Below, one piece after another: positions 1-64,000 of a stretch of 64,000 nucleotides of DNA. A program made the position numbers and the translations under genes. Location of the stretch: assembly GCF_900176435.1 (NCBI RefSeq), contig NZ_FWYE01000004.1, forward strand, positions 124,001-188,000. The letters are read 5' to 3'. Source of the DNA: Picrophilus oshimae DSM 9789 (lineage in GTDB: Archaea; Thermoplasmatota; Thermoplasmata; Thermoplasmatales; Thermoplasmataceae). The first letter of the stretch is position 1, and every line of letters starts with the position of its first letter. The notes beneath the pieces were generated by a model. It did no database searches, was not told the origin of the DNA, and saw only the letters and a list, made by a program, of their open reading frames with translations.

Positions 1-220
1 ATGCCATATACTATCACCATTAATAGAGGATCTTGCAGAAAAATATACGAAGGTAAAATTTGGCAAGGTAAACGGTGATGAGAACATGAGACTCTTGTAT
101 CAGTATAATATAACAGGACTGCCTACTGTTCTATTCTTCAAGAACGGTATGCTTGCAGACAGGTCAGTTGGTGTGGTTCCGGAGAATGTTTTAGAGGAGA
201 AGTTAAAATGGCTGCTTTGA
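1..220 (+). CDS. Thioredoxin family protein, C-terminal part (5' end outside window)
   Basis: The open frame enters at base 2 and stops at TGA 218-220, giving 72 residues. The first visible residues are C-H-I, which fits the second cysteine of a thioredoxin active site with the first lying just outside the window. Downstream is the cis-proline segment GLPTVLFFKNG, followed by a C-terminal amphipathic helix, as in thioredoxins of 105-135 residues. Its likely role is cytosolic dithiol-disulfide exchange. The next gene starts inside its last codons (overlap 208-220), so the two are probably co-transcribed. A glutaredoxin-like or PDI-like variant cannot be excluded without the N-terminus. Confidence 0.85.
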   Translation, partial: CHILSPLIEDLAEKYTKVKFGKVNGDENMRLLYQYNITGLPTVLFFKNGMLADRSVGVVPENVLEEKLKWLL

Positions 221-792
221 AACTGCTTCTTGGAATAAATGGTTTTAGCTATGGGTACTTTATGCGCTGCACGATGCCTGCAACGGTCAATCTTTTCAAC
301 ACACACCCAAGGGGTGTTGTTTATAATGAAAACTGTCATGATATAAAAAGCGTCTGGAGAAGAATCATGCATTACAATGATGGTTTTGATATTCCAGATA
401 AAATAAAAAACAGGCTCTCAATTATAAACATACCAATAGATAATCCAACAATTGGTGATTACTCATCATATTTTAATGAGGATTACAACGTTGAAATAAG
501 AAATGTCTTCAATAAAATAAATAATGCGGAAACAGATTATACAATAGCATCAGTAAACTCATTGAATATACCGGGAGGCACCGATGTAAAATGCGATATC
601 TATTCAATGATAGATAACTATCTATATGAAATTATAAATAAGTTCAACGATTTTATCATATTCTCACCATACGGCGATGTAATTGGAGATAAAATTGAGC
701 CATACGGTGTTTACATATCAACAAGGCCAAGGCCAAACCCACATAAAACAATAAAAATTGATGAGATAATGGATATATTTTTAAATATTTAA
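208..792 (+). CDS. Small degenerate alkaline phosphatase/phosphodiesterase superfamily-like protein
   Basis: This is a 194-residue protein. ATG 208 is preceded by a GAGGAG ribosome-binding site and overlaps the thioredoxin stop. The N-terminus LLLGINGFSYGYF followed by MPATVNLF resembles the opening of type I phosphodiesterases of the alkaline phosphatase superfamily (LxGIDGxSxxxF, then MPxLxxL). Here the metal-binding Asp is replaced by Asn. Near the C-terminus, FSPYGD stands where those enzymes have SDHG, and the protein ends in a helix like their closing segment. Family members are usually about twice this length, and the metal-binding His residues are not evident. I infer a catalytically reduced relative; the function is unknown. 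The assignment rests on motif resemblance only. Confidence 0.5.
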   Translation: MAALKLLLGINGFSYGYFMRCTMPATVNLFNTHPRGVVYNENCHDIKSVWRRIMHYNDGFDIPDKIKNRLSIINIPIDNPTIGDYSSYFNEDYNVEIRNVFNKINNAETDYTIASVNSLNIPGGTDVKCDIYSMIDNYLYEIINKFNDFIIFSPYGDVIGDKIEPYGVYISTRPRPNPHKTIKIDEIMDIFLNI

Positions 793-793
793 T

Positions 794-1489
794 CTATCTT
801 GTTAAAACGTTTAATATTCCCTTTGCTATTAATTTTTCTTTTTCAGATATCTCTGATGCATCCATCTTTTTATTGTTTAAAAGGTTTCCATATGCAAGAT
901 GAACTGATAGTGCCTTAACGTTCTTTAATCCGGCAATGAGGTAAAGTCCGGCGCCTTCTAGTTCCAGTGCCATATGATTGTCTTTTGCCATCTTTTCTAT
1001 GAATTCCCTTGAATGTGTGAAAAGTGCATCGCTTGTAAAGACCCTGCCCTTAAATGTCTTTATGCCAAGAGATTCAAGCTCGTTGACCGTATTTAACATA
1101 AGATCGTAATCCGGTATCAGTGAATATGAGTATTCATCATTTAGGTACTGCCTGAATGTTCCGCCAAAATTGTATGAGTAGCCCTGCGGTATAACAACGG
1201 AGCCTGGCTCTATTTCCTCCCTTATTGCATTGCACGAGCCGAACCTTATTATACGTCTTGCACCAAGGGATATTAGATCATCTGTTATTAATGATATCGA
1301 TGGAATGCCTATGCCGTGAAAGACCGTGGTTACCTTTTTATTATTGTATTCTCCCTGGTATGATGTATACCCTGCAAATTCAGATACCTTTTCCAGATTG
1401 CCAAGAAAGCTGTTAACGGTTCTCTGCCTTTCCAGATTGCCAACGATTATTACATTCTCGCTAACACTTTTTGCTGTTATTATTGCCAT
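794..1489 (-). CDS. Uridine/purine nucleoside phosphorylase (PNP_UDP_1 family)
   Basis: This enzyme phosphorolyses nucleosides to the free base and (deoxy)ribose-1-phosphate in cytosolic salvage. Family signatures are visible: the phosphate-binding GNLERQR near the N-terminus, the core segment VFHGIGIPS, the stretch ARRIIRFGSCNAI, and the late ALELEGAGLY, which corresponds to the ME-ribose-binding motif of uridine phosphorylases (family usually MExxG; here LELEGAG). I chose ATG 1489 (231 residues) because an AT-rich TATA-like stretch lies about 30 nt upstream. An in-frame ATG at 1507 would add six residues. The stop is one base from the stop of the convergent upstream gene. Substrate preference (uridine versus purine nucleoside) cannot be fixed from the sequence. 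Confidence 0.85.
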   Translation of the reverse strand: MAIITAKSVSENVIIVGNLERQRTVNSFLGNLEKVSEFAGYTSYQGEYNNKKVTTVFHGIGIPSISLITDDLISLGARRIIRFGSCNAIREEIEPGSVVIPQGYSYNFGGTFRQYLNDEYSYSLIPDYDLMLNTVNELESLGIKTFKGRVFTSDALFTHSREFIEKMAKDNHMALELEGAGLYLIAGLKNVKALSVHLAYGNLLNNKKMDASEISEKEKLIAKGILNVLTR

Positions 1490-1622
1490 GATAAATAATT
1501 GAATCATAAAAAAATAATTTTATGAAAACATTAAAGCTACAGCAAAAATTAAAATATTCGCGTGATATTTACATATGAATATTGTTTATCAGCGTGTAAT
1601 TTCAATGAATAAAATTAATGCA

Positions 1623-2270
1623 TTATAATTTTAAATAATGCCTTTTATAGATCTCAATTATTGAATCATATACAATTAATGATGAATAATACCCTGGATC
1701 TGTTAACCTTCCGGCGTATCTAATATCCATGTTAAAATTGTCTATGAATACGTTTACAGTGTCCGTTGATGTTCCTGGAGACCTCAGACCGGTCTTTTTA
1801 TCCATGATATTTAGATCGTTCATTGCCTGTGCCTTTGCCTCAGTTATTGACTGCATCAGGTTTATTGCCGCGGCATCCGATAGCGGCATATCTGTTATAA
1901 CCGCAATGTTTACAGTTCCGTAAAAGTTGTTTCTGTTACCAATGGATAATGCATTTTCAAATCCTGCAGTTATTACTGATTCCATTTTATATTTATCAAT
2001 ATTAATGCTTTTGATTACTCTTTGCGATACGGGCACGGCTGTTAATGTTACAACAGTACCATTTAAATCAATTTTATTTCTTATTAGAAATTCCATTATT
2101 TCCAATGAAGGATCATCATTGTAATTTAAATTAACTGTTCTGTTTATATATCTCAGTGATGTGCCAACACCGCCGTTAAATGGTGCGGAGCTGAACTTTC
2201 TCACAGGCCTTTTAAAATCTATGATGTAATAATCATTATATTCTTTTATCATAAATGATAATGATGCCAT
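1623..2270 (-). CDS. cbiZ: Adenosylcobinamide amidohydrolase
   Basis: CbiZ hydrolyses adenosylcobinamide to adenosylcobyric acid, the archaeal route for salvaging incomplete corrinoids into coenzyme B12. The 215-residue length matches the family. Diagnostic segments are FSSAPFNGGVG near residue 30, VITAGFENALSIGN near 100, GTVNIAVITD near 118, ITEAKAQAMNDL near 142 and the C-terminal STDTVNVFI followed by YAGRLTDPG. The start at ATG 2270 lies back-to-back with pheS, with about 45 bp shared by both promoters. Its presence implies that this organism imports cobinamide-type precursors and uses B12. Confidence 0.88.
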   Translation of the reverse strand: MASLSFMIKEYNDYYIIDFKRPVRKFSSAPFNGGVGTSLRYINRTVNLNYNDDPSLEIMEFLIRNKIDLNGTVVTLTAVPVSQRVIKSINIDKYKMESVITAGFENALSIGNRNNFYGTVNIAVITDMPLSDAAAINLMQSITEAKAQAMNDLNIMDKKTGLRSPGTSTDTVNVFIDNFNMDIRYAGRLTDPGYYSSLIVYDSIIEIYKRHYLKL

Positions 2271-2287
2271 GGTATTAAACTGTGAAA

Positions 2288-2301
2288 CTTTTAATATAAA
2301 A
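2288..2301 (+). promoter_or_regulatory. Putative TATA box for pheS
   Basis: An A/T stretch (cttttaatataaaa) is centred about 24 nt upstream of the pheS ATG at 2318. That spacing fits an archaeal TATA box driving a leaderless or nearly leaderless transcript. No ribosome-binding site precedes the ATG. Confidence 0.45.
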
Positions 2302-2317
2302 ATTATATCTTCAATTG

Positions 2318-3757
2318 ATGGAAAAGGGCATAAGCAGGAATGAATACAATGTATTAAATTTTATAAAGAACGGTTCATGGGTAAGTGAATCCAGTATAAA
2401 GATAAATAACATGGACGATAGAATGATTGCAAGCGCGGTATCATATCTTGAATCAAAGGGTTACATAGATGTTAAAAGATCATTAAAAAAATATTATTAT
2501 ATAACAGATGAGGGGAAAAAGTACCTGGAAAACGGACTTCCAGAGGAAATTGCCATTAAAATATTAAAAGAAAGGAAATCAATAGCCCTGGATGAATTAA
2601 AAGAATTAATTAGTGATTATAAGATAGCAATTTCAAACCTTGCAAGATATGGTATAAAACCGAATAACGGTCTTTTAAATTATAATGATGCCGCACTGGA
2701 AAAGATAAAAATGATTAGATCATGCCTTGAGAATCCCCAGGAATGTGATATGGAAACCTTATCATTACTAAAAAGAAGGTCGCTTTTAAGGGAGAAAAAT
2801 TACAATGAGAGAATAATAAAAATAAATGATGCCGGATTAAAAATACTTAATGAGTTCAATCCTGATATTTATATCGATAAATTAACAACATCAATGCTTG
2901 TCAACAATTCATGGAAGAATGTAAGGTTAAGGCCATTTGATTTGAATCCTGATGCGGGCCTGCGTGGCTCCGGCCTGCACCCGTTAACATATTTAACTGA
3001 GAGGATAAGATCTATATTCTTTGACCTTGGCTTTACTGAGATGCACGGGCACTTTGTTGAATACACTGCATGGAACATGGACATGCTGTTTATACCGCAG
3101 GATCATCCTGCAAGGGATCTTCAGGACACATTTTATGCCTCAACGGATTTTGATTATAAAATGGAAAATCCAGAGATCATTGAAATAGCAAAGTCTGTTC
3201 ATGAGCATGGCATAAATAAATACCCTGGCTGGGGATATAAATTCGATGAAAATGAATCAAAAAAACTTGTTCTAAGAACGCATACAACGGTAAATACAAT
3301 AAGATACCTTTATAATAACAGAAAGAGCCCACAGTACATCTTTTCAATAGAAAAGGTCTTCAGGCACGAGAGCGTTGACTGGAAGCACCTTGCAGAGTTC
3401 CATCAGATTGAGGGCGCGGTCTATTCAAAAGATGCAAGTTTATCAACGTTAAAATGGTTTATGCGTGAATTTTACAGAAGGCTTGGCTTTGATGACATAA
3501 AATTGATACCTTCATATTATCCATATACAGAGCCGAGCATGGATGTAATTGTTAAGGTAAATGGCCGGGAAATAGAGCTTGGCGGCTCTGGAATATTCAG
3601 GCCTGAGGTAACAAAACCACTTGGTTTAAAGTACCCTGTCTTTGCCTTTGGCCTTGGCCTTGAAAGGCTTGCAATACTTTATTATAAATTAAATGACGTG
3701 CGCGATATATATAACAGTGATTCTGAATGGCTCAGATCATATAAGATAAATTTATAA
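2318..3757 (+). CDS. pheS: Phenylalanyl-tRNA synthetase alpha subunit
   Basis: This is the catalytic subunit that charges tRNA-Phe, working as an alpha2beta2 tetramer with PheT. The N-terminal 200 residues are winged-helix-like domains (for example YITDEGKKYLENG), as in archaeal and eukaryotic PheS. The class II catalytic core follows: HPLTYLTERIRSIFFDLGF, then EMHGHFVEYTAWNMD, the motif 2 region FSIEKVFRHESVDWKHLAEFHQIEG, and motif 3 GLGLERLAILYYKL near the end. The 479-residue length is normal for the archaeal form. ATG 2318 is chosen; an in-frame TTG lies directly before it. pheT is not adjacent in this window. Confidence 0.95.
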   Translation: MEKGISRNEYNVLNFIKNGSWVSESSIKINNMDDRMIASAVSYLESKGYIDVKRSLKKYYYITDEGKKYLENGLPEEIAIKILKERKSIALDELKELISDYKIAISNLARYGIKPNNGLLNYNDAALEKIKMIRSCLENPQECDMETLSLLKRRSLLREKNYNERIIKINDAGLKILNEFNPDIYIDKLTTSMLVNNSWKNVRLRPFDLNPDAGLRGSGLHPLTYLTERIRSIFFDLGFTEMHGHFVEYTAWNMDMLFIPQDHPARDLQDTFYASTDFDYKMENPEIIEIAKSVHEHGINKYPGWGYKFDENESKKLVLRTHTTVNTIRYLYNNRKSPQYIFSIEKVFRHESVDWKHLAEFHQIEGAVYSKDASLSTLKWFMREFYRRLGFDDIKLIPSYYPYTEPSMDVIVKVNGREIELGGSGIFRPEVTKPLGLKYPVFAFGLGLERLAILYYKLNDVRDIYNSDSEWLRSYKINL

Positions 3758-3826
3758 ATGTGACATCATTTAAATAAATTCAATGTTCTTTATTAAAGCT
3801 TATTTATAATAATTGCATTACTCACT

Positions 3827-4570
3827 ATGCATATAATCATAACATTTAAGAACATAGTATATGTTTATCCGGATATATTAATCGGAGCGTTATTCGGAAT
3901 AATAATTGCAACACTAATATTGGGCAATTACAATAAATTTTTATTATTCTTTTATATAAAGCGTTACGAACCATCAAATGAATATTCAATTGTGGATTAT
4001 AATAAAATAATCACACTGGAATTTTATAGAAACGTAAATATCCATTCATTTAACGAAAAAAATATTCAGAAACCTGTAATTCTTGGCAGCTCAAAGGTTC
4101 ATAGAATCTATGATGATTATTTTAAATACTTCTATGCCGCAGTTATGGGCATGCTCACATGGGCATTGACAGTTGTCTTATTTGCTGATCCAAAATACAT
4201 AACGTTTTTACTGCCAAGCACAGGAATAATCTTTGAGGTTATAATTGCATACATAGGCACGTTCATATCACCGATGGCATACTTTACATTGGTTTATGCT
4301 TTTAAAAAGGATCTCTTCTATTTATTTATATTAAGCTCGCTGGCGGTTGTTTTATCACCTTTTGTTATGGGACTTCCAATAACATCTGCGCTCTATGGCA
4401 ATGTATATGAAAGATTCTACTATGGAATCGCCCTTGCAGCTTTAAATATAATCATTTATTTTACCATAAAAAAAGGAAGGATGTTAAAAATATCAGTAGC
4501 CTTTGGATTGTTTTCATACTTTGCCTGGTTCTTTATCTTTCTTTACAACTTTTTCACCTTTATTTTTTGA
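3827..4570 (+). CDS. Hypothetical multi-pass membrane protein
   Basis: I do not recognise the family. The 247 residues contain one N-terminal membrane segment (about 16-42), a soluble loop of about 60 residues, then about five hydrophobic segments (roughly 100-245) with little loop. No catalytic motif is visible. A TATA-like tttataata lies about 25-30 nt upstream of ATG 3827. The last 57 bp overlap, tail to tail, the coding end of the MFS gene on the opposite strand, which is unusually long for such overlaps. It is probably an integral membrane protein of the cytoplasmic membrane, function unknown. Confidence 0.65.
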   Translation: MHIIITFKNIVYVYPDILIGALFGIIIATLILGNYNKFLLFFYIKRYEPSNEYSIVDYNKIITLEFYRNVNIHSFNEKNIQKPVILGSSKVHRIYDDYFKYFYAAVMGMLTWALTVVLFADPKYITFLLPSTGIIFEVIIAYIGTFISPMAYFTLVYAFKKDLFYLFILSSLAVVLSPFVMGLPITSALYGNVYERFYYGIALAALNIIIYFTIKKGRMLKISVAFGLFSYFAWFFIFLYNFFTFIF

Positions 4571-5788
4571 TGGCAGCAGCGGTACCATTACCAGTGATAC
4601 CACTGCAAAGATAAGCATTATTGATAAAGAGAAATGCAATGGATATTTTAAAGCATTGAAGCCTGTTATCAATGCTATGCCTGCGGAACCGCCAACAATG
4701 TTGCCAAAGCTCCAGACAAGTGCATTCGACTGGGTTGAGAACTCCCTTGGTATGACCTGGCCAACGTATCCAAGAAGCACTGGAAATCCTGAAAATGCGG
4801 CAAAAACGTAAACAAGGTATACCAGTGTTATGTATATAATATTATCATAGATTAAAAATAATGCAAAGAACACCGTTGATATTAAACTTGTTATTAGTAT
4901 TGTGAATTTTCCACCGTATTTTTTCACCATTGAGCCAAAGTAGGGCTGGCCAAAAACAGCACTTAGAAAGCTCAGCGTTAGTATATCCCCCATGAGTGTT
5001 TTTGATTTAAATATATCATCAAGATAATCTGGCACAAAGGTGACAGTGCCGGTCAGAAACATTGACCTTATAAAGACCAGTGCAACAAGTACTAAAAGGA
5101 ATCTGTAATATAATTTAATAGATGGTGCGGACTTAATTTTATTATCATTAAATTTATCATTGTATGTTTCAGCCTCGCTGTATTTTGATCTGTTAAAGAA
5201 GCTTAGGCCTGACAGTATTATAAATGCGGATGCCATTGTGTACGCAAAGATTAATAATAATCCATTAAAATTGTTAAGAAATGCCATTGAATAAACTATT
5301 ATCGATGGAAGTGCCGCCCTGCCAAGACTGCCAAATGAACCATTGATGCCCATTGCACCTGGAGCTTTTTCCTTTCCATATGTAAATGATAGTATCGATG
5401 CACCTATTGGATGGTAAAATGCCTGTCCAAAACCAAGAAGAACAGAACCCAGGAATATTATATAACTGGCATAATTCATGTACAGAAATGCAAGGGCAAA
5501 TATGAGAACGGAGATGCCCTCAGATGCTATGCCTATAAATATTAAAAATGAGTCCCTGTTTATTTTGTCTGCAAGCCTTCCTATGGGCGTTCCAAGAAGT
5601 CCAGATAGAAGATTGTAAACAATGGCCATTATTCCAAGGAAGGTTATGCTAACCCCGGGTATGAATTTATAATATGTTATTAATGTTGGAAAGAGCAAAA
5701 AATTACCATCGTTTGTAAAATGCGCAAGAGATGTAAATACCAGTGAGCGAAACTGATAATTAGTCCTGTTATAATATTTATAGCCCAT
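4514..5788 (-). CDS. MFS transporter, fosmidomycin-resistance-like
   Basis: A 424-residue protein with 12 predicted membrane helices. The N-terminal SLAHFTNDGNFLLFP, the loop GTPIGRLADKINR (the MFS signature between helices 2 and 3) and GFGQAFYHPIGAS in helix 4-5 are characteristic of the FSR branch of the major facilitator superfamily, which exports small drugs or metabolites by proton antiport. The Lys/Glu-rich C-terminus (KNKGEKVVKKDKEPGKV) is cytosolic. It lies downstream of DNA polymerase B on the same strand, but no functional link is evident. The substrate is unknown. Confidence 0.85.
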   Translation of the reverse strand: MGYKYYNRTNYQFRSLVFTSLAHFTNDGNFLLFPTLITYYKFIPGVSITFLGIMAIVYNLLSGLLGTPIGRLADKINRDSFLIFIGIASEGISVLIFALAFLYMNYASYIIFLGSVLLGFGQAFYHPIGASILSFTYGKEKAPGAMGINGSFGSLGRAALPSIIVYSMAFLNNFNGLLLIFAYTMASAFIILSGLSFFNRSKYSEAETYNDKFNDNKIKSAPSIKLYYRFLLVLVALVFIRSMFLTGTVTFVPDYLDDIFKSKTLMGDILTLSFLSAVFGQPYFGSMVKKYGGKFTILITSLISTVFFALFLIYDNIIYITLVYLVYVFAAFSGFPVLLGYVGQVIPREFSTQSNALVWSFGNIVGGSAGIALITGFNALKYPLHFSLSIMLIFAVVSLVMVPLLPSKNKGEKVVKKDKEPGKV

Positions 5789-5817
5789 ACCTAAGTAATT
5801 TATCTATTATATATAAA

Positions 5818-8154
5818 CTATTTGAAAAAGTCCTCGATGGTTTTTTTCTTTTCCTGGAACAGATCATCAAGCCTTGTCTGCGGATTCTTATTTACCTTTA
5901 TCTCCTTGTTAAGACCCTCAAGAACCCTGTTTAATGTCTCCTGTAATCTTCTTGAGTAATAATCGTAATCAGGTCTCTTATTAAATGGCTCTCCATCGAT
6001 GTATGGCTCGACTTCCTGGGGCGTTTTACTTGCGTTTGTAACAATCCAGGAAACCTTCATGCCGGGTATAAATGTTTCACCCATTGCTATAAGCTTCCTC
6101 GCAGCTGCAACGTTTGCCATTGAGTCGGCGTTCTTATAACTCTTAAAATTCTTTACAGTTCTTGATATTACCAGTTTTTCTATTGGTATTGAATTATCCC
6201 CATTCTTTAGTTTTGTTACAAGTTCGTCTGCATATCTTTTTGCGCCATCCACATCGCGGTTTAATATGTATTCAAAAACCTTTGAAAGTGCCTCACTCTG
6301 TAAATCAAAGGAATCTGTACGCCTTGTCTCATAGCCACGAACGAGTATCTCGCCTGCCATGCTGTCCGGGTATATGACCTTGCCCGCGTATCTCTTCTTT
6401 GCACCGTGTGAAAACAGCGGGTCCATAATCTTTTCAAACTCAAGAACGAGATTCTCCTCCTTTGATATTCTATCGCTTAGTTCGTTTCCAAACTTTATTG
6501 CATCCTCCTTTGTTTTCTTGCCTGATTCTATGAATATTGAATCAGTATCACCGTATATAACACGGTGTCCTGAGGATTCAAGTTTATCAATTATATTTTT
6601 TATTGTAACCCTGCCCAGTGATGTTATTGCACCGCCTATCTCAGGATTTGTAAACCTATAAAAAGATGCCCCGAGAACGCCGTAGAATGTGTTCATCAAT
6701 ACCTTTATTGCATTTTGCAGGCCGTTTAAATACTCTTTTTCCTCGCCGGATGAGCTCTTCATCTGCTTTTTTATATTGTCACGATCCTTCATCAGGGACT
6801 CAAGCATTGATGGTATTAACCCCTTTTTAATATCAGGGCTTAAAAATCTGGCGCCGTTTGGTGCCACTATGGTTCCGTTCCCGTTCAGTGTTGTAAAGCA
6901 TATATTGTATTTTATAATCATCGATGGATACATGCTTTTAAAATCAAGGACAATGACCATATCGTAAAGCCCGGCACCTATGCTGTGAACATAGCCGCCC
7001 TCAAAGCTCTCCTCCTTGAAATCATGTGCAGACATTGGAACGGCTATGTTTTGTTTATCCGCCTCCCTTATTAATATTGAGTCAACATATGTGCTTGTTC
7101 CGCCGTTTGCAACATCATCCAGCGGAAGCTTTGAAACCGCTGATAAATACAAATTCATGTCAAGAATCCTTATCTTTCTGTATATTTCAAGGGCCAGGTA
7201 TGCATCCTTTATGCAGTATTTTATTACATCCTCCTTTTTTGTCTCCCATTCAGATTCAATGTTTATTCTGTCTATGTTTTCCTTTTCATCGTTCAATAAA
7301 AGCCTTGCCACATAGTTTAGAGTTTCATGCTTTGGCTTTACGACCTTTTTAACAGCCCACCAGGCATCGCTAACAACCCTGCCATGAAGCCGCCAGTACT
7401 GGTCAAGGATCCTCTTTGGCGGTAAATGATCACGGCCTATGCCAAATTTTATATTATTATATTTCATTCTTTCCTCTATTAAAGGAAGATCGTATCCATC
7501 AATATTATAACCTGTTATTATATCCGGATCATTATTTATTATAAGTTCATTGAATTTTTTTAATATCTCGTGTTCAGTGCCTGTAATGCTTCCAGTCTCA
7601 ATTTTGTTATTAAAGTAAATTGCATAGCCTATTACATAGATCTCCTTTGTTTTTATAGAATTCTCAACATCGAATGATAGTATCTTTAGATCTGGATTGA
7701 ATGCCTCTGTATTTTTTATATTCTTTATTTTTATAACATGATCTGTGGAATAATTAATTCTCTCATCATTAATCTCGTCTCCCTCAATCTCAAGGCTGGA
7801 TCCAAGATCAAAATCATATATAAACCTGTGATGAAATGGTATATCTGCGGCCAGGGCCTGGCACTTACATATTTTCCTCAATTCCGGAACCCTCCATGGG
7901 GATTTTACCGTTATTTTCTGTGTTTTTACCGTTTCACCGTTTAGGAAGAGATCCTTTTCCTCCATTGATATGAATTCATCATTGTTTTTTATCTTTTCAA
8001 TGCATTCTTCATCCGGATTTACATAGTAAAAATATGGCTTAAATCCAAAGTAAAGTGCAGTCACAGAGCTGCCATCATCAGCCCTGCCATAGAGCTCTAC
8101 CGTAACATCGCGCTGCCTGTATGATGCAGCTATCAAGCGCATTTTGATTTTCAT
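5818..8154 (-). CDS. polB: Family B DNA polymerase with 3'-5' exonuclease
   Basis: A replicative or repair DNA polymerase of 778 residues. Exonuclease motifs are intact: Exo I FDVE at about 161-164, Exo II TGYNIDGYD at about 214-222 and Exo III YCIKDAYL at about 313-320. Polymerase motifs are DFKSMYPS (A, about 404-411), KVLMNTFYG (B, about 484-492) and YGDTDS (C, about 534-539). The extreme C-terminus KKTIEDFFK looks like a PCNA-interacting peptide with the first Gln replaced. The gene sits at the end of a same-strand run with nadM, a dUTPase-like gene and a nucleobase permease. Pairing a dUTPase gene with PolB makes sense because archaeal B polymerases stall at uracil; the operon link itself is inference, as 120 bp separate polB from nadM. 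Confidence 0.95.
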   Translation of the reverse strand: MKIKMRLIAASYRQRDVTVELYGRADDGSSVTALYFGFKPYFYYVNPDEECIEKIKNNDEFISMEEKDLFLNGETVKTQKITVKSPWRVPELRKICKCQALAADIPFHHRFIYDFDLGSSLEIEGDEINDERINYSTDHVIKIKNIKNTEAFNPDLKILSFDVENSIKTKEIYVIGYAIYFNNKIETGSITGTEHEILKKFNELIINNDPDIITGYNIDGYDLPLIEERMKYNNIKFGIGRDHLPPKRILDQYWRLHGRVVSDAWWAVKKVVKPKHETLNYVARLLLNDEKENIDRINIESEWETKKEDVIKYCIKDAYLALEIYRKIRILDMNLYLSAVSKLPLDDVANGGTSTYVDSILIREADKQNIAVPMSAHDFKEESFEGGYVHSIGAGLYDMVIVLDFKSMYPSMIIKYNICFTTLNGNGTIVAPNGARFLSPDIKKGLIPSMLESLMKDRDNIKKQMKSSSGEEKEYLNGLQNAIKVLMNTFYGVLGASFYRFTNPEIGGAITSLGRVTIKNIIDKLESSGHRVIYGDTDSIFIESGKKTKEDAIKFGNELSDRISKEENLVLEFEKIMDPLFSHGAKKRYAGKVIYPDSMAGEILVRGYETRRTDSFDLQSEALSKVFEYILNRDVDGAKRYADELVTKLKNGDNSIPIEKLVISRTVKNFKSYKNADSMANVAAARKLIAMGETFIPGMKVSWIVTNASKTPQEVEPYIDGEPFNKRPDYDYYSRRLQETLNRVLEGLNKEIKVNKNPQTRLDDLFQEKKKTIEDFFK

Positions 8155-8277
8155 TAATTTATAAGGTTATATTTAAATAAATATTTTTCTTTTGATAATG
8201 ACATTTTTAAAATTCTTATATAATTAGAATTTTATGCCTGCAAAAATGATCTTAAATTATTGAAATTTTTATGTTTT

Positions 8278-8787
8278 TTATTCATCACTCTCTGAAAGAT
8301 CGCGTATTCTTGAAACGCCATCTATTTCGTCTATAACCCTTGCAACCGCAGGCGGTACATCCTTTTTCCAGTTTTCACCCCTTATCATCTTGTTTCTTAT
8401 TGATGTGCCAGACCATTCCTTTCTGTTAAGCAGATCCATTGAAAGAACCTCATAGCCCTTTTCATAAAAAAGTCTCTTTACAAGTGGATTGTTTGTGTAA
8501 ACTCTTTGAAATGGTGGCGTTAATGATTCAACGTGGGACACCCAGAGGGGATTCGAATTAACATCCTCAATTGGTACAAGATAATAATTGTACACACCAC
8601 TCTCCTCAAGTGCGGATGATATCATTAAATGCCTCTCACCGGCAGTAAATGGATCCTTTAATGTATGTGAAAACTGGGCGCTGCCTATGCCTATTATTAC
8701 GGAATCGTTTTCATGGAGTATCCTCTTTAAGATCTCCATATGGCCGTTATGAAAAGGCTGGAACCTGCCAACTATAAAAGCCCTCAT
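8278..8787 (-). CDS. nadM: Nicotinamide-nucleotide adenylyltransferase, archaeal type
   Basis: NadM joins NMN and ATP to form NAD+. The 169-residue protein has the nucleotidyltransferase signature GRFQPFHNGHMEIL (residues 7-20, containing the (H/T)xGH motif) and the C-terminal SGTSIRNKMIRGENW, equivalent to the ISTxxR ATP-binding motif. The middle segment FTAGERHLMI is typical of the archaeal enzyme. It lies 54 bp downstream of the dUTPase-like gene on the same strand. The start is ATG 8787. Confidence 0.93.
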   Translation of the reverse strand: MRAFIVGRFQPFHNGHMEILKRILHENDSVIIGIGSAQFSHTLKDPFTAGERHLMISSALEESGVYNYYLVPIEDVNSNPLWVSHVESLTPPFQRVYTNNPLVKRLFYEKGYEVLSMDLLNRKEWSGTSIRNKMIRGENWKKDVPPAVARVIDEIDGVSRIRDLSESDE

Positions 8788-8841
8788 TTAATCTGTATTC
8801 ATTAATAATTATTAATAATTTTTATTGAATAATTAAATGAA

Positions 8842-9273
8842 TTATAGGTTTATACCTGATTTACCATAATAATTCCCGGATCTTTCTGAATATGTTTTTT
8901 CAGGTTTTTCTATCCTTTCAAAGACGATCTGGACGATTCTTTCATATCTTTCAATTTTTACATCTTTTAATGCGTTATAAAATGAAAGTGTTAAATTTCC
9001 CATATAACCGGCATCAACAACGCCAAATGAGCCAAAGATGCCCTTCCTGGCAAATGATGATCTTATAAATAATAATCCTATGATATTATCAGGCAGCTTT
9101 ATTTCCTCATATGATGATACAAAGAATACCGTTCCCTTTTTTATATCATTTCCAGGGATTATATCGTTAATTCTAAGATCGTAGCCGTTCGGTGTTAAGC
9201 ATTTTTCATCAAAATTCTTGGATATAAGCAATGATCTTTTTGCCATATTAATTATCTCAAGATCGTTGAGCAT
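8842..9273 (-). CDS. dut: Probable dUTP diphosphatase (archaeal dUTPase/dCTP deaminase family)
   Basis: A 143-residue trimeric-type nucleotide hydrolase. It has LTPNGYDLRI near the N-terminus, RSSFARKGI (motif 2, phosphate binding) near residue 71, VVDAGYMGNLTLSFYN (motif 3) near 83, and a Gly/Ser/Tyr-rich C-terminus that may correspond to the nucleotide-covering motif 5. The family includes dUTPases, dCTP deaminases and bifunctional enzymes. The short length and the GVVDAGY motif suggest dUTP to dUMP, but deaminase activity is not excluded. Its start overlaps the stop region of the upstream permease by 17 bp, indicating co-transcription. Confidence 0.75.
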   Translation of the reverse strand: MLNDLEIINMAKRSLLISKNFDEKCLTPNGYDLRINDIIPGNDIKKGTVFFVSSYEEIKLPDNIIGLLFIRSSFARKGIFGSFGVVDAGYMGNLTLSFYNALKDVKIERYERIVQIVFERIEKPEKTYSERSGNYYGKSGINL

Positions 9274-10624
9274 TTATTACAATATCTTTGTTTTTTATTA
9301 ATTTTCTTATTGCAATGTACAACGGTATCGAGAGCAAAAATGATACGTAGTAGCTTATATCAACGCCGCCAAGGTAAAGCTTTGATATTACGCCCTCATA
9401 TAAGAATCCGGGATCCATGAATGGAACAGATGCACCAAGTGAGATAAAATATGATAATATGCCTGGAACATTAAATCCAGGAATACCTGATAATGGTTTA
9501 CCGTGCATGTCAATGAAAAAGCTTGCTATCATTATGCCTATCCATGGGGTTATCCAGTAGTCAAGTATAAAAAGAAAGTCCTCATAGAATAGATAAAATT
9601 TGTTATATGCAATCATTGAAACAATTATTGCTATTGATATTCCTATAATTGATACAAGCCTTCTTTTTATTTTTATGCCCATGCTCTTCATTGATAATGA
9701 ATTTGAATATAGATTTATTGCGTCTGCGGCTATGCCACCAAGGAATAATGCATAAAGTCCTATAAAGCCATAGTATCCAAGGGCATCCTTTAGATCAAGA
9801 GCCGGATTCAGGTCAGGATTTACAGAAAGGATTGCAACAAAAAGACCTGCAATTTCAGCCCATATGGATGATATCATGCCACCTACGAATGAATATGTAA
9901 AAACGCTGCCTTTGTCTTGATTGTACCTTGAATAATCTGCCGCATATGGTGCCCAGGACATTATATATGAGAACGTGCTTGCAAGTGTTATTCCAAAACC
10001 GATGCCACTGTAAACGCCATGATATAAAAGAATTTTTTCAGGTCTTATCATTGAATCTATAACTATAAAAGAAAATATGATGCCAAGGACGATGCTCATA
10101 GCCCTTTCAAAATGGCTTATAATGTTCCTGCCAAGGTATGATATTAATAGTATGATTATTCCTGTTACAAAGACCGGTATTTCATAAACCGAGAAGTGCA
10201 GTGCAAGTGATAATGCAAATCCAGCAAGAACCAGGTTTACTGTGAGCCAGCCCATTGTGTTTATCCACTGAAGACCTGATATAAAGATTCCAAACCTCTT
10301 TCCAAAGCCATACCTGCTTATAACCATCTGTGGTAGCCCTGTTCTTGGGCCTGTCAGTGACATTACACCCAAAAGTGCAGACCCAAGGACATTTCCTATG
10401 ATTATTGCAAGAATGGCATAATAAATGTTAAGGCCGAGCTCAACCGGTATAAATCCAACGGCAAAATCACCAACGGTTAGATTCGCGGCAAACCATAGTG
10501 TAAACAGCTCCGATGGCTTCTTATTCCTTAAATTCTCTGGAATGCTATCTATTTCATAATTGTCCGATAAATTGTCTGAAAATTTACCGAACATGTGTTC
10601 TGAATTCATTAATGGAAAATGCAT
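9257..10624 (-). CDS. NCS1-family nucleobase permease (cytosine/purine type)
   Basis: A 455-residue membrane protein with 12 helices. The N-terminal soluble part ends in a run resembling the NCS1 opening (LFTLWFAANLTVGDFAVG), followed by GLPQMVISRYGFGKRFG, close to the cytosine-permease signature after helix 2, and SWAPYAADYSRYN, the conserved APYAxDYSRY segment. It likely imports cytosine, purines or a related compound with H+ or Na+. Overlap with the dUTPase-like gene suggests a pyrimidine-salvage connection. The start could be ATG 10624 or the in-frame ATG 10609. Confidence 0.85.
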   Translation of the reverse strand: MHFPLMNSEHMFGKFSDNLSDNYEIDSIPENLRNKKPSELFTLWFAANLTVGDFAVGFIPVELGLNIYYAILAIIIGNVLGSALLGVMSLTGPRTGLPQMVISRYGFGKRFGIFISGLQWINTMGWLTVNLVLAGFALSLALHFSVYEIPVFVTGIIILLISYLGRNIISHFERAMSIVLGIIFSFIVIDSMIRPEKILLYHGVYSGIGFGITLASTFSYIMSWAPYAADYSRYNQDKGSVFTYSFVGGMISSIWAEIAGLFVAILSVNPDLNPALDLKDALGYYGFIGLYALFLGGIAADAINLYSNSLSMKSMGIKIKRRLVSIIGISIAIIVSMIAYNKFYLFYEDFLFILDYWITPWIGIMIASFFIDMHGKPLSGIPGFNVPGILSYFISLGASVPFMDPGFLYEGVISKLYLGGVDISYYVSFLLSIPLYIAIRKLIKNKDIVINAQRS

Positions 10625-10996
10625 TTTTTCTATATAAATATTTTATAAGATAAATGTGGCGGTTTCATTCAATAATCTGATTTCTTCATATAAATAATAT
10701 ATTATAAATATATAATTATATGCCTTTATACTATTTTTGAATTAAAATTCTATAATAATCAAATAAAATATCTGAATCCTGTAAAAGATTACATAAAAAA
10801 ACAGCATGCCTGATATTAAATTATGTAAAATGCGGGAATTTGAAATAAAAGTTCTTGCTTATTTATAATGGAGTAATTATAATATAGTTTTTTATTATAA
10901 TAATTCAGGATAAATAAGGCATCATTGAAATTTATCTAATTTTTAATCGATTCATATTAATGGATAATCTTATAAATATTATAATGCTATAATTTT
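10625..10996. other. Intergenic region, 372 bp, AT-rich
   Basis: No gene or structured RNA is seen. Translation in all frames is broken into pieces of about a dozen codons. The left end holds TATA-like runs suited to the leftward permease gene, and the right end holds the TATA box of the rightward cyclase gene. A short A/T inverted repeat (attataata with tattataat, about 10875-10905) is within chance expectation for such composition. Confidence 0.6.
10970..10979 (+). promoter_or_regulatory. Putative TATA box for the cyclase-family gene
   Basis: The sequence cttataaata is centred about 22-24 nt upstream of ATG 10997, with no ribosome-binding site between. This is the expected layout for a leaderless archaeal transcript. 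Confidence 0.5.
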
Positions 10997-11647
10997 ATGG
11001 AGATAAAAGATATTATTGATCTAACAAACAGTATATACAATGAGATGCCTGTTTGGCCATCCTCCCCATTGCCAGAGATAAAAAGATCCGGAATAATACC
11101 AAGGGAAGATTATAATATAGAAGAGATAAAGACAATGACGCACACATCAACACATATCGATGCGCCTTATCATTTTTCGGAATCAGGCGAAACTGTGGAT
11201 AATCTAAATTTGAGGAGCATTGTTGGTGATGGATTCTGCATAGAAATAGATAAAAAACCAGGTGAGGAGATAACAGCACAAGATCTAAGATCAAAATGGA
11301 GGGAATACTATAATAATATAATACTTATAAGAACAGGTTTTTCTAAGATTAGATCGTTCGACAGGAACTTTTTATACAATTTCCCTGGGCTATCAATGGA
11401 TGCAGCAGACTTTTTTATGGATAAAAATGTAAAAACCATAGGCATAGACACGCTTGGTATAGAACCATACTGGCATTCAGATTTCCCGGTGCATAAAAAG
11501 CTTCTTTCAAGGGGCTTTATATTCATAGAGGATATGAACCTTGAAAACCTCATTGAGGGTAAACGCTATTTTATAGTGGCACTGCCCATAAAGATAAAAA
11601 ATGGCAGTGGCGCAATGGCAAGATGTATAGCTCTTGATATCTATTAA
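10997..11647 (+). CDS. Cyclase family / kynurenine-formamidase-like metal hydrolase
   Basis: A 216-residue protein of the Cyclase (arylformamidase-like) family. The opening IIDLTNSIYNEMPVWP matches the conserved DLT...MPxWP start. HTSTHIDAPYHF (about residues 49-60) is the metal-binding HxxTHxDxPxHF motif, and TIGIDTLGIEP with the following H is the second conserved block. Members hydrolyse N-formylkynurenine, isatin or related amides and lactones with a divalent metal. No tryptophan-catabolism genes adjoin it, so the substrate is open. It stands alone between AT-rich gaps and probably forms its own leaderless transcript. Confidence 0.82.
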   Translation: MEIKDIIDLTNSIYNEMPVWPSSPLPEIKRSGIIPREDYNIEEIKTMTHTSTHIDAPYHFSESGETVDNLNLRSIVGDGFCIEIDKKPGEEITAQDLRSKWREYYNNIILIRTGFSKIRSFDRNFLYNFPGLSMDAADFFMDKNVKTIGIDTLGIEPYWHSDFPVHKKLLSRGFIFIEDMNLENLIEGKRYFIVALPIKIKNGSGAMARCIALDIY

Positions 11648-11820
11648 ATTATTGATACTGAAATTTAAACAAAACAATCTTTATTTTTCAAAGTTTATTG
11701 ATAATTATTTTTATAAATAAAAAATATGAAAATAAAAATAAAAGATTTTTGTGATGATATTTAATATAAAAAAAATAAAATATGTATAATGTTTTATCAT
11801 AGATAGAAAATGCTACAGAA

Positions 11821-12399
11821 ATGACTAAACTTTTAATTCCTGACAGAAGATTTACATTATATAATTCACTTAAAAGGGGATTGCCGATGCTGGTAATACC
11901 GCCATTACTTCTTGTAATAATTCTTTACTCAAAGAATTTTTACCTGCTTGAGTACCTGCACGTTGTTTCCGGATCAATGTGAACCGGCATGGATCTTGTC
12001 CTTGGTATCTTCTTTTCATATGTTATGAAGGGTTTAAACAACATTCAAAGAACATATATTTCAATGAGATTGACACCAACAATGCTCTTCTTTATGCCGG
12101 CGATATCAACGGTAACAATAACGGCAGGCGTGTATACCGCAATGGACCTTTCAATACCATTTACATCAATTTATATAATAATTGCACTTGTCATTGCAGG
12201 AATACTTTTCATTCAGGGCATTGGTATATTCCTGCCGAATGAATTAAGAATATATAAAGAGATTCTTCACGGAGCAGGAGATAAAAACAAGATCGTAAGG
12301 CTAACAATGTTAAATCTAAAACTTTCACTGATACAGGTAATATTTCAAATGGCCATTATATTATTAATGGCCCATTTTGCGACGGGTGTTTCAATATGA
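11821..12399 (+). pseudogene. Membrane protein gene interrupted by in-frame TGA at a conserved Trp codon
   Basis: One continuous frame runs from ATG 11821 to TGA 12397-12399, except for an internal TGA at 11980-11982. The translation before it (residues 1-53) and after it both align with the neighbouring paralogue at 12396-12911. Around the stop, EYLHVVSGSM-stop-TGMDLVLG faces DYVHVLLGVIWTGTDVFLG, so the TGA stands where the paralogue has Trp (TGG). The full product would be about 192 residues with four or five membrane helices, function unknown. Possible explanations are a recent nonsense mutation, a sequencing error, readthrough, or reinitiation at ATG 11989 giving 136 residues without the first helix. 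The end overlaps the next gene's ATG as ATGA. Confidence 0.75.
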
Positions 12400-12911
12400 A
12401 TTATAAATTAGGATATTTATCTTTAATAATACCATTGGTTGCGTTTATTGTGGCATTTCTTATACCTGGCATACTTATTCTGGACTATGTTCATGTTCTT
12501 CTGGGCGTTATATGGACAGGAACTGATGTATTTCTTGGCCTCATATTTTTTATAGTAATGTCCGGTATGGATGATTCAATAAGATTTGATATCTCAAAAA
12601 GATTAATACCAATGATACTATTTTTTATACCAGGCGTTTCAATAATAACACCACTGGCAGGATACGAGCTATCATTAAGGGAGCATATATTTAAGTTTGA
12701 TATTCTTTTTATATTAATTCTGATAATTTCGTTAATACTTGTTTTGCTAAGTTTAGTATTTATATTAAGATACGCATTGTTTATTAATAAAAGCCTTGAT
12801 AAACATGCTGTCTCATTAAAAATGAAAAAGATATCAATTGTTGCATCAATACAGCTTGTTCTTCAGATATCAATAATAAGCCTAATGGCATACATCGTTG
12901 TTTTCATATGA
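12396..12911 (+). CDS. Hypothetical four/five-helix membrane protein, paralogue of upstream gene
   Basis: A 171-residue integral membrane protein with hydrophobic segments near 8-33, 38-58, 73-91, 104-128 and 148-170. DYVHVLLGVIWTGTDVFLG in the second segment resembles the helix of small haem- or copper-related membrane families that carry a His and a Trp-x-Gly, but I cannot assign a family. ATG 12396 overlaps the previous stop (ATGA), so translation is probably coupled. The two proteins likely form a heteromer, or did before the first gene was interrupted. Confidence 0.7.
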   Translation: MNYKLGYLSLIIPLVAFIVAFLIPGILILDYVHVLLGVIWTGTDVFLGLIFFIVMSGMDDSIRFDISKRLIPMILFFIPGVSIITPLAGYELSLREHIFKFDILFILILIISLILVLLSLVFILRYALFINKSLDKHAVSLKMKKISIVASIQLVLQISIISLMAYIVVFI

Positions 12912-13130
12912 AATTATTTTTATTTAACATATTTAATATAAAAATGAATTTAATTATATTTATTCAATCAAAATAGATTGCTTTTATTATAGATGATGCA
13001 TAATTATATTTTTAATTAAATATTATTTTTGCAGGGCTTCAAATTTATTCATTATTTTAAAAATAAAAATCCTGACCTTGCTAAAAGTTATATCATTTAT
13101 AAAAGGCCGGATAAAAGTATTATGGATATA

Positions 13131-16100
13131 TCATGCCTTTAAAAGCTCCTTTAATCTCAGGCATTTTTCAATGTACAGTGTAAAATTTATTGGCGTAAAA
13201 ACGCTTAATGCGCTGTCCAGTGCCATATTGCATTTTTCCTGCTCCCCATCCATGTGATAAAGAACCGCAAGCTCATACATGTATATACCATAGTATATAT
13301 CAAAACCATGCTCATGAAATTTTAATGCTGAATCGTTCATTAATTTCTTTGCAGCATCACGGTTTCCAAAGTATGATTGATAATAGGATTCAGCTATGTT
13401 CATGTATGAACCTATCCACCAGAGTCCGTATTTATTATATTCATTTTTGATCAATGATAAATATTTTATGGCATTTTCGCTGTTATTTGCAATTGATGAT
13501 ACGTAAACAGCGTGCATCAATGTTATAATATAGCCCTTTATTGTATCGCCTGTGATCTCACCATCTATTTTTTTTATAATATCTTCAATGTAATCATATA
13601 TTTCTGTGATTTTTTTATTGTCAACAAAGATTGGCACCTTTACCTCCGGTATCGATGTTAAGACCTGCATTGACGGTATCTTCTCAAGCTCTGATATTAA
13701 CGTGATTGTTTTATCAATATCACCATGAAAGTAATCAAAATAGAGCTCGCCAAATTTTGAGACCATAATATAAAAATCATCCCTTGAATTGCTTTTAAAG
13801 ACCATATCAAAGTATCTGTTAACAACGTCCCTATTGCCGCTTAAAAATAGCTCCTCGTATTTGGATATCTCAAGACGCGCTTTCTGGCCCCTGCTGATCT
13901 TTCCGGCAAATTGAATGCCCCTATCGAATGCCTGCTCGGCCTTTTTTAAATCAAAGACCATCCTGGCCATCATTGTCCCAAAATTGTTGAAAAGCGTTGA
14001 TAAGGTGTTAAGCAGTATTAAATCATCGGGATGTTTTTCAAGAAGATTTGTTGATTCATATGCTATTTCTTCATAGCTTTTAATTATATCATCAAGATCA
14101 CTGTATGAATTAAGTGGATGAACCAAAAGAAGTATTTCCTTGCATCTAATTGTATACTTATCATAATAGTTTATGCTCCTGACATAGTCAATGTATTTTT
14201 TGCCCCATTTTCTGGCCTCTGAAACATTGGCCGTGTACCATAAAGATCCTATAATTGCCGTTGATGCTATGCCTATAACCTCAGGATCTCCCTTGTTTTC
14301 ATAAAGCCTGTTTAAAAATGATCTCGTGTAATCTATATAATAATCAAATTTATTATATGATGCACTTGATATTAAAATTGATTCCGCGATCTTTTTATCC
14401 TCGCCGTACCTGTCAAAGATTCTTATGGCCTCATCGAGGTATATTGAATCATTTTCAGATATATCATTATTAAATACTGCGTTTTCTGATATTTTATACA
14501 ATAGATTTGCCCTTAGCATCTCGCTATCCTTTCCTGGTTTGTGTATCTCTCCAAGTATTTCAAGTGCCCTGCGGTATTCCTTTACGGCCTGATCAAACTG
14601 GAATGATTCTGACCAGTTATCGGCAAGCTTAATATTATAATCAAGGGCCTTTTGAAGGTTTCCAGCCTCCAAATAGTGCCTTGCAAGATCCCGGAAGAAT
14701 GCGCTGTTGTTATCCCCGTAGATGCTTTCAATTGCATTTGCTATCTTTGCATGAAGCTTTCTTTTTCTAAACATGCTCATATTTTCGTACAAATAATCAT
14801 GCAATTGTGGATTCGAAAAGAATAATCTAAACTCCCCTGGTGCGGTCTTCCTTTCATAAACGATCTTTCTTTTTATTGAGTTCTCTATTATCTTTTCAAA
14901 CTGGTTTTCATCAATGCCGGATATCGATTCAAGAACATCAACATCGAATTCATAGCCGATGACAGATGCCATTGATATAATGTCCATGGTTATATCATCC
15001 AGGCTTGATAATCTTTCCTTAATAAAAGAGCCTATTGATGATGGTATTCCTATTTCCTCTATCGGCTTTCTATCCCAGCTTCCATGTTCATCCCTGAATA
15101 TCAACTTCTTGTCCTTTAAAAGCTTTAATACCTCCTCTATGTAGAATGGATTCCCATCAGTTTTTACAAAGATAAAATCTGTAAACTCATCGCTTATTTT
15201 TGATACATCCTCGTTTAGCCTTGAGGCTATTAACATTGCAGTCTGTGGTCTGTCAAGATTTTTTGTCTCCATTTTATTTAAAATCCTGTTTGATATTATA
15301 TGATCCAGCTCATCGTTGTAAGAATCGCTTTTTGACATCGTTGCTATTATAACAAAACGGAGTGACTGCAATTTATCCATTATTGAATCTATTATACTTA
15401 AAGATCCGCTGTCAGCATAGTTTATATCGTCTATTTCCATGAGTACCGGGTACTCAATTGACATATTTTTTATTATTTCTATAACGCCATCGTAGAATCT
15501 AAGCCTTGCCTGATCAGGCTCACTGGACATGTAATCATTGATTCTTCCAAGTTTTGAAATTAGTTCAGGAAGTATCTTTACGGCAACATCACCATAATCA
15601 CCACAGACCTTGTAAACAAGCTGCTGCGGGGCCTCGTAAAAGAACTCACGGAACATCTCTGTAAACAGGTAATTCGGTGTTGACATTCTTGATTCACGAC
15701 CCTTTAAGAGTATCGATTTTGTTCCACGCAAAACAGCATAATCCATGGTCTTTTCAAGGATCCTTGTCTTTCCCTGACCGGACTCGCCTGTTATTAAATA
15801 TATGCTGCCGGAGCCTGATAATCCGGAATCTACAGCAGACTGTAACTCCGAAATTATACTATCAAGACCTATAAGCATAGACTGATCTTTATATGAATCT
15901 GTTTTTTCAATTATTTCTTTTTTATTATCAGGCCTGTTTTCCATTTCAAGGGCCTTCAGGGCGTATAATAATTCATCTGCGCTTTGAAATCTGTCATCCG
16001 GGTTCTTTCTTAAAAGCTTCATTATTATTGAATCCAGCTGCCTTGGAATATCCTTGTTTATCTTTGATGGTTCAGCCGGATAATCGTGTATATGGCTATA

Positions 16101-16751
16101 TATCAATTTTATCGTATCATTTATTGTAAATGGTGGCCTTCCTGTGCTCATATAGTATAGAACACAGCCAAGTGAGTAAAGATCTGATCTGTTATCAGAT
16201 TCCCTGCCAAGGGCGCTTTCAGGTGATAGATATGCCGGTGTACCAACTATCGTTCCTGCCCTTGTTATTCCGGGTCTATCAAGGGCCTTTGCAAGACCGA
16301 AATCCATTAACTTTGGCTCACCGTTCTTTGAGACCATTATGTTCTCTGGTTTAATATCTCTATGCAGCACGCCGTTTTTATGCGCGTATGAAAGCGCAGA
16401 TGTAATTGGTATAATTAAACTAAGTATTTCATCAAGTTTTAATGGCTTATTATCTATGTAATCCAGAAGATCCTTACCATCTATGTATTCTATAACCATG
16501 AAGAACCTGTTATCTTCCTTCTGCATGTCATATATTGAAACAATGTTTGGATGTGATAACCTTGCAGTTGTCTCAGCCTCTCTAATAATCCTTGAATATG
16601 ATTCATCATCAAGGCTCTCACTTTTTATTAACTTCAATGCAACTATTCTGTTTAAATTATTGTCAATGCATTTATAAACAATGCCCTTGCCCCCCTCGCC
16701 AAGCTTTTTAATAACAGAATATCTGTTATTTCCAAAAGTTTCATCCATCAT
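13131..16751 (-). CDS. Ser/Thr protein kinase fused to AAA-type ATPase and TPR repeats
   Basis: About 1206 residues. In the numbering from the longer in-frame start at 16778, the kinase domain (about 19-275) is complete: glycine loop GEGGKGIVY (27-35), VALK lysine (49), HRDIKPEN (139-146), DFG (159-161), SPE for APE (185-187). Next comes a P-loop ATPase with Walker A GESGQGKT (331-338) and Walker B-like VLMEIDD (about 445-451), then helical TPR-like repeats to the C-terminus. The layout resembles bacterial PknK-like kinases and MalT-type regulators without a DNA-binding domain. No transmembrane helix is seen, so it is cytosolic. ATG 16751 follows a GGTG site, and the next codon is also ATG. 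It likely senses a ligand or partner through the ATPase/TPR part and phosphorylates unknown proteins. Confidence 0.88.
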   Translation of the reverse strand: MMDETFGNNRYSVIKKLGEGGKGIVYKCIDNNLNRIVALKLIKSESLDDESYSRIIREAETTARLSHPNIVSIYDMQKEDNRFFMVIEYIDGKDLLDYIDNKPLKLDEILSLIIPITSALSYAHKNGVLHRDIKPENIMVSKNGEPKLMDFGLAKALDRPGITRAGTIVGTPAYLSPESALGRESDNRSDLYSLGCVLYYMSTGRPPFTINDTIKLIYSHIHDYPAEPSKINKDIPRQLDSIIMKLLRKNPDDRFQSADELLYALKALEMENRPDNKKEIIEKTDSYKDQSMLIGLDSIISELQSAVDSGLSGSGSIYLITGESGQGKTRILEKTMDYAVLRGTKSILLKGRESRMSTPNYLFTEMFREFFYEAPQQLVYKVCGDYGDVAVKILPELISKLGRINDYMSSEPDQARLRFYDGVIEIIKNMSIEYPVLMEIDDINYADSGSLSIIDSIMDKLQSLRFVIIATMSKSDSYNDELDHIISNRILNKMETKNLDRPQTAMLIASRLNEDVSKISDEFTDFIFVKTDGNPFYIEEVLKLLKDKKLIFRDEHGSWDRKPIEEIGIPSSIGSFIKERLSSLDDITMDIISMASVIGYEFDVDVLESISGIDENQFEKIIENSIKRKIVYERKTAPGEFRLFFSNPQLHDYLYENMSMFRKRKLHAKIANAIESIYGDNNSAFFRDLARHYLEAGNLQKALDYNIKLADNWSESFQFDQAVKEYRRALEILGEIHKPGKDSEMLRANLLYKISENAVFNNDISENDSIYLDEAIRIFDRYGEDKKIAESILISSASYNKFDYYIDYTRSFLNRLYENKGDPEVIGIASTAIIGSLWYTANVSEARKWGKKYIDYVRSINYYDKYTIRCKEILLLVHPLNSYSDLDDIIKSYEEIAYESTNLLEKHPDDLILLNTLSTLFNNFGTMMARMVFDLKKAEQAFDRGIQFAGKISRGQKARLEISKYEELFLSGNRDVVNRYFDMVFKSNSRDDFYIMVSKFGELYFDYFHGDIDKTITLISELEKIPSMQVLTSIPEVKVPIFVDNKKITEIYDYIEDIIKKIDGEITGDTIKGYIITLMHAVYVSSIANNSENAIKYLSLIKNEYNKYGLWWIGSYMNIAESYYQSYFGNRDAAKKLMNDSALKFHEHGFDIYYGIYMYELAVLYHMDGEQEKCNMALDSALSVFTPINFTLYIEKCLRLKELLKA

Positions 16752-16950
16752 AACACCTTTATTATAAAAATATAACATGATAAAGTTTAAAAATATTTTG
16801 TTAATTTTTTATGTCTCTTAATAAAAGTGACATAATATTAATAAATTATAAAAAATTAAGAATATTTAAATTATAAAATAACGTATTTTGTTAAAGATTA
16901 TTTTGAATTAAAAATAAAAAATTTAAACCATAAATTTAATATATGACTGA

Positions 16951-16960
16951 AATTTATATA
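16951..16960 (+). promoter_or_regulatory. Putative TATA box for small membrane protein gene
   Basis: The sequence aatttatata lies about 27 nt upstream of ATG 16983 with no ribosome-binding site, as expected for a leaderless start. Its placement supports the short gene being real. Confidence 0.45.
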
Positions 16961-16982
16961 ATGGTTAATGCTATATTAAGAT

Positions 16983-17183
16983 ATGAAATTAAATCTAATG
17001 AGGATAATTTTATCCTTTTTGCTGCTGGTAACCATTGATGCCTATCTGTATATAACAGGCCTGGCGATACCGCAGAAATTTTCATATGACTATGGTTTAA
17101 TTGATATCGTTATATCATCCATTCTTTTGGCCATTCTAGTTTATAATATTATAAAATATGTTATTGAATCTGGAAGAACATAA
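16983..17183 (+). CDS. Small two-helix membrane protein, hypothetical
   Basis: This encodes 66 residues with two hydrophobic helices (about 8-28 and 38-59) and a short polar loop (PQKFSYDYG). The C-terminus is RT after a positively charged turn. No family is recognised. A well-placed TATA box and a clean ATG support expression. It sits between the kinase-ATPase gene (divergent) and the prpenyltransferase fusion gene (convergent). It could be a membrane partner of either neighbour, but nothing in the sequence proves that. Confidence 0.55.
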   Translation: MKLNLMRIILSFLLLVTIDAYLYITGLAIPQKFSYDYGLIDIVISSILLAILVYNIIKYVIESGRT

Positions 17184-17227
17184 TTCTAATATTAATTATT
17201 TTTATATAATAAAAGATTATAAATAAA

Positions 17228-18541
17228 TTATAGTATAAATTTATCCATGCCGTATATAAACATAATGCCAAGGTAGAATACCGCGCCTGTTATTGCAAAG
17301 ATGAATGTGAATCTTGCTGTTAACCTGTCAAGCTCCCCGCGCTTTATATTTTTATTGTTAATTGCTATTCTTGCCAGGTATACCGACATTGGTATTGTTA
17401 TAAAAACAGAGAGCAGTGGCAGTAATTTATATGAAAGATAGAATGCTGTAGATATAAGTATGTATGGTATGTATATCAGTATAAGATAATAGATCATTGA
17501 TATTTTTTCGCCCAGCAATGATGCCACAGTTTTTACATTTGCATTCTTGTCATCCTTTATGTCACGCCAGTTGTTGCTGTGAAGTATGCTTAAGGTTAAT
17601 ATACCAACGGCAAATGATATGAAGATCACAGGTATATTTATTATTCCTCCCTGGAAAATATAGCTTCCAAGAAAAATAACAGACCATATTATAAACACTG
17701 AGATATCACCAAGGGCCATCCTTTTTAAGCCTATTCTTGGAAGATTATATAATATACCGCCAATAAGGCCTATAACAAAGTATAATAGTATCTCCGGTTT
17801 TATATATACTGCGTAGATTCCAATAATTACGGCAAGTATTAGCATTATCATTGAATATTGGACTGCCCTGCGCTCTGGAACAATCCTGTCTATAAATACC
17901 CTGGTGCTTGTCATTGATAGCTTATTATCATTTCCTGATTTGAAATCAAAGTAGCCATTTAATATATTAAAGGATGCCTGGGCCAGAAGAACGCCCATGA
18001 TGGATAAAAAAAGCAGGAATAAATTTATTCTCGTTGCAAGCACGGCGCCAAGCAGTATTGCAGCTATGCTCTGCTGGAAGCTCCATGGCCTTGATGATAA
18101 AAATACAGGATGCTGCTTCTCTGTAAATTCATCCAAATTTATATCAATATCGAACTTTTTAAACTCTGTTCTCATGTCTATGACCCTGATAAAATCGGGT
18201 ACCAATCTTGCAATATAGACCGTGCCGTGCTTCATGAACTGGACATCCTCTGGAACCTTGTAAAGAAGTATACCACGCTCCCTGTCAAAATCTGTTGGCT
18301 CACCAAGAATCTCAACGTGGCCTGAACCCTGAACTATTATCGATAATTTATTATTATCTATCTCAAAGCTTACATTATTGTTCTTGTATATATTTTGTAT
18401 GGTTAATCCCTTTTTCTCTATAAAGAAGATGAATCCATGATCCAGGGCATAGTAAACCTTTGTTCCCCATAGTTTTATCCCATCGGTAGATAGGGTCATG
18501 GTTTTTGATTTTCTCATGAATTTTAATATAGATTTATTCAT
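17228..18541 (-). CDS. Fusion of flavin split-barrel (PNPOx-like) domain with UbiA-type prenyltransferase
   Basis: A 437-residue protein in two parts. Residues 1 to about 140 look like a pyridoxamine-phosphate-oxidase-like split barrel (MTLSTDGIKLWGTKVYYALD, GSGHVEILGEP, FIRVIDM). Residues of about 150-437 are a UbiA-superfamily prenyltransferase with 8-9 helices. Its first Asp-rich motif is NILNGYFDFKSGND (family NDxxDxxxD, here with the first Asp lost) and its second is NNWRDIKDDKNANVKT. This resembles MenA, which attaches a polyprenyl chain to an aromatic acid in menaquinone synthesis. The soluble domain may bind flavin or act on the aromatic head group; that is inference. A second UbiA gene lies divergently 70 bp away. 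Confidence 0.8.
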   Translation of the reverse strand: MNKSILKFMRKSKTMTLSTDGIKLWGTKVYYALDHGFIFFIEKKGLTIQNIYKNNNVSFEIDNNKLSIIVQGSGHVEILGEPTDFDRERGILLYKVPEDVQFMKHGTVYIARLVPDFIRVIDMRTEFKKFDIDINLDEFTEKQHPVFLSSRPWSFQQSIAAILLGAVLATRINLFLLFLSIMGVLLAQASFNILNGYFDFKSGNDNKLSMTSTRVFIDRIVPERRAVQYSMIMLILAVIIGIYAVYIKPEILLYFVIGLIGGILYNLPRIGLKRMALGDISVFIIWSVIFLGSYIFQGGIINIPVIFISFAVGILTLSILHSNNWRDIKDDKNANVKTVASLLGEKISMIYYLILIYIPYILISTAFYLSYKLLPLLSVFITIPMSVYLARIAINNKNIKRGELDRLTARFTFIFAITGAVFYLGIMFIYGMDKFIL

Positions 18542-18612
18542 ATTTTAATATCGCAATTAAATATATTAAAATTACATGTGAAGCTTTATCATATTAATAA
18601 ATATCATGTAGC

Positions 18613-19440
18613 ATGAAGATTATTGATTTAATCAGGGGATTAAAGATACCATTGTACTTTACTTCTGTATCACCAGTTATAATAGCTTTTTCATTCGATC
18701 ATTATAAAAAATTATATTTATTCATTGTAATGATTTTAATAGTCCTGTTTATGCAGGCTGCATTAAACCTTTCAATGGATTACTATGATTATAAAAATGG
18801 TAAAAAACTTTACAATGATGATACCCTGTTTCCTGTTGGCCCGTACCTGATAATAAAAAATCATGTTAATCCCAAAATAATAAGATACTTTTTTATCATA
18901 ACAATGCTTATAGCGGTTTCCCTTGGAATATACCTGCTTGTAATCACAGAAAAATATTATTTAATAATCATAGGTATTATAGCGGTTATAGTTTCACTCC
19001 TTTACGTGCTTCCACCTGTGATGCTGGACAACCGCGGCCTTGGTGAGATATCAACGTTCCTTTCTTTTGGACCACTGGTTTACACAGGTGCTGTAATAGT
19101 CTTCAATTTAAATGTTGATGTATTTGTATTAATCACAGGCATATTTACAGGTTTGCTGGCATCTGCCATTAGATTTTTGCATCATTCCATTGAGGATAAA
19201 CCTAACGGTACAAGAGTAACGCATTTTAAGGAGATATATTCCTTAATGCTTATTCCGGCATTTGTTATCACAGTTTATAAATTGTATCTTTTTGTTTTTT
19301 TAATACCGGCATTCATTATTGCAATAATACACATAATTTACATACATGGAGATCCTTTTAAAATAACAAGAAAAACAAACGAGATAGTTTTTATAGATAT
19401 AATATCAACACTGCTTTTTGTTATTTATCTTACATTTTAA
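18613..19440 (+). CDS. UbiA-family prenyltransferase
   Basis: A 275-residue membrane protein with 8-9 helices. The first metal-binding motif is NLSMDYYDYKNGKK (N-x3-D-x2-D arrangement, near residue 54). The second is HHSIEDKPNGTR (near 190), where UbiA proteins have DxxxD. It starts MKIIDLIRGLKIPLY, close to the RPxxxxxxLxPV start of MenA-like proteins (here TSVSPVI). It likely transfers an isoprenoid chain to a quinone ring or lipid precursor. It is divergent from a second UbiA protein with a fused domain, and the pair probably works on related substrates such as menaquinone/thermoplasmaquinone or archaeal lipid. Confidence 0.78.
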   Translation: MKIIDLIRGLKIPLYFTSVSPVIIAFSFDHYKKLYLFIVMILIVLFMQAALNLSMDYYDYKNGKKLYNDDTLFPVGPYLIIKNHVNPKIIRYFFIITMLIAVSLGIYLLVITEKYYLIIIGIIAVIVSLLYVLPPVMLDNRGLGEISTFLSFGPLVYTGAVIVFNLNVDVFVLITGIFTGLLASAIRFLHHSIEDKPNGTRVTHFKEIYSLMLIPAFVITVYKLYLFVFLIPAFIIAIIHIIYIHGDPFKITRKTNEIVFIDIISTLLFVIYLTF

Positions 19441-19651
19441 TTTGATAATTTTGTCTTTTAATAAATTAAATAGAACATTCATATTTATTGAATCATTATA
19501 TTGTAAATGCCAGATATAATTAATAAGATTCCAGGAAGATGAATATTTTTTATTTAATAACCAATATATTAAAATATAACAACGTTTAATATTTTGCATG
19601 ATCTTCAAAAATTTATGGTAACATTGTTATAATACCATTTTATAATCCATC

Positions 19652-19807
19652 ATGAAAAGGATATGCCCTGGCTGTGGATCAGTTTTTGAATGTAACGGGC
19701 TTTCATGCTGGTGTTCTGGGATAAAAATAAAAAGGGAGAAGATAAATATGCTGTCGCTAATAAGTGATTCATGCTTCTGCCCTGATTGCTTAAGAAAATT
19801 AATTTAA
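19652..19807 (+). CDS. Cysteine-rich CWC-type micro-protein
   Basis: A 51-residue ORF from ATG 19652 to TAA 19805-19807. The residues are CPGCGSVFEC near the N-terminus, then SCWCSGI, and FCPDCLRKL at the end. This is the pattern of the small cysteine-rich CWC family (CPxCG..FEC..CWC..CxCPxCL), which has seven to eight cysteines suited to binding zinc or an Fe-S centre. The function is not established. An A/T box ataatacca/ttttataat precedes it by about 10-25 nt. Its last 9 bp overlap the end of the MFS gene on the other strand. Confidence 0.75.
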   Translation: MKRICPGCGSVFECNGLSCWCSGIKIKREKINMLSLISDSCFCPDCLRKLI

Positions 19808-21016
19808 TGATTCATTTCTCTTTAATGATCTATTGCCCTTAATGTTTGATATAACAGAGTATATTATAACAAGCGCCATTGGTATTGACAATGAAAGCGA
19901 TGCTATCCTTAGATCATAGAGTTTTGATATTAAACCATAGACAAATGGTATAATAAATGCTATTATATTCATTATAAATGAGAACATTGAGTATACTATG
20001 TTTAGATCCTCTGTTTCAACGGAATTTGAAAGGTAATAGCTTGATATTGGATATATTGATCCATGGGGTATACCAAGTATTATTAAACCTATAAGGAATA
20101 TTATATAATATGAGCTGATGCCGATTATTATGTATCCTGCCAGGCCAAGAACAAAGGAAAAGTACATTAATAACTCCTTTCTTTTAATGCTGTGTGTTGA
20201 CATGTAAAGCCTTGTTAAAAATGATACGAAGAAGAATGCAGCAAGTATGTAAAAGAACGATGATGGATTTATATTATCATATTCATTTCCAAAGATGCTT
20301 CCATAGGTTAGTATTAAAACAAATGGAAATGCATATGATATGTTTCCTGATAATGCAAACTGAACCTTTGGATTTTTTAATGCAGTTGATGATTTTGATA
20401 AAACGTCCGAGAATTTTATCTTTTTTGATTTGCCTGGATTGATTTTTATCCTTCTTGATGAGATTAACATTATCAATGTTGATAACAGTGAAACAAAGAA
20501 GAATATTATAAAGGCCGTCCTTACATTTATGTATTTTACTATTAAACCCTGTGCAAGGGTACCTGCTATTAAGCTTAATGATAACGATGCCGTGAACATT
20601 GCTATGTATCTATCTCTAAGCTCCCTTGGTGCGAGCGCCGTTATTAAAGTCATTAAGAGTGTCTGGACAACGCCCATGGAAAGGCCTGACGCAAGTGATA
20701 ATACAAGGACCTCATATATATTCGATGAGAAGATTAAAAAGAAGATCGATATGGTCATTAGCAGGAGAAACGAGAATATTGTAACTGGCGTCCTGTCTAT
20801 TCTTATTTTACCGTTTACAAATATATTTGAAATTAATGCACCTATGCCTGCCAGGGTGGCTGTAAGACCAACATCAAGCACATCGGCATTAATAACATAC
20901 TTGGTAAACACGGGAATAATCGTCATTAGCATGTTTGTTGTTGCCCTCATTGTAAATGTCACGGCAAGAAGCATGAAAATGTTAAGTGCAATAACCTTTA
21001 GATGAATATATTTCAT
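19799..21016 (-). CDS. MFS transporter
   Basis: A 405-residue protein with 12 hydrophobic helices. A loop between helices 2 and 3 (NIFVNGKIRIDRTP) corresponds to a weak version of the MFS GxxxDRxGRR motif. The central loop at about residue 190 is basic (SSRRIKINPGKSKKIKF), and the C-terminal tail is basic as well. The family covers drug, sugar and acid exporters, and the substrate cannot be predicted. ATG 21016 is the only good start. It is co-directional with, but 80 bp from, the interrupted APC permease. Confidence 0.82.
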   Translation of the reverse strand: MKYIHLKVIALNIFMLLAVTFTMRATTNMLMTIIPVFTKYVINADVLDVGLTATLAGIGALISNIFVNGKIRIDRTPVTIFSFLLLMTISIFFLIFSSNIYEVLVLSLASGLSMGVVQTLLMTLITALAPRELRDRYIAMFTASLSLSLIAGTLAQGLIVKYINVRTAFIIFFFVSLLSTLIMLISSRRIKINPGKSKKIKFSDVLSKSSTALKNPKVQFALSGNISYAFPFVLILTYGSIFGNEYDNINPSSFFYILAAFFFVSFLTRLYMSTHSIKRKELLMYFSFVLGLAGYIIIGISSYYIIFLIGLIILGIPHGSIYPISSYYLSNSVETEDLNIVYSMFSFIMNIIAFIIPFVYGLISKLYDLRIASLSLSIPMALVIIYSVISNIKGNRSLKRNESLN

Positions 21017-21095
21017 TTATGGAGTATTAATTAGCAATATTTAAGCAAGACTTAATTTTCAATAAAATTTTAATTTTAAATTTATAAAAAATTAA

Positions 21096-22472
21096 TTATT
21101 TATCTATAACAGGATGCGAGAATTTCTCCATTGATATAAATGAATAGATGATTCCAAGGATTAACCAGATACCAAATGTTATTGATGCTATTATAACTAT
21201 TTTGTTTATGCTTATAAAGCTACCATAGAACACAAAGCCGAGTATTGCTATTGATATAACAGGCAGTGCTATATCCATGAAAATATTAAGTTTTTTCCTC
21301 ATTTTGTTTATTATTCCTGGCAGTGATGCGTTTGCGATCATATGTACAACAAGTGCACTTAATGTTGCACCTATACCCATGTAAAGAAATGCATTGAAGC
21401 CACCAAGTGTAACCACGGCTATGGCCGCTATTATAAAGCCAATTATTGCCATGATGCCCGCCGCAACATGCGGTGTCCTTCTATGCTCATGTACATTTGA
21501 CAGTATTCCTGGAAGCACGTTATCACGGCTCATTGAAAAAACAACCCTTGAAAGTGAGTTTGTAAAAACAACTGAATCCGTGAAAAGGCTGTTCACAAAG
21601 AGCACTGTAACCACAAGTGCACCTGCTATGCCAAGGTAATTTTCTGACAGGATTACACCTGGAACACGTTCCTGCGAATAGCTTAGCATATTCTCTGGAC
21701 CCCAGCCAACCGTAAATGCATAAGATGCAAGTATAAAGAACAAACCAAGGACTATTACCGAGATAACAACACCACGGCCTATAACCTTCTTTTCATTCTG
21801 TGCCTCCTCCCCAAGCGGTGTCGCGGTGCCAAAACCAGAGAATGCCGTGTACATAAATAAAACACCAAGCATGACGCCTGTGAATCCTCCCTTTGCATAA
21901 ACCGGTGTAAATACGCTTGCAGTGTTTATCGATGGCTTTATTGTTATTATAAGTATGCTTACAAGCGCAATGACTATAACCTCTATTGTTGCCATCACCA
22001 TTGCATACCTTACAGAATTTTTAACGCCTGAAAATTAGACAAAGTATCCAAAGGAGATTATTATTATAAGAAGAATGAACCACAAATATGATGGCAGCAT
22101 TATGCCAAAAACTGTCTCTATAAGTGCCGGCAAAAAGATGGCAACGCTCAGGGCTATAAATGCAAGTGACATGATCTGGTACATTATATACATCCAGCCT
22201 GTGAATATTCCTGCAAAGCTCCCGAGGCCATCACGGCTGTATGCATAATAACCACCGGCACCGGCAACATATTTTGATATCCTGTTTATTATAACCGCAT
22301 TTATTAAAACTATAATAAATGCTATAACTGCAGATAGTGGCAAGGATCCAAGGGCAAATGCTGCCGAGCCTGTCAACGTTGCAACAGCCGCGCCTGCAGG
22401 TGCCGATCCGGCGACACCCTGAAAAATTACATTATAGACATTCAATGAATCCTTTTTAAGAGATTTGTTCAT
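21096..22472 (-). pseudogene. APC-family amino acid permease gene interrupted by in-frame TAA
   Basis: One frame of 459 codons runs from ATG 22472 to the stop at 21096 with a single internal TAA at 22037-22035. The first part (145 residues) has the APC opening and FQGVAGSAPAGAAVATLTG, then VAGAGGYYAYSRDGLGSFAGIFTGW, a classic amino acid permease block. The frame continues past TAA as FSGVKNSVRYAMVMATIE and then FTGVMLGVLFMYTAFSGFGTATPLGEEAQN, the conserved helix 6 region. The whole has about 12 helices and normal length for the family. A single-base change of Ser, Leu, Tyr, Lys, Gln or Glu codons would give this TAA. It is either a fresh pseudogene or a sequence error; the second half could only be made by reinitiation at internal ATGs such as 22001. 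Confidence 0.82.
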
Positions 22473-22793
22473 CCGTTCGATATCTTAAAAATGTATTAAC
22501 ATTTTTTTGTTTTTAATGATTTAAAGGTTATTTTATTCATAATTATTAAAGTTTTTATAAAATTTATTTCGATAAATTATTCATATAAAAATTGATCATA
22601 ATTCATTATTGATTTTATATAAATTAAGGATAACATGGCTTTTTTAATTTATTTTTTTTATATCATTTATTGGTATTTCAGAATAACTGCTTTAAATGAT
22701 TAAATATAAAACGTGTTGCAATAATGTTTTTGGTAAAAACAATGATGATTAATTAACAAAAAAACTTAATTAGCAAGATAAAAATAATGCATA
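22473..22793. other. Intergenic region, 321 bp, AT-rich
   Basis: This holds the start-side flanks of two divergent genes. A 22-codon ORF (22635-22703, plus) encodes a hydrophobic peptide and has TATA-like tttatataaatt about 20 nt upstream. It could be chance in such A/T-rich DNA, and I do not call it. No structured RNA or repeat is evident. Confidence 0.5.
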
Positions 22794-23369
22794 ATGCAGT
22801 ATAAAAGCATTGGCATAGAGTACCCAAAAAGGATTAGGATTAAAAATAAATTATATGATATAGATCTTGAATCTGCAAGGGATGAAAATACATTTTCAAT
22901 AGTTATACCAAAGGATTATGTAAAGAAATTTGTTATAAAATTGATAGAATACGATTTTAAGGATGCATTGCCAAGCATATATAAGGGCGAGATATTTGGC
23001 CTGTCAAGACCAGTTGAAAGCCCATGGGAGCTTCATATAAGAATATTTAATTATGATGATAAATACTCAAAGATATTTGCCCATATTGAAATATCAAGGA
23101 ATTACATAGAACATCTTTTTATGGTTCAGCCTGTCATCTATGAGGTAACATCATATATTGATTCACCATATTATATATTATACGAGCCTGAATCAAAAAA
23201 GGTTTCAAAAATTATTGAAAACAGGAAAATATTATTATCGCCGCCCGAGAATCTTATGGAATGGAGACCATACATGGATATTGCATATAACGAAATAAAT
23301 GAATTAAAATATAATTTCAGGGGTATAATTAAAAAAATAGATGAATTTCTTCACGATTACAGTGATTGA
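22794..23369 (+). CDS. Hypothetical protein
   Basis: A 191-residue soluble protein, mixed alpha/beta by composition, with no signal peptide, membrane helix or cysteine cluster. I do not recognise the family. Features visible are an N-terminal basic patch (YPKRIRIKNK), several aromatic-rich strands, and a C-terminal helix with alternating charge (IIKKIDEFLHDYSD). It has a strong ATG, uses the same codons as its neighbours, and ends one base before the end of the convergent trpB2 gene, so it is very likely a true gene. Confidence 0.65.
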   Translation: MQYKSIGIEYPKRIRIKNKLYDIDLESARDENTFSIVIPKDYVKKFVIKLIEYDFKDALPSIYKGEIFGLSRPVESPWELHIRIFNYDDKYSKIFAHIEISRNYIEHLFMVQPVIYEVTSYIDSPYYILYEPESKKVSKIIENRKILLSPPENLMEWRPYMDIAYNEINELKYNFRGIIKKIDEFLHDYSD

Positions 23370-23370
23370 T

Positions 23371-24660
<1,290 letters not shown>

Positions 24661-24776
24661 TTAAATCTACATAGATAACATTTTTTATACGTGAATGATT
24701 TTATTATATGCCTATTAATATTAAGAAACAGGCAATTTTTAATGATTTGTATTATTTAATATAAAAATAATATCAA

Positions 24777-25118
24777 TTAAAATGTTAAAAACTCGTAGTC
24801 CTTCTCTGCAAGATCCTTTATAATTGGGCCGACCATATCAAGCTTTACTAAACTTACCTTATCAAGCCTATCCAGAAGATTCAGGTTTGTTGCAACCAGC
24901 TTGCACGCAATGGCCTTTGAATCGCCCGCACTGTTGTAATCGTTTATTAGCTTCATTATTGTTTCATCGTTATCTGCTATGAATCTTTCACTTGGCCCAA
25001 AGAATATTAATTTCACATCGCCGAAGAACTTGTTCTTCCTTGAAACGCCTGCAAGTGTTGCCGCTGCAACCGCCTTTTCCTTGTTTGATGTTGATATTAT
25101 AATTGCAACATTCTTCAT
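24777..25118 (-). CDS. DsrE/DsrF-like family protein
   Basis: A 113-residue alpha/beta protein: VAIIISTSNKEKAVAAATLAGVS at the N-terminus, VKLIFFGPSERFIA in the middle, then a DSKAIACKLVATNLNL segment in which the single cysteine sits near residue 77, the position used for sulfur relay in some DsrE family members. The family functions in sulfur transfer (TusD-like) or as unannotated accessory proteins. No sulfur-oxidation genes adjoin it. It likely acts in the cytosol; the partner is unknown. Confidence 0.7.
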   Translation of the reverse strand: MKNVAIIISTSNKEKAVAAATLAGVSRKNKFFGDVKLIFFGPSERFIADNDETIMKLINDYNSAGDSKAIACKLVATNLNLLDRLDKVSLVKLDMVGPIIKDLAEKDYEFLTF

Positions 25119-25275
25119 ATTTTTGGTATTTTAAGGTATTATTTAAATATATAATTAATTAATATATTATTATAATTATTAAGATATTTATAATTTTGAA
25201 TTGATGTTTCATTGTTAACAATCATGATAAAAATATTAATACAAAAGTATAACTATTAAATTGGAATGCAAAAAC

Positions 25276-25809
25276 ATGGAAGATGTATGCTATCTCGCAG
25301 GCGGCTGCTTCTGGTGCATGGAGGCTGTTTTCAAGGATATATACGGTATAAATGATGTTCAGCCGGGCTATGCCGGTGGAACAACTGTAAACCCAACCTA
25401 TGAGGAAGTTTGCAGCCAGAGAACAGGTCATACCGAAACTGTAAGAATAAGGTACGATCCTGAAAAGATAAGCTTTGATGACATTCTTGAGATATATTTC
25501 TCTGTCATTGATCCCACAACACTGAACAGGCAGGGAGAGGATGTTGGAACAAACTACAGAACGGCAATATTTTATATAAATGAATATCAAAAAGAAAGAG
25601 CTGTTAATTACATAAAAAATCTTGAGGCCTCAGGTAAATACAGCAAAATAGTTGTTTCAGTTGAACCATATAAAAACTTTTATCCAGCAGAGGATTACCA
25701 TAAAAACTACTTTGAAAGGCATCCTGAACAGGGTTACTGCAGGGTAGTTATTAAACCAAAGGTTGAAAAGGTCAGGCAAAAATTCTTTTATAAAATAAAT
25801 AACCAGTAA
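25276..25809 (+). CDS. msrA: Peptide methionine sulfoxide reductase A
   Basis: MsrA reduces methionine-S-sulfoxide in proteins using thioredoxin. The catalytic motif is GGCFWCMEAVF near residue 10 (GCFW with the nucleophilic Cys), followed by GYAGG, PTYEEVCSQRTGHTETVRI and YFSVIDPTTLNRQGEDVGTNYRT, all conserved. It ends with HPEQGYCRVVI, which offers a resolving cysteine. I give ATG 25276 (177 residues). An in-frame TTG at 25261 has a TATA-like element at about 26 nt and could be the true leaderless start, adding MECKN. The reducing partner could be the thioredoxin at the left end of this window or another. Confidence 0.93.
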   Translation: MEDVCYLAGGCFWCMEAVFKDIYGINDVQPGYAGGTTVNPTYEEVCSQRTGHTETVRIRYDPEKISFDDILEIYFSVIDPTTLNRQGEDVGTNYRTAIFYINEYQKERAVNYIKNLEASGKYSKIVVSVEPYKNFYPAEDYHKNYFERHPEQGYCRVVIKPKVEKVRQKFFYKINNQ

Positions 25810-25820
25810 ATTATTTAATC

Positions 25821-26528
25821 TTATTCAACCATTGATATATGTTCAAGTATGTTTTCCTCTGCAGATCTTATAAATTTTATTTTATCACCGTATTTTAAAA
25901 GGTAGTTGTCTCCATATATTGATATATTACCAGGATTGTAAAGTGCGCCGTTTAAAAAATAGGATCCATTTGGTCCTGATATTAATAGAACGGTATTAAT
26001 ATGGTGCGGTGAGACAGAATCGGCACTGCTCTCAAAGAGACTGCCTGATATCCAGTCAATTGTGGTATACTTCTTAATGATCTTGTAATAATTGCATGGT
26101 AGCTCGGATTTTAATTCTGAAAGACCATATGAAACAAGGTTTCCATTTATCGTTTCATTATTTTGATTTCCTGTTAATGTTTCATTGTATAAATAAATGA
26201 ATGTTGCATTTATTGTATTTGAGAAATAACCTTTAAATATTAATCCCGGGGTATCTGGATAAACGTCATTAGGATCGGAATGCCATTCGTAATATGATAA
26301 ATTTCCATATTTTAAAAGTGCAAAGTACAGGGGCCATGATAATGATGCACCTATTGGACAGCCAAGCCAGCTTACGAATATAATATTGATATCGCTGCTT
26401 TTTCCATTTATCCTGAAAAATTTACCTGACGGTTCCTCAAGTGGCTGTATTGCAATGGTACCGATTAAAATAACTGCAATAAGAACAGATATAATGATTA
26501 TAATTAAATTTACATATCTTTTGTTCAT
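25821..26528 (-). CDS. DUF929 family secreted or membrane-anchored protein
   Basis: A 235-residue protein with an N-terminal hydrophobic segment (about residues 7-28, NLIIIIISVLIAVILIGTIA) serving as signal or anchor. The core FVSWLGCPIGASLSWPLYFALLKYGN fits the DUF929 family found in Sulfolobales and Thermoplasmatales, in which a thioredoxin-like fold with a CPxC-like site is usual. Here only the first cysteine is kept (CPIG), with another further on (SELPCNYY). The function is unknown. It probably faces the outside of the cell. It is followed on the same strand by nothing close. Confidence 0.7.
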   Translation of the reverse strand: MNKRYVNLIIIIISVLIAVILIGTIAIQPLEEPSGKFFRINGKSSDINIIFVSWLGCPIGASLSWPLYFALLKYGNLSYYEWHSDPNDVYPDTPGLIFKGYFSNTINATFIYLYNETLTGNQNNETINGNLVSYGLSELKSELPCNYYKIIKKYTTIDWISGSLFESSADSVSPHHINTVLLISGPNGSYFLNGALYNPGNISIYGDNYLLKYGDKIKFIRSAEENILEHISMVE

Positions 26529-26552
26529 AAAATGGATATATAAATATTATTA

Positions 26553-26777
26553 TTAAATTTTAATTCTATTTAAATCCTTTTTAAAGCTGTACATAAAAAG
26601 TATTTCAATTATTATGAACGCCGCGGGCAGGGATAAAAAATTAAGGATATTTGTAATAATATTATTCAAAAATGATAATACAAACCTTAGGATCAGGATT
26701 GTTATTGATATTATTAAAAGGGTTTTCCTGTGAACCCAGAAAAATTTTGTATAATCGTTCTTACTAATTACAGTCAT
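26553..26777 (-). CDS. Small membrane protein, hypothetical
   Basis: A 74-residue protein with two hydrophobic stretches (about 18-37 and 46-64), basic at both ends (RHK-rich N-terminus HRKT, C-terminus KKDLNRIKI). It starts 15 bp after the stop of the potassium channel gene and runs toward the DUF929 gene, so the three are likely one transcript. It has no recognised family. It could be an accessory subunit of the channel, but only position suggests this. Confidence 0.5.
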   Translation of the reverse strand: MTVISKNDYTKFFWVHRKTLLIISITILILRFVLSFLNNIITNILNFLSLPAAFIIIEILFMYSFKKDLNRIKI

Positions 26778-26792
26778 GGTACAGTATAAATA

Positions 26793-27761
26793 TTATATAT
26801 AAAAGAATGCATCATAATTTGATAATTCATCATCCGGCTTTATTATTACTGAATTGCCCTTTTTAAATGCTATTACATTCTTTCCGCTGTTAAGCATTTT
26901 AATATAAAAGTCCTTATAATTCATTCTTTTATCATCGTCGTTAATGACCTGTTCCTTTATGAACTGTGATATCGTGCTAAAAAGATTTGTTATTCCTGGA
27001 TTCATTATCGATGCAGCAATGAGCTCTGCGGTAACATCACCGTGGACTATTGTTTCATCAACAAAGGCACTGGCATGCTCCCTGCTGTCAGGATTTAAAA
27101 GTTCAGCAATTACATGAACATTTTTGTTTAATTTCTTTATAACCATTGCAGATAGTATCGTTTCTGCATCTATTGCAAGGGAATCACGGTCATCGTTTTT
27201 TGCAAATACTATCACTGTTAGGGCCTTCTTTATCCCGGCCTTTATTAAATCCCTTTCCTTTATGGCCATACCCTTTACATATGTATACTCCTTCAATTCA
27301 GGTTCATTCTCGGATAATATAACTATGTCAAGACCAATTGAATCTATCATCTTCAATATCTTTTTTGTCTCTGAATTGAAATTGCATATTATAACATGCC
27401 TGCTTTCAAGGGCCATAACATCACCAAACCTTGCAGATAATCTTGAATCTATTAGTATCGTTGCCAGTGAGGCTGTGACATATCCTATTGTGCCTATGCC
27501 AAACACCATTATAAGCATACCGTTGATGCGTCCGTAGAAACCATATACAGGTGTGTCACCATAGCCAACTGTTGTTATTGTCTGCATTGTCCACCAAAGG
27601 CTTGTGAATAAATTATGTATGCCGCTTGATCTTATTGGATTTTCAAGAATATATTCTGAGAATACCGAGTATATAATTATCGCTATTAAAATGATAATTG
27701 ATTTAAACATGTTTCTTCTTGTTATTTTACGTATTCTTTTAAATATAATAAAAAAATTCAT
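26793..27761 (-). CDS. Potassium channel with RCK (TrkA) regulatory domain
   Basis: A MthK-like channel of 322 residues: helix 1 near 20-40, pore loop TITTVGYGD (selectivity filter, near residues 62-70), inner helix near 77-105, then an RCK_N Rossmann domain (HVIICNFNSETKKIL; DIVILSENEPEL; KGMAIKERDLIKAGI) and a TrkA_C-like end (IIKPDDELSNYDAFFYI). In the usual RCK domain the first loop carries glycines (ICGxSxST); here it is ICNFNSET, so nucleotide binding may be altered. It lets K+ pass across the cytoplasmic membrane and likely responds to a ligand or Ca2+. The start is ATG 27761. Confidence 0.9.
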   Translation of the reverse strand: MNFFIIFKRIRKITRRNMFKSIIILIAIIIYSVFSEYILENPIRSSGIHNLFTSLWWTMQTITTVGYGDTPVYGFYGRINGMLIMVFGIGTIGYVTASLATILIDSRLSARFGDVMALESRHVIICNFNSETKKILKMIDSIGLDIVILSENEPELKEYTYVKGMAIKERDLIKAGIKKALTVIVFAKNDDRDSLAIDAETILSAMVIKKLNKNVHVIAELLNPDSREHASAFVDETIVHGDVTAELIAASIMNPGITNLFSTISQFIKEQVINDDDKRMNYKDFYIKMLNSGKNVIAFKKGNSVIIKPDDELSNYDAFFYI

Positions 27762-27808
27762 TGTATGTCTATGTTTATTATAAATTAAATTTTATCGTTG
27801 CCCAAAAT

Positions 27809-27820
27809 ATTTATTTAAAT
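27809..27820 (+). promoter_or_regulatory. Putative TATA box for the glcD-like gene
   Basis: The sequence atttatttaaat is centred about 22 nt before ATG 27836 and no ribosome-binding site intervenes, suggesting a leaderless transcript for the glcD-glcF pair. Confidence 0.45.
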
Positions 27821-27835
27821 GTAATATTATAAGAT

Positions 27836-29188
27836 ATGAATGATGTTATTAATGAAATTATAAAAGCGGCAGGTATTAATAACGTTTTAACCGATAACGA
27901 GCATTTAATAATTTACAGAAAGGGAAGCATAGACAGGATGGAAAAGATTCCGCTATGCGTTGTTAAAATTACAGATGAAAATATTATATCAAGGGTATTA
28001 AAAATAGCATCAAAATACCATTTAAATGTCATAGCACGTGGTGGCGGTTCAAGCCCAACAGGGGCAGTTGTCCCTGTTGAAAACACGATTGTACTTGACA
28101 TGAGGCCATTAAATAATATAAGAGTGAATTTTAAAGATGGCTACGTGGAGGCATATGCCGGTGCAACATTGCAGGAGGTAAACAATGAATGCATGAAATA
28201 CGGCTATTTCTTTCCACCGGATCCATCAAGTGTGAGTACAGCAACAGTTGGCGGGGCAGTAAATGAGAATTCCGGCGGCATGCGATGTGCAAGGTATGGT
28301 GTTGTCAAGGACTGGGTGTTAAAGCTTGACTGTGTTCTGGCAAACGGCGAGGAGACGAGTTTTGGTGAAACAATATATAAAAACCGCGGCGGCTTTAACC
28401 TTGTCGATCTAATATGTGGCAGCGAGGGGACACTGTGCATAGTTAAAAAGGCCTATCTAAAGATACTTGGCCTTCCAGGAAAGATATACAGAATAGCAGG
28501 TTTTTATGATAATATTGATGATGCCATGGATGCCATTTTAAAAATAAGAATGTTAAATCCATTAATACTTGAATTCGCTGATTATTATGGAATAGCAGCA
28601 GCAAACAAAATAAAGCGATTTAATTATCCTGAGGTTAATGGCGGCATGGTTCTTGTGGATACAGATTTCAGCCAGGATGATTTCAATAAAATAAAAAATA
28701 TAATAGAAGAGAGGGCAATGAAAATTGTTGTTCCTAAAGGGAAAGAGTTTGATGAAATATTTGAAATAAGAAGGATTGCCTTTGCCGCACCAGGACTTCT
28801 TTACCCGGGCTTTATAGACGGTGATATAGTGGTTCCAATTTCAAGATTAAGCGAGGCACTAAAGGGCATTGATAATATAAGAAGAAAATACAATGTTTAT
28901 ATAGCAACATGTGGCCATGCCGGTGATGGAAATTTACACCCACAGGTTGGTGCCGATCCAGGTGAACAATGGAATAATGCAGTTTCAGCAATGAACGAGA
29001 TAAACATGCTCGCAATAAAACTCGGCGGCTCAGTATCCGGCGAGCATGGCATAGGAAAAACAAAGATTGGTATGCTTAAAGAACAGTTTAGATACAAGAA
29101 CCAGGAAAAGAGCCTTTACTTCATGAATAAAATAAAGAAAATCTTCGATCCTGATAATATTTTAAACAGGGGTGATTTTATTGATTGA
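27836..29188 (+). CDS. glcD: FAD-linked 2-hydroxyacid dehydrogenase (GlcD / D-lactate dehydrogenase type)
   Basis: A 450-residue flavoprotein of the FAD_binding_4 plus FAD-oxidase C-terminal family. The FAD domain shows VIARGGGSSPTGAVVPV near residue 65, FPPDPSSVSTATVGGAVNENSGGMRCARYG near 125-155, and CGSEGTL near 195. The C-terminal domain has the metal-binding CGHAGDGNLHP and the end motif GGSVSGEHGIGKTK. It oxidises glycolate, D-lactate or a related 2-hydroxyacid, passing electrons to an Fe-S partner. The next gene overlaps and encodes that partner, forming a GlcDF-like complex at the membrane or quinone pool. Confidence 0.88.
   Translation: MNDVINEIIKAAGINNVLTDNEHLIIYRKGSIDRMEKIPLCVVKITDENIISRVLKIASKYHLNVIARGGGSSPTGAVVPVENTIVLDMRPLNNIRVNFKDGYVEAYAGATLQEVNNECMKYGYFFPPDPSSVSTATVGGAVNENSGGMRCARYGVVKDWVLKLDCVLANGEETSFGETIYKNRGGFNLVDLICGSEGTLCIVKKAYLKILGLPGKIYRIAGFYDNIDDAMDAILKIRMLNPLILEFADYYGIAAANKIKRFNYPEVNGGMVLVDTDFSQDDFNKIKNIIEERAMKIVVPKGKEFDEIFEIRRIAFAAPGLLYPGFIDGDIVVPISRLSEALKGIDNIRRKYNVYIATCGHAGDGNLHPQVGADPGEQWNNAVSAMNEINMLAIKLGGSVSGEHGIGKTKIGMLKEQFRYKNQEKSLYFMNKIKKIFDPDNILNRGDFID
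29171..29176 (+). promoter_or_regulatory. Ribosome-binding site deciding the TTG start of the glcF-like gene
   Basis: GGTGAT matches the archaeal anti-Shine-Dalgarno core (complementary to ATCACC at the 16S 3' end). It lies 4 nt before TTG 29181, and no ATG is available near it. The same GGTGAT element precedes other downstream starts in this window (kdpB, icd, copA, the DHA2 MFS), supporting TTG as the start. Confidence 0.65.
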
Positions 29189-30380
29189 TTTTAATGATCT
29201 TTTAAATGAATTAAAGGCAGAGAGTTCAAAATGCATCAGCTGCGGTTTCTGTGATTCTGTATGCCCAACCTATAAAAATTCCGGTTATGATATGGCAAGA
29301 ACCGCCAGGGGCAGGGCACAGAGCGGCCTTGTTATGTTCAATGGTATAATATCAAATGACTTTAATTTAAATTTTTCAGATACTTTTTATTCATGCCTTG
29401 ACTGCCATGTATGCCTTCAGGTATGCCCAACAGGTGTTGATGCAGGAAGGATAAGCGATATTTCAAGGATGATATTAAACAAGATGAACCTTACAAAAAG
29501 GGATGAGGTTAAATTAATTGTGAAAAACATAAAGATGTATAAATCTCCCATACCATTAAACATTAAATCATATAGATGGTTTTCAGACATTGAATTTGAT
29601 GATTCAGACACATTGCTTTACACCGGCTTAATGTACCAGCTCATGCCATACACAGAGGTAATTGAAAAACTAAAGAGAAGATTTGGCAACGATCTTTTTA
29701 AGAGATTAATAAATATAGCATCAAGACACAATTATTTATCAAGGCTTGTTATCCCTGAAGACAGAAAAATCGATTACTATTCAAATAAATTAAGATTAAT
29801 TGTGAGGGCCCTGAAAAATAGCGGTGTTAGGTTCGATTTTCTTGGATACAATGAACCATATCCGGGAACGCTTTTATATGATTACGGTTTTATAGATGAT
29901 TTCATCGAATATATAAAAAACGTTTATAATTTAATAAAGGATTATAAAAAAATAATAACGGTTGATCCGCATACATATAATATATTAAAGTATGAATACA
30001 AAAAATACATAAAAGATTTTAACCCGGAGATCGTTTACTATCTTGATTTATTAAAAACAGATAAAATGAAAAGGACAGATCTAAAAATAGCATTCCATGA
30101 CCCATGCAATTTTAATGGTGATAGAAGATATAAAGGTGCAAGGGATATCGCAGAAAGCCTTGCCATGGTTATCTATCCTGATCGCAGTGGCGATAAAACC
30201 TTCTGCTGTGGCGGACCTGATGAGCTTTTATTCCCGGAGATTTCAAAAAATGTGTCAGAGGATAGGTACAATCAGCTAATAAAATTATCAAAAAACATTG
30301 TAACCTCATGTCCAATATGTCTTTATTCAATATCAAGAAATGGCAATGTCATGGACATAATAGACATCATCTCGTTTTAG
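29181..30380 (+). CDS. glcF: Fe-S subunit of 2-hydroxyacid dehydrogenase (GlcF / HdrD type)
   Basis: About 399 residues. It carries two ferredoxin-type clusters: CISCGFCDSVCPTY near the N-terminus and CLDCHVCLQVCPTG near residue 75 (CxxCxxCxxxCP twice), for two [4Fe-4S]. The C-terminal third has one CCG-type domain (HDPCNF, then FCCGGPDELLFPE, and CPICLYS); bacterial GlcF usually has two such domains, so the first is degenerate here. The TTG 29181 start follows a GGTGAT site and overlaps the glcD end. It ferries electrons from the flavoprotein to a quinone or menaquinone. A longer GTG start at 29172 is possible. Confidence 0.85.
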   Translation: MIDFNDLLNELKAESSKCISCGFCDSVCPTYKNSGYDMARTARGRAQSGLVMFNGIISNDFNLNFSDTFYSCLDCHVCLQVCPTGVDAGRISDISRMILNKMNLTKRDEVKLIVKNIKMYKSPIPLNIKSYRWFSDIEFDDSDTLLYTGLMYQLMPYTEVIEKLKRRFGNDLFKRLINIASRHNYLSRLVIPEDRKIDYYSNKLRLIVRALKNSGVRFDFLGYNEPYPGTLLYDYGFIDDFIEYIKNVYNLIKDYKKIITVDPHTYNILKYEYKKYIKDFNPEIVYYLDLLKTDKMKRTDLKIAFHDPCNFNGDRRYKGARDIAESLAMVIYPDRSGDKTFCCGGPDELLFPEISKNVSEDRYNQLIKLSKNIVTSCPICLYSISRNGNVMDIIDIISF

Positions 30381-31356
30381 AGCCGTTTTTTATTGAATCT
30401 CTAAGTCCATTTATGTATCCTATGGCGTAGAGCCTGTTTAAATATGAATATCCAGGAACGGACGCATCATCAGAATAAAGTGTTGGAACATGGTCGACGC
30501 GCATAATTCCGTCAAAATTTATATCATTGTATGCTTTCATGCATTTATATAAATCTGTTTTGCCATGGCCTATCAATGTCTCTATAAAATTATGTCTATC
30601 GCCTAAAACATCCCTGAAATGAACAAAAAATATTTTCTTATTGAAATGTTTTATAACATCAGGCAAATTATCCGTCATCAATGTGAAATTCCCCTGGCAC
30701 ATGGTTATGCCATTGTAATCACTTTTATTTAATTCAATTAAATGATCGTATGATTCTATAGAATTCATTATCCTTGGTATGCCAGAAAAGTTATCCAGAG
30801 GCGGGTCATCAGGGTGCATTGCCAGTTTAACATCGTTATCTTCCGCTATTGGAACAATAAAATCAAGGAAATCATTTAAATTTTTCCATAGATCAGACTT
30901 ATTTATTCTTACATTGAAATTATAATCATTTATGTCGTTTTCGTTGAAGCCGGATGTTGTTCCATAATCCTTTAATATATGTGTTGACGATCTGAACCAG
31001 CCAATAACAGCCATCCAGTTATAGCACCATATCTTTATATTTAGTTTTCCAAAATTCTCGATCATCCTTGCCACGTTTTCAAGCTCATCATCTTTGCCAT
31101 CCAGATTTAAAATAATTTTATCCATTGGTGGATTGTCCTCAATGGCAACAAGATTAAAGCCAGAATCATTGATCATGTTTTTGTATCTTTTCAATGATAT
31201 GTAATCCCATGGATTTAATTCACCATGCATACGCCAGTCGCTGAAATGTCTTGGAAGTATTCCAACGGCATCATTAATTCCTATATTTCTTAGCATGTAC
31301 CAGTATTTATTCGGCCGGTCTTCTGTTAAAATCTCGGCAATCCTAAAATCGAGCAT
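30367..31356 (-). CDS. uxuA: Mannonate dehydratase
   Basis: UxuA dehydrates D-mannonate to 2-keto-3-deoxygluconate (KDG) with Fe2+/Mn2+. The start ATG 31356 gives MLDFRIAEILTED, and 329 residues. Conserved parts are CYNWMAVIGWFRSST, LAMHPDDPP, MCQGNF, FVHFRDVLGDRHNFIE and RVDHVPT, with His, Asp and Cys ligands. Length and order match the family (about 340-390). KDG is the central intermediate of the non-phosphorylated Entner-Doudoroff pathway used by thermoacidophiles, so hexuronate-derived mannonate can join it. The coding end overlaps the glcF-like gene tail-to-tail by 14 bp. Confidence 0.88.
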   Translation of the reverse strand: MLDFRIAEILTEDRPNKYWYMLRNIGINDAVGILPRHFSDWRMHGELNPWDYISLKRYKNMINDSGFNLVAIEDNPPMDKIILNLDGKDDELENVARMIENFGKLNIKIWCYNWMAVIGWFRSSTHILKDYGTTSGFNENDINDYNFNVRINKSDLWKNLNDFLDFIVPIAEDNDVKLAMHPDDPPLDNFSGIPRIMNSIESYDHLIELNKSDYNGITMCQGNFTLMTDNLPDVIKHFNKKIFFVHFRDVLGDRHNFIETLIGHGKTDLYKCMKAYNDINFDGIMRVDHVPTLYSDDASVPGYSYLNRLYAIGYINGLRDSIKNGSKTR

Positions 31357-31408
31357 AAGAAATAAATGTATCGAATTTATTAAATTTTTCAATTGATTAA
31401 TTATAAGA

Positions 31409-31483
31409 TGGGGCTGACCGGATTTGGACCGGTGACCTCCCGGTTATCAGCCGGGTGCTCCAACCAAGCTAAGCTACAACCCC
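31409..31483 (-). tRNA. tRNA-Ile (anticodon GAT)
   Basis: The reverse complement folds as a full cloverleaf. The acceptor GGGGTTG pairs with CAGCCCC (one G-T pair). The anticodon stem CCCGG/CCGGG carries the loop CTGATAA, giving GAT. The T-arm holds the GGTCCAAATCC motif. The discriminator is A (31409). CCA is not encoded. No intron is seen. Confidence 0.95.
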
Positions 31484-31519
31484 GCAGTTTCTGTATTAAT
31501 AGAAATTTAATAAATATTT

Positions 31520-32218
31520 CTATAGATCATAAAGCCTGTATTCCTTTTTTAACCTCTTTCCTGCGCTTTTTATTAATGCTGCTGCCAGCGCCTCGTCTGA
31601 ATCTATTACCGGGATATTGTATGTTTTTTCGGATATTATCACAGGCATCTCTGTGCATGCCAGCAAAAGTGCATCGACCTCGTTTCTATGCCCATTAATA
31701 ACAGGATCGATGGTCTCCCTGGCCATTTTGGTATCATTGACCTTGACATAATGTATCGATTTCATAACAATGTCCTGATCCGGTATAACTGTATTTATAT
31801 TATAATCTTTTAATTTATTGGTGTAAAGACCGGATGAAACCGTTGCATTTGTTGATAATAAAAGTACATTTTTAAATCCTGATTTTTTCAATACAGATGC
31901 TGTTAAATCAATCATGTTCAGGAAATTTGATTTGTAAACAAACTCCTTAAACCATATATGCGCTGTGTTGCAGGCCATGCCTATTGTGTCTATGCCAATG
32001 GATTCAAGATATTTTATGCCGTTGTTTATTGCGTTAACCGGGGACTCCATGTTTTCAAAGTATGCTTCTATCCTGTCAGGTATCTCTGGATCATTGTATA
32101 ATACATATCTAACATGATCCTGATCAATTTCAGCATCCGTCATGGAGGTTAATTTTTCTATGAATTTAACGGTTGCAACAGGCCCCATACCGCCTATAAT
32201 GCCAACGATTTTACCCAT
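31520..32218 (-). CDS. Aspartate/glutamate racemase family protein
   Basis: A 232-residue cofactor-independent racemase. The opening GIIGGMGPVAT matches the family N-terminus. MACNTAH (near residue 79-85) holds one catalytic cysteine, and LACTEMP (near 190) holds the second. YNDPEIPDR is the conserved YNNPEIPDR-like substrate segment. The likely activity is L- to D-aspartate (or glutamate); the biological role in archaea without peptidoglycan is unclear. ATG 32218 is the natural start. It runs toward tRNA-Ile. Confidence 0.88.
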   Translation of the reverse strand: MGKIVGIIGGMGPVATVKFIEKLTSMTDAEIDQDHVRYVLYNDPEIPDRIEAYFENMESPVNAINNGIKYLESIGIDTIGMACNTAHIWFKEFVYKSNFLNMIDLTASVLKKSGFKNVLLLSTNATVSSGLYTNKLKDYNINTVIPDQDIVMKSIHYVKVNDTKMARETIDPVINGHRNEVDALLLACTEMPVIISEKTYNIPVIDSDEALAAALIKSAGKRLKKEYRLYDL

Positions 32219-32303
32219 GATTTATTATAATTACATTGTTTAAAAATATATTTACTATTATTAGAGATAAAAAAATTTATAATATATAGAAAAATCTTTG
32301 TTT

Positions 32304-33671
32304 ATGCTAAAAAGATTTCCAGAGAGGGGCATACCCGTTGATGAAATAAACTCAATACTTGATGGGTACGGTAAGAACGATATAAAAAACAGCAGGGGCC
32401 GGCTCTTTACATATTTCTATGATCCGGGCTTAAAGGATCTTGATGATCTATCATCAATACTCCTAAAATTTTATAATAGAAATGGCATGGATTACCATGC
32501 ATTTCCAAGCACGTTAAAGATTGAGAACGATCTAATATCAATGATGTCTGATTTAATGCACGGGAACGATGATACATCCGGAACATTTACAACAGGCGGC
32601 ACCGAGAGCATACTTCTTGCAATGAAGGCCGCCAGGGACCTTTTCCTGGAAAAAAAGGAGTACGTTCCTGAGATTGTAGCACCGGTTACGGCACATCCCG
32701 CATTCAGCAAGGCTGCAAAATACCTTGGCATGAAGATAACAAGAGTCCCTGTAAATGAAGATTACATAGCTGATGATACAATTAATCAATATATTAATGA
32801 CAGAACCGCGGCCGTGATAGCATCTGCGCCATCATTTCCATACGGTGGCATTGATAATATAAAGGATATATCCGAGATTGCACTTGATAAAAACACATGG
32901 TTTCACGTTGATGCCTGCGTCGGCGGCATGATATTGCCGTTCCTGAAAGGTCTTGGTTTGAACATAAAAGATTTTGATTTTAAGCTTCCAGGTGTTTCAT
33001 CTATGTCGATAGACCTTCATAAGTATGGATTCACACCAAAGGGATCATCAGTTGTTTTATATAAAAACCGTGATCTCAGAAAAAGACAGATCTATGTAAA
33101 TGCCGACTGGCCCGGATATCCAATGTCAAATATGGGTATGCAGGCCACAAAATCTGCAGGACCGCTTGCAGGTTCATGGGCAACGTTAAACTATCTTGGC
33201 CTTGATGGATACAAAAAACTCGCGGAAAAAACATTAAAGGCATATAGAATGATCAGATCCGGCATAACAGATCTCGGGTATAAAATCATTGGAAGGCCTG
33301 ATGCAACGATATTTGCATTCACACATAATGATAAGGACATTATAGACCTTGGAATAAAAATGATAGAGAACGGCTGGTATCCACAGATACAGCCTGGAAA
33401 CGTTTTTATTGACATGCCGGATTCAGTTCATTTAAACATATCACCGGTGCATCTTGATGTTGCAGATGAGTTCCTTGAGTTTTTTAATGAGCTTGATAAA
33501 AATGTTAAGCCCAGGGATAAAAATTCATACAATGTTAACTCTGTTGAGAAGGCCCTGGAAATGATAAAAAAGGAAAAATCAATGCTGTTCAGGATAATAA
33601 GGTACAGCAGGCCGGAGGTTTCCGAGAAGATATTTCTTGAAATGACTGACGAGGATTTTACCTATTCATAG
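32304..33671 (+). CDS. PLP-dependent decarboxylase resembling sphingosine-1-phosphate lyase
   Basis: A 455-residue group II-type PLP enzyme. Near residue 85, FTTGGTESILLAMKAARD; near 205, WFHVDACVGGMILPFLKG; the PLP lysine is in SMSIDLHKYGFTPKGSSVVLY near residue 240. These match eukaryotic-type S1P lyase more closely than glutamate decarboxylase or MfnA. S1P lyases split phosphorylated long-chain amines into aldehyde and phosphoethanolamine, yet archaea lack sphingolipids, so the natural substrate is unknown; an amino acid decarboxylase role (for example aspartate to beta-alanine) is the alternative. ATG 32304 is chosen over TTG 32298. It overlaps the convergent cysteine synthase gene by 10 bp. 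Confidence 0.85.
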   Translation: MLKRFPERGIPVDEINSILDGYGKNDIKNSRGRLFTYFYDPGLKDLDDLSSILLKFYNRNGMDYHAFPSTLKIENDLISMMSDLMHGNDDTSGTFTTGGTESILLAMKAARDLFLEKKEYVPEIVAPVTAHPAFSKAAKYLGMKITRVPVNEDYIADDTINQYINDRTAAVIASAPSFPYGGIDNIKDISEIALDKNTWFHVDACVGGMILPFLKGLGLNIKDFDFKLPGVSSMSIDLHKYGFTPKGSSVVLYKNRDLRKRQIYVNADWPGYPMSNMGMQATKSAGPLAGSWATLNYLGLDGYKKLAEKTLKAYRMIRSGITDLGYKIIGRPDATIFAFTHNDKDIIDLGIKMIENGWYPQIQPGNVFIDMPDSVHLNISPVHLDVADEFLEFFNELDKNVKPRDKNSYNVNSVEKALEMIKKEKSMLFRIIRYSRPEVSEKIFLEMTDEDFTYS

Positions 33672-34612
33672 AGAACCGTTGAAAGGTATTTAAGTCCTGT
33701 ATCAGGCAAAACCGTAACCACGATGCTGCCCGGCCTTAATGAATCGTCGAGCTTGGCTGCGGCTGCAACGTTTGCACCGCCTGAAAAACCTGTTAGTATA
33801 CCCTCATTTTTTGCAAGTGCCCTTGCAGTTTTTATTGCCTCATCCTCGGAAACCTGTATATATCCATCCACTATTGATTCATCCCAGAACGGAGGTTTTA
33901 CTGCATGACCGCCACCCTGGATCAGATGCTGCGTCGTTATAACCTTTTTGCCTGCGAGAAATGCTGCAACGCCTGGTTCAACAGGATAGCATTTTATATC
34001 ATTGTTAAAGCTTTTCAGGGCCCTTGCTATTCCAACAAAGGTTCCACCGGTGCCTATGTATGCAACAAACGCGTCCAGCCTTCCAGAAGTCTGCCTTATT
34101 ATCTCCTGGCCGGTTGTGTGCTGATGAACCTTCCAGTTCATTGAATTTATGTACTGATTTGGCCTGTATGCATTCAATTTTTCTGTTAATTCCTGTGTCT
34201 TTTTCTCAACGGCATCGTTGTCCTTTCTTGATATTCTTCCAGGTTCCTCACCGGGTTGCTGCGGCACAAGAACGACCTCGGCACCAAGGGCCCTTAGTAT
34301 TTTTTGTCTTTCTGCGGAATTTCCAGCGGACATGACCGCAACAAATCTGTATCCCTTTACAGCACAGGCTATCGCAAGTCCTATGCCGGTATTACCTGAG
34401 GTTTTGCCTATTATTGTGTCACCCGGCTCGATCAAACCCTTTCTCTCGGCATCCTCTATCATGCCAAGGGCTATTCTGTCCTTTATGCTCATGCCGGGAC
34501 TGTAATACTCAAGCTTTACATATATTTCTATATTTTTAACATTGATTTTATTTAATTTTACAAGAGGTGTGTTTCCTATTGCATTGAGAACATTCTCTTT
34601 TATATCTGACAT
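33662..34612 (-). CDS. cysM: Cysteine synthase (O-acetylserine/O-phosphoserine sulfhydrylase)
   Basis: A PLP enzyme of 316 residues in the CysK/CysM family. It shows IGNTPLVKLN near the start, SPGMSIKDRIA (PLP lysine, near residue 44), KTSGNTGIGLA (phosphate loop; the usual first residues are P/T-S-GNTG), GTGGTFVGIA and FSGGANVAAA. It makes cysteine from an activated serine and sulfide. The TSGNTG and lid region SAERQKILRALGAEV are canonical. Whether O-acetylserine or O-phosphoserine is preferred cannot be told. ATG 34612; convergent with the PLP decarboxylase. Confidence 0.92.
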   Translation of the reverse strand: MSDIKENVLNAIGNTPLVKLNKINVKNIEIYVKLEYYSPGMSIKDRIALGMIEDAERKGLIEPGDTIIGKTSGNTGIGLAIACAVKGYRFVAVMSAGNSAERQKILRALGAEVVLVPQQPGEEPGRISRKDNDAVEKKTQELTEKLNAYRPNQYINSMNWKVHQHTTGQEIIRQTSGRLDAFVAYIGTGGTFVGIARALKSFNNDIKCYPVEPGVAAFLAGKKVITTQHLIQGGGHAVKPPFWDESIVDGYIQVSEDEAIKTARALAKNEGILTGFSGGANVAAAAKLDDSLRPGSIVVTVLPDTGLKYLSTVLYE

Positions 34613-34671
34613 GTAATATTATTATTCCATATTTATATAACATTTTTCTTTATGGATTTGAAAAAAACTAT

Positions 34672-35610
34672 TTATATGCTCTTTTTTAATACCCTTTCAT
34701 TTATCTCTTTTAAATCAGAACATACCTCGCAGACATCGTTCTGTGATGGACTGCCACATATCATGCATCTCTTCATATCTTTTGATTCATATGAATTTTT
34801 TAATATATCCCTGGTTCCATCAAAGAATTTGACTATTGCCTGCCTTGTTCCTGGAGTTTTTTCCTCGAGCATGTTTATTATCATTCTTGCCTCATTTCTG
34901 TATGCATCCCTGTAATAAGGGCACCAGCTGTTATCATAATCAATATTGTTTAATATTGCGTATATAACGACCTCCTTTTCTGGTATCTTTCTTAATGGTA
35001 TTATCCTTGGTATTAAACCATCACGTTCAATGCCTGTATGTGGTGCAAGCCTTATGTACCTTGAAATGTCTCCCCTGACAACGTTCATTAGAATTGACTG
35101 TGCATAATCATCAAGGTTTATTCCAAGTGCAAGATAATCGGCTTTATTATACATTGATATTTTATTCATCAATGATCTGCGCATTGGGCCGCAGTGGGAG
35201 CACGATATCCTTGTATTATCTATTGACATGATCTCGTCAAGTGTGTACCCAAACTCACGCTTAAATGATATTATTTCATGATCTATGCCAAGGCTTTTGC
35301 ACAGCCTGGCAGCCTTTTCTATACCGGATGGCCTGTAGCCTGATATGCCCTCATCAACAGTAAAGGCCTTTATTTTTAGATTTCTTCTATCTGATAGTAT
35401 TTTATTTAAAACGTATAATGTAACAAGACTGTCCTTGCCACCTGATATTGCAACGGATATTGTTATTTTATCACGCTTTAGATCTGTCTGGTTTCTTATC
35501 TCCCTTTTAACGCGCTTCTCAAAAAAGTTTATAAAGTGCTCCCTGCAGAGGGCTGTGCCATTGTATTTCACATTGTAAACGGCCTTTTCGTTGCAGAATG
35601 TGCATTTCAT
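34672..35610 (-). CDS. ncsA: tRNA 2-thiolation enzyme, NcsA/TtuA family
   Basis: A PP-loop ATPase of 312 residues that thiolates tRNA uridines (U34 or U54) using an adenylated intermediate. An N-terminal zinc site is formed by C3, C6, C22 and H25. The PP-loop SGGKDS lies at residues 56-61. Catalytic and cluster-binding cysteines lie in SCSHCGPMRRS near residue 135, and a further one in NSWCPYY near 220. A C-terminal zinc finger has CMICGS plus CEVC. This domain order is that of archaeal NcsA / bacterial TtuA. Whether it acts at U34 or U54 is not decided here. Confidence 0.88.
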   Translation of the reverse strand: MKCTFCNEKAVYNVKYNGTALCREHFINFFEKRVKREIRNQTDLKRDKITISVAISGGKDSLVTLYVLNKILSDRRNLKIKAFTVDEGISGYRPSGIEKAARLCKSLGIDHEIISFKREFGYTLDEIMSIDNTRISCSHCGPMRRSLMNKISMYNKADYLALGINLDDYAQSILMNVVRGDISRYIRLAPHTGIERDGLIPRIIPLRKIPEKEVVIYAILNNIDYDNSWCPYYRDAYRNEARMIINMLEEKTPGTRQAIVKFFDGTRDILKNSYESKDMKRCMICGSPSQNDVCEVCSDLKEINERVLKKSI

Positions 35611-35644
35611 TTATTTAATATATTATACATTGATTTAATATTTT

Positions 35645-36124
35645 CTAGTCTATCATGCTTTTTATCTCATCCGGAAAGAATTCTAAATTTATTGAATTTT
35701 CTATGTAATTATGACCGTAATTGTATATTAATTTGTATGGTAGCATGACCTGCCTGTCCGATAGGTACATCCTGCCGCCAAGCTCACTGAAGTACCTGCA
35801 TGTGTCATTGTATGCATAGAGCATTGCAAGATTTTCAGATATTTCGAGAAACCTTGATATTGTTTTATATGTAAGATTATTATTTATTACAACGGTTGAT
35901 GCACCATTGATAAATGTATCTATTAAGTCCTGATCCGTGACCGGAAAATTCATTACAGTTAATTCAAAATAATCTGACAGTTTTTCGTATAGCTCTATAT
36001 TTAAATACCTTCTTGTAATTGCATCGTAGTCTATTACGAAGAGCGAGTCTGCCCCTGTTTTAAGGAGCTCATAGATGCTGCTAAAATTGGTTACCTCCCT
36101 GTTTTTTATAAGAATGCAGTACAC
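35645..36124 (-). CDS. HisA-like (beta/alpha)-barrel fragment protein
   Basis: A 159-residue protein. It resembles the phosphoribosyl-isomerase HisA family: FVIDYDAITRRYLNIELYEKL mimics the DLDAI...N..L..KL segment, and DQDLIDTFINGASTVVINNN resembles the sensor strand with GAxxVVIGT, but the catalytic and phosphate-binding glycines are missing (INNN in place of IGTxA). It is shorter than HisA (about 235-240). It is probably a non-catalytic barrel relative with unknown role, same strand and 35 bp upstream of the NcsA gene, so they may be co-transcribed. Confidence 0.55.
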   Translation of the reverse strand: MYCILIKNREVTNFSSIYELLKTGADSLFVIDYDAITRRYLNIELYEKLSDYFELTVMNFPVTDQDLIDTFINGASTVVINNNLTYKTISRFLEISENLAMLYAYNDTCRYFSELGGRMYLSDRQVMLPYKLIYNYGHNYIENSINLEFFPDEIKSMID

Positions 36125-36250
36125 ATGGTTTTATCAAAAAATCTTAATTAAACTTTTGTTTTTAATTTATTTAATTATTTCATGATCATAAAATTTTGTG
36201 TGATAATTTATATCATTTATAAATATTATATTATAATCATAATGAAAAAA

Positions 36251-36260
36251 GTTATAAAGT
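36251..36260 (+). promoter_or_regulatory. Putative TATA box for the universal stress protein gene
   Basis: The sequence gttataaagt lies about 24-28 nt before ATG 36279 and nothing resembling a ribosome-binding site follows, consistent with a leaderless message. Confidence 0.45.
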
Positions 36261-36278
36261 CATTTCAAATATTATTTT

Positions 36279-37091
36279 ATGTTTGAATCGTCAAGATCAT
36301 ATTCAATAAAATCTGACAGGATACTTGTCCCAATGTTTAAAGGAACGAATTCCATAAAGGCACTTCAGCTCGCCTTTGATATCAGCCAGCATGAAAATTC
36401 CGAGATTACTGCAATTACCGTCAGGGAAAGAAGCGACAGTGTTGAGTGGACAAACAGTGTTAACCTTGTTACAAATGCCTTCAAGGATGGAAAGCGCCGT
36501 GGCATAAAGGTTGTTCCAAAGATAAAGACCTCTGATAATGTAAGAACAGGTTTAATAGAGGAGGCAAATTCAAGATCATATGATATATTAATAATAGCAA
36601 CACATAAAAGGGCCACATTGTCCGGATCAATATTCGGCAGCATAGGTGATTACCTATTAAAAAACATAAATATACCAATAGCCCTAATGAGCATAAGTGA
36701 AAAAAGCTATCCATACAAAAAGATATTTATACCTGTATCAGAGGAGATAAATACAAGATCCGGTGTATCCTTTGGCTTTCTTATAAGCAGCATAACAGGT
36801 TCAGAGATTGTTTTAATAGATCTAAGGAAATATGATAAAATTCGCAGGCATGGATTTAAGATGCTTTTTGACAATCTTGGACTGCTAAGCTCGAAATACA
36901 ATATAAGATTAATAAAATCTGGCGAGAATACAGGTATAAAGGAAGAGTTAAATTACATGATAGGTTCTGAGGATCCTGATGCAATAGTCATAGGTGCAAG
37001 ATCTATCCAGGGAAAGAAGTTCAGAATAAATTCTGATTTAAAATACATAATTAAGGATACAAGATTAGATACATTACTAATAAAAAAATGA
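36279..37091 (+). CDS. Universal stress protein with two UspA domains
   Basis: The 270 residues form two tandem Usp folds (about 13-145 and 147-270). The first opens DRILVPMFKGTNSIKALQLAFDIS and ends GSIFGSIGDYLLKNINIPIALM, close to the G2xG9xG(S/T) ATP-binding motif. The second opens KKIFIPVSEEINTRSGVSFGFLIS and ends ARSIQGKKFRINSDLKYIIKDTRLDTLLI, which lacks the full ATP motif. Role: stress or ATP-dependent signalling in the cytosol. It converges on the kdpC end with no gap. Bacterial KdpD has a Usp domain, so a stand-alone Usp next to kdp could take part in K+ control; this is inference from position. Confidence 0.85.
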   Translation: MFESSRSYSIKSDRILVPMFKGTNSIKALQLAFDISQHENSEITAITVRERSDSVEWTNSVNLVTNAFKDGKRRGIKVVPKIKTSDNVRTGLIEEANSRSYDILIIATHKRATLSGSIFGSIGDYLLKNINIPIALMSISEKSYPYKKIFIPVSEEINTRSGVSFGFLISSITGSEIVLIDLRKYDKIRRHGFKMLFDNLGLLSSKYNIRLIKSGENTGIKEELNYMIGSEDPDAIVIGARSIQGKKFRINSDLKYIIKDTRLDTLLIKK

Positions 37092-37727
37092 TTATTCCAA
37101 AAATGAATTATTTATAATATGTTTATCCATTAAATAGTATATAATATCAAAGTTTAATCTAACAACGTTTACATAGTATGTCCCAAAGATTGGAAAGTTC
37201 ATTCTTTTATCCCTGTTTATGATATTTAATAGAAAGGCCTTTATACTGCTTATATTAAGATCTACCGATTTGTTCTTTGCCATGTTATATATTGCATTGG
37301 CTATCCTGTTTACCTGAAGCTCTGCCCCATTAAGCGGTATTGATGGATCGAGACCCGAGCCCGAGTATGACACCATTGCCGAGGGTATTTTGGATTCGTT
37401 CACATGATTATACTCTGCAAACCTTTTTAGATCGTTCTTTGTGATGTTATATACCTCAGGATTTGTTAATGAATATGAATACGCACCTGAGCATGATAGA
37501 TTGTAATTTATTGCAGATGGCCTTGGCTGGAAGAACACGCTGTTATTAAAGGCCTCGGCAAGCAGGTATGAATCAACAACTTTATTATCAACTGTAACAG
37601 GATGACCATTTGAATAGAAGGGCAGTGTCTCCTCTGTTATCAATGATGCTATTGCAGGAAATGCAAAGCCTGCTATTAACATTACTATAATGGATAAAAC
37701 AATTGCCTTAAAAACCCTTTTTACCAT
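37092..37727 (-). CDS. kdpC: Potassium-transporting ATPase subunit C
   Basis: KdpC is the single-span chaperone-like subunit that aids ATP/K+ handling in the KdpFABC pump. It has 211 residues with an N-terminal membrane helix (about 8-28), then the extracytoplasmic segment FQPRPSAINYNLSCSGAYSYSLTNPE (family: FxgRPSa..y....sgasn.gptnp), GLDPSIPLNGAELQVNRIA (GLDPhIS..aA..Q..Ria), consistent with the family. ATG 37727 overlaps the kdpB stop within ATGGTAA, so translation is coupled. It ends immediately next to the convergent Usp gene. Confidence 0.93.
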   Translation of the reverse strand: MVKRVFKAIVLSIIVMLIAGFAFPAIASLITEETLPFYSNGHPVTVDNKVVDSYLLAEAFNNSVFFQPRPSAINYNLSCSGAYSYSLTNPEVYNITKNDLKRFAEYNHVNESKIPSAMVSYSGSGLDPSIPLNGAELQVNRIANAIYNMAKNKSVDLNISSIKAFLLNIINRDKRMNFPIFGTYYVNVVRLNFDIIYYLMDKHIINNSFLE

Positions 37728-39700
37728 AGGATGCCCCCCAGTAAGAGAAGATGATATATTATATATATCATTATAAACGGGAAGACCAGACCACCGAAAC
37801 CGTATATTATAATATTCCTTTTTAAAAGATCCGATGCGCTTGATGGCGTGTATTTAACACCGCGCAGTGCAAGTGGAACAAGCATTATAATAATTATTGT
37901 GTTGAATATTAATGCCGATGTTATTGCAAGTAATGGATTCCTTAGATTTAATATATCAAGGAAGGATAGCTCCGGAAACATAAAAAACATTGCAGGTATT
38001 ATAACAAAGTACTTTGAAACGTCGTTTGCTATGCTAAACGTTGTTAATGCACCCCTTGTTATAAGTATCTGCTTTCCCAAAAATATTACATCTATTAATT
38101 TTGTTGGTGTTGAATCAAGGTCTATCATGTTTGCAGCATCCTTTGCAGCCTGTGTTCCTGTGTTCATGGCCATGGCAACATCCGCCTTTGATAGCGCAGG
38201 TGCATCATTTGTTCCATCGCCTATCATTGCAACCATTCTCTCACGTGATTTTTCCTCTATTACCTTGTTATATTTATCAACAGGCTTGCTATTGGCTATG
38301 TATTCGTCTATTCCTGCCTGGGATGCAAAGTAAGCGGCCGTTACCTCATCATCGCCGGTGAGCATGACGGTTTTTATATTCATCTTCTTTAGATCCTCTA
38401 TTCTATCCCTTATTCCAGGCTTAAGCGTGTCGTTTAATTCTATAACACCAAGGAATTTATTGTCCTCTATGACCGGCAGTGCCGTTCCACCCTTTAATGA
38501 TATCTGCTTGCATATGCCGGTTATATAATCATCATGCACGTTGAATTTTTCGTTCATGGTTTTTAATGATCCCTTGTATATGAAATGTTCATTATTTTTT
38601 ATTCCGCTGTAACCTGTTTCGGAGCTGAATGGTACAAATTCATAGCCGCTTAAATCATCCGGCTTTACATTGTATTTCTCGGCAAGTTTTATTATCGAGA
38701 TGCCCTCGATGGTTTCATCATTTATCGATGCCATTGCTGCCTTTTTTATTAAATATAATTTATCCACGCCATGTGCTGGATAAAATTCAACGGCCTCACG
38801 CTCGCCCATGGTTATTGTTCCGGTTTTGTCAAGTATTATCGTATCTATGTCCCCGGCGTTTTCAACAGCCTTGCCGCTCTTTGATATGATATTGTATTTC
38901 GATACCTTATTCACAGCGGCTATGCCTATTGCAGGTAGAAGGCCGCCTATCGTTGTCGGTATCAATGCTATTAAAAGCACTATTAATATATCTATATTTG
39001 GCCTGATATTAGAATACTTTGATAATGAGAATATCGATGCGGTTACTATTAAAAATATTAATGTAACACCGGACAGGAATATGCTTAAGGCTATTTCATT
39101 TGGTGTTCTCTCCCTTACAGCGTTTTTAACAATGTTTATCATGCTGTCAATAAATGATTCCCCGGGATTTGCCGTTATTCTAATAACAATCTCATCCGTT
39201 ACAAGCTTTGTTGTTCCGGTTACACTGTCTCCAACAAGCTTAAGAACCGGTCTTGACTCTCCTGTAATATTAGATTCATTGACATAGCCAGAGCCCTTTA
39301 TGACCTCGCCATCGCCTGGTATTATCTCATCCTTTTTAACAAGGACTATATCACCCTTTTTTAATGTGCTTGAATCAACGTATGTTTCATTATTATCATT
39401 TATAAGCCTTGCCTTTGTTGTTATGCGCATCCTTTCAAGGGAGTCTGTTATGGCCCTGCTCTGGCTCTCTGACAGTGATGTGCTGATATTTGAAAAGAAT
39501 ATCGTTAAAAATAAAAGCACGGTAACTGATATGTAAAATTCCTCGTACAGTTTTGAATCCTGAACCAGGAAGAATCCAGGGTCTATGGCAACAAAGAATG
39601 ATATAACCATGGATATCTCTGTTATAAACATAACCGGGTTTTTTATCAAATACCTCGGATCGAATTCGATAAATGCATTTTTAAATATTTTATAATCCAT
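37721..39700 (-). CDS. kdpB: Potassium-transporting P-type ATPase subunit B
   Basis: The ATP-hydrolysing P-type ATPase subunit, about 659 residues. Key parts are ITGESRPV (actuator TGES), DKTGTITMGE (phosphorylated Asp, near residue 297), GMEGT-like KGGTALPV in the nucleotide region, TGDDEVTA, and GDGTNDAPALSKADVAMAMNTGTQAAKDAANMIDLDSTPTK. The membrane region fits the KdpB topology with 7 helices. ATG 39700 is chosen because GGTGAT precedes it by 3 nt and the longer TTG start would lie within kdpA. It is the second large gene of the kdpFABC operon. Confidence 0.96.
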   Translation of the reverse strand: MDYKIFKNAFIEFDPRYLIKNPVMFITEISMVISFFVAIDPGFFLVQDSKLYEEFYISVTVLLFLTIFFSNISTSLSESQSRAITDSLERMRITTKARLINDNNETYVDSSTLKKGDIVLVKKDEIIPGDGEVIKGSGYVNESNITGESRPVLKLVGDSVTGTTKLVTDEIVIRITANPGESFIDSMINIVKNAVRERTPNEIALSIFLSGVTLIFLIVTASIFSLSKYSNIRPNIDILIVLLIALIPTTIGGLLPAIGIAAVNKVSKYNIISKSGKAVENAGDIDTIILDKTGTITMGEREAVEFYPAHGVDKLYLIKKAAMASINDETIEGISIIKLAEKYNVKPDDLSGYEFVPFSSETGYSGIKNNEHFIYKGSLKTMNEKFNVHDDYITGICKQISLKGGTALPVIEDNKFLGVIELNDTLKPGIRDRIEDLKKMNIKTVMLTGDDEVTAAYFASQAGIDEYIANSKPVDKYNKVIEEKSRERMVAMIGDGTNDAPALSKADVAMAMNTGTQAAKDAANMIDLDSTPTKLIDVIFLGKQILITRGALTTFSIANDVSKYFVIIPAMFFMFPELSFLDILNLRNPLLAITSALIFNTIIIIMLVPLALRGVKYTPSSASDLLKRNIIIYGFGGLVFPFIMIYIIYHLLLLGGILW

Positions 39701-39708
39701 TACATCAC

Positions 39709-41439
39709 CTATATGCCAAATGCCCTGGCCCAAGAGTATAATGGGCCAAGTGCAAAGACTGGTAAATATGATAAAAGACCTATCATTATTATTACGGCAA
39801 AGAGCATGAAGCCAAAAGCCGGTGAGCCTATGTCTATTGTTGCCCTGGTATATTCAGACTTTGGTTTTTTAAATGCGAACTGCTGTGCCAGTAATAGCTG
39901 AATGCCAAGTATTAAATATCTGCCAAGGAGCATTATAATTCCATCAAGGTAATTGAAATAATTTGAATCAGTTAAAAAGCCGCCGGCCTCTGAACCATTG
40001 TTTGATGCCGCGGATGCAAATTCATATAATAGATTTGTTATGTTGCTTGCATGACCGTTTAAGAATGTTTCCATAACACCGGGTATTAATAGTGTTACTC
40101 CAAGCGGTATCAAAACGATCAGTGGATGTGAAAGCAGTGCAATGGTTGAATACTTCATCTCCCTTGAACCGATTCTTATGCTCATTATCTCTGGTAGCTT
40201 GCCGACCATTAAAGACGATATAAAAACTGTGAATATCACATATGTAAATATATTTATAACACCTGTACCAACACCGCCAAGAGGATCGTTTAAAACAAGA
40301 TTTATTAAAAGGCCAAGTATACCAACAGGCGTGTATGAAATTATTGATCCCGATGCCGCACCTGTTGATGTAAAAACTGAGCCGACCTGGAACATCACGG
40401 TTGGTGCCAGTCCGAGGTAAACCTCCTTGCCTATCATGTTACCTGAATAGCTTCCAAGTGCTGATATTTCCGGTATGCCAATAAATTCAGATAAATAGGT
40501 CATAAGTGATGTTATTGCAAATATTGTGAACAGCACATAAACAAGCATGTTTGCAAATCTTTTTATAAAGACGCGGCCAAGGGCCATTATTGAACCTGTT
40601 GGTATTATTATAAGAAGTATGTAGCTAACAATGTTTGTAAACCAGTTTGGATTTCCAAGCGGATAGGCCGCATTTGCTCCGTAGATGCCGCCCCCATTTG
40701 TGCCAACGTATTTTATTGCAATGAACGTTGCTATTGGACCCAGAGGCAGTTTTTCAGGGCCTGATGAAAACAGAGGATAAACATCAATGTATGCCCTTAA
40801 CGTTTCAGGAACACCGGCCAGGATAAATATAACTGCACCAAGTATGGATAGCGGAAATATTAAATAAAAGAGTGATACAAGAAAATCATGATAAAAATTG
40901 CCAATGAAGCCGTCATCATTTCTTATACCGCGGACAAAGGCCATGGAGGCTGCAAAACCTGTGGCCGCTGACAAAAACATGAGCCCCATTATTGAAAAAG
41001 TCCATGAGAATATGCTTAATTTTAATGGATTTGAAAAATGCTCAAGATCGGTATTTGTTAAAAAGCTTACAACAGTGTTAAAGGTCAATGATAAACCCAT
41101 TTTATTATCATCATAAAATGGAAAAAATCTCTGGAAGTATATTGCAATGAAGGCTATTACACCTGCAGCCGCATTGAATATTAATAAATTTAAAAAGTAG
41201 TCCTTAAATTTCATCTTTTTGTTTTTGTCCTCTCCAAGAAGCTTTTCAAAAAAATTTGTGACCCTTCCTGATAATGGATAAAGCCAGGTCTTATCCTCCT
41301 CGTCCATATAAAGCTTTGATATGTAATTTGATATTAGGTAGCCAAAGAGGAGCGCCAGGAATATGTATATAAATACAATAATTATGCCAGAGACTCCTCT
41401 ATTACTATCAATAATTTGATATATGCTCTCCGATGTCAT
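39709..41439 (-). CDS. kdpA: Potassium-transporting ATPase subunit A
   Basis: KdpA is the K+-selecting channel-like subunit of about 10 membrane helices; 576 residues here. It shows four selectivity-filter-like loops, for example FLTNTDLEHF, YVGTNGGGIYGANAAYPLGNPNW, TGAASGS and NNGSEAGGF, each resembling the KdpA pore loops. ATG 41439 lies 10 nt after a GGAGG site located inside kdpF, and its ATGA overlaps the kdpF stop. The kdpB start sits just 8 bp past its stop. Confidence 0.95.
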   Translation of the reverse strand: MTSESIYQIIDSNRGVSGIIIVFIYIFLALLFGYLISNYISKLYMDEEDKTWLYPLSGRVTNFFEKLLGEDKNKKMKFKDYFLNLLIFNAAAGVIAFIAIYFQRFFPFYDDNKMGLSLTFNTVVSFLTNTDLEHFSNPLKLSIFSWTFSIMGLMFLSAATGFAASMAFVRGIRNDDGFIGNFYHDFLVSLFYLIFPLSILGAVIFILAGVPETLRAYIDVYPLFSSGPEKLPLGPIATFIAIKYVGTNGGGIYGANAAYPLGNPNWFTNIVSYILLIIIPTGSIMALGRVFIKRFANMLVYVLFTIFAITSLMTYLSEFIGIPEISALGSYSGNMIGKEVYLGLAPTVMFQVGSVFTSTGAASGSIISYTPVGILGLLINLVLNDPLGGVGTGVINIFTYVIFTVFISSLMVGKLPEIMSIRIGSREMKYSTIALLSHPLIVLIPLGVTLLIPGVMETFLNGHASNITNLLYEFASAASNNGSEAGGFLTDSNYFNYLDGIIMLLGRYLILGIQLLLAQQFAFKKPKSEYTRATIDIGSPAFGFMLFAVIIMIGLLSYLPVFALGPLYSWARAFGI

Positions 41440-41525
41440 ATCTTCTCAGCCTCCAGAATGGAGACTATAAGATAAATCGATACACCAAGCAGTATTACGC
41501 CTATTATTATATATGATAATGGCAT
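41436..41525 (-). CDS. kdpF: KdpF-like small membrane peptide of the Kdp pump
   Basis: A 29-residue ORF from ATG 41525 to TGA 41438-41436, overlapping the kdpA start as ATGA. A single hydrophobic helix (about residues 4-24, IIIGVILLGVSIYLIVSIL) is followed by EAEKI, resembling the R/EPEKF tail of bacterial KdpF, which stabilises the KdpABC complex. Position, length, topology and overlap all fit. Translation of kdpA is probably coupled to it. An A/T-rich promoter lies upstream (TATA-like at about 41553-41567). Confidence 0.85.
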   Translation of the reverse strand: MPLSYIIIGVILLGVSIYLIVSILEAEKI

Positions 41526-41552
41526 ATCAATCCTTATACATCATTCAAAGGG

Positions 41553-41567
41553 TATATTTATAAATAA
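41553..41567 (-). promoter_or_regulatory. Putative promoter (TATA) of kdpFABC
   Basis: On the minus strand an A/T stretch (ttatttataaata) is centred about 35 nt before the kdpF ATG, leaving a short leader with AAGG-like purines. No KdpE operator or riboswitch fold is recognisable in the 175 bp between kdpF and the divergent gene. Confidence 0.4.
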
Positions 41568-41673
41568 TTATATATTAGGATTTAATAAATATAGTTTTAT
41601 TTTATGTATGGTATTAAATATTTGATCCAAAAAGTTATGATTGTCTTTATTAGATTATTTTATATTGCATAAA

Positions 41674-41683
41674 ACTTTTAATA
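41674..41683 (+). promoter_or_regulatory. Putative TATA box of the 1047-residue protein gene
   Basis: The sequence acttttaata is centred about 24 nt before ATG 41703. There is no ribosome-binding site before the ATG, as for a leaderless transcript. Confidence 0.4.
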
Positions 41684-41702
41684 ATAAAGTGATCCAAGTA
41701 CA

Positions 41703-44700
41703 ATGGCTTCAATTGAAAAAGTCAGGAAAAAGCTTTATAATTACATGGAAAACATTGATGATGAAAAAAATTTAAACGCTGCATTGAAGATTATAAAAGG
41801 ATATATGAACGATCTTGATGGCATGGATTTAAACAATTTTTATAGACTAATAATTAAAAAAAATCTATGCAGCATGGCAGTTTCAAGGATTAATATTGAA
41901 TTATTTAATGCTTGTTTAAATGCTTTAAGATCAAACGACACAGAATTTATAAATTATATAAAAAATAACAGGATACTTCTTGAAAATCCTGAGATAAATA
42001 ACAGATTAAATAAAATATTATCAAATAAAAGTATATATGATAAGGCCGCAATAATATCATACATTGGCATGTACGATGATATTATAGAGGAGGTTTTTAA
42101 GACCCATGACGAAAATTCAATAAGGCGCATATTAAAAAATTATAATAATAGTGAATACGAGGAAATGGCGATAAAAAAGGCGCTGGAATACAATAAAAAC
42201 TTTTTAAGGGATCTTGCGGATTACTATGCAAGGAAAAACGATTTGAAAAATTTAAGGTTTATCATGGACGAGCTCATAAAAAACAATGTAGATAATGTTT
42301 CACACTATTTTTATATACTTGGAGATTACGAAAATGCAATAAAATATGCAAAAAATGATGATAAGGAAATAGCAGATTCCTACTTTAGAACTGGAATGCT
42401 TTTAAAGGCGCTTGATATTTACATAAATATCTTCAGGAATTATGACAGATCTGTTCTCATGAACATTATAGAAATAGAGCATGAGCTTAAAAATTACAGG
42501 GAGATGAACATATATATTGATATTTATGAGCGTGAGAATGGTTTAAATAAAAAAATAATGCTGTACAAAATTGACGGTTTTATATACACTGGAAAGTACG
42601 ATCTTGCCGTTTCTTATGCTGAAAAATACATAGAAAACTTTGGCCTTGATAAGGATATAACAATGGAGCGGATAAAGATCTACGATGGCTTAAAGGATTA
42701 TAGCATGCTTTACAGTGCATGCATGGATGCATATAATAACAATATCAGGAATGATTATATATACTCAAACATAATAAAATACTATTATTATAATATGGAT
42801 TACAATGAAATAATCAAATTTATAGAGGAGAACAATTTAGAACAGATGTTCCCTGGATATTATATATCATCAAAGATATACCTTGGTGATGACGTTAATT
42901 ATAATTATATAGACAGACATGTTTTGAACGCCGTCTTTGCAACGTATAGATCCGATGAGAAGCTGAAGTTAAACAACGATCCCAGAATTAATGCGATAGT
43001 ATCATTTATGCGTGGCGAGCCGCTTGGAGGTTTCAATGACTGCTCATCATCCGCAACCTGTTATATTTCAAATGTTAGATCTTTTGATTTTGATCCAAAA
43101 AAGGTAATATTAAATAATTTAAACCCAAGATATAATGATGTTTATGATATTATATCGACCATAAGGGATATTGTAAATGGCCATTTTGACACTGACAATT
43201 ACGATTCTGAATTCTTCATTTATCCGTTTATAAACACGCTATTAAGGCTAAAAAGATATGACCTTGCACTGCTTGAACTGCAGAAGGTAAATGGAAGCGA
43301 TCCATTTTATTATTACTTTGCTGGAAAATACTATTACATTAAAAATGATTTTAACAGGGCACTAAAGTTCATAGAAAAATCCCTGTCAATGCTTAAGAAT
43401 TCATACTTCATTGCACTTGAAATAATGATATTAATAAAGCTCGAAAACTATGATGAGGCTTTAAAATACATGGATCTTTCATATAATCTTGGTCTTTACA
43501 ATACATTCAATATTTTATATTCAATGAATAATATTGATTTAAACATTGATATGATAGAACATATAAAGAATCTTAAACATCCCGGTATTTACAGAATATT
43601 AAGAGGGTTCTTTTTTAAGAATAAAAAGATAAGAGAATCCATAAAATACTCTGCAATGATATTAAAGGAATCAGGATCCTTAGACGATTATTTATACCAT
43701 TACTCAATTTTAAAATCATTAAATAACGATGCAGCCTTATCGTTTTTAATAAAAAATTCCATTAAATACAATGTTTTTTATGCGCTGATCTCAAGGATAT
43801 ACTATCAAAAAAGGGACCTTGAGGATTTCATTATAAATTATAATAATTACATATCAGCAAAAAGGCCGGAGAACATAAATATAGAATATAAAATATCAAT
43901 AAAGAAGAATCTTGAATATTTAGATTACTATTTCAATGAAAGGGGAATGTACCGTGATATCTTATATCTTTATATATTTGAAAATAAGTTCACAGATATA
44001 ATTAAAAATATGGGCAAGTTCATTGAAAACAATTTAATTTACGATATCCTGGATTTGTGGTGTGAGCCATCGGTAAAAAGGGCGGTAATTGATTATTCTT
44101 ATAAAAAGCCTGATAGAAAGATAATATACATGTGCATTAAAAGGTGCACAGGAAGCCGCCAGGTTTCCATGGCATCGAGATTATACAAGAAAACAGGATA
44201 TATTAAAGATTCAATATATTTATCATCAATAATGTTCAGGCACGGATTATACAAAGAGCTTTTCAAATTCCTGATCAGCAATTATATAAGATACAAAAAT
44301 GATGTGTTTTTAATTCTCTTCTACGCATTTTCATTCAGGGCAAGAAACTTTAACGGAATAATAAATGCATATTCAAATGGTATATTTATTGAGAGAAGGG
44401 AGATAATAATTAATGTAATAAAATCAATGTCTGCAACATTAAAAACAGACGATGCCATTAAAACCATTGAAAAGTACAGCTATTTATTTAATGAAGATGA
44501 TTTAAATAATCTAAGATATATAATTGAAAATTACAGAAGATTTTCAAGGATAATAGATTACGCAGGTGTTCTATTTAAATATGAGTACGACCATAAAAAG
44601 CGCCTGAACAGGGAAGATGCCTCCGTTGCAATACCTGAAAATTACATAGATCCTGTGTTCTCCTTCATTGAAAGTGATGATTTTTACATGTACCGCGAGG

Positions 44701-44846
44701 ATGAATTCTACATAAACATTATAAAGAATATAAAAACAGATGAGCTGAGCATTAACAGTATATACCATTATGTCAACGATGTTATACTTGCAAAGGACGT
44801 ATATCTTTACATAAAAATGGAGCCTGTTCACAATATACTTAAATAA
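41703..44846 (+). CDS. Large uncharacterised helical-repeat (TPR-like) protein
   Basis: The 1047 residues have no membrane helix or signal peptide and very high Asn/Lys/Ile/Tyr/Asp content. The chain is almost wholly helical with repeat-like pairs, for example near residues 205-240 (GDYENAIKYAKNDDKEIADSY), 290-320 (YTGKYDLAVSYAEKY), 510-590 (KRYDLALLELQKV, KNDFNRALKFIEKSL, ENYDEALKYMDLS). These read as TPR-like units in a long solenoid. A non-repeat insert of about 90 residues (about 415-505, with CSSSATCYISN) interrupts it, and the C-terminal about 85 residues (from about 960) lack repeats. I recognise no catalytic domain. It may be a scaffold. It stands alone between the kdp operon and the protease genes. 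Confidence 0.72.
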   Translation: MASIEKVRKKLYNYMENIDDEKNLNAALKIIKGYMNDLDGMDLNNFYRLIIKKNLCSMAVSRINIELFNACLNALRSNDTEFINYIKNNRILLENPEINNRLNKILSNKSIYDKAAIISYIGMYDDIIEEVFKTHDENSIRRILKNYNNSEYEEMAIKKALEYNKNFLRDLADYYARKNDLKNLRFIMDELIKNNVDNVSHYFYILGDYENAIKYAKNDDKEIADSYFRTGMLLKALDIYINIFRNYDRSVLMNIIEIEHELKNYREMNIYIDIYERENGLNKKIMLYKIDGFIYTGKYDLAVSYAEKYIENFGLDKDITMERIKIYDGLKDYSMLYSACMDAYNNNIRNDYIYSNIIKYYYYNMDYNEIIKFIEENNLEQMFPGYYISSKIYLGDDVNYNYIDRHVLNAVFATYRSDEKLKLNNDPRINAIVSFMRGEPLGGFNDCSSSATCYISNVRSFDFDPKKVILNNLNPRYNDVYDIISTIRDIVNGHFDTDNYDSEFFIYPFINTLLRLKRYDLALLELQKVNGSDPFYYYFAGKYYYIKNDFNRALKFIEKSLSMLKNSYFIALEIMILIKLENYDEALKYMDLSYNLGLYNTFNILYSMNNIDLNIDMIEHIKNLKHPGIYRILRGFFFKNKKIRESIKYSAMILKESGSLDDYLYHYSILKSLNNDAALSFLIKNSIKYNVFYALISRIYYQKRDLEDFIINYNNYISAKRPENINIEYKISIKKNLEYLDYYFNERGMYRDILYLYIFENKFTDIIKNMGKFIENNLIYDILDLWCEPSVKRAVIDYSYKKPDRKIIYMCIKRCTGSRQVSMASRLYKKTGYIKDSIYLSSIMFRHGLYKELFKFLISNYIRYKNDVFLILFYAFSFRARNFNGIINAYSNGIFIERREIIINVIKSMSATLKTDDAIKTIEKYSYLFNEDDLNNLRYIIENYRRFSRIIDYAGVLFKYEYDHKKRLNREDASVAIPENYIDPVFSFIESDDFYMYREDEFYINIIKNIKTDELSINSIYHYVNDVILAKDVYLYIKMEPVHNILK

Positions 44847-44866
44847 TAATTTTAACATACCATAAC

Positions 44867-45457
44867 ATGTATTATTATCAAAATGAGAGCCGTGACATAG
44901 CAGCAGCGTTACTGATAATGACACTTGCCTTCTTTATTTTATTGAATGGCCTCGGTTTTTACGGTTTACTATCATTAATTTATCTTGCAATAGCCTTCCT
45001 GGTGGTTGTAACAGCGTTTTTATTTCATGAGCTTGCGCACCGTGCCGTTGCAAGGCGTCTTGGTGCTGTTGCCTTCTTTAAGCTATGGCCGATTGGTGCA
45101 TTCCTTGCGCTTATAACATCGTTATTCCACTTTCTTTTTGCCGCACCCGGTGCAGTTGAATTTGCCGGGGTCTATGACAATGAGAGCCAGGGAAAGATAG
45201 CGCTTGCAGGGCCAGCAACAAATATTATTATAGGAATAATAACATACATATTATCGATATTTTCACTTGGCATTGTTCACTACGTTTTATACTACGTTGG
45301 TGCCCTAAACCTCTGGTTTGCGCTGTTTAATATGATACCAATACCACCGCTGGATGGCAGCAAGGTCTTTTACTGGAAGGGCAGCATATTCGCCGGCGTT
45401 TTTGTATTCACAATAATTATGAACATCGTTGACGGTTTTCTTTTACATATAATTTAA
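44867..45457 (+). CDS. Membrane metalloprotease, M50 / site-2-protease family
   Basis: A 196-residue polytopic protease. The zinc-binding motif HELAHRAVARRLGA (HExxH) lies near residue 54-67 inside a membrane helix. ALAGPATNIIIGI is the conserved GPxxN segment, and FNMIPIPPLDGSKVF contains the NxxPxxPLDG third zinc ligand. About five or six membrane segments are present. It lacks a PDZ domain, typical of short archaeal members. It likely cuts membrane-embedded substrates. It starts 20 bp after the giant solenoid gene stop and precedes htpX by 43 bp. Confidence 0.88.
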   Translation: MYYYQNESRDIAAALLIMTLAFFILLNGLGFYGLLSLIYLAIAFLVVVTAFLFHELAHRAVARRLGAVAFFKLWPIGAFLALITSLFHFLFAAPGAVEFAGVYDNESQGKIALAGPATNIIIGIITYILSIFSLGIVHYVLYYVGALNLWFALFNMIPIPPLDGSKVFYWKGSIFAGVFVFTIIMNIVDGFLLHII

Positions 45458-45470
45458 AAAAAATTATTAT

Positions 45471-45484
45471 AAACTTTATATCTT
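45471..45484 (+). promoter_or_regulatory. Putative TATA box for htpX
   Basis: aaactttatatctt is centred about 24 nt before ATG 45501; htpX may thus be transcribed separately from the M50 gene. No ribosome-binding site precedes the ATG. Confidence 0.4.
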
Positions 45485-45500
45485 AAATTTTGATTATACA

Positions 45501-46427
45501 ATGATGGATCTTTACTCAATAAAGCTTAAGGTCATAACGATACTTGCCGGTATTGGAATAGCCCTGCTGTTCTCTTTAATAGCCTATGGCCTTCTTTACT
45601 ATTTCTACGGTTTATCAGGCATTTCAATAATATACTTTCTGTTAATCTTTGTCCTCTTCATTGATATTATCCAGTGGCTTGTCAGCCCGTACATCATTGG
45701 TATGACCTATAGGCTTCAAAAGGTATCGCCAATGTCGCAGTATGGATATTTAATAGACATTGTTCACGATGCAGCAGAGAAGAACAATATAAAGGAGCCC
45801 GAGGTTTACATAGCAATGAGGGGATCACCAAACGCATTTGCGTACTCATCGCCGCTGGCCGGAAAAAGAATAGCATTCACAAAGTCAATACTTGATATAC
45901 TAAACAGGGACGAGCTTGAGGCGGTTGCAGGCCACGAGCTTGGCCATTTAAAGCACCATGATGTTGAGCTGCTTTTGGCCATAGGACTTATACCAACATT
46001 GATATTCTATTTGGGCTATTCAATGATCTTCTCCGGCTTTGGCAGGAGGAACGGCGGCAGCTTCTTCCTTGTTGCAATACTATTATTCATATTAAGCTCG
46101 GTATTCAACATAATGATTCTTGGTGTTAACAGAATCCGTGAGAGCTATGCAGATGTAAACTCTGCGATGACAATACCAAACGGCGCTGAAAACCTGCAGA
46201 ATGCACTTGCAAAGATATATTCATATTCAATGCCATCGAAGCAGACATCAAACAGCACTGTAAACATGCTAATGTTCTCGGATCATATAGAGAACGATCT
46301 TGGAAGGGACTACAGAAAGCTTGTTGAGAAATGGAAGAACATGAAGCCACCTGTATCAATATTCAGTGATCACCCGCACCCTGCAAAAAGGATTCAGATC
46401 CTGGAAAGATATAAAAATTCATTCTAA
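45501..46427 (+). CDS. htpX: Membrane metalloprotease HtpX (M48 family)
   Basis: A 308-residue protein. Helices near 14-35 and 42-60 anchor it, the zinc site GHELGHLKHHDVE (HExxH) lies near residue 143-147, two more helices follow (about 160-175 and 185-205), and the third ligand region RIRESYADVNSA (ExxxD/ExxAD-like) is near 215. The end HPHPAKRIQIL matches the C-terminal HPxxxxRIxxL family motif. It degrades misfolded membrane proteins. ATG ATG at 45501/45504 both fit. Confidence 0.93.
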   Translation: MMDLYSIKLKVITILAGIGIALLFSLIAYGLLYYFYGLSGISIIYFLLIFVLFIDIIQWLVSPYIIGMTYRLQKVSPMSQYGYLIDIVHDAAEKNNIKEPEVYIAMRGSPNAFAYSSPLAGKRIAFTKSILDILNRDELEAVAGHELGHLKHHDVELLLAIGLIPTLIFYLGYSMIFSGFGRRNGGSFFLVAILLFILSSVFNIMILGVNRIRESYADVNSAMTIPNGAENLQNALAKIYSYSMPSKQTSNSTVNMLMFSDHIENDLGRDYRKLVEKWKNMKPPVSIFSDHPHPAKRIQILERYKNSF

Positions 46428-46443
46428 ATTATAATCAACAAAA

Positions 46444-46453
46444 ATATTTATAT
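46444..46453 (+). promoter_or_regulatory. Putative TATA box for the thermopsin-like gene
   Basis: atatttatat is centred about 26 nt before ATG 46474 with no ribosome-binding site between, supporting a leaderless start at 46474. Confidence 0.45.
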
Positions 46454-46473
46454 CTTTATTGATTAATTATTTT

Positions 46474-48689
46474 ATGAAAAAGGCTTTTGCGGCTTTTATA
46501 GCCATGCTTTTTTTGATCTCAGCCTTTGCAATAATAAATGACCATGGAGGAGATAAAAATCAAATCAGTGCATTTGTTTCAGAAAAAGACAGCGGGAACA
46601 GGGTATACAATTTAGAAAAAATCGCCGAAAAAAGGGGCGTTCCATTAAGATACATAAGCCCACCTGCAGCGATGCCTGATACAAATTACGCCGATGGTGT
46701 TATAGAACCATCGTATAATAATGCACCGGCACCATTTGGTATTGGATTCTATGGTACCGAGAATATCAATGGCAGATTAACAGGTTTTAACCTAACAACA
46801 CCGGGCATCATGGCCTCAATAAAAATATATAATATGTCAGATTTCTATCTATTAAATGATGGCCCTGAAAGCGAAACGTTTCAATTGAATGCAGTATTAA
46901 GCAACGTTACACTCTTTGGTAAATCCGGTTATTCATTCTGGACGCAGAACGTTGCATTTTACTCTGCAAGGACGCACCAGCTTCAGTTTCTTGTCAACAT
47001 ATGGAATTTCTCAAGCCCGGCAATAAACTTCACGGCAAATTCAATAAGCTATCATTCATCAGGATTTGTATGTGCACCAACGTTTTACTATGCTGTTGGC
47101 CCAACGATAAATGTTACAGCACCATTTACATTAAATCTTTACATGAACTCCGGCATTGTGAATAATGATTCCGCGGTTTTCTTTAATTATTCTGTTAAAA
47201 CAGCCTCGATGAATGTATCAGGCACCTACGATGAGGTTTTATTTAATTCAACAAGGGCTGTAATAAATCCAGAATACCTTGCAAGCGGAACACAGTTGAC
47301 ACCAACGGGATACATACCATACGATTTTGAAATAATAATAGGCGGCCCCGGCGGTGGCAGCACGACATCATTATATAATATAAACGCAACAATGAACCTT
47401 AAATATCTTTATAATAAATCGTATAAAAATGTGCCGTCTGCATATGACGTTGGTTCAGAAACGGGTGAGACCTCCGATGGAATTGCCATATCATGGCACG
47501 GTGCAACGGAGCATTTAACAACAGGCCCATCATTTGTTTATGGCATGTGGAATATATCAAATAACGATAGAATGGAAAAATTTTCAGGAAGGATAGAACC
47601 ATCCAATGCCTTTGCATTTGTTTCCCCGGGTTGTTACTTCAATGAGAGCCTTGCATCATGGCTGCCATTATCGATAAACGGAAGCTATAACTATGAGCTG
47701 CCAGCAGACCATTATTCTGGAATATCAATGCTTAGCTATTATGCACCAGCATACTACCTGGAGGCAGAATCACACTTAATAAAAACCGTTTCTATGGAAT
47801 ATACACGCCTTTGTATGCATTTAATAACCAGCAGCTGAAAAATATCTCATATTCAGGAAACGGAACGTTAGGCAATCCATACATAATAACAGGAAAACAG
47901 ATCTTTCCAGTAAGCCCATTATTCGAGGAATTCAATGACTATGGATTTCCCGTATTTCCAGGCGTTCTTATAATGAACGTCAATGAAAGTACAGTGCTTT
48001 ACAAAATGCCATCAATGTATATTATCTATGATAACCCGGCATATGAAAATATAATAGATTTCTATGATCTTCCAGGATATAATTATTTAAATTATGAGTT
48101 CTATAATGATTCAAACATAACTTTATGGTCAACTCCAGTATCGGGATACTTCCCGGAAACGCTATCCGGATTTCCGGTTGCAAACGTTGTTGTCTGGAAT
48201 TCTACCTCTTTTCTTATTGGTTCAAATATCTTTGATGTTATGGACAGTGGTCTTTTAACCTTTGATAGTCATAATACCACCATCTGGGGAAACTACTTCT
48301 TCAACGATGTTTACGATTATAATAACACCTTTGAGAATGCTACCAACATCTGGGGGGCACCTCTTGGACTTGCGGTCTTTAGCTCAAACGAAACAGTATA
48401 CAATAACTACTTCGATGTTGTTATAACAGCATACAGTCCAGATATTTCAATATACACTGGCGAACATACAATATATAAAGATCTGTGGAACATAACAAAA
48501 CAGCCCGCCAATGTTGTTCATTACTTTAATGGCTTCAGGCTCTACGGAAGCATCATTGGAACATCTTATCAGGGTGGAAACTACTGGTACAACTTCAATG
48601 GCACAATTCCATACAATGATTATGGCCTGATATATTACGGCGGTGATTATGAGCCATTATACTATAATTTCTTTTATTATAATTTTTAA
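46474..48689 (+). pseudogene. Thermopsin-family acid protease gene with a -1 frameshift at an A5 run
   Basis: The first frame runs from ATG 46474 and ends at TGA 47836-47838. The second frame (mod 0) covers the rest to TAA 48689. The protein starts with a signal peptide (KKAFAAFIAMLFLISAFAII). The thermopsin domain follows with NAPAPFGIGFYG, GRLTGFNLTTPGIMASIKIYN, and IIGGPGGGSTTSLYNINATMNLKY. The C-terminal part resembles a right-handed beta-helix (repeats such as NTTIWGNYFFND, ETVYNNYFDV, GGNYWYNFNGTIPYNDYG). The frames join if one more base is read at the A run 47781-47785: after LIK comes NRFYGIYTPLYAFNNQQL. Total about 738 residues. Either a sequence error, a mutation, or -1 slippage on the run. 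It would be secreted and act at low pH. Confidence 0.85.
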
Positions 48690-48703
48690 AATAATTTAAA
48701 TTT

Positions 48704-50167
48704 TTAAATGGATTTTTCTGCATTCTCATTTACATTTAATTTCGGGTTTCTCCTTCCAAGGACCTCATTTGCGAGTAATACAAGGAATGCAGATACTATC
48801 AAGGCTATTGATCCGATCATAAATGCATAGAAGTATGCTGTTCCATCAGGAAATGAAAATTTTGTTATTCCTGAGGATGTCCTAACAATTCTTGAAACGG
48901 TGTAAAGTGACAGCACTGAGCCGGCTACCGGTGCACCAATGCTGCTTCCTATGTATCTAAAAGTGCTGTTCATTGAGGTTGCAAGACCCATATCCCTGGG
49001 ATTAACAGAAAGAACAAGAAGATTTATCACTGATGAGTTCATTATTGACATGCCTGATCCTATAACAAATTCATCCAGAAGTGTCATGTAATAATCCGGG
49101 GAAAATGACAGAAGGAAGAATCCAAGTGAGGATATAAAGGCACCAGCAACGGCCAGCGGCTTTATACCGATCTTTAATATTATTCTTCCTGTAATTATTG
49201 AAAAGAGTATCATGCCGATTGCAAATGAAACCATTGATATGCCGGTTCCAAGTATTGATAAGCCAAAGCCATAAGGTTCTGGCGTCTCAAACTTGTATGA
49301 AAGGGCCTGCATGGATAGATACATACCCATGCCTGCCACTGTTAAAACAACATTGGCAACAAGGACATTTCTTTCGGATAATAGCTTCATATCGAATATT
49401 GCCTCACCGCCATTTCTTGAGTATATTCTTTCGTATATGAGCATTGGAATTAATAGAATTATTCCGGCGAGCATTACAGATAAAAACAGTGGCGAGGTCC
49501 AGCCCCATGATGAGCCATCGGACATGGCAAGAACTATCAGTGCAAGCGGTGTCCCAAGGGCAATGGCGCCGATATAATCAATCTTTACATCAGGTCTTCT
49601 ATACCTTGATTCACGCACCTTTATTATTGTAAGCACGGCAAGTGCAAGTATAAATGGTATCGCAGTATGATATGTCATCCTCCAGCCATAGTAATTTGAG
49701 ATTAATGATCCAAGAGGCAGACTTACAGCAAAACCGGCGCCAAACATGCCGCTTATAAGTGCCTGTGCCCTTGGCACAAGATCCTTTGGGAACTGCTCAC
49801 GAACAATGGCCATGCCAAGCGGCATTATTGTTAATCCTATGCCCTGAACTGCCCTGGATGCAACCATGAATGTAAAATCGGGTGAAAAGCCCGTAACTGA
49901 TACTGCAGCCGCATAAATAATCATAACAATGGACATCATCCTCTTCTTTCCATAGAGATCGGCGAGCTTGCCGACAACAGGGCTTAATGCAACACCGGTT
50001 AACAGATATGTTGATAAAACCAGACTTACCTGATCAACTGTAACGTGAAAGCCCTCCGCTATCGAGGGCAGGGATGGCGTTAACATACCCTCAACGTACA
50101 TTACCGCAACGATGATCATTGCAAGCAATGCCATGAGGAAGTTTGCGTATTTCCTATCATATTCCAT
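48704..50167 (-). CDS. MFS drug exporter, DHA2 (14-helix) type
   Basis: About 487 residues. ATG 50167 follows a GGTGAT site by 4 nt; the longer frame start at 50179 is less likely. Fourteen helices; motif A GKLADLYGKKRMM after helix 2, and GSLISNYYGWRMTYHTAIPF in the helix 5 region, plus the motif C-like GMFGAGFAVSLPLG (G-x8-G-x3-G-P-like). The family (EmrB/QacA-like) extrudes drugs or toxic acids using H+. It lies convergent with the thermopsin gene; nothing links the two. Substrate unknown. Confidence 0.85.
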   Translation of the reverse strand: MEYDRKYANFLMALLAMIIVAVMYVEGMLTPSLPSIAEGFHVTVDQVSLVLSTYLLTGVALSPVVGKLADLYGKKRMMSIVMIIYAAAVSVTGFSPDFTFMVASRAVQGIGLTIMPLGMAIVREQFPKDLVPRAQALISGMFGAGFAVSLPLGSLISNYYGWRMTYHTAIPFILALAVLTIIKVRESRYRRPDVKIDYIGAIALGTPLALIVLAMSDGSSWGWTSPLFLSVMLAGIILLIPMLIYERIYSRNGGEAIFDMKLLSERNVLVANVVLTVAGMGMYLSMQALSYKFETPEPYGFGLSILGTGISMVSFAIGMILFSIITGRIILKIGIKPLAVAGAFISSLGFFLLSFSPDYYMTLLDEFVIGSGMSIMNSSVINLLVLSVNPRDMGLATSMNSTFRYIGSSIGAPVAGSVLSLYTVSRIVRTSSGITKFSFPDGTAYFYAFMIGSIALIVSAFLVLLANEVLGRRNPKLNVNENAEKSI

Positions 50168-50366
50168 AATTATCACCATAAATAGGTTTCAAACTTAATG
50201 TTTATAAATGTGTATTGTTTATAAATATTTAAACATTTTGTAATAAATAATTTAGTGATTAATAATTAATATTTTTAAAAATTATTAAATCAATCCGGTA
50301 CATTAATAGAACCCAAATAGATCCATGGAAATTTAAAATTTTAATAGAATATAATTATTATTAATA

Positions 50367-51176
50367 ATGAAAAACCCTGGATATGTATACCTTATATTTC
50401 TTGGAATCATCTGGGGATTAACATATCCATTAACAAAGATCATCGCTGTATATATATCACCAATAATAATAACCTGGACAAGGATAGGCATTGCAGCCCT
50501 GTTCTTTTTCTTAATATCCAGGGGTTACCAGTATGGCAAAAAAGAGGTAATCAACGCACTTTTAAACGTTATTGCCTTTATGGTTTTTTTAAACGTTGGG
50601 GTATCAATATCATCAAATCCAGGACTCGCAGCAGTAATGAGATACACACAGCCTCTGTTTGTCATAATTATTGAGATGATCCTTGGCATACATGTATCAT
50701 TTAGGTACATGGCCGGCATATTGATCGGTTTTGCAGGCATAGCATTATCAGTAACATCTGCAAGATTCGATCCCGGGGTTTTAATATCGCTACTGGGCGG
50801 CATCTCATGGGCCGGTGGCACGGTCTATTTTTCAAGGAATTTAAAATCGGCAAATAATATAAAATTAAATGCTTTCATGAATGCCTTTGCATTACCAATA
50901 GTGCTTGCAATAACACCTGCATATTTCTATTTTAAATATTCATTGTACATAATATTAATATTGCTTGGAATTCTGGCCCAGGCCGTTGGCTTTTATTTAT
51001 GGTTCAGTTCCATTAAATTGCTTGGCCCAATAAAAGCAAGTGCAGGATCATTGATTGTTCCGGTTTTTGCGTATATAATGACATTTATAATACTCGGAAT
51101 ATATCCAAACATGCTTGAAATTATTGGTTCAATAATAACACTTGCAGGTGTATATATAACATTATCAATAAAATAG
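50367..51176 (+). CDS. EamA-type (DMT superfamily) transporter
   Basis: A 269-residue membrane protein with 9-10 helices in two EamA repeats. The opening [18 protein letters not shown] and [18 protein letters not shown] match the first EamA repeat. The second half starts at [16 protein letters not shown], with [30 protein letters not shown] typical of the second repeat. Members export amino acids or metabolites. Promoter A/T region upstream at about 50330-50345. Tail-to-tail overlap with copA by 12 bp. Confidence 0.85.
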
Positions 51177-53177
51177 TTCATTCTCTATGCTTTTTCTTAT
51201 TCTAAGCGAGTTTAAAACAACAGTCGTTGAGCTCATTCCCATTGCCAGGGCTGCAAGTATTGGCATTACATAATATAATGATAGACCAAGAAATATTGCA
51301 GGTATTCCAGCGGCCACCGGTATTAATGCTGAATTGTATCCAATGGCCCAGTATATATTCTGCCTTATCTTTTTTATTGTACTTCTTCCTATCATTATTG
51401 TATTGTATACATTTAAAAGATCATCATTTAATAATATTATATCACCAGTCTCCTTGCTTATATCAGATCCGGAGCCCATGGATATGCCAACATCGGCGGT
51501 TTCCATTGCAACTGTATCGTTTATCCCGTCGCCAACAAACATAACATATTTACCTGAAGACTGAAGTTTTCTTACAATTTTCGCTTTTAATTCAGGCGTT
51601 GCCGAGCATATGAAATGATCTATGCCAAGTTTTGATGCAAGATTCTTTGTGTTTTTATAGCTGTCCCCTGTTACAATTAATGTTTTTATATTGTTCTCTT
51701 TTAACTTTTTTATTATTTTATAAGATGATTCCCTTATTTTATATGATATTAATATATTTGCCACACGCTGATTATCAATAAAAACATTTATGCAGTTTTT
51801 TTGCCTTTTTATCTCAACCATTTTATTATCAATAAGTGTGGTTACGCCGTAACCTGGTATCTCACGAAAGTTTGATACATTTAATGTACCTGCCCCATTT
51901 AAATATTTAACAAGGGCCCTTGCAACAGGATGGTTTGACAGCTCCTCAATGGAGTATATCACGGATTTTATATAATTGGCATCGCCCATTATTTCCAGCC
52001 TTTCTATATCCGGCATATTTTCAGTTAACGTCCCTGTCTTGTCAAAGATAACAGTGTCTATTTTTGATAGTCTTTCCATTGAGCTTGCGTTTTTTATTAT
52101 TATGCCCATGCCGGCAGATTCGTCTGCTGATATTAATAGTGTAACAGGGGCTGCAAGCCCTATGGCACATGGGCAGGCTATAACCACGACGGAAACGAAG
52201 ACAAGTATAGATATTACAGGCGCATACGGAAATTTTATATATGCAAGATAAAAATACCATGCAAGTGATGATGCAAGCGCAGAGGCAATAACAACCGGTA
52301 CAAAGTACGATGAGAAGATATCCGCGGTTCTCTGTATTTTTGTTCTGCCAAGGGCGGCCATATTTATCATTGAATTTATTTTACCGACAGTTGAATTTAA
52401 GCCGGAGCCTGTTACATTAATCTTTAATTCACCATTTACATTCTCTGTTCCTGAGATAACGTTATCGTTAATCGATTTAAAAACCGGCATGGACTCTCCT
52501 GTTATCATTGATTCATTTATTTCTGATTCTCCTGAGATGATAAATCCATCAACCGGGATTATCTCACCTGGTCTGACAAGAACAATATCATTTTCCTTAA
52601 GGCTGTCAGGGCGTACATCCATTATTATTCCATTGTTAAATAGATGGGCCTTTTCTGGTAGAATTGACAAAAGCCTGTTTGCCGATGATTTTGCCCTCCT
52701 CTTTGTTATGCTTTCTATGTAGCTTCCTGTTAATATCAATGTTATTATGAAATCAGCAGCATCATAATATGTGTATTTAACAAAAAACACATTAAAAAAC
52801 GTTATTATAAAAGAGAATGTAAATGCGGTTATGGAGCCCAAGCTTATTAAAAGATCCATGTTGCCCATCCTGTTTTTTATTGCCGTAAATGAACCCCTGT
52901 AAAATGGGATTCCAGAATAAAAAACAACCGGAATTGATAAAAACAGCATTGCTATATTCATGTAATGAAAATGAAATATATAATTTATTAAGATAACCGG
53001 TATTGAAAATGCCCATGAAATGACCAGTCTGCGCCTTAAAGATGATGCCTCCATCTCGGGATTTTTAAAGCTTTTCATGCATGTCTCTGAGCAGAAATAG
53101 TATTTTTTACCGTTCTCCTCAATGAAAAGCTTTGAATCCTCAGGGACATACATACCGCAGACCGGATCAACAGGCAT
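51165..53177 (-). CDS. copA: Copper-transporting P1B-type ATPase with N-terminal YHS domain
   Basis: A 670-residue heavy-metal P-type ATPase. The N-terminus ([18 protein letters not shown]; residues 1-40) is a YHS metal-binding domain instead of the usual CxxC ferredoxin-like domain. The membrane metal site is CPC (335-337), consistent with Cu+ or Ag+. Phosphorylation motif DKTGT at 379-383, HP motif in SNHPVARAL near 416, and [20 protein letters not shown] near 590. It exports Cu+. ATG 53177 has GGTGAT 4 nt upstream, and the preceding YHS micro-gene ends at 53182, so the two are translated from one message. No regulator gene is adjacent. Confidence 0.92.
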
Positions 53178-53181
53178 TTTA

Positions 53182-53316
53182 TCACCTTATATATTTTAAG
53201 GGGTTTTTTTCGAATTCTGATTTACAGTGGTCGCAGCAGAAATAGTATTTTTTACCGTTGTACTCGCTTTCTATCCTTTTTTCAACCTTCATGCCACAGA
53301 CAGGATCGACTTCCAT
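53182..53316 (-). CDS. YHS-domain micro-protein, putative copper partner of CopA
   Basis: A 44-residue ORF, ATG 53316 to TGA 53184-53182. The sequence pattern is DPVCGM near the N-terminus, YYFCCDHCKSEFEKNP near the C-terminus, a full YHS (TRASH-like) domain with four cysteines. It is nearly the same as the N-terminal domain of the CopA that follows 4 bp later (shared NGKKYYFC and related positions), so it looks like a duplicated, free-standing domain. Likely binds copper and hands it to CopA. A TATA-like box lies about 24 nt before its ATG. Confidence 0.85.
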   Translation of the reverse strand: MEVDPVCGMKVEKRIESEYNGKKYYFCCDHCKSEFEKNPLKYIR

Positions 53317-53333
53317 AATTAAACATTATATAA

Positions 53334-53344
53334 TAATATAAATG
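53334..53344 (-). promoter_or_regulatory. Putative TATA box of the YHS-copA operon
   Basis: On the minus strand catttatatta is centred about 24 nt upstream of ATG 53316, with no ribosome-binding site before that ATG. copA by contrast has a GGTGAT site, as expected for a second gene in a transcript. Confidence 0.5.
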
Positions 53345-53420
53345 ATTTTGTTATGCATAATGATAAAAATTATATTTTATCTTAATCATAATGCAAATTA
53401 AAAATATCTTTAATATTGCA

Positions 53421-54857
53421 TTAGTTTTTACCGGTTAATTTCGATATTATATCATCGGCCTTTTTCTCTATATCGCCGGTCATTGAAAGCACATCCGGCC
53501 ACGTTCTGTTATAATTTTCACCCTTAAGCTTCTTTGTTGCATCTATGCCCATCTTTGAACCGTAGTTAAATGTCCTTGCAGTATGATCCAGACTATCAGT
53601 TAGTGTACCTGGTATTATTAAAACATCGCTTGCCGGGTCAACCCTGGTTGCTATGGCCCAGAGAACCTGTGACCTGTCATGTATATTAATATCATCATCA
53701 ACTATTACAACAATCTTAGAAAGCATTAGCTGCCCTGTTCCCCAGATTGAGAACATAACCTTCTTTGCATGGCCCGGGTACCTCTTCTTTATAGAAACAA
53801 CGATCATTTCATGAAAGACGCCCTCCTCCATGGTGTTTAAATCAACGATTTCGGGTATCTGAATCTGTATTAATGGTAAAAACAGCCTTTCAATGGCCTT
53901 TCCTATTCTAACATCCTCATGCCATAGCTTTCCAACGATTGTCGTTGTGTAAATTGGATTCTTTTTCTCTATGATCTTTTTTATATGAAACACAGGAAAC
54001 TGTTCCTGCAAGGAATAGTAACCGGTATGATCGCCAAATGGACCCTCGAGCCTTGTTTCAGATGGATCGACATAGCCCTCAAGAACGATCTCTGAATTCC
54101 TTGGATATTCCAGATCCACAGTCTCACCCTTAATAAGATCCATACGCTTCCTTGCAAGAAGACCCCTAAAGGAGAATTCATCTATACCGTTGGGCAGCGG
54201 TGCAACCGATGAAAAGAATGTGAGCGGATCAGAGCCTATAACAACGGCAACGTCCATGGGCTTTTTATACTTTGACATCTGCTCGGCACCGCCTTTGTGT
54301 ATATGCCAGTGCATGCCCGTTGTCTCTGAATCGTAGACCTGCATTCTGTAGGTTCCAACGTTCCTCTGGCCTGTTTCAGGATCCTTTGTAATAACCATCG
54401 GCATTGTGATGAATTTCCCACCATCATCCGGCCAGGTTTTGCATATCGGATAGCGGTTTAGATCAACCTTTTCAAGAACATTAAACTCCGAGTCCTTTCT
54501 GCTGCCTATATGCGGTTTTAAACCGCTGAGCTCCTTTAGCATCTCAAGGCCGCGTGATATCATTGATTCCGTGTTATCAGGTATTCTGACAAGATTCTTT
54601 AGTTTTGTTCCTATGTTAAATGGCTTATCACCGAGTATGTATTCTATTTTTTCATCGCTTGCGAACAGATTGCCTGCAACAGGGATGTCATAGCCATTAA
54701 CATTTTTAAAGATCATCGATCTCCTTTTGCCAATACGCTGCTCCTCGCTTAATATCCATGTAAGCTCAAGATCTGTGTCAACAGGATCATTTACTTCAAC
54801 AAGGTCATTCCTTTCCCTTAAAAAATTAAGATACTCACCAAGATTATCAAATACCAT
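53421..54857 (-). CDS. UbiD-family prenylated-FMN decarboxylase
   Basis: A 478-residue protein. Conserved UbiD parts: RRSMIFKNVNGYDIPVAGNLFAS near residue 45, NVGTYRMQVYD and GMHWHIHKGG (prFMN-binding Arg and metal sites) near 165-190, EGPFGDHTGYYS near 270 (Glu and Asp of the E-R-E region), and DDDINIHDRSQVLWAIATR near 390. It reversibly decarboxylates an aromatic or unsaturated acid with prenyl-FMN made by UbiX, which is not in the window. Quinone head-group decarboxylation is likely because two UbiA genes are in the same window; anhydromevalonate-phosphate or aromatic acids are alternatives. Confidence 0.9.
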   Translation of the reverse strand: MVFDNLGEYLNFLRERNDLVEVNDPVDTDLELTWILSEEQRIGKRRSMIFKNVNGYDIPVAGNLFASDEKIEYILGDKPFNIGTKLKNLVRIPDNTESMISRGLEMLKELSGLKPHIGSRKDSEFNVLEKVDLNRYPICKTWPDDGGKFITMPMVITKDPETGQRNVGTYRMQVYDSETTGMHWHIHKGGAEQMSKYKKPMDVAVVIGSDPLTFFSSVAPLPNGIDEFSFRGLLARKRMDLIKGETVDLEYPRNSEIVLEGYVDPSETRLEGPFGDHTGYYSLQEQFPVFHIKKIIEKKNPIYTTTIVGKLWHEDVRIGKAIERLFLPLIQIQIPEIVDLNTMEEGVFHEMIVVSIKKRYPGHAKKVMFSIWGTGQLMLSKIVVIVDDDINIHDRSQVLWAIATRVDPASDVLIIPGTLTDSLDHTARTFNYGSKMGIDATKKLKGENYNRTWPDVLSMTGDIEKKADDIISKLTGKN

Positions 54858-54902
54858 GATTATGTATAATAAAAAATGATATATTTTTATCTAAAATAAT
54901 AC

Positions 54903-55751
54903 TTAATGAATGTAATACCCACGCTTTAATGAATTATAGAAGTATAAAAAGCTGTAAATTACTATAAAGACACCTGCTATTATTGAGAATGAGCCTGCAA
55001 ATATATATATTATCCTTGCAACGTCGGCCTCAGATAAAAGCCCGTTGAAATATGGACCGCTTGAAAATCCAAGAATTATTGCACCGCCGGATATGTTTCC
55101 AATGCCAAAGATGAAGATTGCAAGTGATTTTCCTGACAAATTGAATAATCTTGAAATGTATCCATTGCCAAAGAAAAGTGATATTATATCAAAGACAAGA
55201 AATATTATTATTGCTATTGCCCAGTAGGCCGAGTTCATAAAATAATCTGAAAATGAGAAATAAAATGGCGGTGATACAGATAAAGATAGCCCGTAACTTA
55301 AAAGTATTATTCCTATTATTAATAGTATCCTCTTTAAAACCTGATCCTTATCAAAGACTATGTAAAAAAATGCAAAAAACAGTCCTATTATTATAATTAT
55401 GCCTGATGTAAAGTCCGATGGTATACCAGTTATTACATTTGCTATGCCTATAAAAAAGAACATCGGCATTAGTATTGAATAGATATTGTTATCAATCTCT
55501 ATATTATCCTTATTATAAATATATGATGCATAGTATCCATATATTATATTTGAAATTATAAAAATGATGATGCCAATCTTAAATAATATATTATATGATA
55601 GAAAAATCGAATAAAATGAGTTAATAATCATCGCCGCTATGGTAAATGCTAATGATATTACAAGAAACAGCTTTGAGAAATGCAGTATTTTATTATCAGT
55701 ATCGTAGTATGTATTATTAAACGAATCTCTCAGCCGGTCTATGATTGTCAT
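54903..55751 (-). CDS. Hypothetical polytopic membrane protein
   Basis: A 282-residue protein with about 8 hydrophobic helices, beginning with a short soluble part containing DRLRDSFNNTYYD. The sequence is rich in Ile and Phe, and no conserved motif (transport signature, Cys pair, His cluster) is evident. It ends ...RGYYIH. I cannot assign a family. It starts 86 bp from the divergent APC gene and ends 45 bp before the UbiD gene, so it may be co-transcribed with UbiD. Confidence 0.6.
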   Translation of the reverse strand: MTIIDRLRDSFNNTYYDTDNKILHFSKLFLVISLAFTIAAMIINSFYSIFLSYNILFKIGIIIFIISNIIYGYYASYIYNKDNIEIDNNIYSILMPMFFFIGIANVITGIPSDFTSGIIIIIGLFFAFFYIVFDKDQVLKRILLIIGIILLSYGLSLSVSPPFYFSFSDYFMNSAYWAIAIIIFLVFDIISLFFGNGYISRLFNLSGKSLAIFIFGIGNISGGAIILGFSSGPYFNGLLSEADVARIIYIFAGSFSIIAGVFIVIYSFLYFYNSLKRGYYIH

Positions 55752-55846
55752 AAGGGCGTTATATAAATTGTATATAAAAAGATATCAGGAAAGTGTTATA
55801 TAATAAAATGAATTTACTAAAAATAAAATATATTTAAGTGATTTTA

Positions 55847-57181
55847 ATGGAGTTTGGATCATTAAGGGAGAACGTTCATAAATTCAATGATCTGATAGCA
55901 CTTTCCGTTTCAAGCGTTGCACCGGCATTCAGCATAGCAGCCTCGTATGGCGTGATATTTTATTATCTAAGATTTCAATCCCTGCTCGGAATTATAATTG
56001 CAATGCCGTTCTTTCTCCTTGCTGCATTAATCTTTAAAAAATTTAACAGAAGTATCCCAAATGCCGGTGCATCCTATGTCTGGGGAAAAAATCTTGTTTC
56101 GGATAGATACGGCAGATTTCAGTCATGGATAGTTTCACTTGCATATTTTTTCTCGATACCGCCGATAGTTATACCTGCAGGCGAGTACACAATGGATCTT
56201 TTAAAATTATTTGGACTTGTTACGGAAAGCACGGTTAATTTATTCCTTATCGGCTCATTCTGGATACTTATATCGTTTTTATTCCTTGCACTCGGGGCAA
56301 GACCAACATCCAGGGCAACCGAGATATTTATAATAACAGAGATCACGGTAATTTTAATCTTCCTTGTGCTTGCAATAAAAGGTTTTCCTGAGCATTACAT
56401 AAACAAATTTTCATTCTCCTGGGTTGACCCATTAAAGATAAAAAGACCTTACATGTTTATAGCCGGTTTCCTGGCAATAGCAACAATAATGGATGGCTGG
56501 GAGATAGATTCATATGCCTCTGAGGAATCAATGAATAAAAATAGATATCCTGGAACAACTGGAATCATTGGTTTGATCTTTGTTTTTATAATATATATTA
56601 TAACAATGACGCTCATGGAAATGGAAACGCCGGCAGGCATGTTATCATTAAGTGATGATCCATTATTTGCCTGGGCATCTTATATATCAGACGATTCGTG
56701 GATAATGCTCATAGCTGTGATATCATCAACCGCAAGCTCTCTATGGCTCACAACATACATACTGAGCAGGGCATGGTATTCAATGGCCAGGGATGGTATA
56801 ATGTTCAGGCCATTTGGCTACATAGATAAACGCGGAAGCCCATTAATATCCCTGATTATAATAGCATTATTAACCGAGATTGTAAATGCTGTTATGCTTT
56901 TTATACCATCAATAGAGAATTTCTTTGCAGAACTTTTATCACTATCAGGCGCCTTCCTGCTGGCAGAGTTCTGCATGGATGGCTTTACAGGCCTTTACTT
57001 CTTCTCAGGGAAAAATAACCATAACAAATTCTATATTTTAATTTCTGCGATTGTCTTTTCAGGCATGCTTTTAATGATAATCCTTGGCTTTTATACAAAT
57101 ATAAACCTGGTATACATAGCCATACCAGTGATAATACCAGGGATTATAATTGCAATAAAAAATGTAAATTTAAGAAACTAA
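55847..57181 (+). CDS. APC-family amino acid permease
   Basis: About 444 residues with 12 helices. The start ATG 55847 is preceded by AGTGAT (4 nt); the ATT/ATA codons upstream are not starts. It shows APAFSIAASYGVIFYYLR near residue 25, RSIPNAGASYVWGKNLVSDRYGRFQSWI (APC block GxxYxW) near 75-100, and MDGWEIDSYASEESMNKNRYPGTTGI for the helix 6 region with the EE motif. It imports amino acids or amines with H+. It is intact, unlike the permease at 21096-22472. Overlaps the icd stop tail-to-tail by 12 bp. Confidence 0.85.
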   Translation: MEFGSLRENVHKFNDLIALSVSSVAPAFSIAASYGVIFYYLRFQSLLGIIIAMPFFLLAALIFKKFNRSIPNAGASYVWGKNLVSDRYGRFQSWIVSLAYFFSIPPIVIPAGEYTMDLLKLFGLVTESTVNLFLIGSFWILISFLFLALGARPTSRATEIFIITEITVILIFLVLAIKGFPEHYINKFSFSWVDPLKIKRPYMFIAGFLAIATIMDGWEIDSYASEESMNKNRYPGTTGIIGLIFVFIIYIITMTLMEMETPAGMLSLSDDPLFAWASYISDDSWIMLIAVISSTASSLWLTTYILSRAWYSMARDGIMFRPFGYIDKRGSPLISLIIIALLTEIVNAVMLFIPSIENFFAELLSLSGAFLLAEFCMDGFTGLYFFSGKNNHNKFYILISAIVFSGMLLMIILGFYTNINLVYIAIPVIIPGIIIAIKNVNLRN

Positions 57182-58348
57182 TACCTTTATTTTATCTACA
57201 AGGTAATCACCGTATTCCCTGGTGCCAAGAGGCTCAACGTTAAAGAACCTTGCAAGATCGTTTGTAACCTTCTTTTCGTTTATTGATGCCTGTATTGCCT
57301 TTTCTATTGCATCAGCTGCACGGTTCCAGCCCATGTATCTAAGCATTAACTGCGCACCGCGTATCAGCCCAAGCGGATCTGCAACGTTCTTTCCGGCGTA
57401 CTTTGGCGCTGTACCATGAACAGCCTCGAACATTGCACCGTTGTCGCCGATGTTTGCACCGCCAAGCGTGCCTATATTGCCTATTAAGGCACCGGCCGCA
57501 TCCGAGATGTAATCACCGTCAACATTTGGCGCAAGAATTAATTGATACTCATCTGGCCTGGTTATTATCTGCTGGAACATGTTATCCGCGATTATATCGT
57601 TTATTATTATCTTTTTATCATCGTCTCTTGATACGTAATCAGAAAATTCATTCAGTGCTGTTTCATATGCCCACTCCCTGAATGCACCTTCTGTGTACTT
57701 CATGACGTTTCCCTTGTGCATTATTGTTATCTTTTTAAGATTGTTATCCATGGCATATTTTACCGCAAGCCTTGTTATTCTCTGTGTTTTATACCTGCTC
57801 ATTGGCTTTATGCCTATACCAGAGTCGTCGCTTATATCTATGTTAAACTCGTCCTTGAGGAATTTTCTTATCCTTTTTGCCTCATCCGTGTCGTAGCTCC
57901 ATTCATAGCCAAGGTAAAGATCGTCAGTGTTTTCTCTAAAGATCGTTAAATTAACCTTTTCTGGATTTTTTAATGGGCTTTCAAGACCCGGCATGAACTT
58001 TACAGGCCTTATGTTTGCGTACAGATCAAGCAACATCCTTATTCTAACATTTATCGATTTAAAGCCCTTGCCAACAGGTGTATTCAAAGGCGCCTTTAAA
58101 AGAACCCTGTAATCATTTATTGCCTTTATTGATTCCTCCGGAAATCTATCGCCCTTTAATTCCTCGGCCCTATCTCCAAGGAGGATCTCCTTCCATGCTA
58201 TGGATTTTTTCTCCATGGCCGTGGCAGCATCCACAACCTTCCTGGTTGCATCCATTATCTCAGGACCTATGCCGTCTCCATTTGCATACAAAATTACAGG
58301 CTTTTCTGGTACTATCCAGCTTCCATTTTCAAACATTATTCTGTCCAT
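57170..58348 (-). CDS. icd: Isocitrate dehydrogenase, NADP-dependent
   Basis: A 392-residue enzyme oxidising isocitrate to 2-oxoglutarate and CO2. ATG 58348 follows GGTGAT by 5 nt. Key parts: IRMLLDLYANIRPVKF near residue 110, SRYKTQRITRLAVKYA, MHKGNVMKYTEGAFR (Lys and phosphorylation-region), ANVDGDYISDAAGALIGNIGTLGGANIGD, and EAVHGTAPKYAGKNVADP whose Lys-Tyr pair is the NADP-specific pattern of E. coli Icd. Last gene of the prpD-prpB-citrate synthase-icd operon. Confidence 0.93.
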   Translation of the reverse strand: MDRIMFENGSWIVPEKPVILYANGDGIGPEIMDATRKVVDAATAMEKKSIAWKEILLGDRAEELKGDRFPEESIKAINDYRVLLKAPLNTPVGKGFKSINVRIRMLLDLYANIRPVKFMPGLESPLKNPEKVNLTIFRENTDDLYLGYEWSYDTDEAKRIRKFLKDEFNIDISDDSGIGIKPMSRYKTQRITRLAVKYAMDNNLKKITIMHKGNVMKYTEGAFREWAYETALNEFSDYVSRDDDKKIIINDIIADNMFQQIITRPDEYQLILAPNVDGDYISDAAGALIGNIGTLGGANIGDNGAMFEAVHGTAPKYAGKNVADPLGLIRGAQLMLRYMGWNRAADAIEKAIQASINEKKVTNDLARFFNVEPLGTREYGDYLVDKIKVLVS

Positions 58349-58357
58349 AATAATCAC

Positions 58358-59455
58358 CTATCTTTTTATAAATCTCTCACCATCGCCATTGTATATGGCC
58401 CTTGGTCTTATCAGCCTCTGTTCATTTTCGTTGTATTCTATTATATGCGCCAGTATCCCGGTTACCCTGGAAAGTGCAAATAATGATGTGAAAAACCAGT
58501 GTTCAAAACCAAGCTCATTAAATAAAAGGCCAGAGAAAAAGTCCGTGTTTGGATAGATCTTTTTCTCCCTGAAGTAATCCAGGGCAACCCTTTCAAGCTC
58601 CAGCGCCGTATCAAGTATTATCCTATTTTTTTCATCGCATAGGGACATCGAAAGCTCCCTGAACTTTTTAATCCTTGGATCGTATGTTTTATAGACCCTG
58701 TGACCGAAGCCAATTAGCCTTTCCCTGTTTTTTATTATATGCTCATTGAACCATGGTTTAACGTTCTCCGGGCTGCCAATATCGAGAAATTCAAGAAATG
58801 CGTTTTCCGCAGCACCACCGTGGAGCGGCCCCTTCAATGCGTTCATTGCAGATGATAATGATGATAGCATATCTGATAGCGTCGATGCGGTTACAAGGGC
58901 CGCTGTTGTGGATGCAGGTATCTCATGATCCATATATAGTATCATTGCTGCCTCAAATGCCTTTACATTTTTTGGGTCCATGTTATTTGTAACCCTGAGA
59001 AAACCACTAACAGGATCGCCTAAATCTATATTGTAAAGCTTTTTTCCTTTTATATGAAGATATATATTTGCAAAGACATTAAATGATAGACCTATTATCC
59101 TTCCAGCATTCCTCTTATTTTCATCAATTGACCATTTCATATTATTATCTATTGCAAGTGCTGCAAAAACAGATGATGCCATGGAGAGTGGATCTCCTTC
59201 TGGAAATGTATCGATCATTGAGAAGATCCTCTCGGGAAGCTTTCCATCGCCTATGTATGAACTGAATAATTTTAATTCTTTTGAATCAGGTATCCTTCCG
59301 TAAAGCATTAGATATGCAGTTTCCATAAACGATAGATTGTTTACAACATCGTTTATATCGTATCCACGGTATCTCAGTACACCGAGCTCACCATCGATGT
59401 ATGTAAGCTTCGTATGCTTTATATATGTGTTTTCAAGTCCAAGATCAACGTCCAT
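58358..59455 (-). CDS. Citrate synthase / 2-methylcitrate synthase
   Basis: A 365-residue type II-like (short, archaeal) citrate synthase condensing oxaloacetate with acetyl- or propionyl-CoA. The catalytic triad is in LKGPLHGGAAENA (His), GFGHRVYKTYDPR (His) and YPNTDFFSG (Asp). The substrate binding loop LIRPRAIYNG near the end fits. ATG 59455 is chosen over 59461 because GGAGG lies 7 nt before it. Its position between prpB and icd suggests methylcitrate synthase activity as well as citrate; archaeal enzymes often do both, so I leave it open. Confidence 0.9.
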   Translation of the reverse strand: MDVDLGLENTYIKHTKLTYIDGELGVLRYRGYDINDVVNNLSFMETAYLMLYGRIPDSKELKLFSSYIGDGKLPERIFSMIDTFPEGDPLSMASSVFAALAIDNNMKWSIDENKRNAGRIIGLSFNVFANIYLHIKGKKLYNIDLGDPVSGFLRVTNNMDPKNVKAFEAAMILYMDHEIPASTTAALVTASTLSDMLSSLSSAMNALKGPLHGGAAENAFLEFLDIGSPENVKPWFNEHIIKNRERLIGFGHRVYKTYDPRIKKFRELSMSLCDEKNRIILDTALELERVALDYFREKKIYPNTDFFSGLLFNELGFEHWFFTSLFALSRVTGILAHIIEYNENEQRLIRPRAIYNGDGERFIKR

Positions 59456-60299
59456 TGGCATGCCTCCAGTCAGCTATTTTACCATCCATATTTGCATAAA
59501 AATCATAGTTTATAACCTTGTATTGATCGGATCTTGTCATTAAATCGTTTATTATATTTTTTTGCGTTCCATCATTATAAAGTGCCTCATAGCATCTCTT
59601 CATTGCAAGTGCTGCAGCCCGGAATGCGGTAACAGGGAATATAACAAACCTGTATCCAAGCTTTTTAAATTCATCTGCAGTTATAAACGGTGTTTTTCCG
59701 AATTCTGTCATATTTGCAAGAAGCGGTGCCTTTACCATAGATGAAAAGTACCTGAATTCATCCTTTGTTTTTAATGCCTCTGGAAATATTATATCGGCGC
59801 CAGCCTCAATGTACATCTTTGCACGTTCAATTGCATCGTCAATACCTGTTACACCCCTGGCATCGGTCCTTGCTATTATCAATGCATTTTTTCTGGCCAT
59901 GTCTGCAGCCTTTATCTTTTCAACCATGTTTGATGCATCTATTATTTCCTTTCCGTCAAGGTGGCCGCACCTCTTTGGCATCTTTTGATCCTCTATTTGA
60001 ATGGCGTCTGCGCCCGCCCTTTCAAGAACCTTAAATGTCCTGTATACTGACAGGGCCTCGCCAAAGCCTGTATCGGCATCAACAATGATCTTTATGTCTG
60101 AAACCTCTTTTATGATTCTTACAGAATTCTCAAGCTCAGTTAATGATATCAGGCCAAGGTCCGGAAGGCCCATCGATGATGTCAGTGCACCCCCGGACAG
60201 GTAGCCTGCAATAAAGCCTGATTGCCTGGCCAGCCTTGCGGAGAAACCGTTAAATATACCAGGAACGGTTAAAAAATCATAATCAAGAAGATCATTCAA
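59445..60299 (-). CDS. prpB: 2-Methylisocitrate lyase (PrpB-type, isocitrate lyase superfamily)
   Basis: A 284-residue enzyme that splits 2-methylisocitrate to pyruvate and succinate. Motifs: VPGIFNGFSARLARQSGF near the start, IVDADTGFGEALSVYRTFKVLERAGADAIQIEDQ, then the catalytic KMPKRCGHLDGKEI with the active cysteine, and IIARTDARGVTGIDDAIERA. KRCGH is the lyase-specific motif. The start is TTG 60299 with GGAGG 9 nt upstream; there is no in-frame ATG before the conserved core. It overlaps the prpD stop and the start of the citrate synthase gene. Confidence 0.92.
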   Translation of the reverse strand: MNDLLDYDFLTVPGIFNGFSARLARQSGFIAGYLSGGALTSSMGLPDLGLISLTELENSVRIIKEVSDIKIIVDADTGFGEALSVYRTFKVLERAGADAIQIEDQKMPKRCGHLDGKEIIDASNMVEKIKAADMARKNALIIARTDARGVTGIDDAIERAKMYIEAGADIIFPEALKTKDEFRYFSSMVKAPLLANMTEFGKTPFITADEFKKLGYRFVIFPVTAFRAAALAMKRCYEALYNDGTQKNIINDLMTRSDQYKVINYDFYANMDGKIADWRHANGR

Positions 60300-61569
60300 T
60301 CTCTATCGCCTCCATGGAATCTAAATGCCATAGTTTATCAAGTAATTTTTTGTTATTTGTTAATTTAATGAATTTTCCCTCTATTGAGCTTAAACTCATT
60401 GGCCTTTTATAATGGCCCTCAGGTATATCTATATATTTTTCAATATCGTCGTTTATTACAATCTTTATTGGCAGTTTCTCTGGATACTCATTTGTGTATT
60501 TATAATCCTCTATGATGTTTATTTTTTTCATTAAATCACGGGCCTTCCTGTATTCGTTAATATTATAGTTCTCCAGCCAGAATGATCTGTTTATCATTGT
60601 TGAGGCTATTATAAACGGCAGGCTATGATCGGCAGTCTCCTTGTTTTCAGGGTTCCATTTGCTCTTGTCTGCAAGTATGGATATTGCCGCCTCGTATGTG
60701 TAAACATCAATTTTTTTGATTTTGTCAACGCTTATTTTATTTGATAGGTATAATGATGCAGCCACTGCGGCCTGTGCATGGTACTCAACAGGATACTTTT
60801 TTATATACGTTTTTTTCATGTAATTTACATCGAGATCATCAAAAACGTTTTTGTTTATGTCCCTGGCTATTATATTTACAAAGCCAAGCTCACCGCTAAG
60901 CGGCGTCTTCGTCGACGTGAATCCATGTAGCGTTGCAAGGGCTGCGAAAATGGAGTTTCTTGATGATTCCGCGGTTGCACCAGCCTTCCACATTGTAAGG
61001 CTTCCTACCCTGCTCTCCCGCAATGCTATATGCGGTACCAGCGCTATTGATATCGTGTTTATTGTCTGATCAATATCAAAGTTTAATAATGATGATAAAG
61101 CTGCTGCCATGCCGATCTCTGTAAAATTAACATGATCGTAACCCTTCTTTCTTAATGTCGTTGAATCGCAGAATTTCATTGAAACCGCATAGCCGACTGC
61201 AGCGGCCTTTATTATATCCCTGCCGGTTTTTTTAAACAATGATGCCGCGGAGATTATTGTCCCGAACATATCACTGGGATGCAATGGCTCCAGGGAAAGG
61301 TATGTATCATTAAAATCCAGATATCTTATTAAAAGCGAGTTTATAAATGCGGAAAGTCCTGGTTCTGTATTTTTTATTCCAAATGTAAGTGCATTGCCCT
61401 GTGAATAATCTGCAAGATGTTTTATTGCATTGTATGCAGGTGAATCCATGGATGCATAGGCAACGCCAACGGCGTCAACAAAGCGCTTTTTTATTTCATT
61501 TACTGTATCATCATCAAGATCTTCATATTTTGATCTTACAACAAAATCTGCAATTTTATCCTCAATCAT
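60292..61569 (-). CDS. prpD: 2-Methylcitrate dehydratase (PrpD / MmgE family)
   Basis: A 425-residue member of the MmgE/PrpD family (bacterial PrpD about 480). It opens DKIADFVVRSKYEDLDDDTVNEIKKRFVDAVGVAYAS, continues FINSLLIRYLDFNDTYLSLEPLHPSDMFGTIISAA (D-x-ND conserved), SLTMWKAGATAESSRNSIFAALATLHGFT (WKA-A-A-RN..A), and HAQAAVAASLYL in the C-terminal domain. It dehydrates 2-methylcitrate to methylaconitate, first gene of the operon. ATG 61569 is separated by 72 bp from the divergent acetamidase gene. Confidence 0.9.
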   Translation of the reverse strand: MIEDKIADFVVRSKYEDLDDDTVNEIKKRFVDAVGVAYASMDSPAYNAIKHLADYSQGNALTFGIKNTEPGLSAFINSLLIRYLDFNDTYLSLEPLHPSDMFGTIISAASLFKKTGRDIIKAAAVGYAVSMKFCDSTTLRKKGYDHVNFTEIGMAAALSSLLNFDIDQTINTISIALVPHIALRESRVGSLTMWKAGATAESSRNSIFAALATLHGFTSTKTPLSGELGFVNIIARDINKNVFDDLDVNYMKKTYIKKYPVEYHAQAAVAASLYLSNKISVDKIKKIDVYTYEAAISILADKSKWNPENKETADHSLPFIIASTMINRSFWLENYNINEYRKARDLMKKINIIEDYKYTNEYPEKLPIKIVINDDIEKYIDIPEGHYKRPMSLSSIEGKFIKLTNNKKLLDKLWHLDSMEAIEIE

Positions 61570-61641
61570 AAAAGTGTATGTATAAAAAACATATATTGTT
61601 TTTTAAAGGTAAATATCTTTTAAAAAAGCTTTAGATATAAA

Positions 61642-62568
61642 ATGATATTAAGTTTTATGTTTGATATAGATGGTTTTGATGATAAGAATCTCCATTTTTC
61701 ATGGAATGCAATTAATAAGCCTGTTATTTACATAAACGATGGTGACGTTTTAAATATAAATATACCGGACTCATCAACGAATCAGATCAGGTACGATTCA
61801 AGGGATATGAAAATAGATAACTCAAGGGTTGATGCGGCAGTTGGGCCTGTTTATATAAATGGTTCAGAGCCTGGCGATGCCATAGAGGTTGAGATATATG
61901 ATATAAAAACAGGAGGATGGGGCTGGAGTGCCATAATAAATAATTTTGGCCTTTTAAAAAATAGATACAATGAAAGGTTATTTATCTGGGACATTGAAAA
62001 TGGTTATGCCAGGGGAGTAAACTTTCTAAAAGGCATTAAAATACCATTGAACCCATTTATAGGCATAATTGGCACGGCACCTGCGCTTGGAAAATATGAG
62101 ATGATACCGCCACAGCACTTTGGTGGCAACATGGATAACCGATTAATAAGATCTGGATCAAAGGTTTTGCTCCCTGTAAACGTTAATGGTGGGCTCATAT
62201 CATTTTCGGATCCGCATGCATCCCAGGGCGATGGCGAGGTCTGTGGAACCGCAATAGAAACCTCCGCTGTTTTAAAAATAAAAATTAGGTTAATAAAGAA
62301 TCGCAATTTAAAAACACCGATAATATACTCAAATGAGAACTATTCAGGGAATGTAATAGCAACGACCGGAATAAATAATGATATTTATAAGGCGGCAGTG
62401 GAGGCAACATCAGAGATGATAAATTACCTATCAAGGGAGCTAAACATAACAGAGGAGGAATCTTACATATTATGCAGTGTTGCCGGCAATCTCAGGATAA
62501 GTGAGATTGTTGATGAGCCAAACTTTGTTGTTTCCATGGTGATGCCAGAGAATGTAATATCAAAATGA
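61642..62568 (+). CDS. Acetamidase/formamidase family protein
   Basis: A 308-residue FmdA/AmdA-family amidohydrolase that releases ammonia from formamide or acetamide. Family parts: NKPVIYINDGDVLNINIPD, AAVGPVYINGSEPGDAIEVEIYDI, GIIGTAPALGKYEMIPPQHFGGNMDNRLI, VNVNGGLISFSDPHASQGDGEVCGTAIE containing the metal site. An in-frame ATG at 61657 (FDIDGFDD start) is a possible alternative. A/T-rich promoter 61616-61627 about 22 nt upstream. Acid-lovers could use ammonia release to raise pH; this is inference. Confidence 0.88.
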   Translation: MILSFMFDIDGFDDKNLHFSWNAINKPVIYINDGDVLNINIPDSSTNQIRYDSRDMKIDNSRVDAAVGPVYINGSEPGDAIEVEIYDIKTGGWGWSAIINNFGLLKNRYNERLFIWDIENGYARGVNFLKGIKIPLNPFIGIIGTAPALGKYEMIPPQHFGGNMDNRLIRSGSKVLLPVNVNGGLISFSDPHASQGDGEVCGTAIETSAVLKIKIRLIKNRNLKTPIIYSNENYSGNVIATTGINNDIYKAAVEATSEMINYLSRELNITEEESYILCSVAGNLRISEIVDEPNFVVSMVMPENVISK

Positions 62569-62578
62569 ATTAATATAA

Positions 62579-62590
62579 AGATATATAATA
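62579..62590 (+). promoter_or_regulatory. Putative TATA box for the carbonic-anhydrase-like gene
   Basis: agatatataata is centred about 24 nt before ATG 62608, and no ribosome-binding site is present, so the gene can be transcribed separately from the acetamidase. Confidence 0.4.
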
Positions 62591-62607
62591 TTATTACATT
62601 TGCATTC

Positions 62608-63111
62608 ATGGATGTATTAATATCATGCATGGATTACCGCTTATCCAGATATCTTGAGAACAGGGCGGATATAATAATAAGAAACGCCGGCGGCGTAATC
62701 TATGATATAATAGAAAAAATAAAATCGCTTAAACCTGACAGGATTATATACATGCCACACAGTGATTGTGCTGCAATGAAGCTTGCAGGCAGAATTTTAA
62801 ACAACGATGTTGAATGCGATTTTGACGTTTACAAACATCTTGCAGTGCATTTCAAAGGTGTTTCAGACATGGAAAGATACAATTACGAGCATGGGCTATC
62901 ATTATTAAAAGAGTATTTTAACAATGTACATGGAGAATTTATAGATACAAAAGCCATAGAATGGCCTGCCAGGAGGCCGTACTATAAATTGCTTAAAAGC
63001 TCTGATAAATATGATGATTTGGACGGATATTATATAATACAGGCCCCGGATCAATCCTGGGTGGAGAATGATATAAAAATAGCAAAAATGCTTGGTCTAT
63101 CAGAGAAATAA
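62608..63111 (+). CDS. Beta-carbonic-anhydrase-like protein
   Basis: A 167-residue protein. Zinc-ligand motifs of beta-carbonic anhydrases are present: CMDYRL (C-x-D-x-R, residues 7-11) and PHSDCAAMK (H-x2-C, near 54). Between them is the IIIRNAGGVI stretch (family RNAGG). It is shorter than typical 200-220-residue enzymes and lacks the usual oligomer helix, so it could be a carbonic anhydrase of a minimal type or a carbonic-anhydrase-fold protein such as a CS2/COS hydrolase relative. The end runs to within 2 bp of the tRNA-Arg gene. Confidence 0.75.
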   Translation: MDVLISCMDYRLSRYLENRADIIIRNAGGVIYDIIEKIKSLKPDRIIYMPHSDCAAMKLAGRILNNDVECDFDVYKHLAVHFKGVSDMERYNYEHGLSLLKEYFNNVHGEFIDTKAIEWPARRPYYKLLKSSDKYDDLDGYYIIQAPDQSWVENDIKIAKMLGLSEK

Positions 63112-63113
63112 AG

Positions 63114-63187
63114 CGGGCCCGCCGGGATTTGAACCCGGGTCCTCGGCTTCGAAGGCCAACAGGATATCCTAACTACCCCACGGGCCC
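63114..63187 (-). tRNA. tRNA-Arg (anticodon TCG)
   Basis: On the reverse strand GGGCCCG pairs with CGGGCCC; the anticodon stem TTGGC/GCCGA bears the loop CTTCGAA (anticodon TCG); the T-arm has GGGTTCAAATCCC. The discriminator is G (63114). No CCA is encoded and no intron is seen. Its 3' end is 2 bp from the stop of the convergent carbonic-anhydrase-like gene. Confidence 0.95.
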
Positions 63188-63215
63188 GCTACATAATCGT
63201 TATAAACAATTTAAA

Positions 63216-63437
63216 TTATTCCAGTGTATTCTGGGTTTCGTTTCCGTCCGGAAATATGTAATCGAGTTTCCTGTATTTTATATAATCAAAGAGATTGTAA
63301 AGTCCCCTGCCCTGATATAATAATTTTTCTGCCGTCTTAAAATTGAAGCACAGGCTGCATCTTGTTATATAGCCCTTGTGCAAATAGCATAGATTATCCT
63401 CATTGAAAATGCAAAGCTCCTCGATGGATTTTTCCAT
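63216..63437 (-). CDS. Small cysteine-containing protein, hypothetical
   Basis: The 73 residues have four cysteines in the first half (C9, C17, C27 and C30, pattern C-x7-C-x9-C-x2-C), compatible with a metal-binding site, then a charged helix (NFKTAEKLLYQGRG) and an Asp/Tyr rich tail. I do not recognise the family. It follows the pyrK-like gene on the same strand by 22 bp, and could be co-transcribed with it. Confidence 0.6.
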   Translation of the reverse strand: MEKSIEELCIFNEDNLCYLHKGYITRCSLCFNFKTAEKLLYQGRGLYNLFDYIKYRKLDYIFPDGNETQNTLE

Positions 63438-63459
63438 GAAATAATATAATTTAATAATA

Positions 63460-64000
63460 TTAAACCTTTATGAAGATTCTTTTTCCTGAATAGGACAATC
63501 TTGAAACCCCGAATTCAGGCATTTCCTTTAATTTTTCAATTGAAAATACAGGCCCCTCCGTGCAGAGCTGTATCCCGGAAATGGAGCATGAATCGCAGAT
63601 GCCGACAGCACACTTCATCTCACGCTCAAGCGAGAACTCTGCCCTTACATTTTTATCCTTTAAGAAATCAAAGACTGATTTCATCATTAACTCTGGGCCG
63701 CATACGTATATAATATCAAAATCATCCAGTTTTATATCCTTTAAGGCATCTATTACATGACCTTTTATACCACGGCTTCCGTCGTCCGTTGTAAATATGG
63801 CCCTGTCCCTTAATTCATCCTCGAATATAATGTCTGAGCCATTTTTCAGGCTCTCTATTACAATGGAATTATCATCTATTAATGGATGCATTGACGCTAT
63901 TCCAGAACCTGCAGCTATTATTAATTTTTTGCCGTCAACAAGCGTGAAATGGTTTCCGTATGGCCCTCTATAGAAGAGCCTTTCACCCTTTTTATAATTT
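63460..64000 (-). CDS. pyrK: PyrK-like dihydroorotate dehydrogenase electron-transfer subunit, 5' end outside window
   Basis: The open frame continues past the right edge, with residues RLFYRGPYGNHF upstream of the first ATG, so the start lies beyond 64000 and the ATG 63891 is internal. Visible parts: RGPYGNHF (flavin segment), AAGSGIASMHPL (NAD-binding GSGxA), YVCGPELMMKSVF, then a [2Fe-2S] site MKCAVGICDSCSISGIQLCTEGPVFS (C-x4-C-x2-C-x7-C). These match PyrK, which passes electrons from the FMN enzyme PyrD to NAD in UMP synthesis. Another ferredoxin-reductase-type protein is possible until the N-terminus is seen. Confidence 0.85.
   Translation of the reverse strand, partial: NYKKGERLFYRGPYGNHFTLVDGKKLIIAAGSGIASMHPLIDDNSIVIESLKNGSDIIFEDELRDRAIFTTDDGSRGIKGHVIDALKDIKLDDFDIIYVCGPELMMKSVFDFLKDKNVRAEFSLEREMKCAVGICDSCSISGIQLCTEGPVFSIEKLKEMPEFGVSRLSYSGKRIFIKV

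Follow-up and report, generated by a model that had tools for sequence, protein, structure and literature searches.

A Hanks-type kinase joined to a STAND-TPR protein in Picrophilus oshimae: domain order, possible origin and putative switch

The input sensing of archaeal Ser/Thr kinases is poorly understood, and a gene of Picrophilus oshimae DSM 9789 raises the question of how a bacterial-looking kinase came to be joined, in an archaeon, to a signal-transduction ATPase and a long repeat tail, and of how such a protein would be turned on. The window, i.e., the whole stretch of 64,000 nucleotides analysed here, belongs to a genome of 1.53 Mb from the order Thermoplasmatales and the phylum Thermoplasmatota (hereafter “the order” and “the phylum”). 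The initial annotation had considered archaeal kinases to be of the RIO, Bud32 or ABC1 types, a premise that fails: S. acidocaldarius and 29 of 61 relatives have Pkinase matches above the cut-off, and archaeal kinases of the Hanks type have already been characterised (PMC5682000, PMC5300886). On the other hand, no paper on an archaeal kinase-STAND-TPR family was found in the open-access literature.

The gene and its domains

The longest form of the open reading frame (13131-16778, minus strand) is open throughout and starts at an ATG at 16778, yielding 1215 residues; residue numbers are counted from this start (P0001 numbering). Nonetheless, the ATG at 16751 is the likely start, since AAAGGTG lies just 5′ of it, the leader is kept in the same-genus copy and the family members begin approximately there. 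The AAAGGTG site together with the family alignment thus places the gene at 13131..16751 (minus strand; 1206 residues), and the frame reported by the initial annotation is a real one. Its presumably functional leader (16754..16800, minus strand) is near-identical in the same-genus orthologue, and includes a TATA-like stretch (~16782-16793) and the putative ribosome-binding site AAAGGTG (16754-16760), both on the minus strand.

Residues 20-268 (15975..16721, minus strand) form a PknB-like Ser/Thr kinase domain (Pfam Pkinase, E=4e-61); in the PDB it is matched best by PknB of M. tuberculosis (E about 1e-57). GxGxxG, K49, E67, the catalytic loop HRDIKPEN (16341..16364, minus strand; invariant in the family) and DFG are all present; DFG and the start of the activation loop lie at 16287..16304 (minus strand), and an invariant Thr172 follows in the family alignment. 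The sequence motifs of a Hanks-type kinase (glycine loop, catalytic Lys, HRD, DFG and APE-like) are intact, in agreement with the complete kinase domain first described. Invariance was counted over nine aligned full-length family members, in which the key kinase and Walker residues do not vary. Thr172 aligns with a Thr of PknB, and is a candidate phosphosite. The nearest kinase domains, with up to 42% identity, are those of the PknB/Stk1 PASTA kinases, from which the archaeal protein differs in the absence of a PASTA match and of any membrane-grade hydrophobic segment along its whole length; the model for these kinases (NCBIfam NF033483) yielded a score of 326.6 bits, below its cut-off of 450 bits, and matched residues 17-292 only.

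A variable linker (residues 281-299; 15882..15938, minus strand), with 5-18% identity outside the genus and a dN/dS of 0.44 within it, leads to the STAND nucleotide-binding domain (residues 300-480; 15339..15881, minus strand), recognised by Pfam AAA_16 (E=2e-12, residues 302-478) and by its predicted fold. This P-loop NTPase carries both a Walker A motif (GESGQGKT; 15765..15788, minus strand), with invariant G331, G334, G336 and K337, and a Walker B motif (LMEIDD; 15426..15443, minus strand), with invariant D451, so that the ATPase noticed at the outset can be specified as a STAND NTPase. As the TPR matches in the solenoid tail stay under the Pfam cut-offs, the tail was modelled with AlphaFold2 (residues 292-1215, 11 sequences; mean pLDDT 86, pTM 0.59). 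In the model, a P-loop domain is followed by a helical lid, then by a winged helix (about residues 580-655; 14814..15041, minus strand) made of helices and a two-strand wing, and finally by ~29 helices in hairpins. These hairpins would run unbroken from ~residue 657 to the C-terminus, forming a helical arm and a TPR-like solenoid sensor (about residues 657-1214; 13137..14810, minus strand; pLDDT mostly >80), consistent with the long TPR tail of the initial annotation. The best PDB fold match is PH0952 (6mfv; E=2e-9), a Pyrococcus STAND protein with a TPR sensor, followed by Apaf-1. The predicted succession of NTPase, winged helix, arm and repeat sensor is thus that of a STAND protein, the match to PH0952 being used for fold and domain order and not for detailed geometry, as the global TM-scores to it are low (0.19-0.25). 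The protein ends in a conserved cap (residues 1191-1215; 13134..13208, minus strand) whose last residues are LRLKELLKA, with an identity outside the genus of 42-56% vs. 15-24% in the preceding tail.

Evolutionary rates follow the same division. Comparison of the window gene with its same-genus copy (synonymous divergence close to 1 or higher, so that the ratios are rough) yielded dN/dS values of 0.05 for the kinase, 0.08 for the NTPase, 0.05 for the winged helix/arm, 0.25 for the tail and 0.04 for the last 25 residues, with 0.17-0.25 across residues 691-1190 of the solenoid. Roughly, kinase and switch are slow and the solenoid is fast.

A putative switch and its known counterparts

The STAND-TPR architecture is related to that of Apaf-1, NLR receptors and MalT, and the autoinhibition of PH0952 and MalT has been published (PMC6468293, PMC4381067). 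By analogy with them, the protein is most likely a cytosolic kinase that would be turned on when a ligand drives its STAND core to open and oligomerise. At rest it would be a closed, ADP-bound monomer, held by contacts of the arm and of the solenoid with the NTPase. A putative cytoplasmic ligand binding to the solenoid would open the NTPase core; as in PH0952 and MalT, ADP would then be replaced by ATP, and the protein would oligomerise. The kinase domains gathered in this way might phosphorylate each other on the activation loop, at the invariant Thr172, and the activated domains could then act on their targets. Since the kinase and a recognisable switch share one polypeptide, activation is testable on the purified protein.

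Known systems share parts of this design. PH0952 is likewise archaeal, with a STAND core, a winged helix and a TPR-like sensor, but its N-terminal effector is a putative ArsR-like DNA-binding domain (PMC6468293) instead of a Ser/Thr kinase. The nearest STAND relatives are class III cyclase-STAND-TPR proteins (L063, L064, L065, L067, and L073) from another family of the same archaeal class; their effector also precedes the STAND part, but it is a guanylate/adenylate cyclase domain, and the KELLKA-like C-terminus is absent there. In this sense, the family is an example of effector exchange (DNA-binding domain, cyclase, kinase) on a STAND-TPR chassis. The PknK-like arrangement, kinase then STAND ATPase in one chain, is also that of several bacterial fusions (PknK/MalT type, cyanobacterial multi-domain, TOMM kinase/cyclase), whose identity to the family is 28-35% for the kinase and about 20-26% for the STAND domain; the annotation of several of them includes histidine-kinase, PAS or cyclase parts. 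The Sulfolobales ArnC-type kinase is another archaeal Hanks-type kinase with TPR repeats, although its two TPR motifs lie ahead of the kinase domain and a STAND domain is not described for it (PMC5300886).

Origin and movement of the family

The two halves of the protein have different nearest relatives. The kinase domain is most similar to PknB-type kinases of bacteria (38-42% identity); with the remaining kinases of the phylum its identity does not exceed 38%, and with STAND-fused bacterial ones it lies at 28-35%. It is nested among the PknB-type kinases in a larger and in a pruned tree, where the sister relation to a PknB-type kinase hangs on one plasmid sequence (support 99/93 and 90/93, respectively). 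The STAND part, in turn, forms a clade with the archaeal class III cyclase-STAND-TPR proteins (98/94); outside the family it scores highest with archaeal cyclase-STAND proteins (up to 251 bits, 32% identity), and no sampled bacterial protein exceeds 134 bits. This discordance suggests that the gene was assembled. The archaeal rows of the comparison were found via the family's own profile and the sampling is biased in consequence, so it is likelier, not proven, that a PknB-type bacterial kinase was placed on a STAND-TPR chassis akin to that of the archaeal cyclase-STAND-TPR proteins, in an event separate from those behind the sampled bacterial fusions. The bacterial transfer first suggested would then apply to the kinase, with its 42% identity to PknB, but not to the STAND-TPR part. 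Considering origin and function jointly, we favour, on balance, a soluble Hanks-type kinase under a STAND switch, born from the joining of a PknB-type kinase to an archaeal STAND-TPR chassis, with later duplication and movement.

A distinctly less probable scenario is the import of a whole kinase-STAND-TPR gene from a bacterium with a PknK-like or cyanobacterial-type kinase-STAND protein, the sensor having diverged later. The same domain order recurs on bacterial plasmids, with about 25% identity to the archaeal protein, and the best plasmid matches cover both kinase and STAND (nine fetched examples). Furthermore, the AU tests are compatible with a clade uniting the kinase and the bacterial kinase-STAND fusions (p=0.35, 0.41), and with one of the STAND part and the main bacterial fusions (p=0.054). 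Against wholesale import, the STAND part scores far higher with archaeal cyclase-STAND proteins than with the sampled bacterial ones, the kinase is nearer to stand-alone PknB than to STAND-fused kinases, and most sampled bacterial fusions form a clade of their own, away from the family, in the best trees. A recent transfer is ruled out by composition, as GC3 is 0.365 vs. 0.363 in the neighbours and codon usage is ordinary, nearer to the pool than that of the average neighbour; any transfer must thus be old.

The family is sparsely distributed. With a threshold of E≤1e-100, matches were obtained in 13 of the order's 117 genomes and 10 of its 33 genera, and in four of its 51 good-quality genomes. 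In a profile search the full-length fusion appeared in 3/390 genomes of the phylum, all three from the order, while many genomes of the phylum encode STAND proteins that lack a kinase, or PknB-like kinases that lack a STAND part; a scan of genome contigs with the gene returned solely the same-genus copy. Archaeal sampling covered this one phylum, and bacterial sampling covered plasmids. The search for the same fusion in archaea recommended by the initial annotation thus revealed a domain order that is not broad in the phylum and whose pattern is non-vertical. The family tree, complicated by paralogues, intermixes two taxonomic families (f1 and f3), and places an f1 copy (G448) inside an f3 clade. 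This copy shares 85-88% DNA identity with f3 copies, the homology ending near both gene edges, and an adjacent ORF resembles, by reading of its sequence alone, the C-terminus of a transposase; G448 is a draft genome, where a misbinned contig could mimic transfer. It appears from these comparisons that the gene moves between lineages as a single gene, and it would have undergone duplication and movement within the order. In another genome, a short fragment (G042:C4:408514-408834) shares 62% identity with the beginning of the kinase domain and contains a stop, and is probably a decayed extra copy. An apparently split gene with separate kinase and STAND ORFs (G457) was discarded, as its junction holds NN, an assembly gap. 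Carriage by viruses was also rejected: 20 relatives on viral contigs match the kinase region alone, and the viral fold matches are general AAA/repeat proteins.

The patchy distribution, lateral movement, duplication and fast sensor of the family would also fit an anti-viral role, in which the cell would be shut down by the kinase once a viral protein has been recognised by the solenoid, similarly to STAND- or kinase-type defence. We consider this role improbable. The kinase domain does match the PD-T4-6 and mad6 defence models, but the best PADLOC matches barely exceed this domain, as they would for any PknB-like kinase (for PD-T4-6, residues 11-293 correspond to model positions 1-287 of 486). 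Besides, none of the neighbourhoods, inspected by eye, resembled a defence island, and the sensing of a metabolite or transporter would equally yield a variable sensor. The broader idea of order-specific, mobile NLR-like receptor kinases, whose fast solenoid would sense a foreign or viral ligand, with STAND oligomerisation and signalling by the bacterial-derived kinase, seems to us at least as doubtful. Finally, Hanks-type kinases are common in the phylum, but the vertical inheritance of an ancestral archaeal kinase, followed by many losses, is very improbable, given the confinement of the complete fusion to one order among the genomes searched, the mixture of f1 and f3 in the family tree and the lack of grouping with most other kinases of the phylum; this last grouping is rejected by the AU test in the pruned tree (p=0.031) but not in the larger one (p=0.126), which also qualifies the initial view of the kinase as unlike archaeal ones.

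Neighbouring genes and other loci

A divergent ORF of 66 residues with two hydrophobic helices (16983..17183, plus strand; no Pfam match) lies beside the gene. The small membrane protein of the initial annotation therefore exists, but it is no conserved partner: it is an orphan, matched in 0/40 relatives, the same genus included, and probably stands outside the kinase system. A conserved operon can also be discarded, as no gene neighbours are kept outside the genus.

The window was correctly described as devoid of an FHA partner, since the sole FHA match of the genome sits on another contig; both FHA and phosphatase genes are nonetheless found elsewhere in the genome, where PP2C_2 had no match. 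On contig C5 (L133:8621-11348), a protein with FHA and a zinc ribbon (ArnA-like), a calcineurin-like PPP-type phosphatase and an ArnB-like vWA protein adjoin, in an apparent operon resembling the Arn module of Sulfolobales. In Sulfolobus, the C-terminus of ArnB is a target of kinases, which phosphorylate it (PMC5300886), and both ArnA and ArnB are interaction partners of the phosphatase PP2A (PMC7472852). ArnB_C was detected in six of 61 relatives, coinciding with the fusion only in P. oshimae itself and in G021; in the four other genomes, a different kinase, encoded in a frame of about 790 aa, is found at a distance of about 3 kb. These presence patterns do not link ArnB_C and the fusion, and a functional tie to ArnB was not retained.

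The only other kinase of the genome over the Pfam cut-off (L058:9721-11556) is a membrane protein, with several hydrophobic stretches preceding a kinase-like domain in which HLD and SDLG replace HRD and DFG. Elsewhere in the window, a 1047-aa protein (41703-44846, plus strand) shows only weak TPR matches and no other domain. A membrane-protein gene (11821-12396, plus strand) contains one in-frame TGA (11980-11982), where Trp is found both in the orthologue of the same genus and in the neighbouring paralogue (12396-12911); this TGA may be a nonsense mutation, a sequencing error or a read-through codon.
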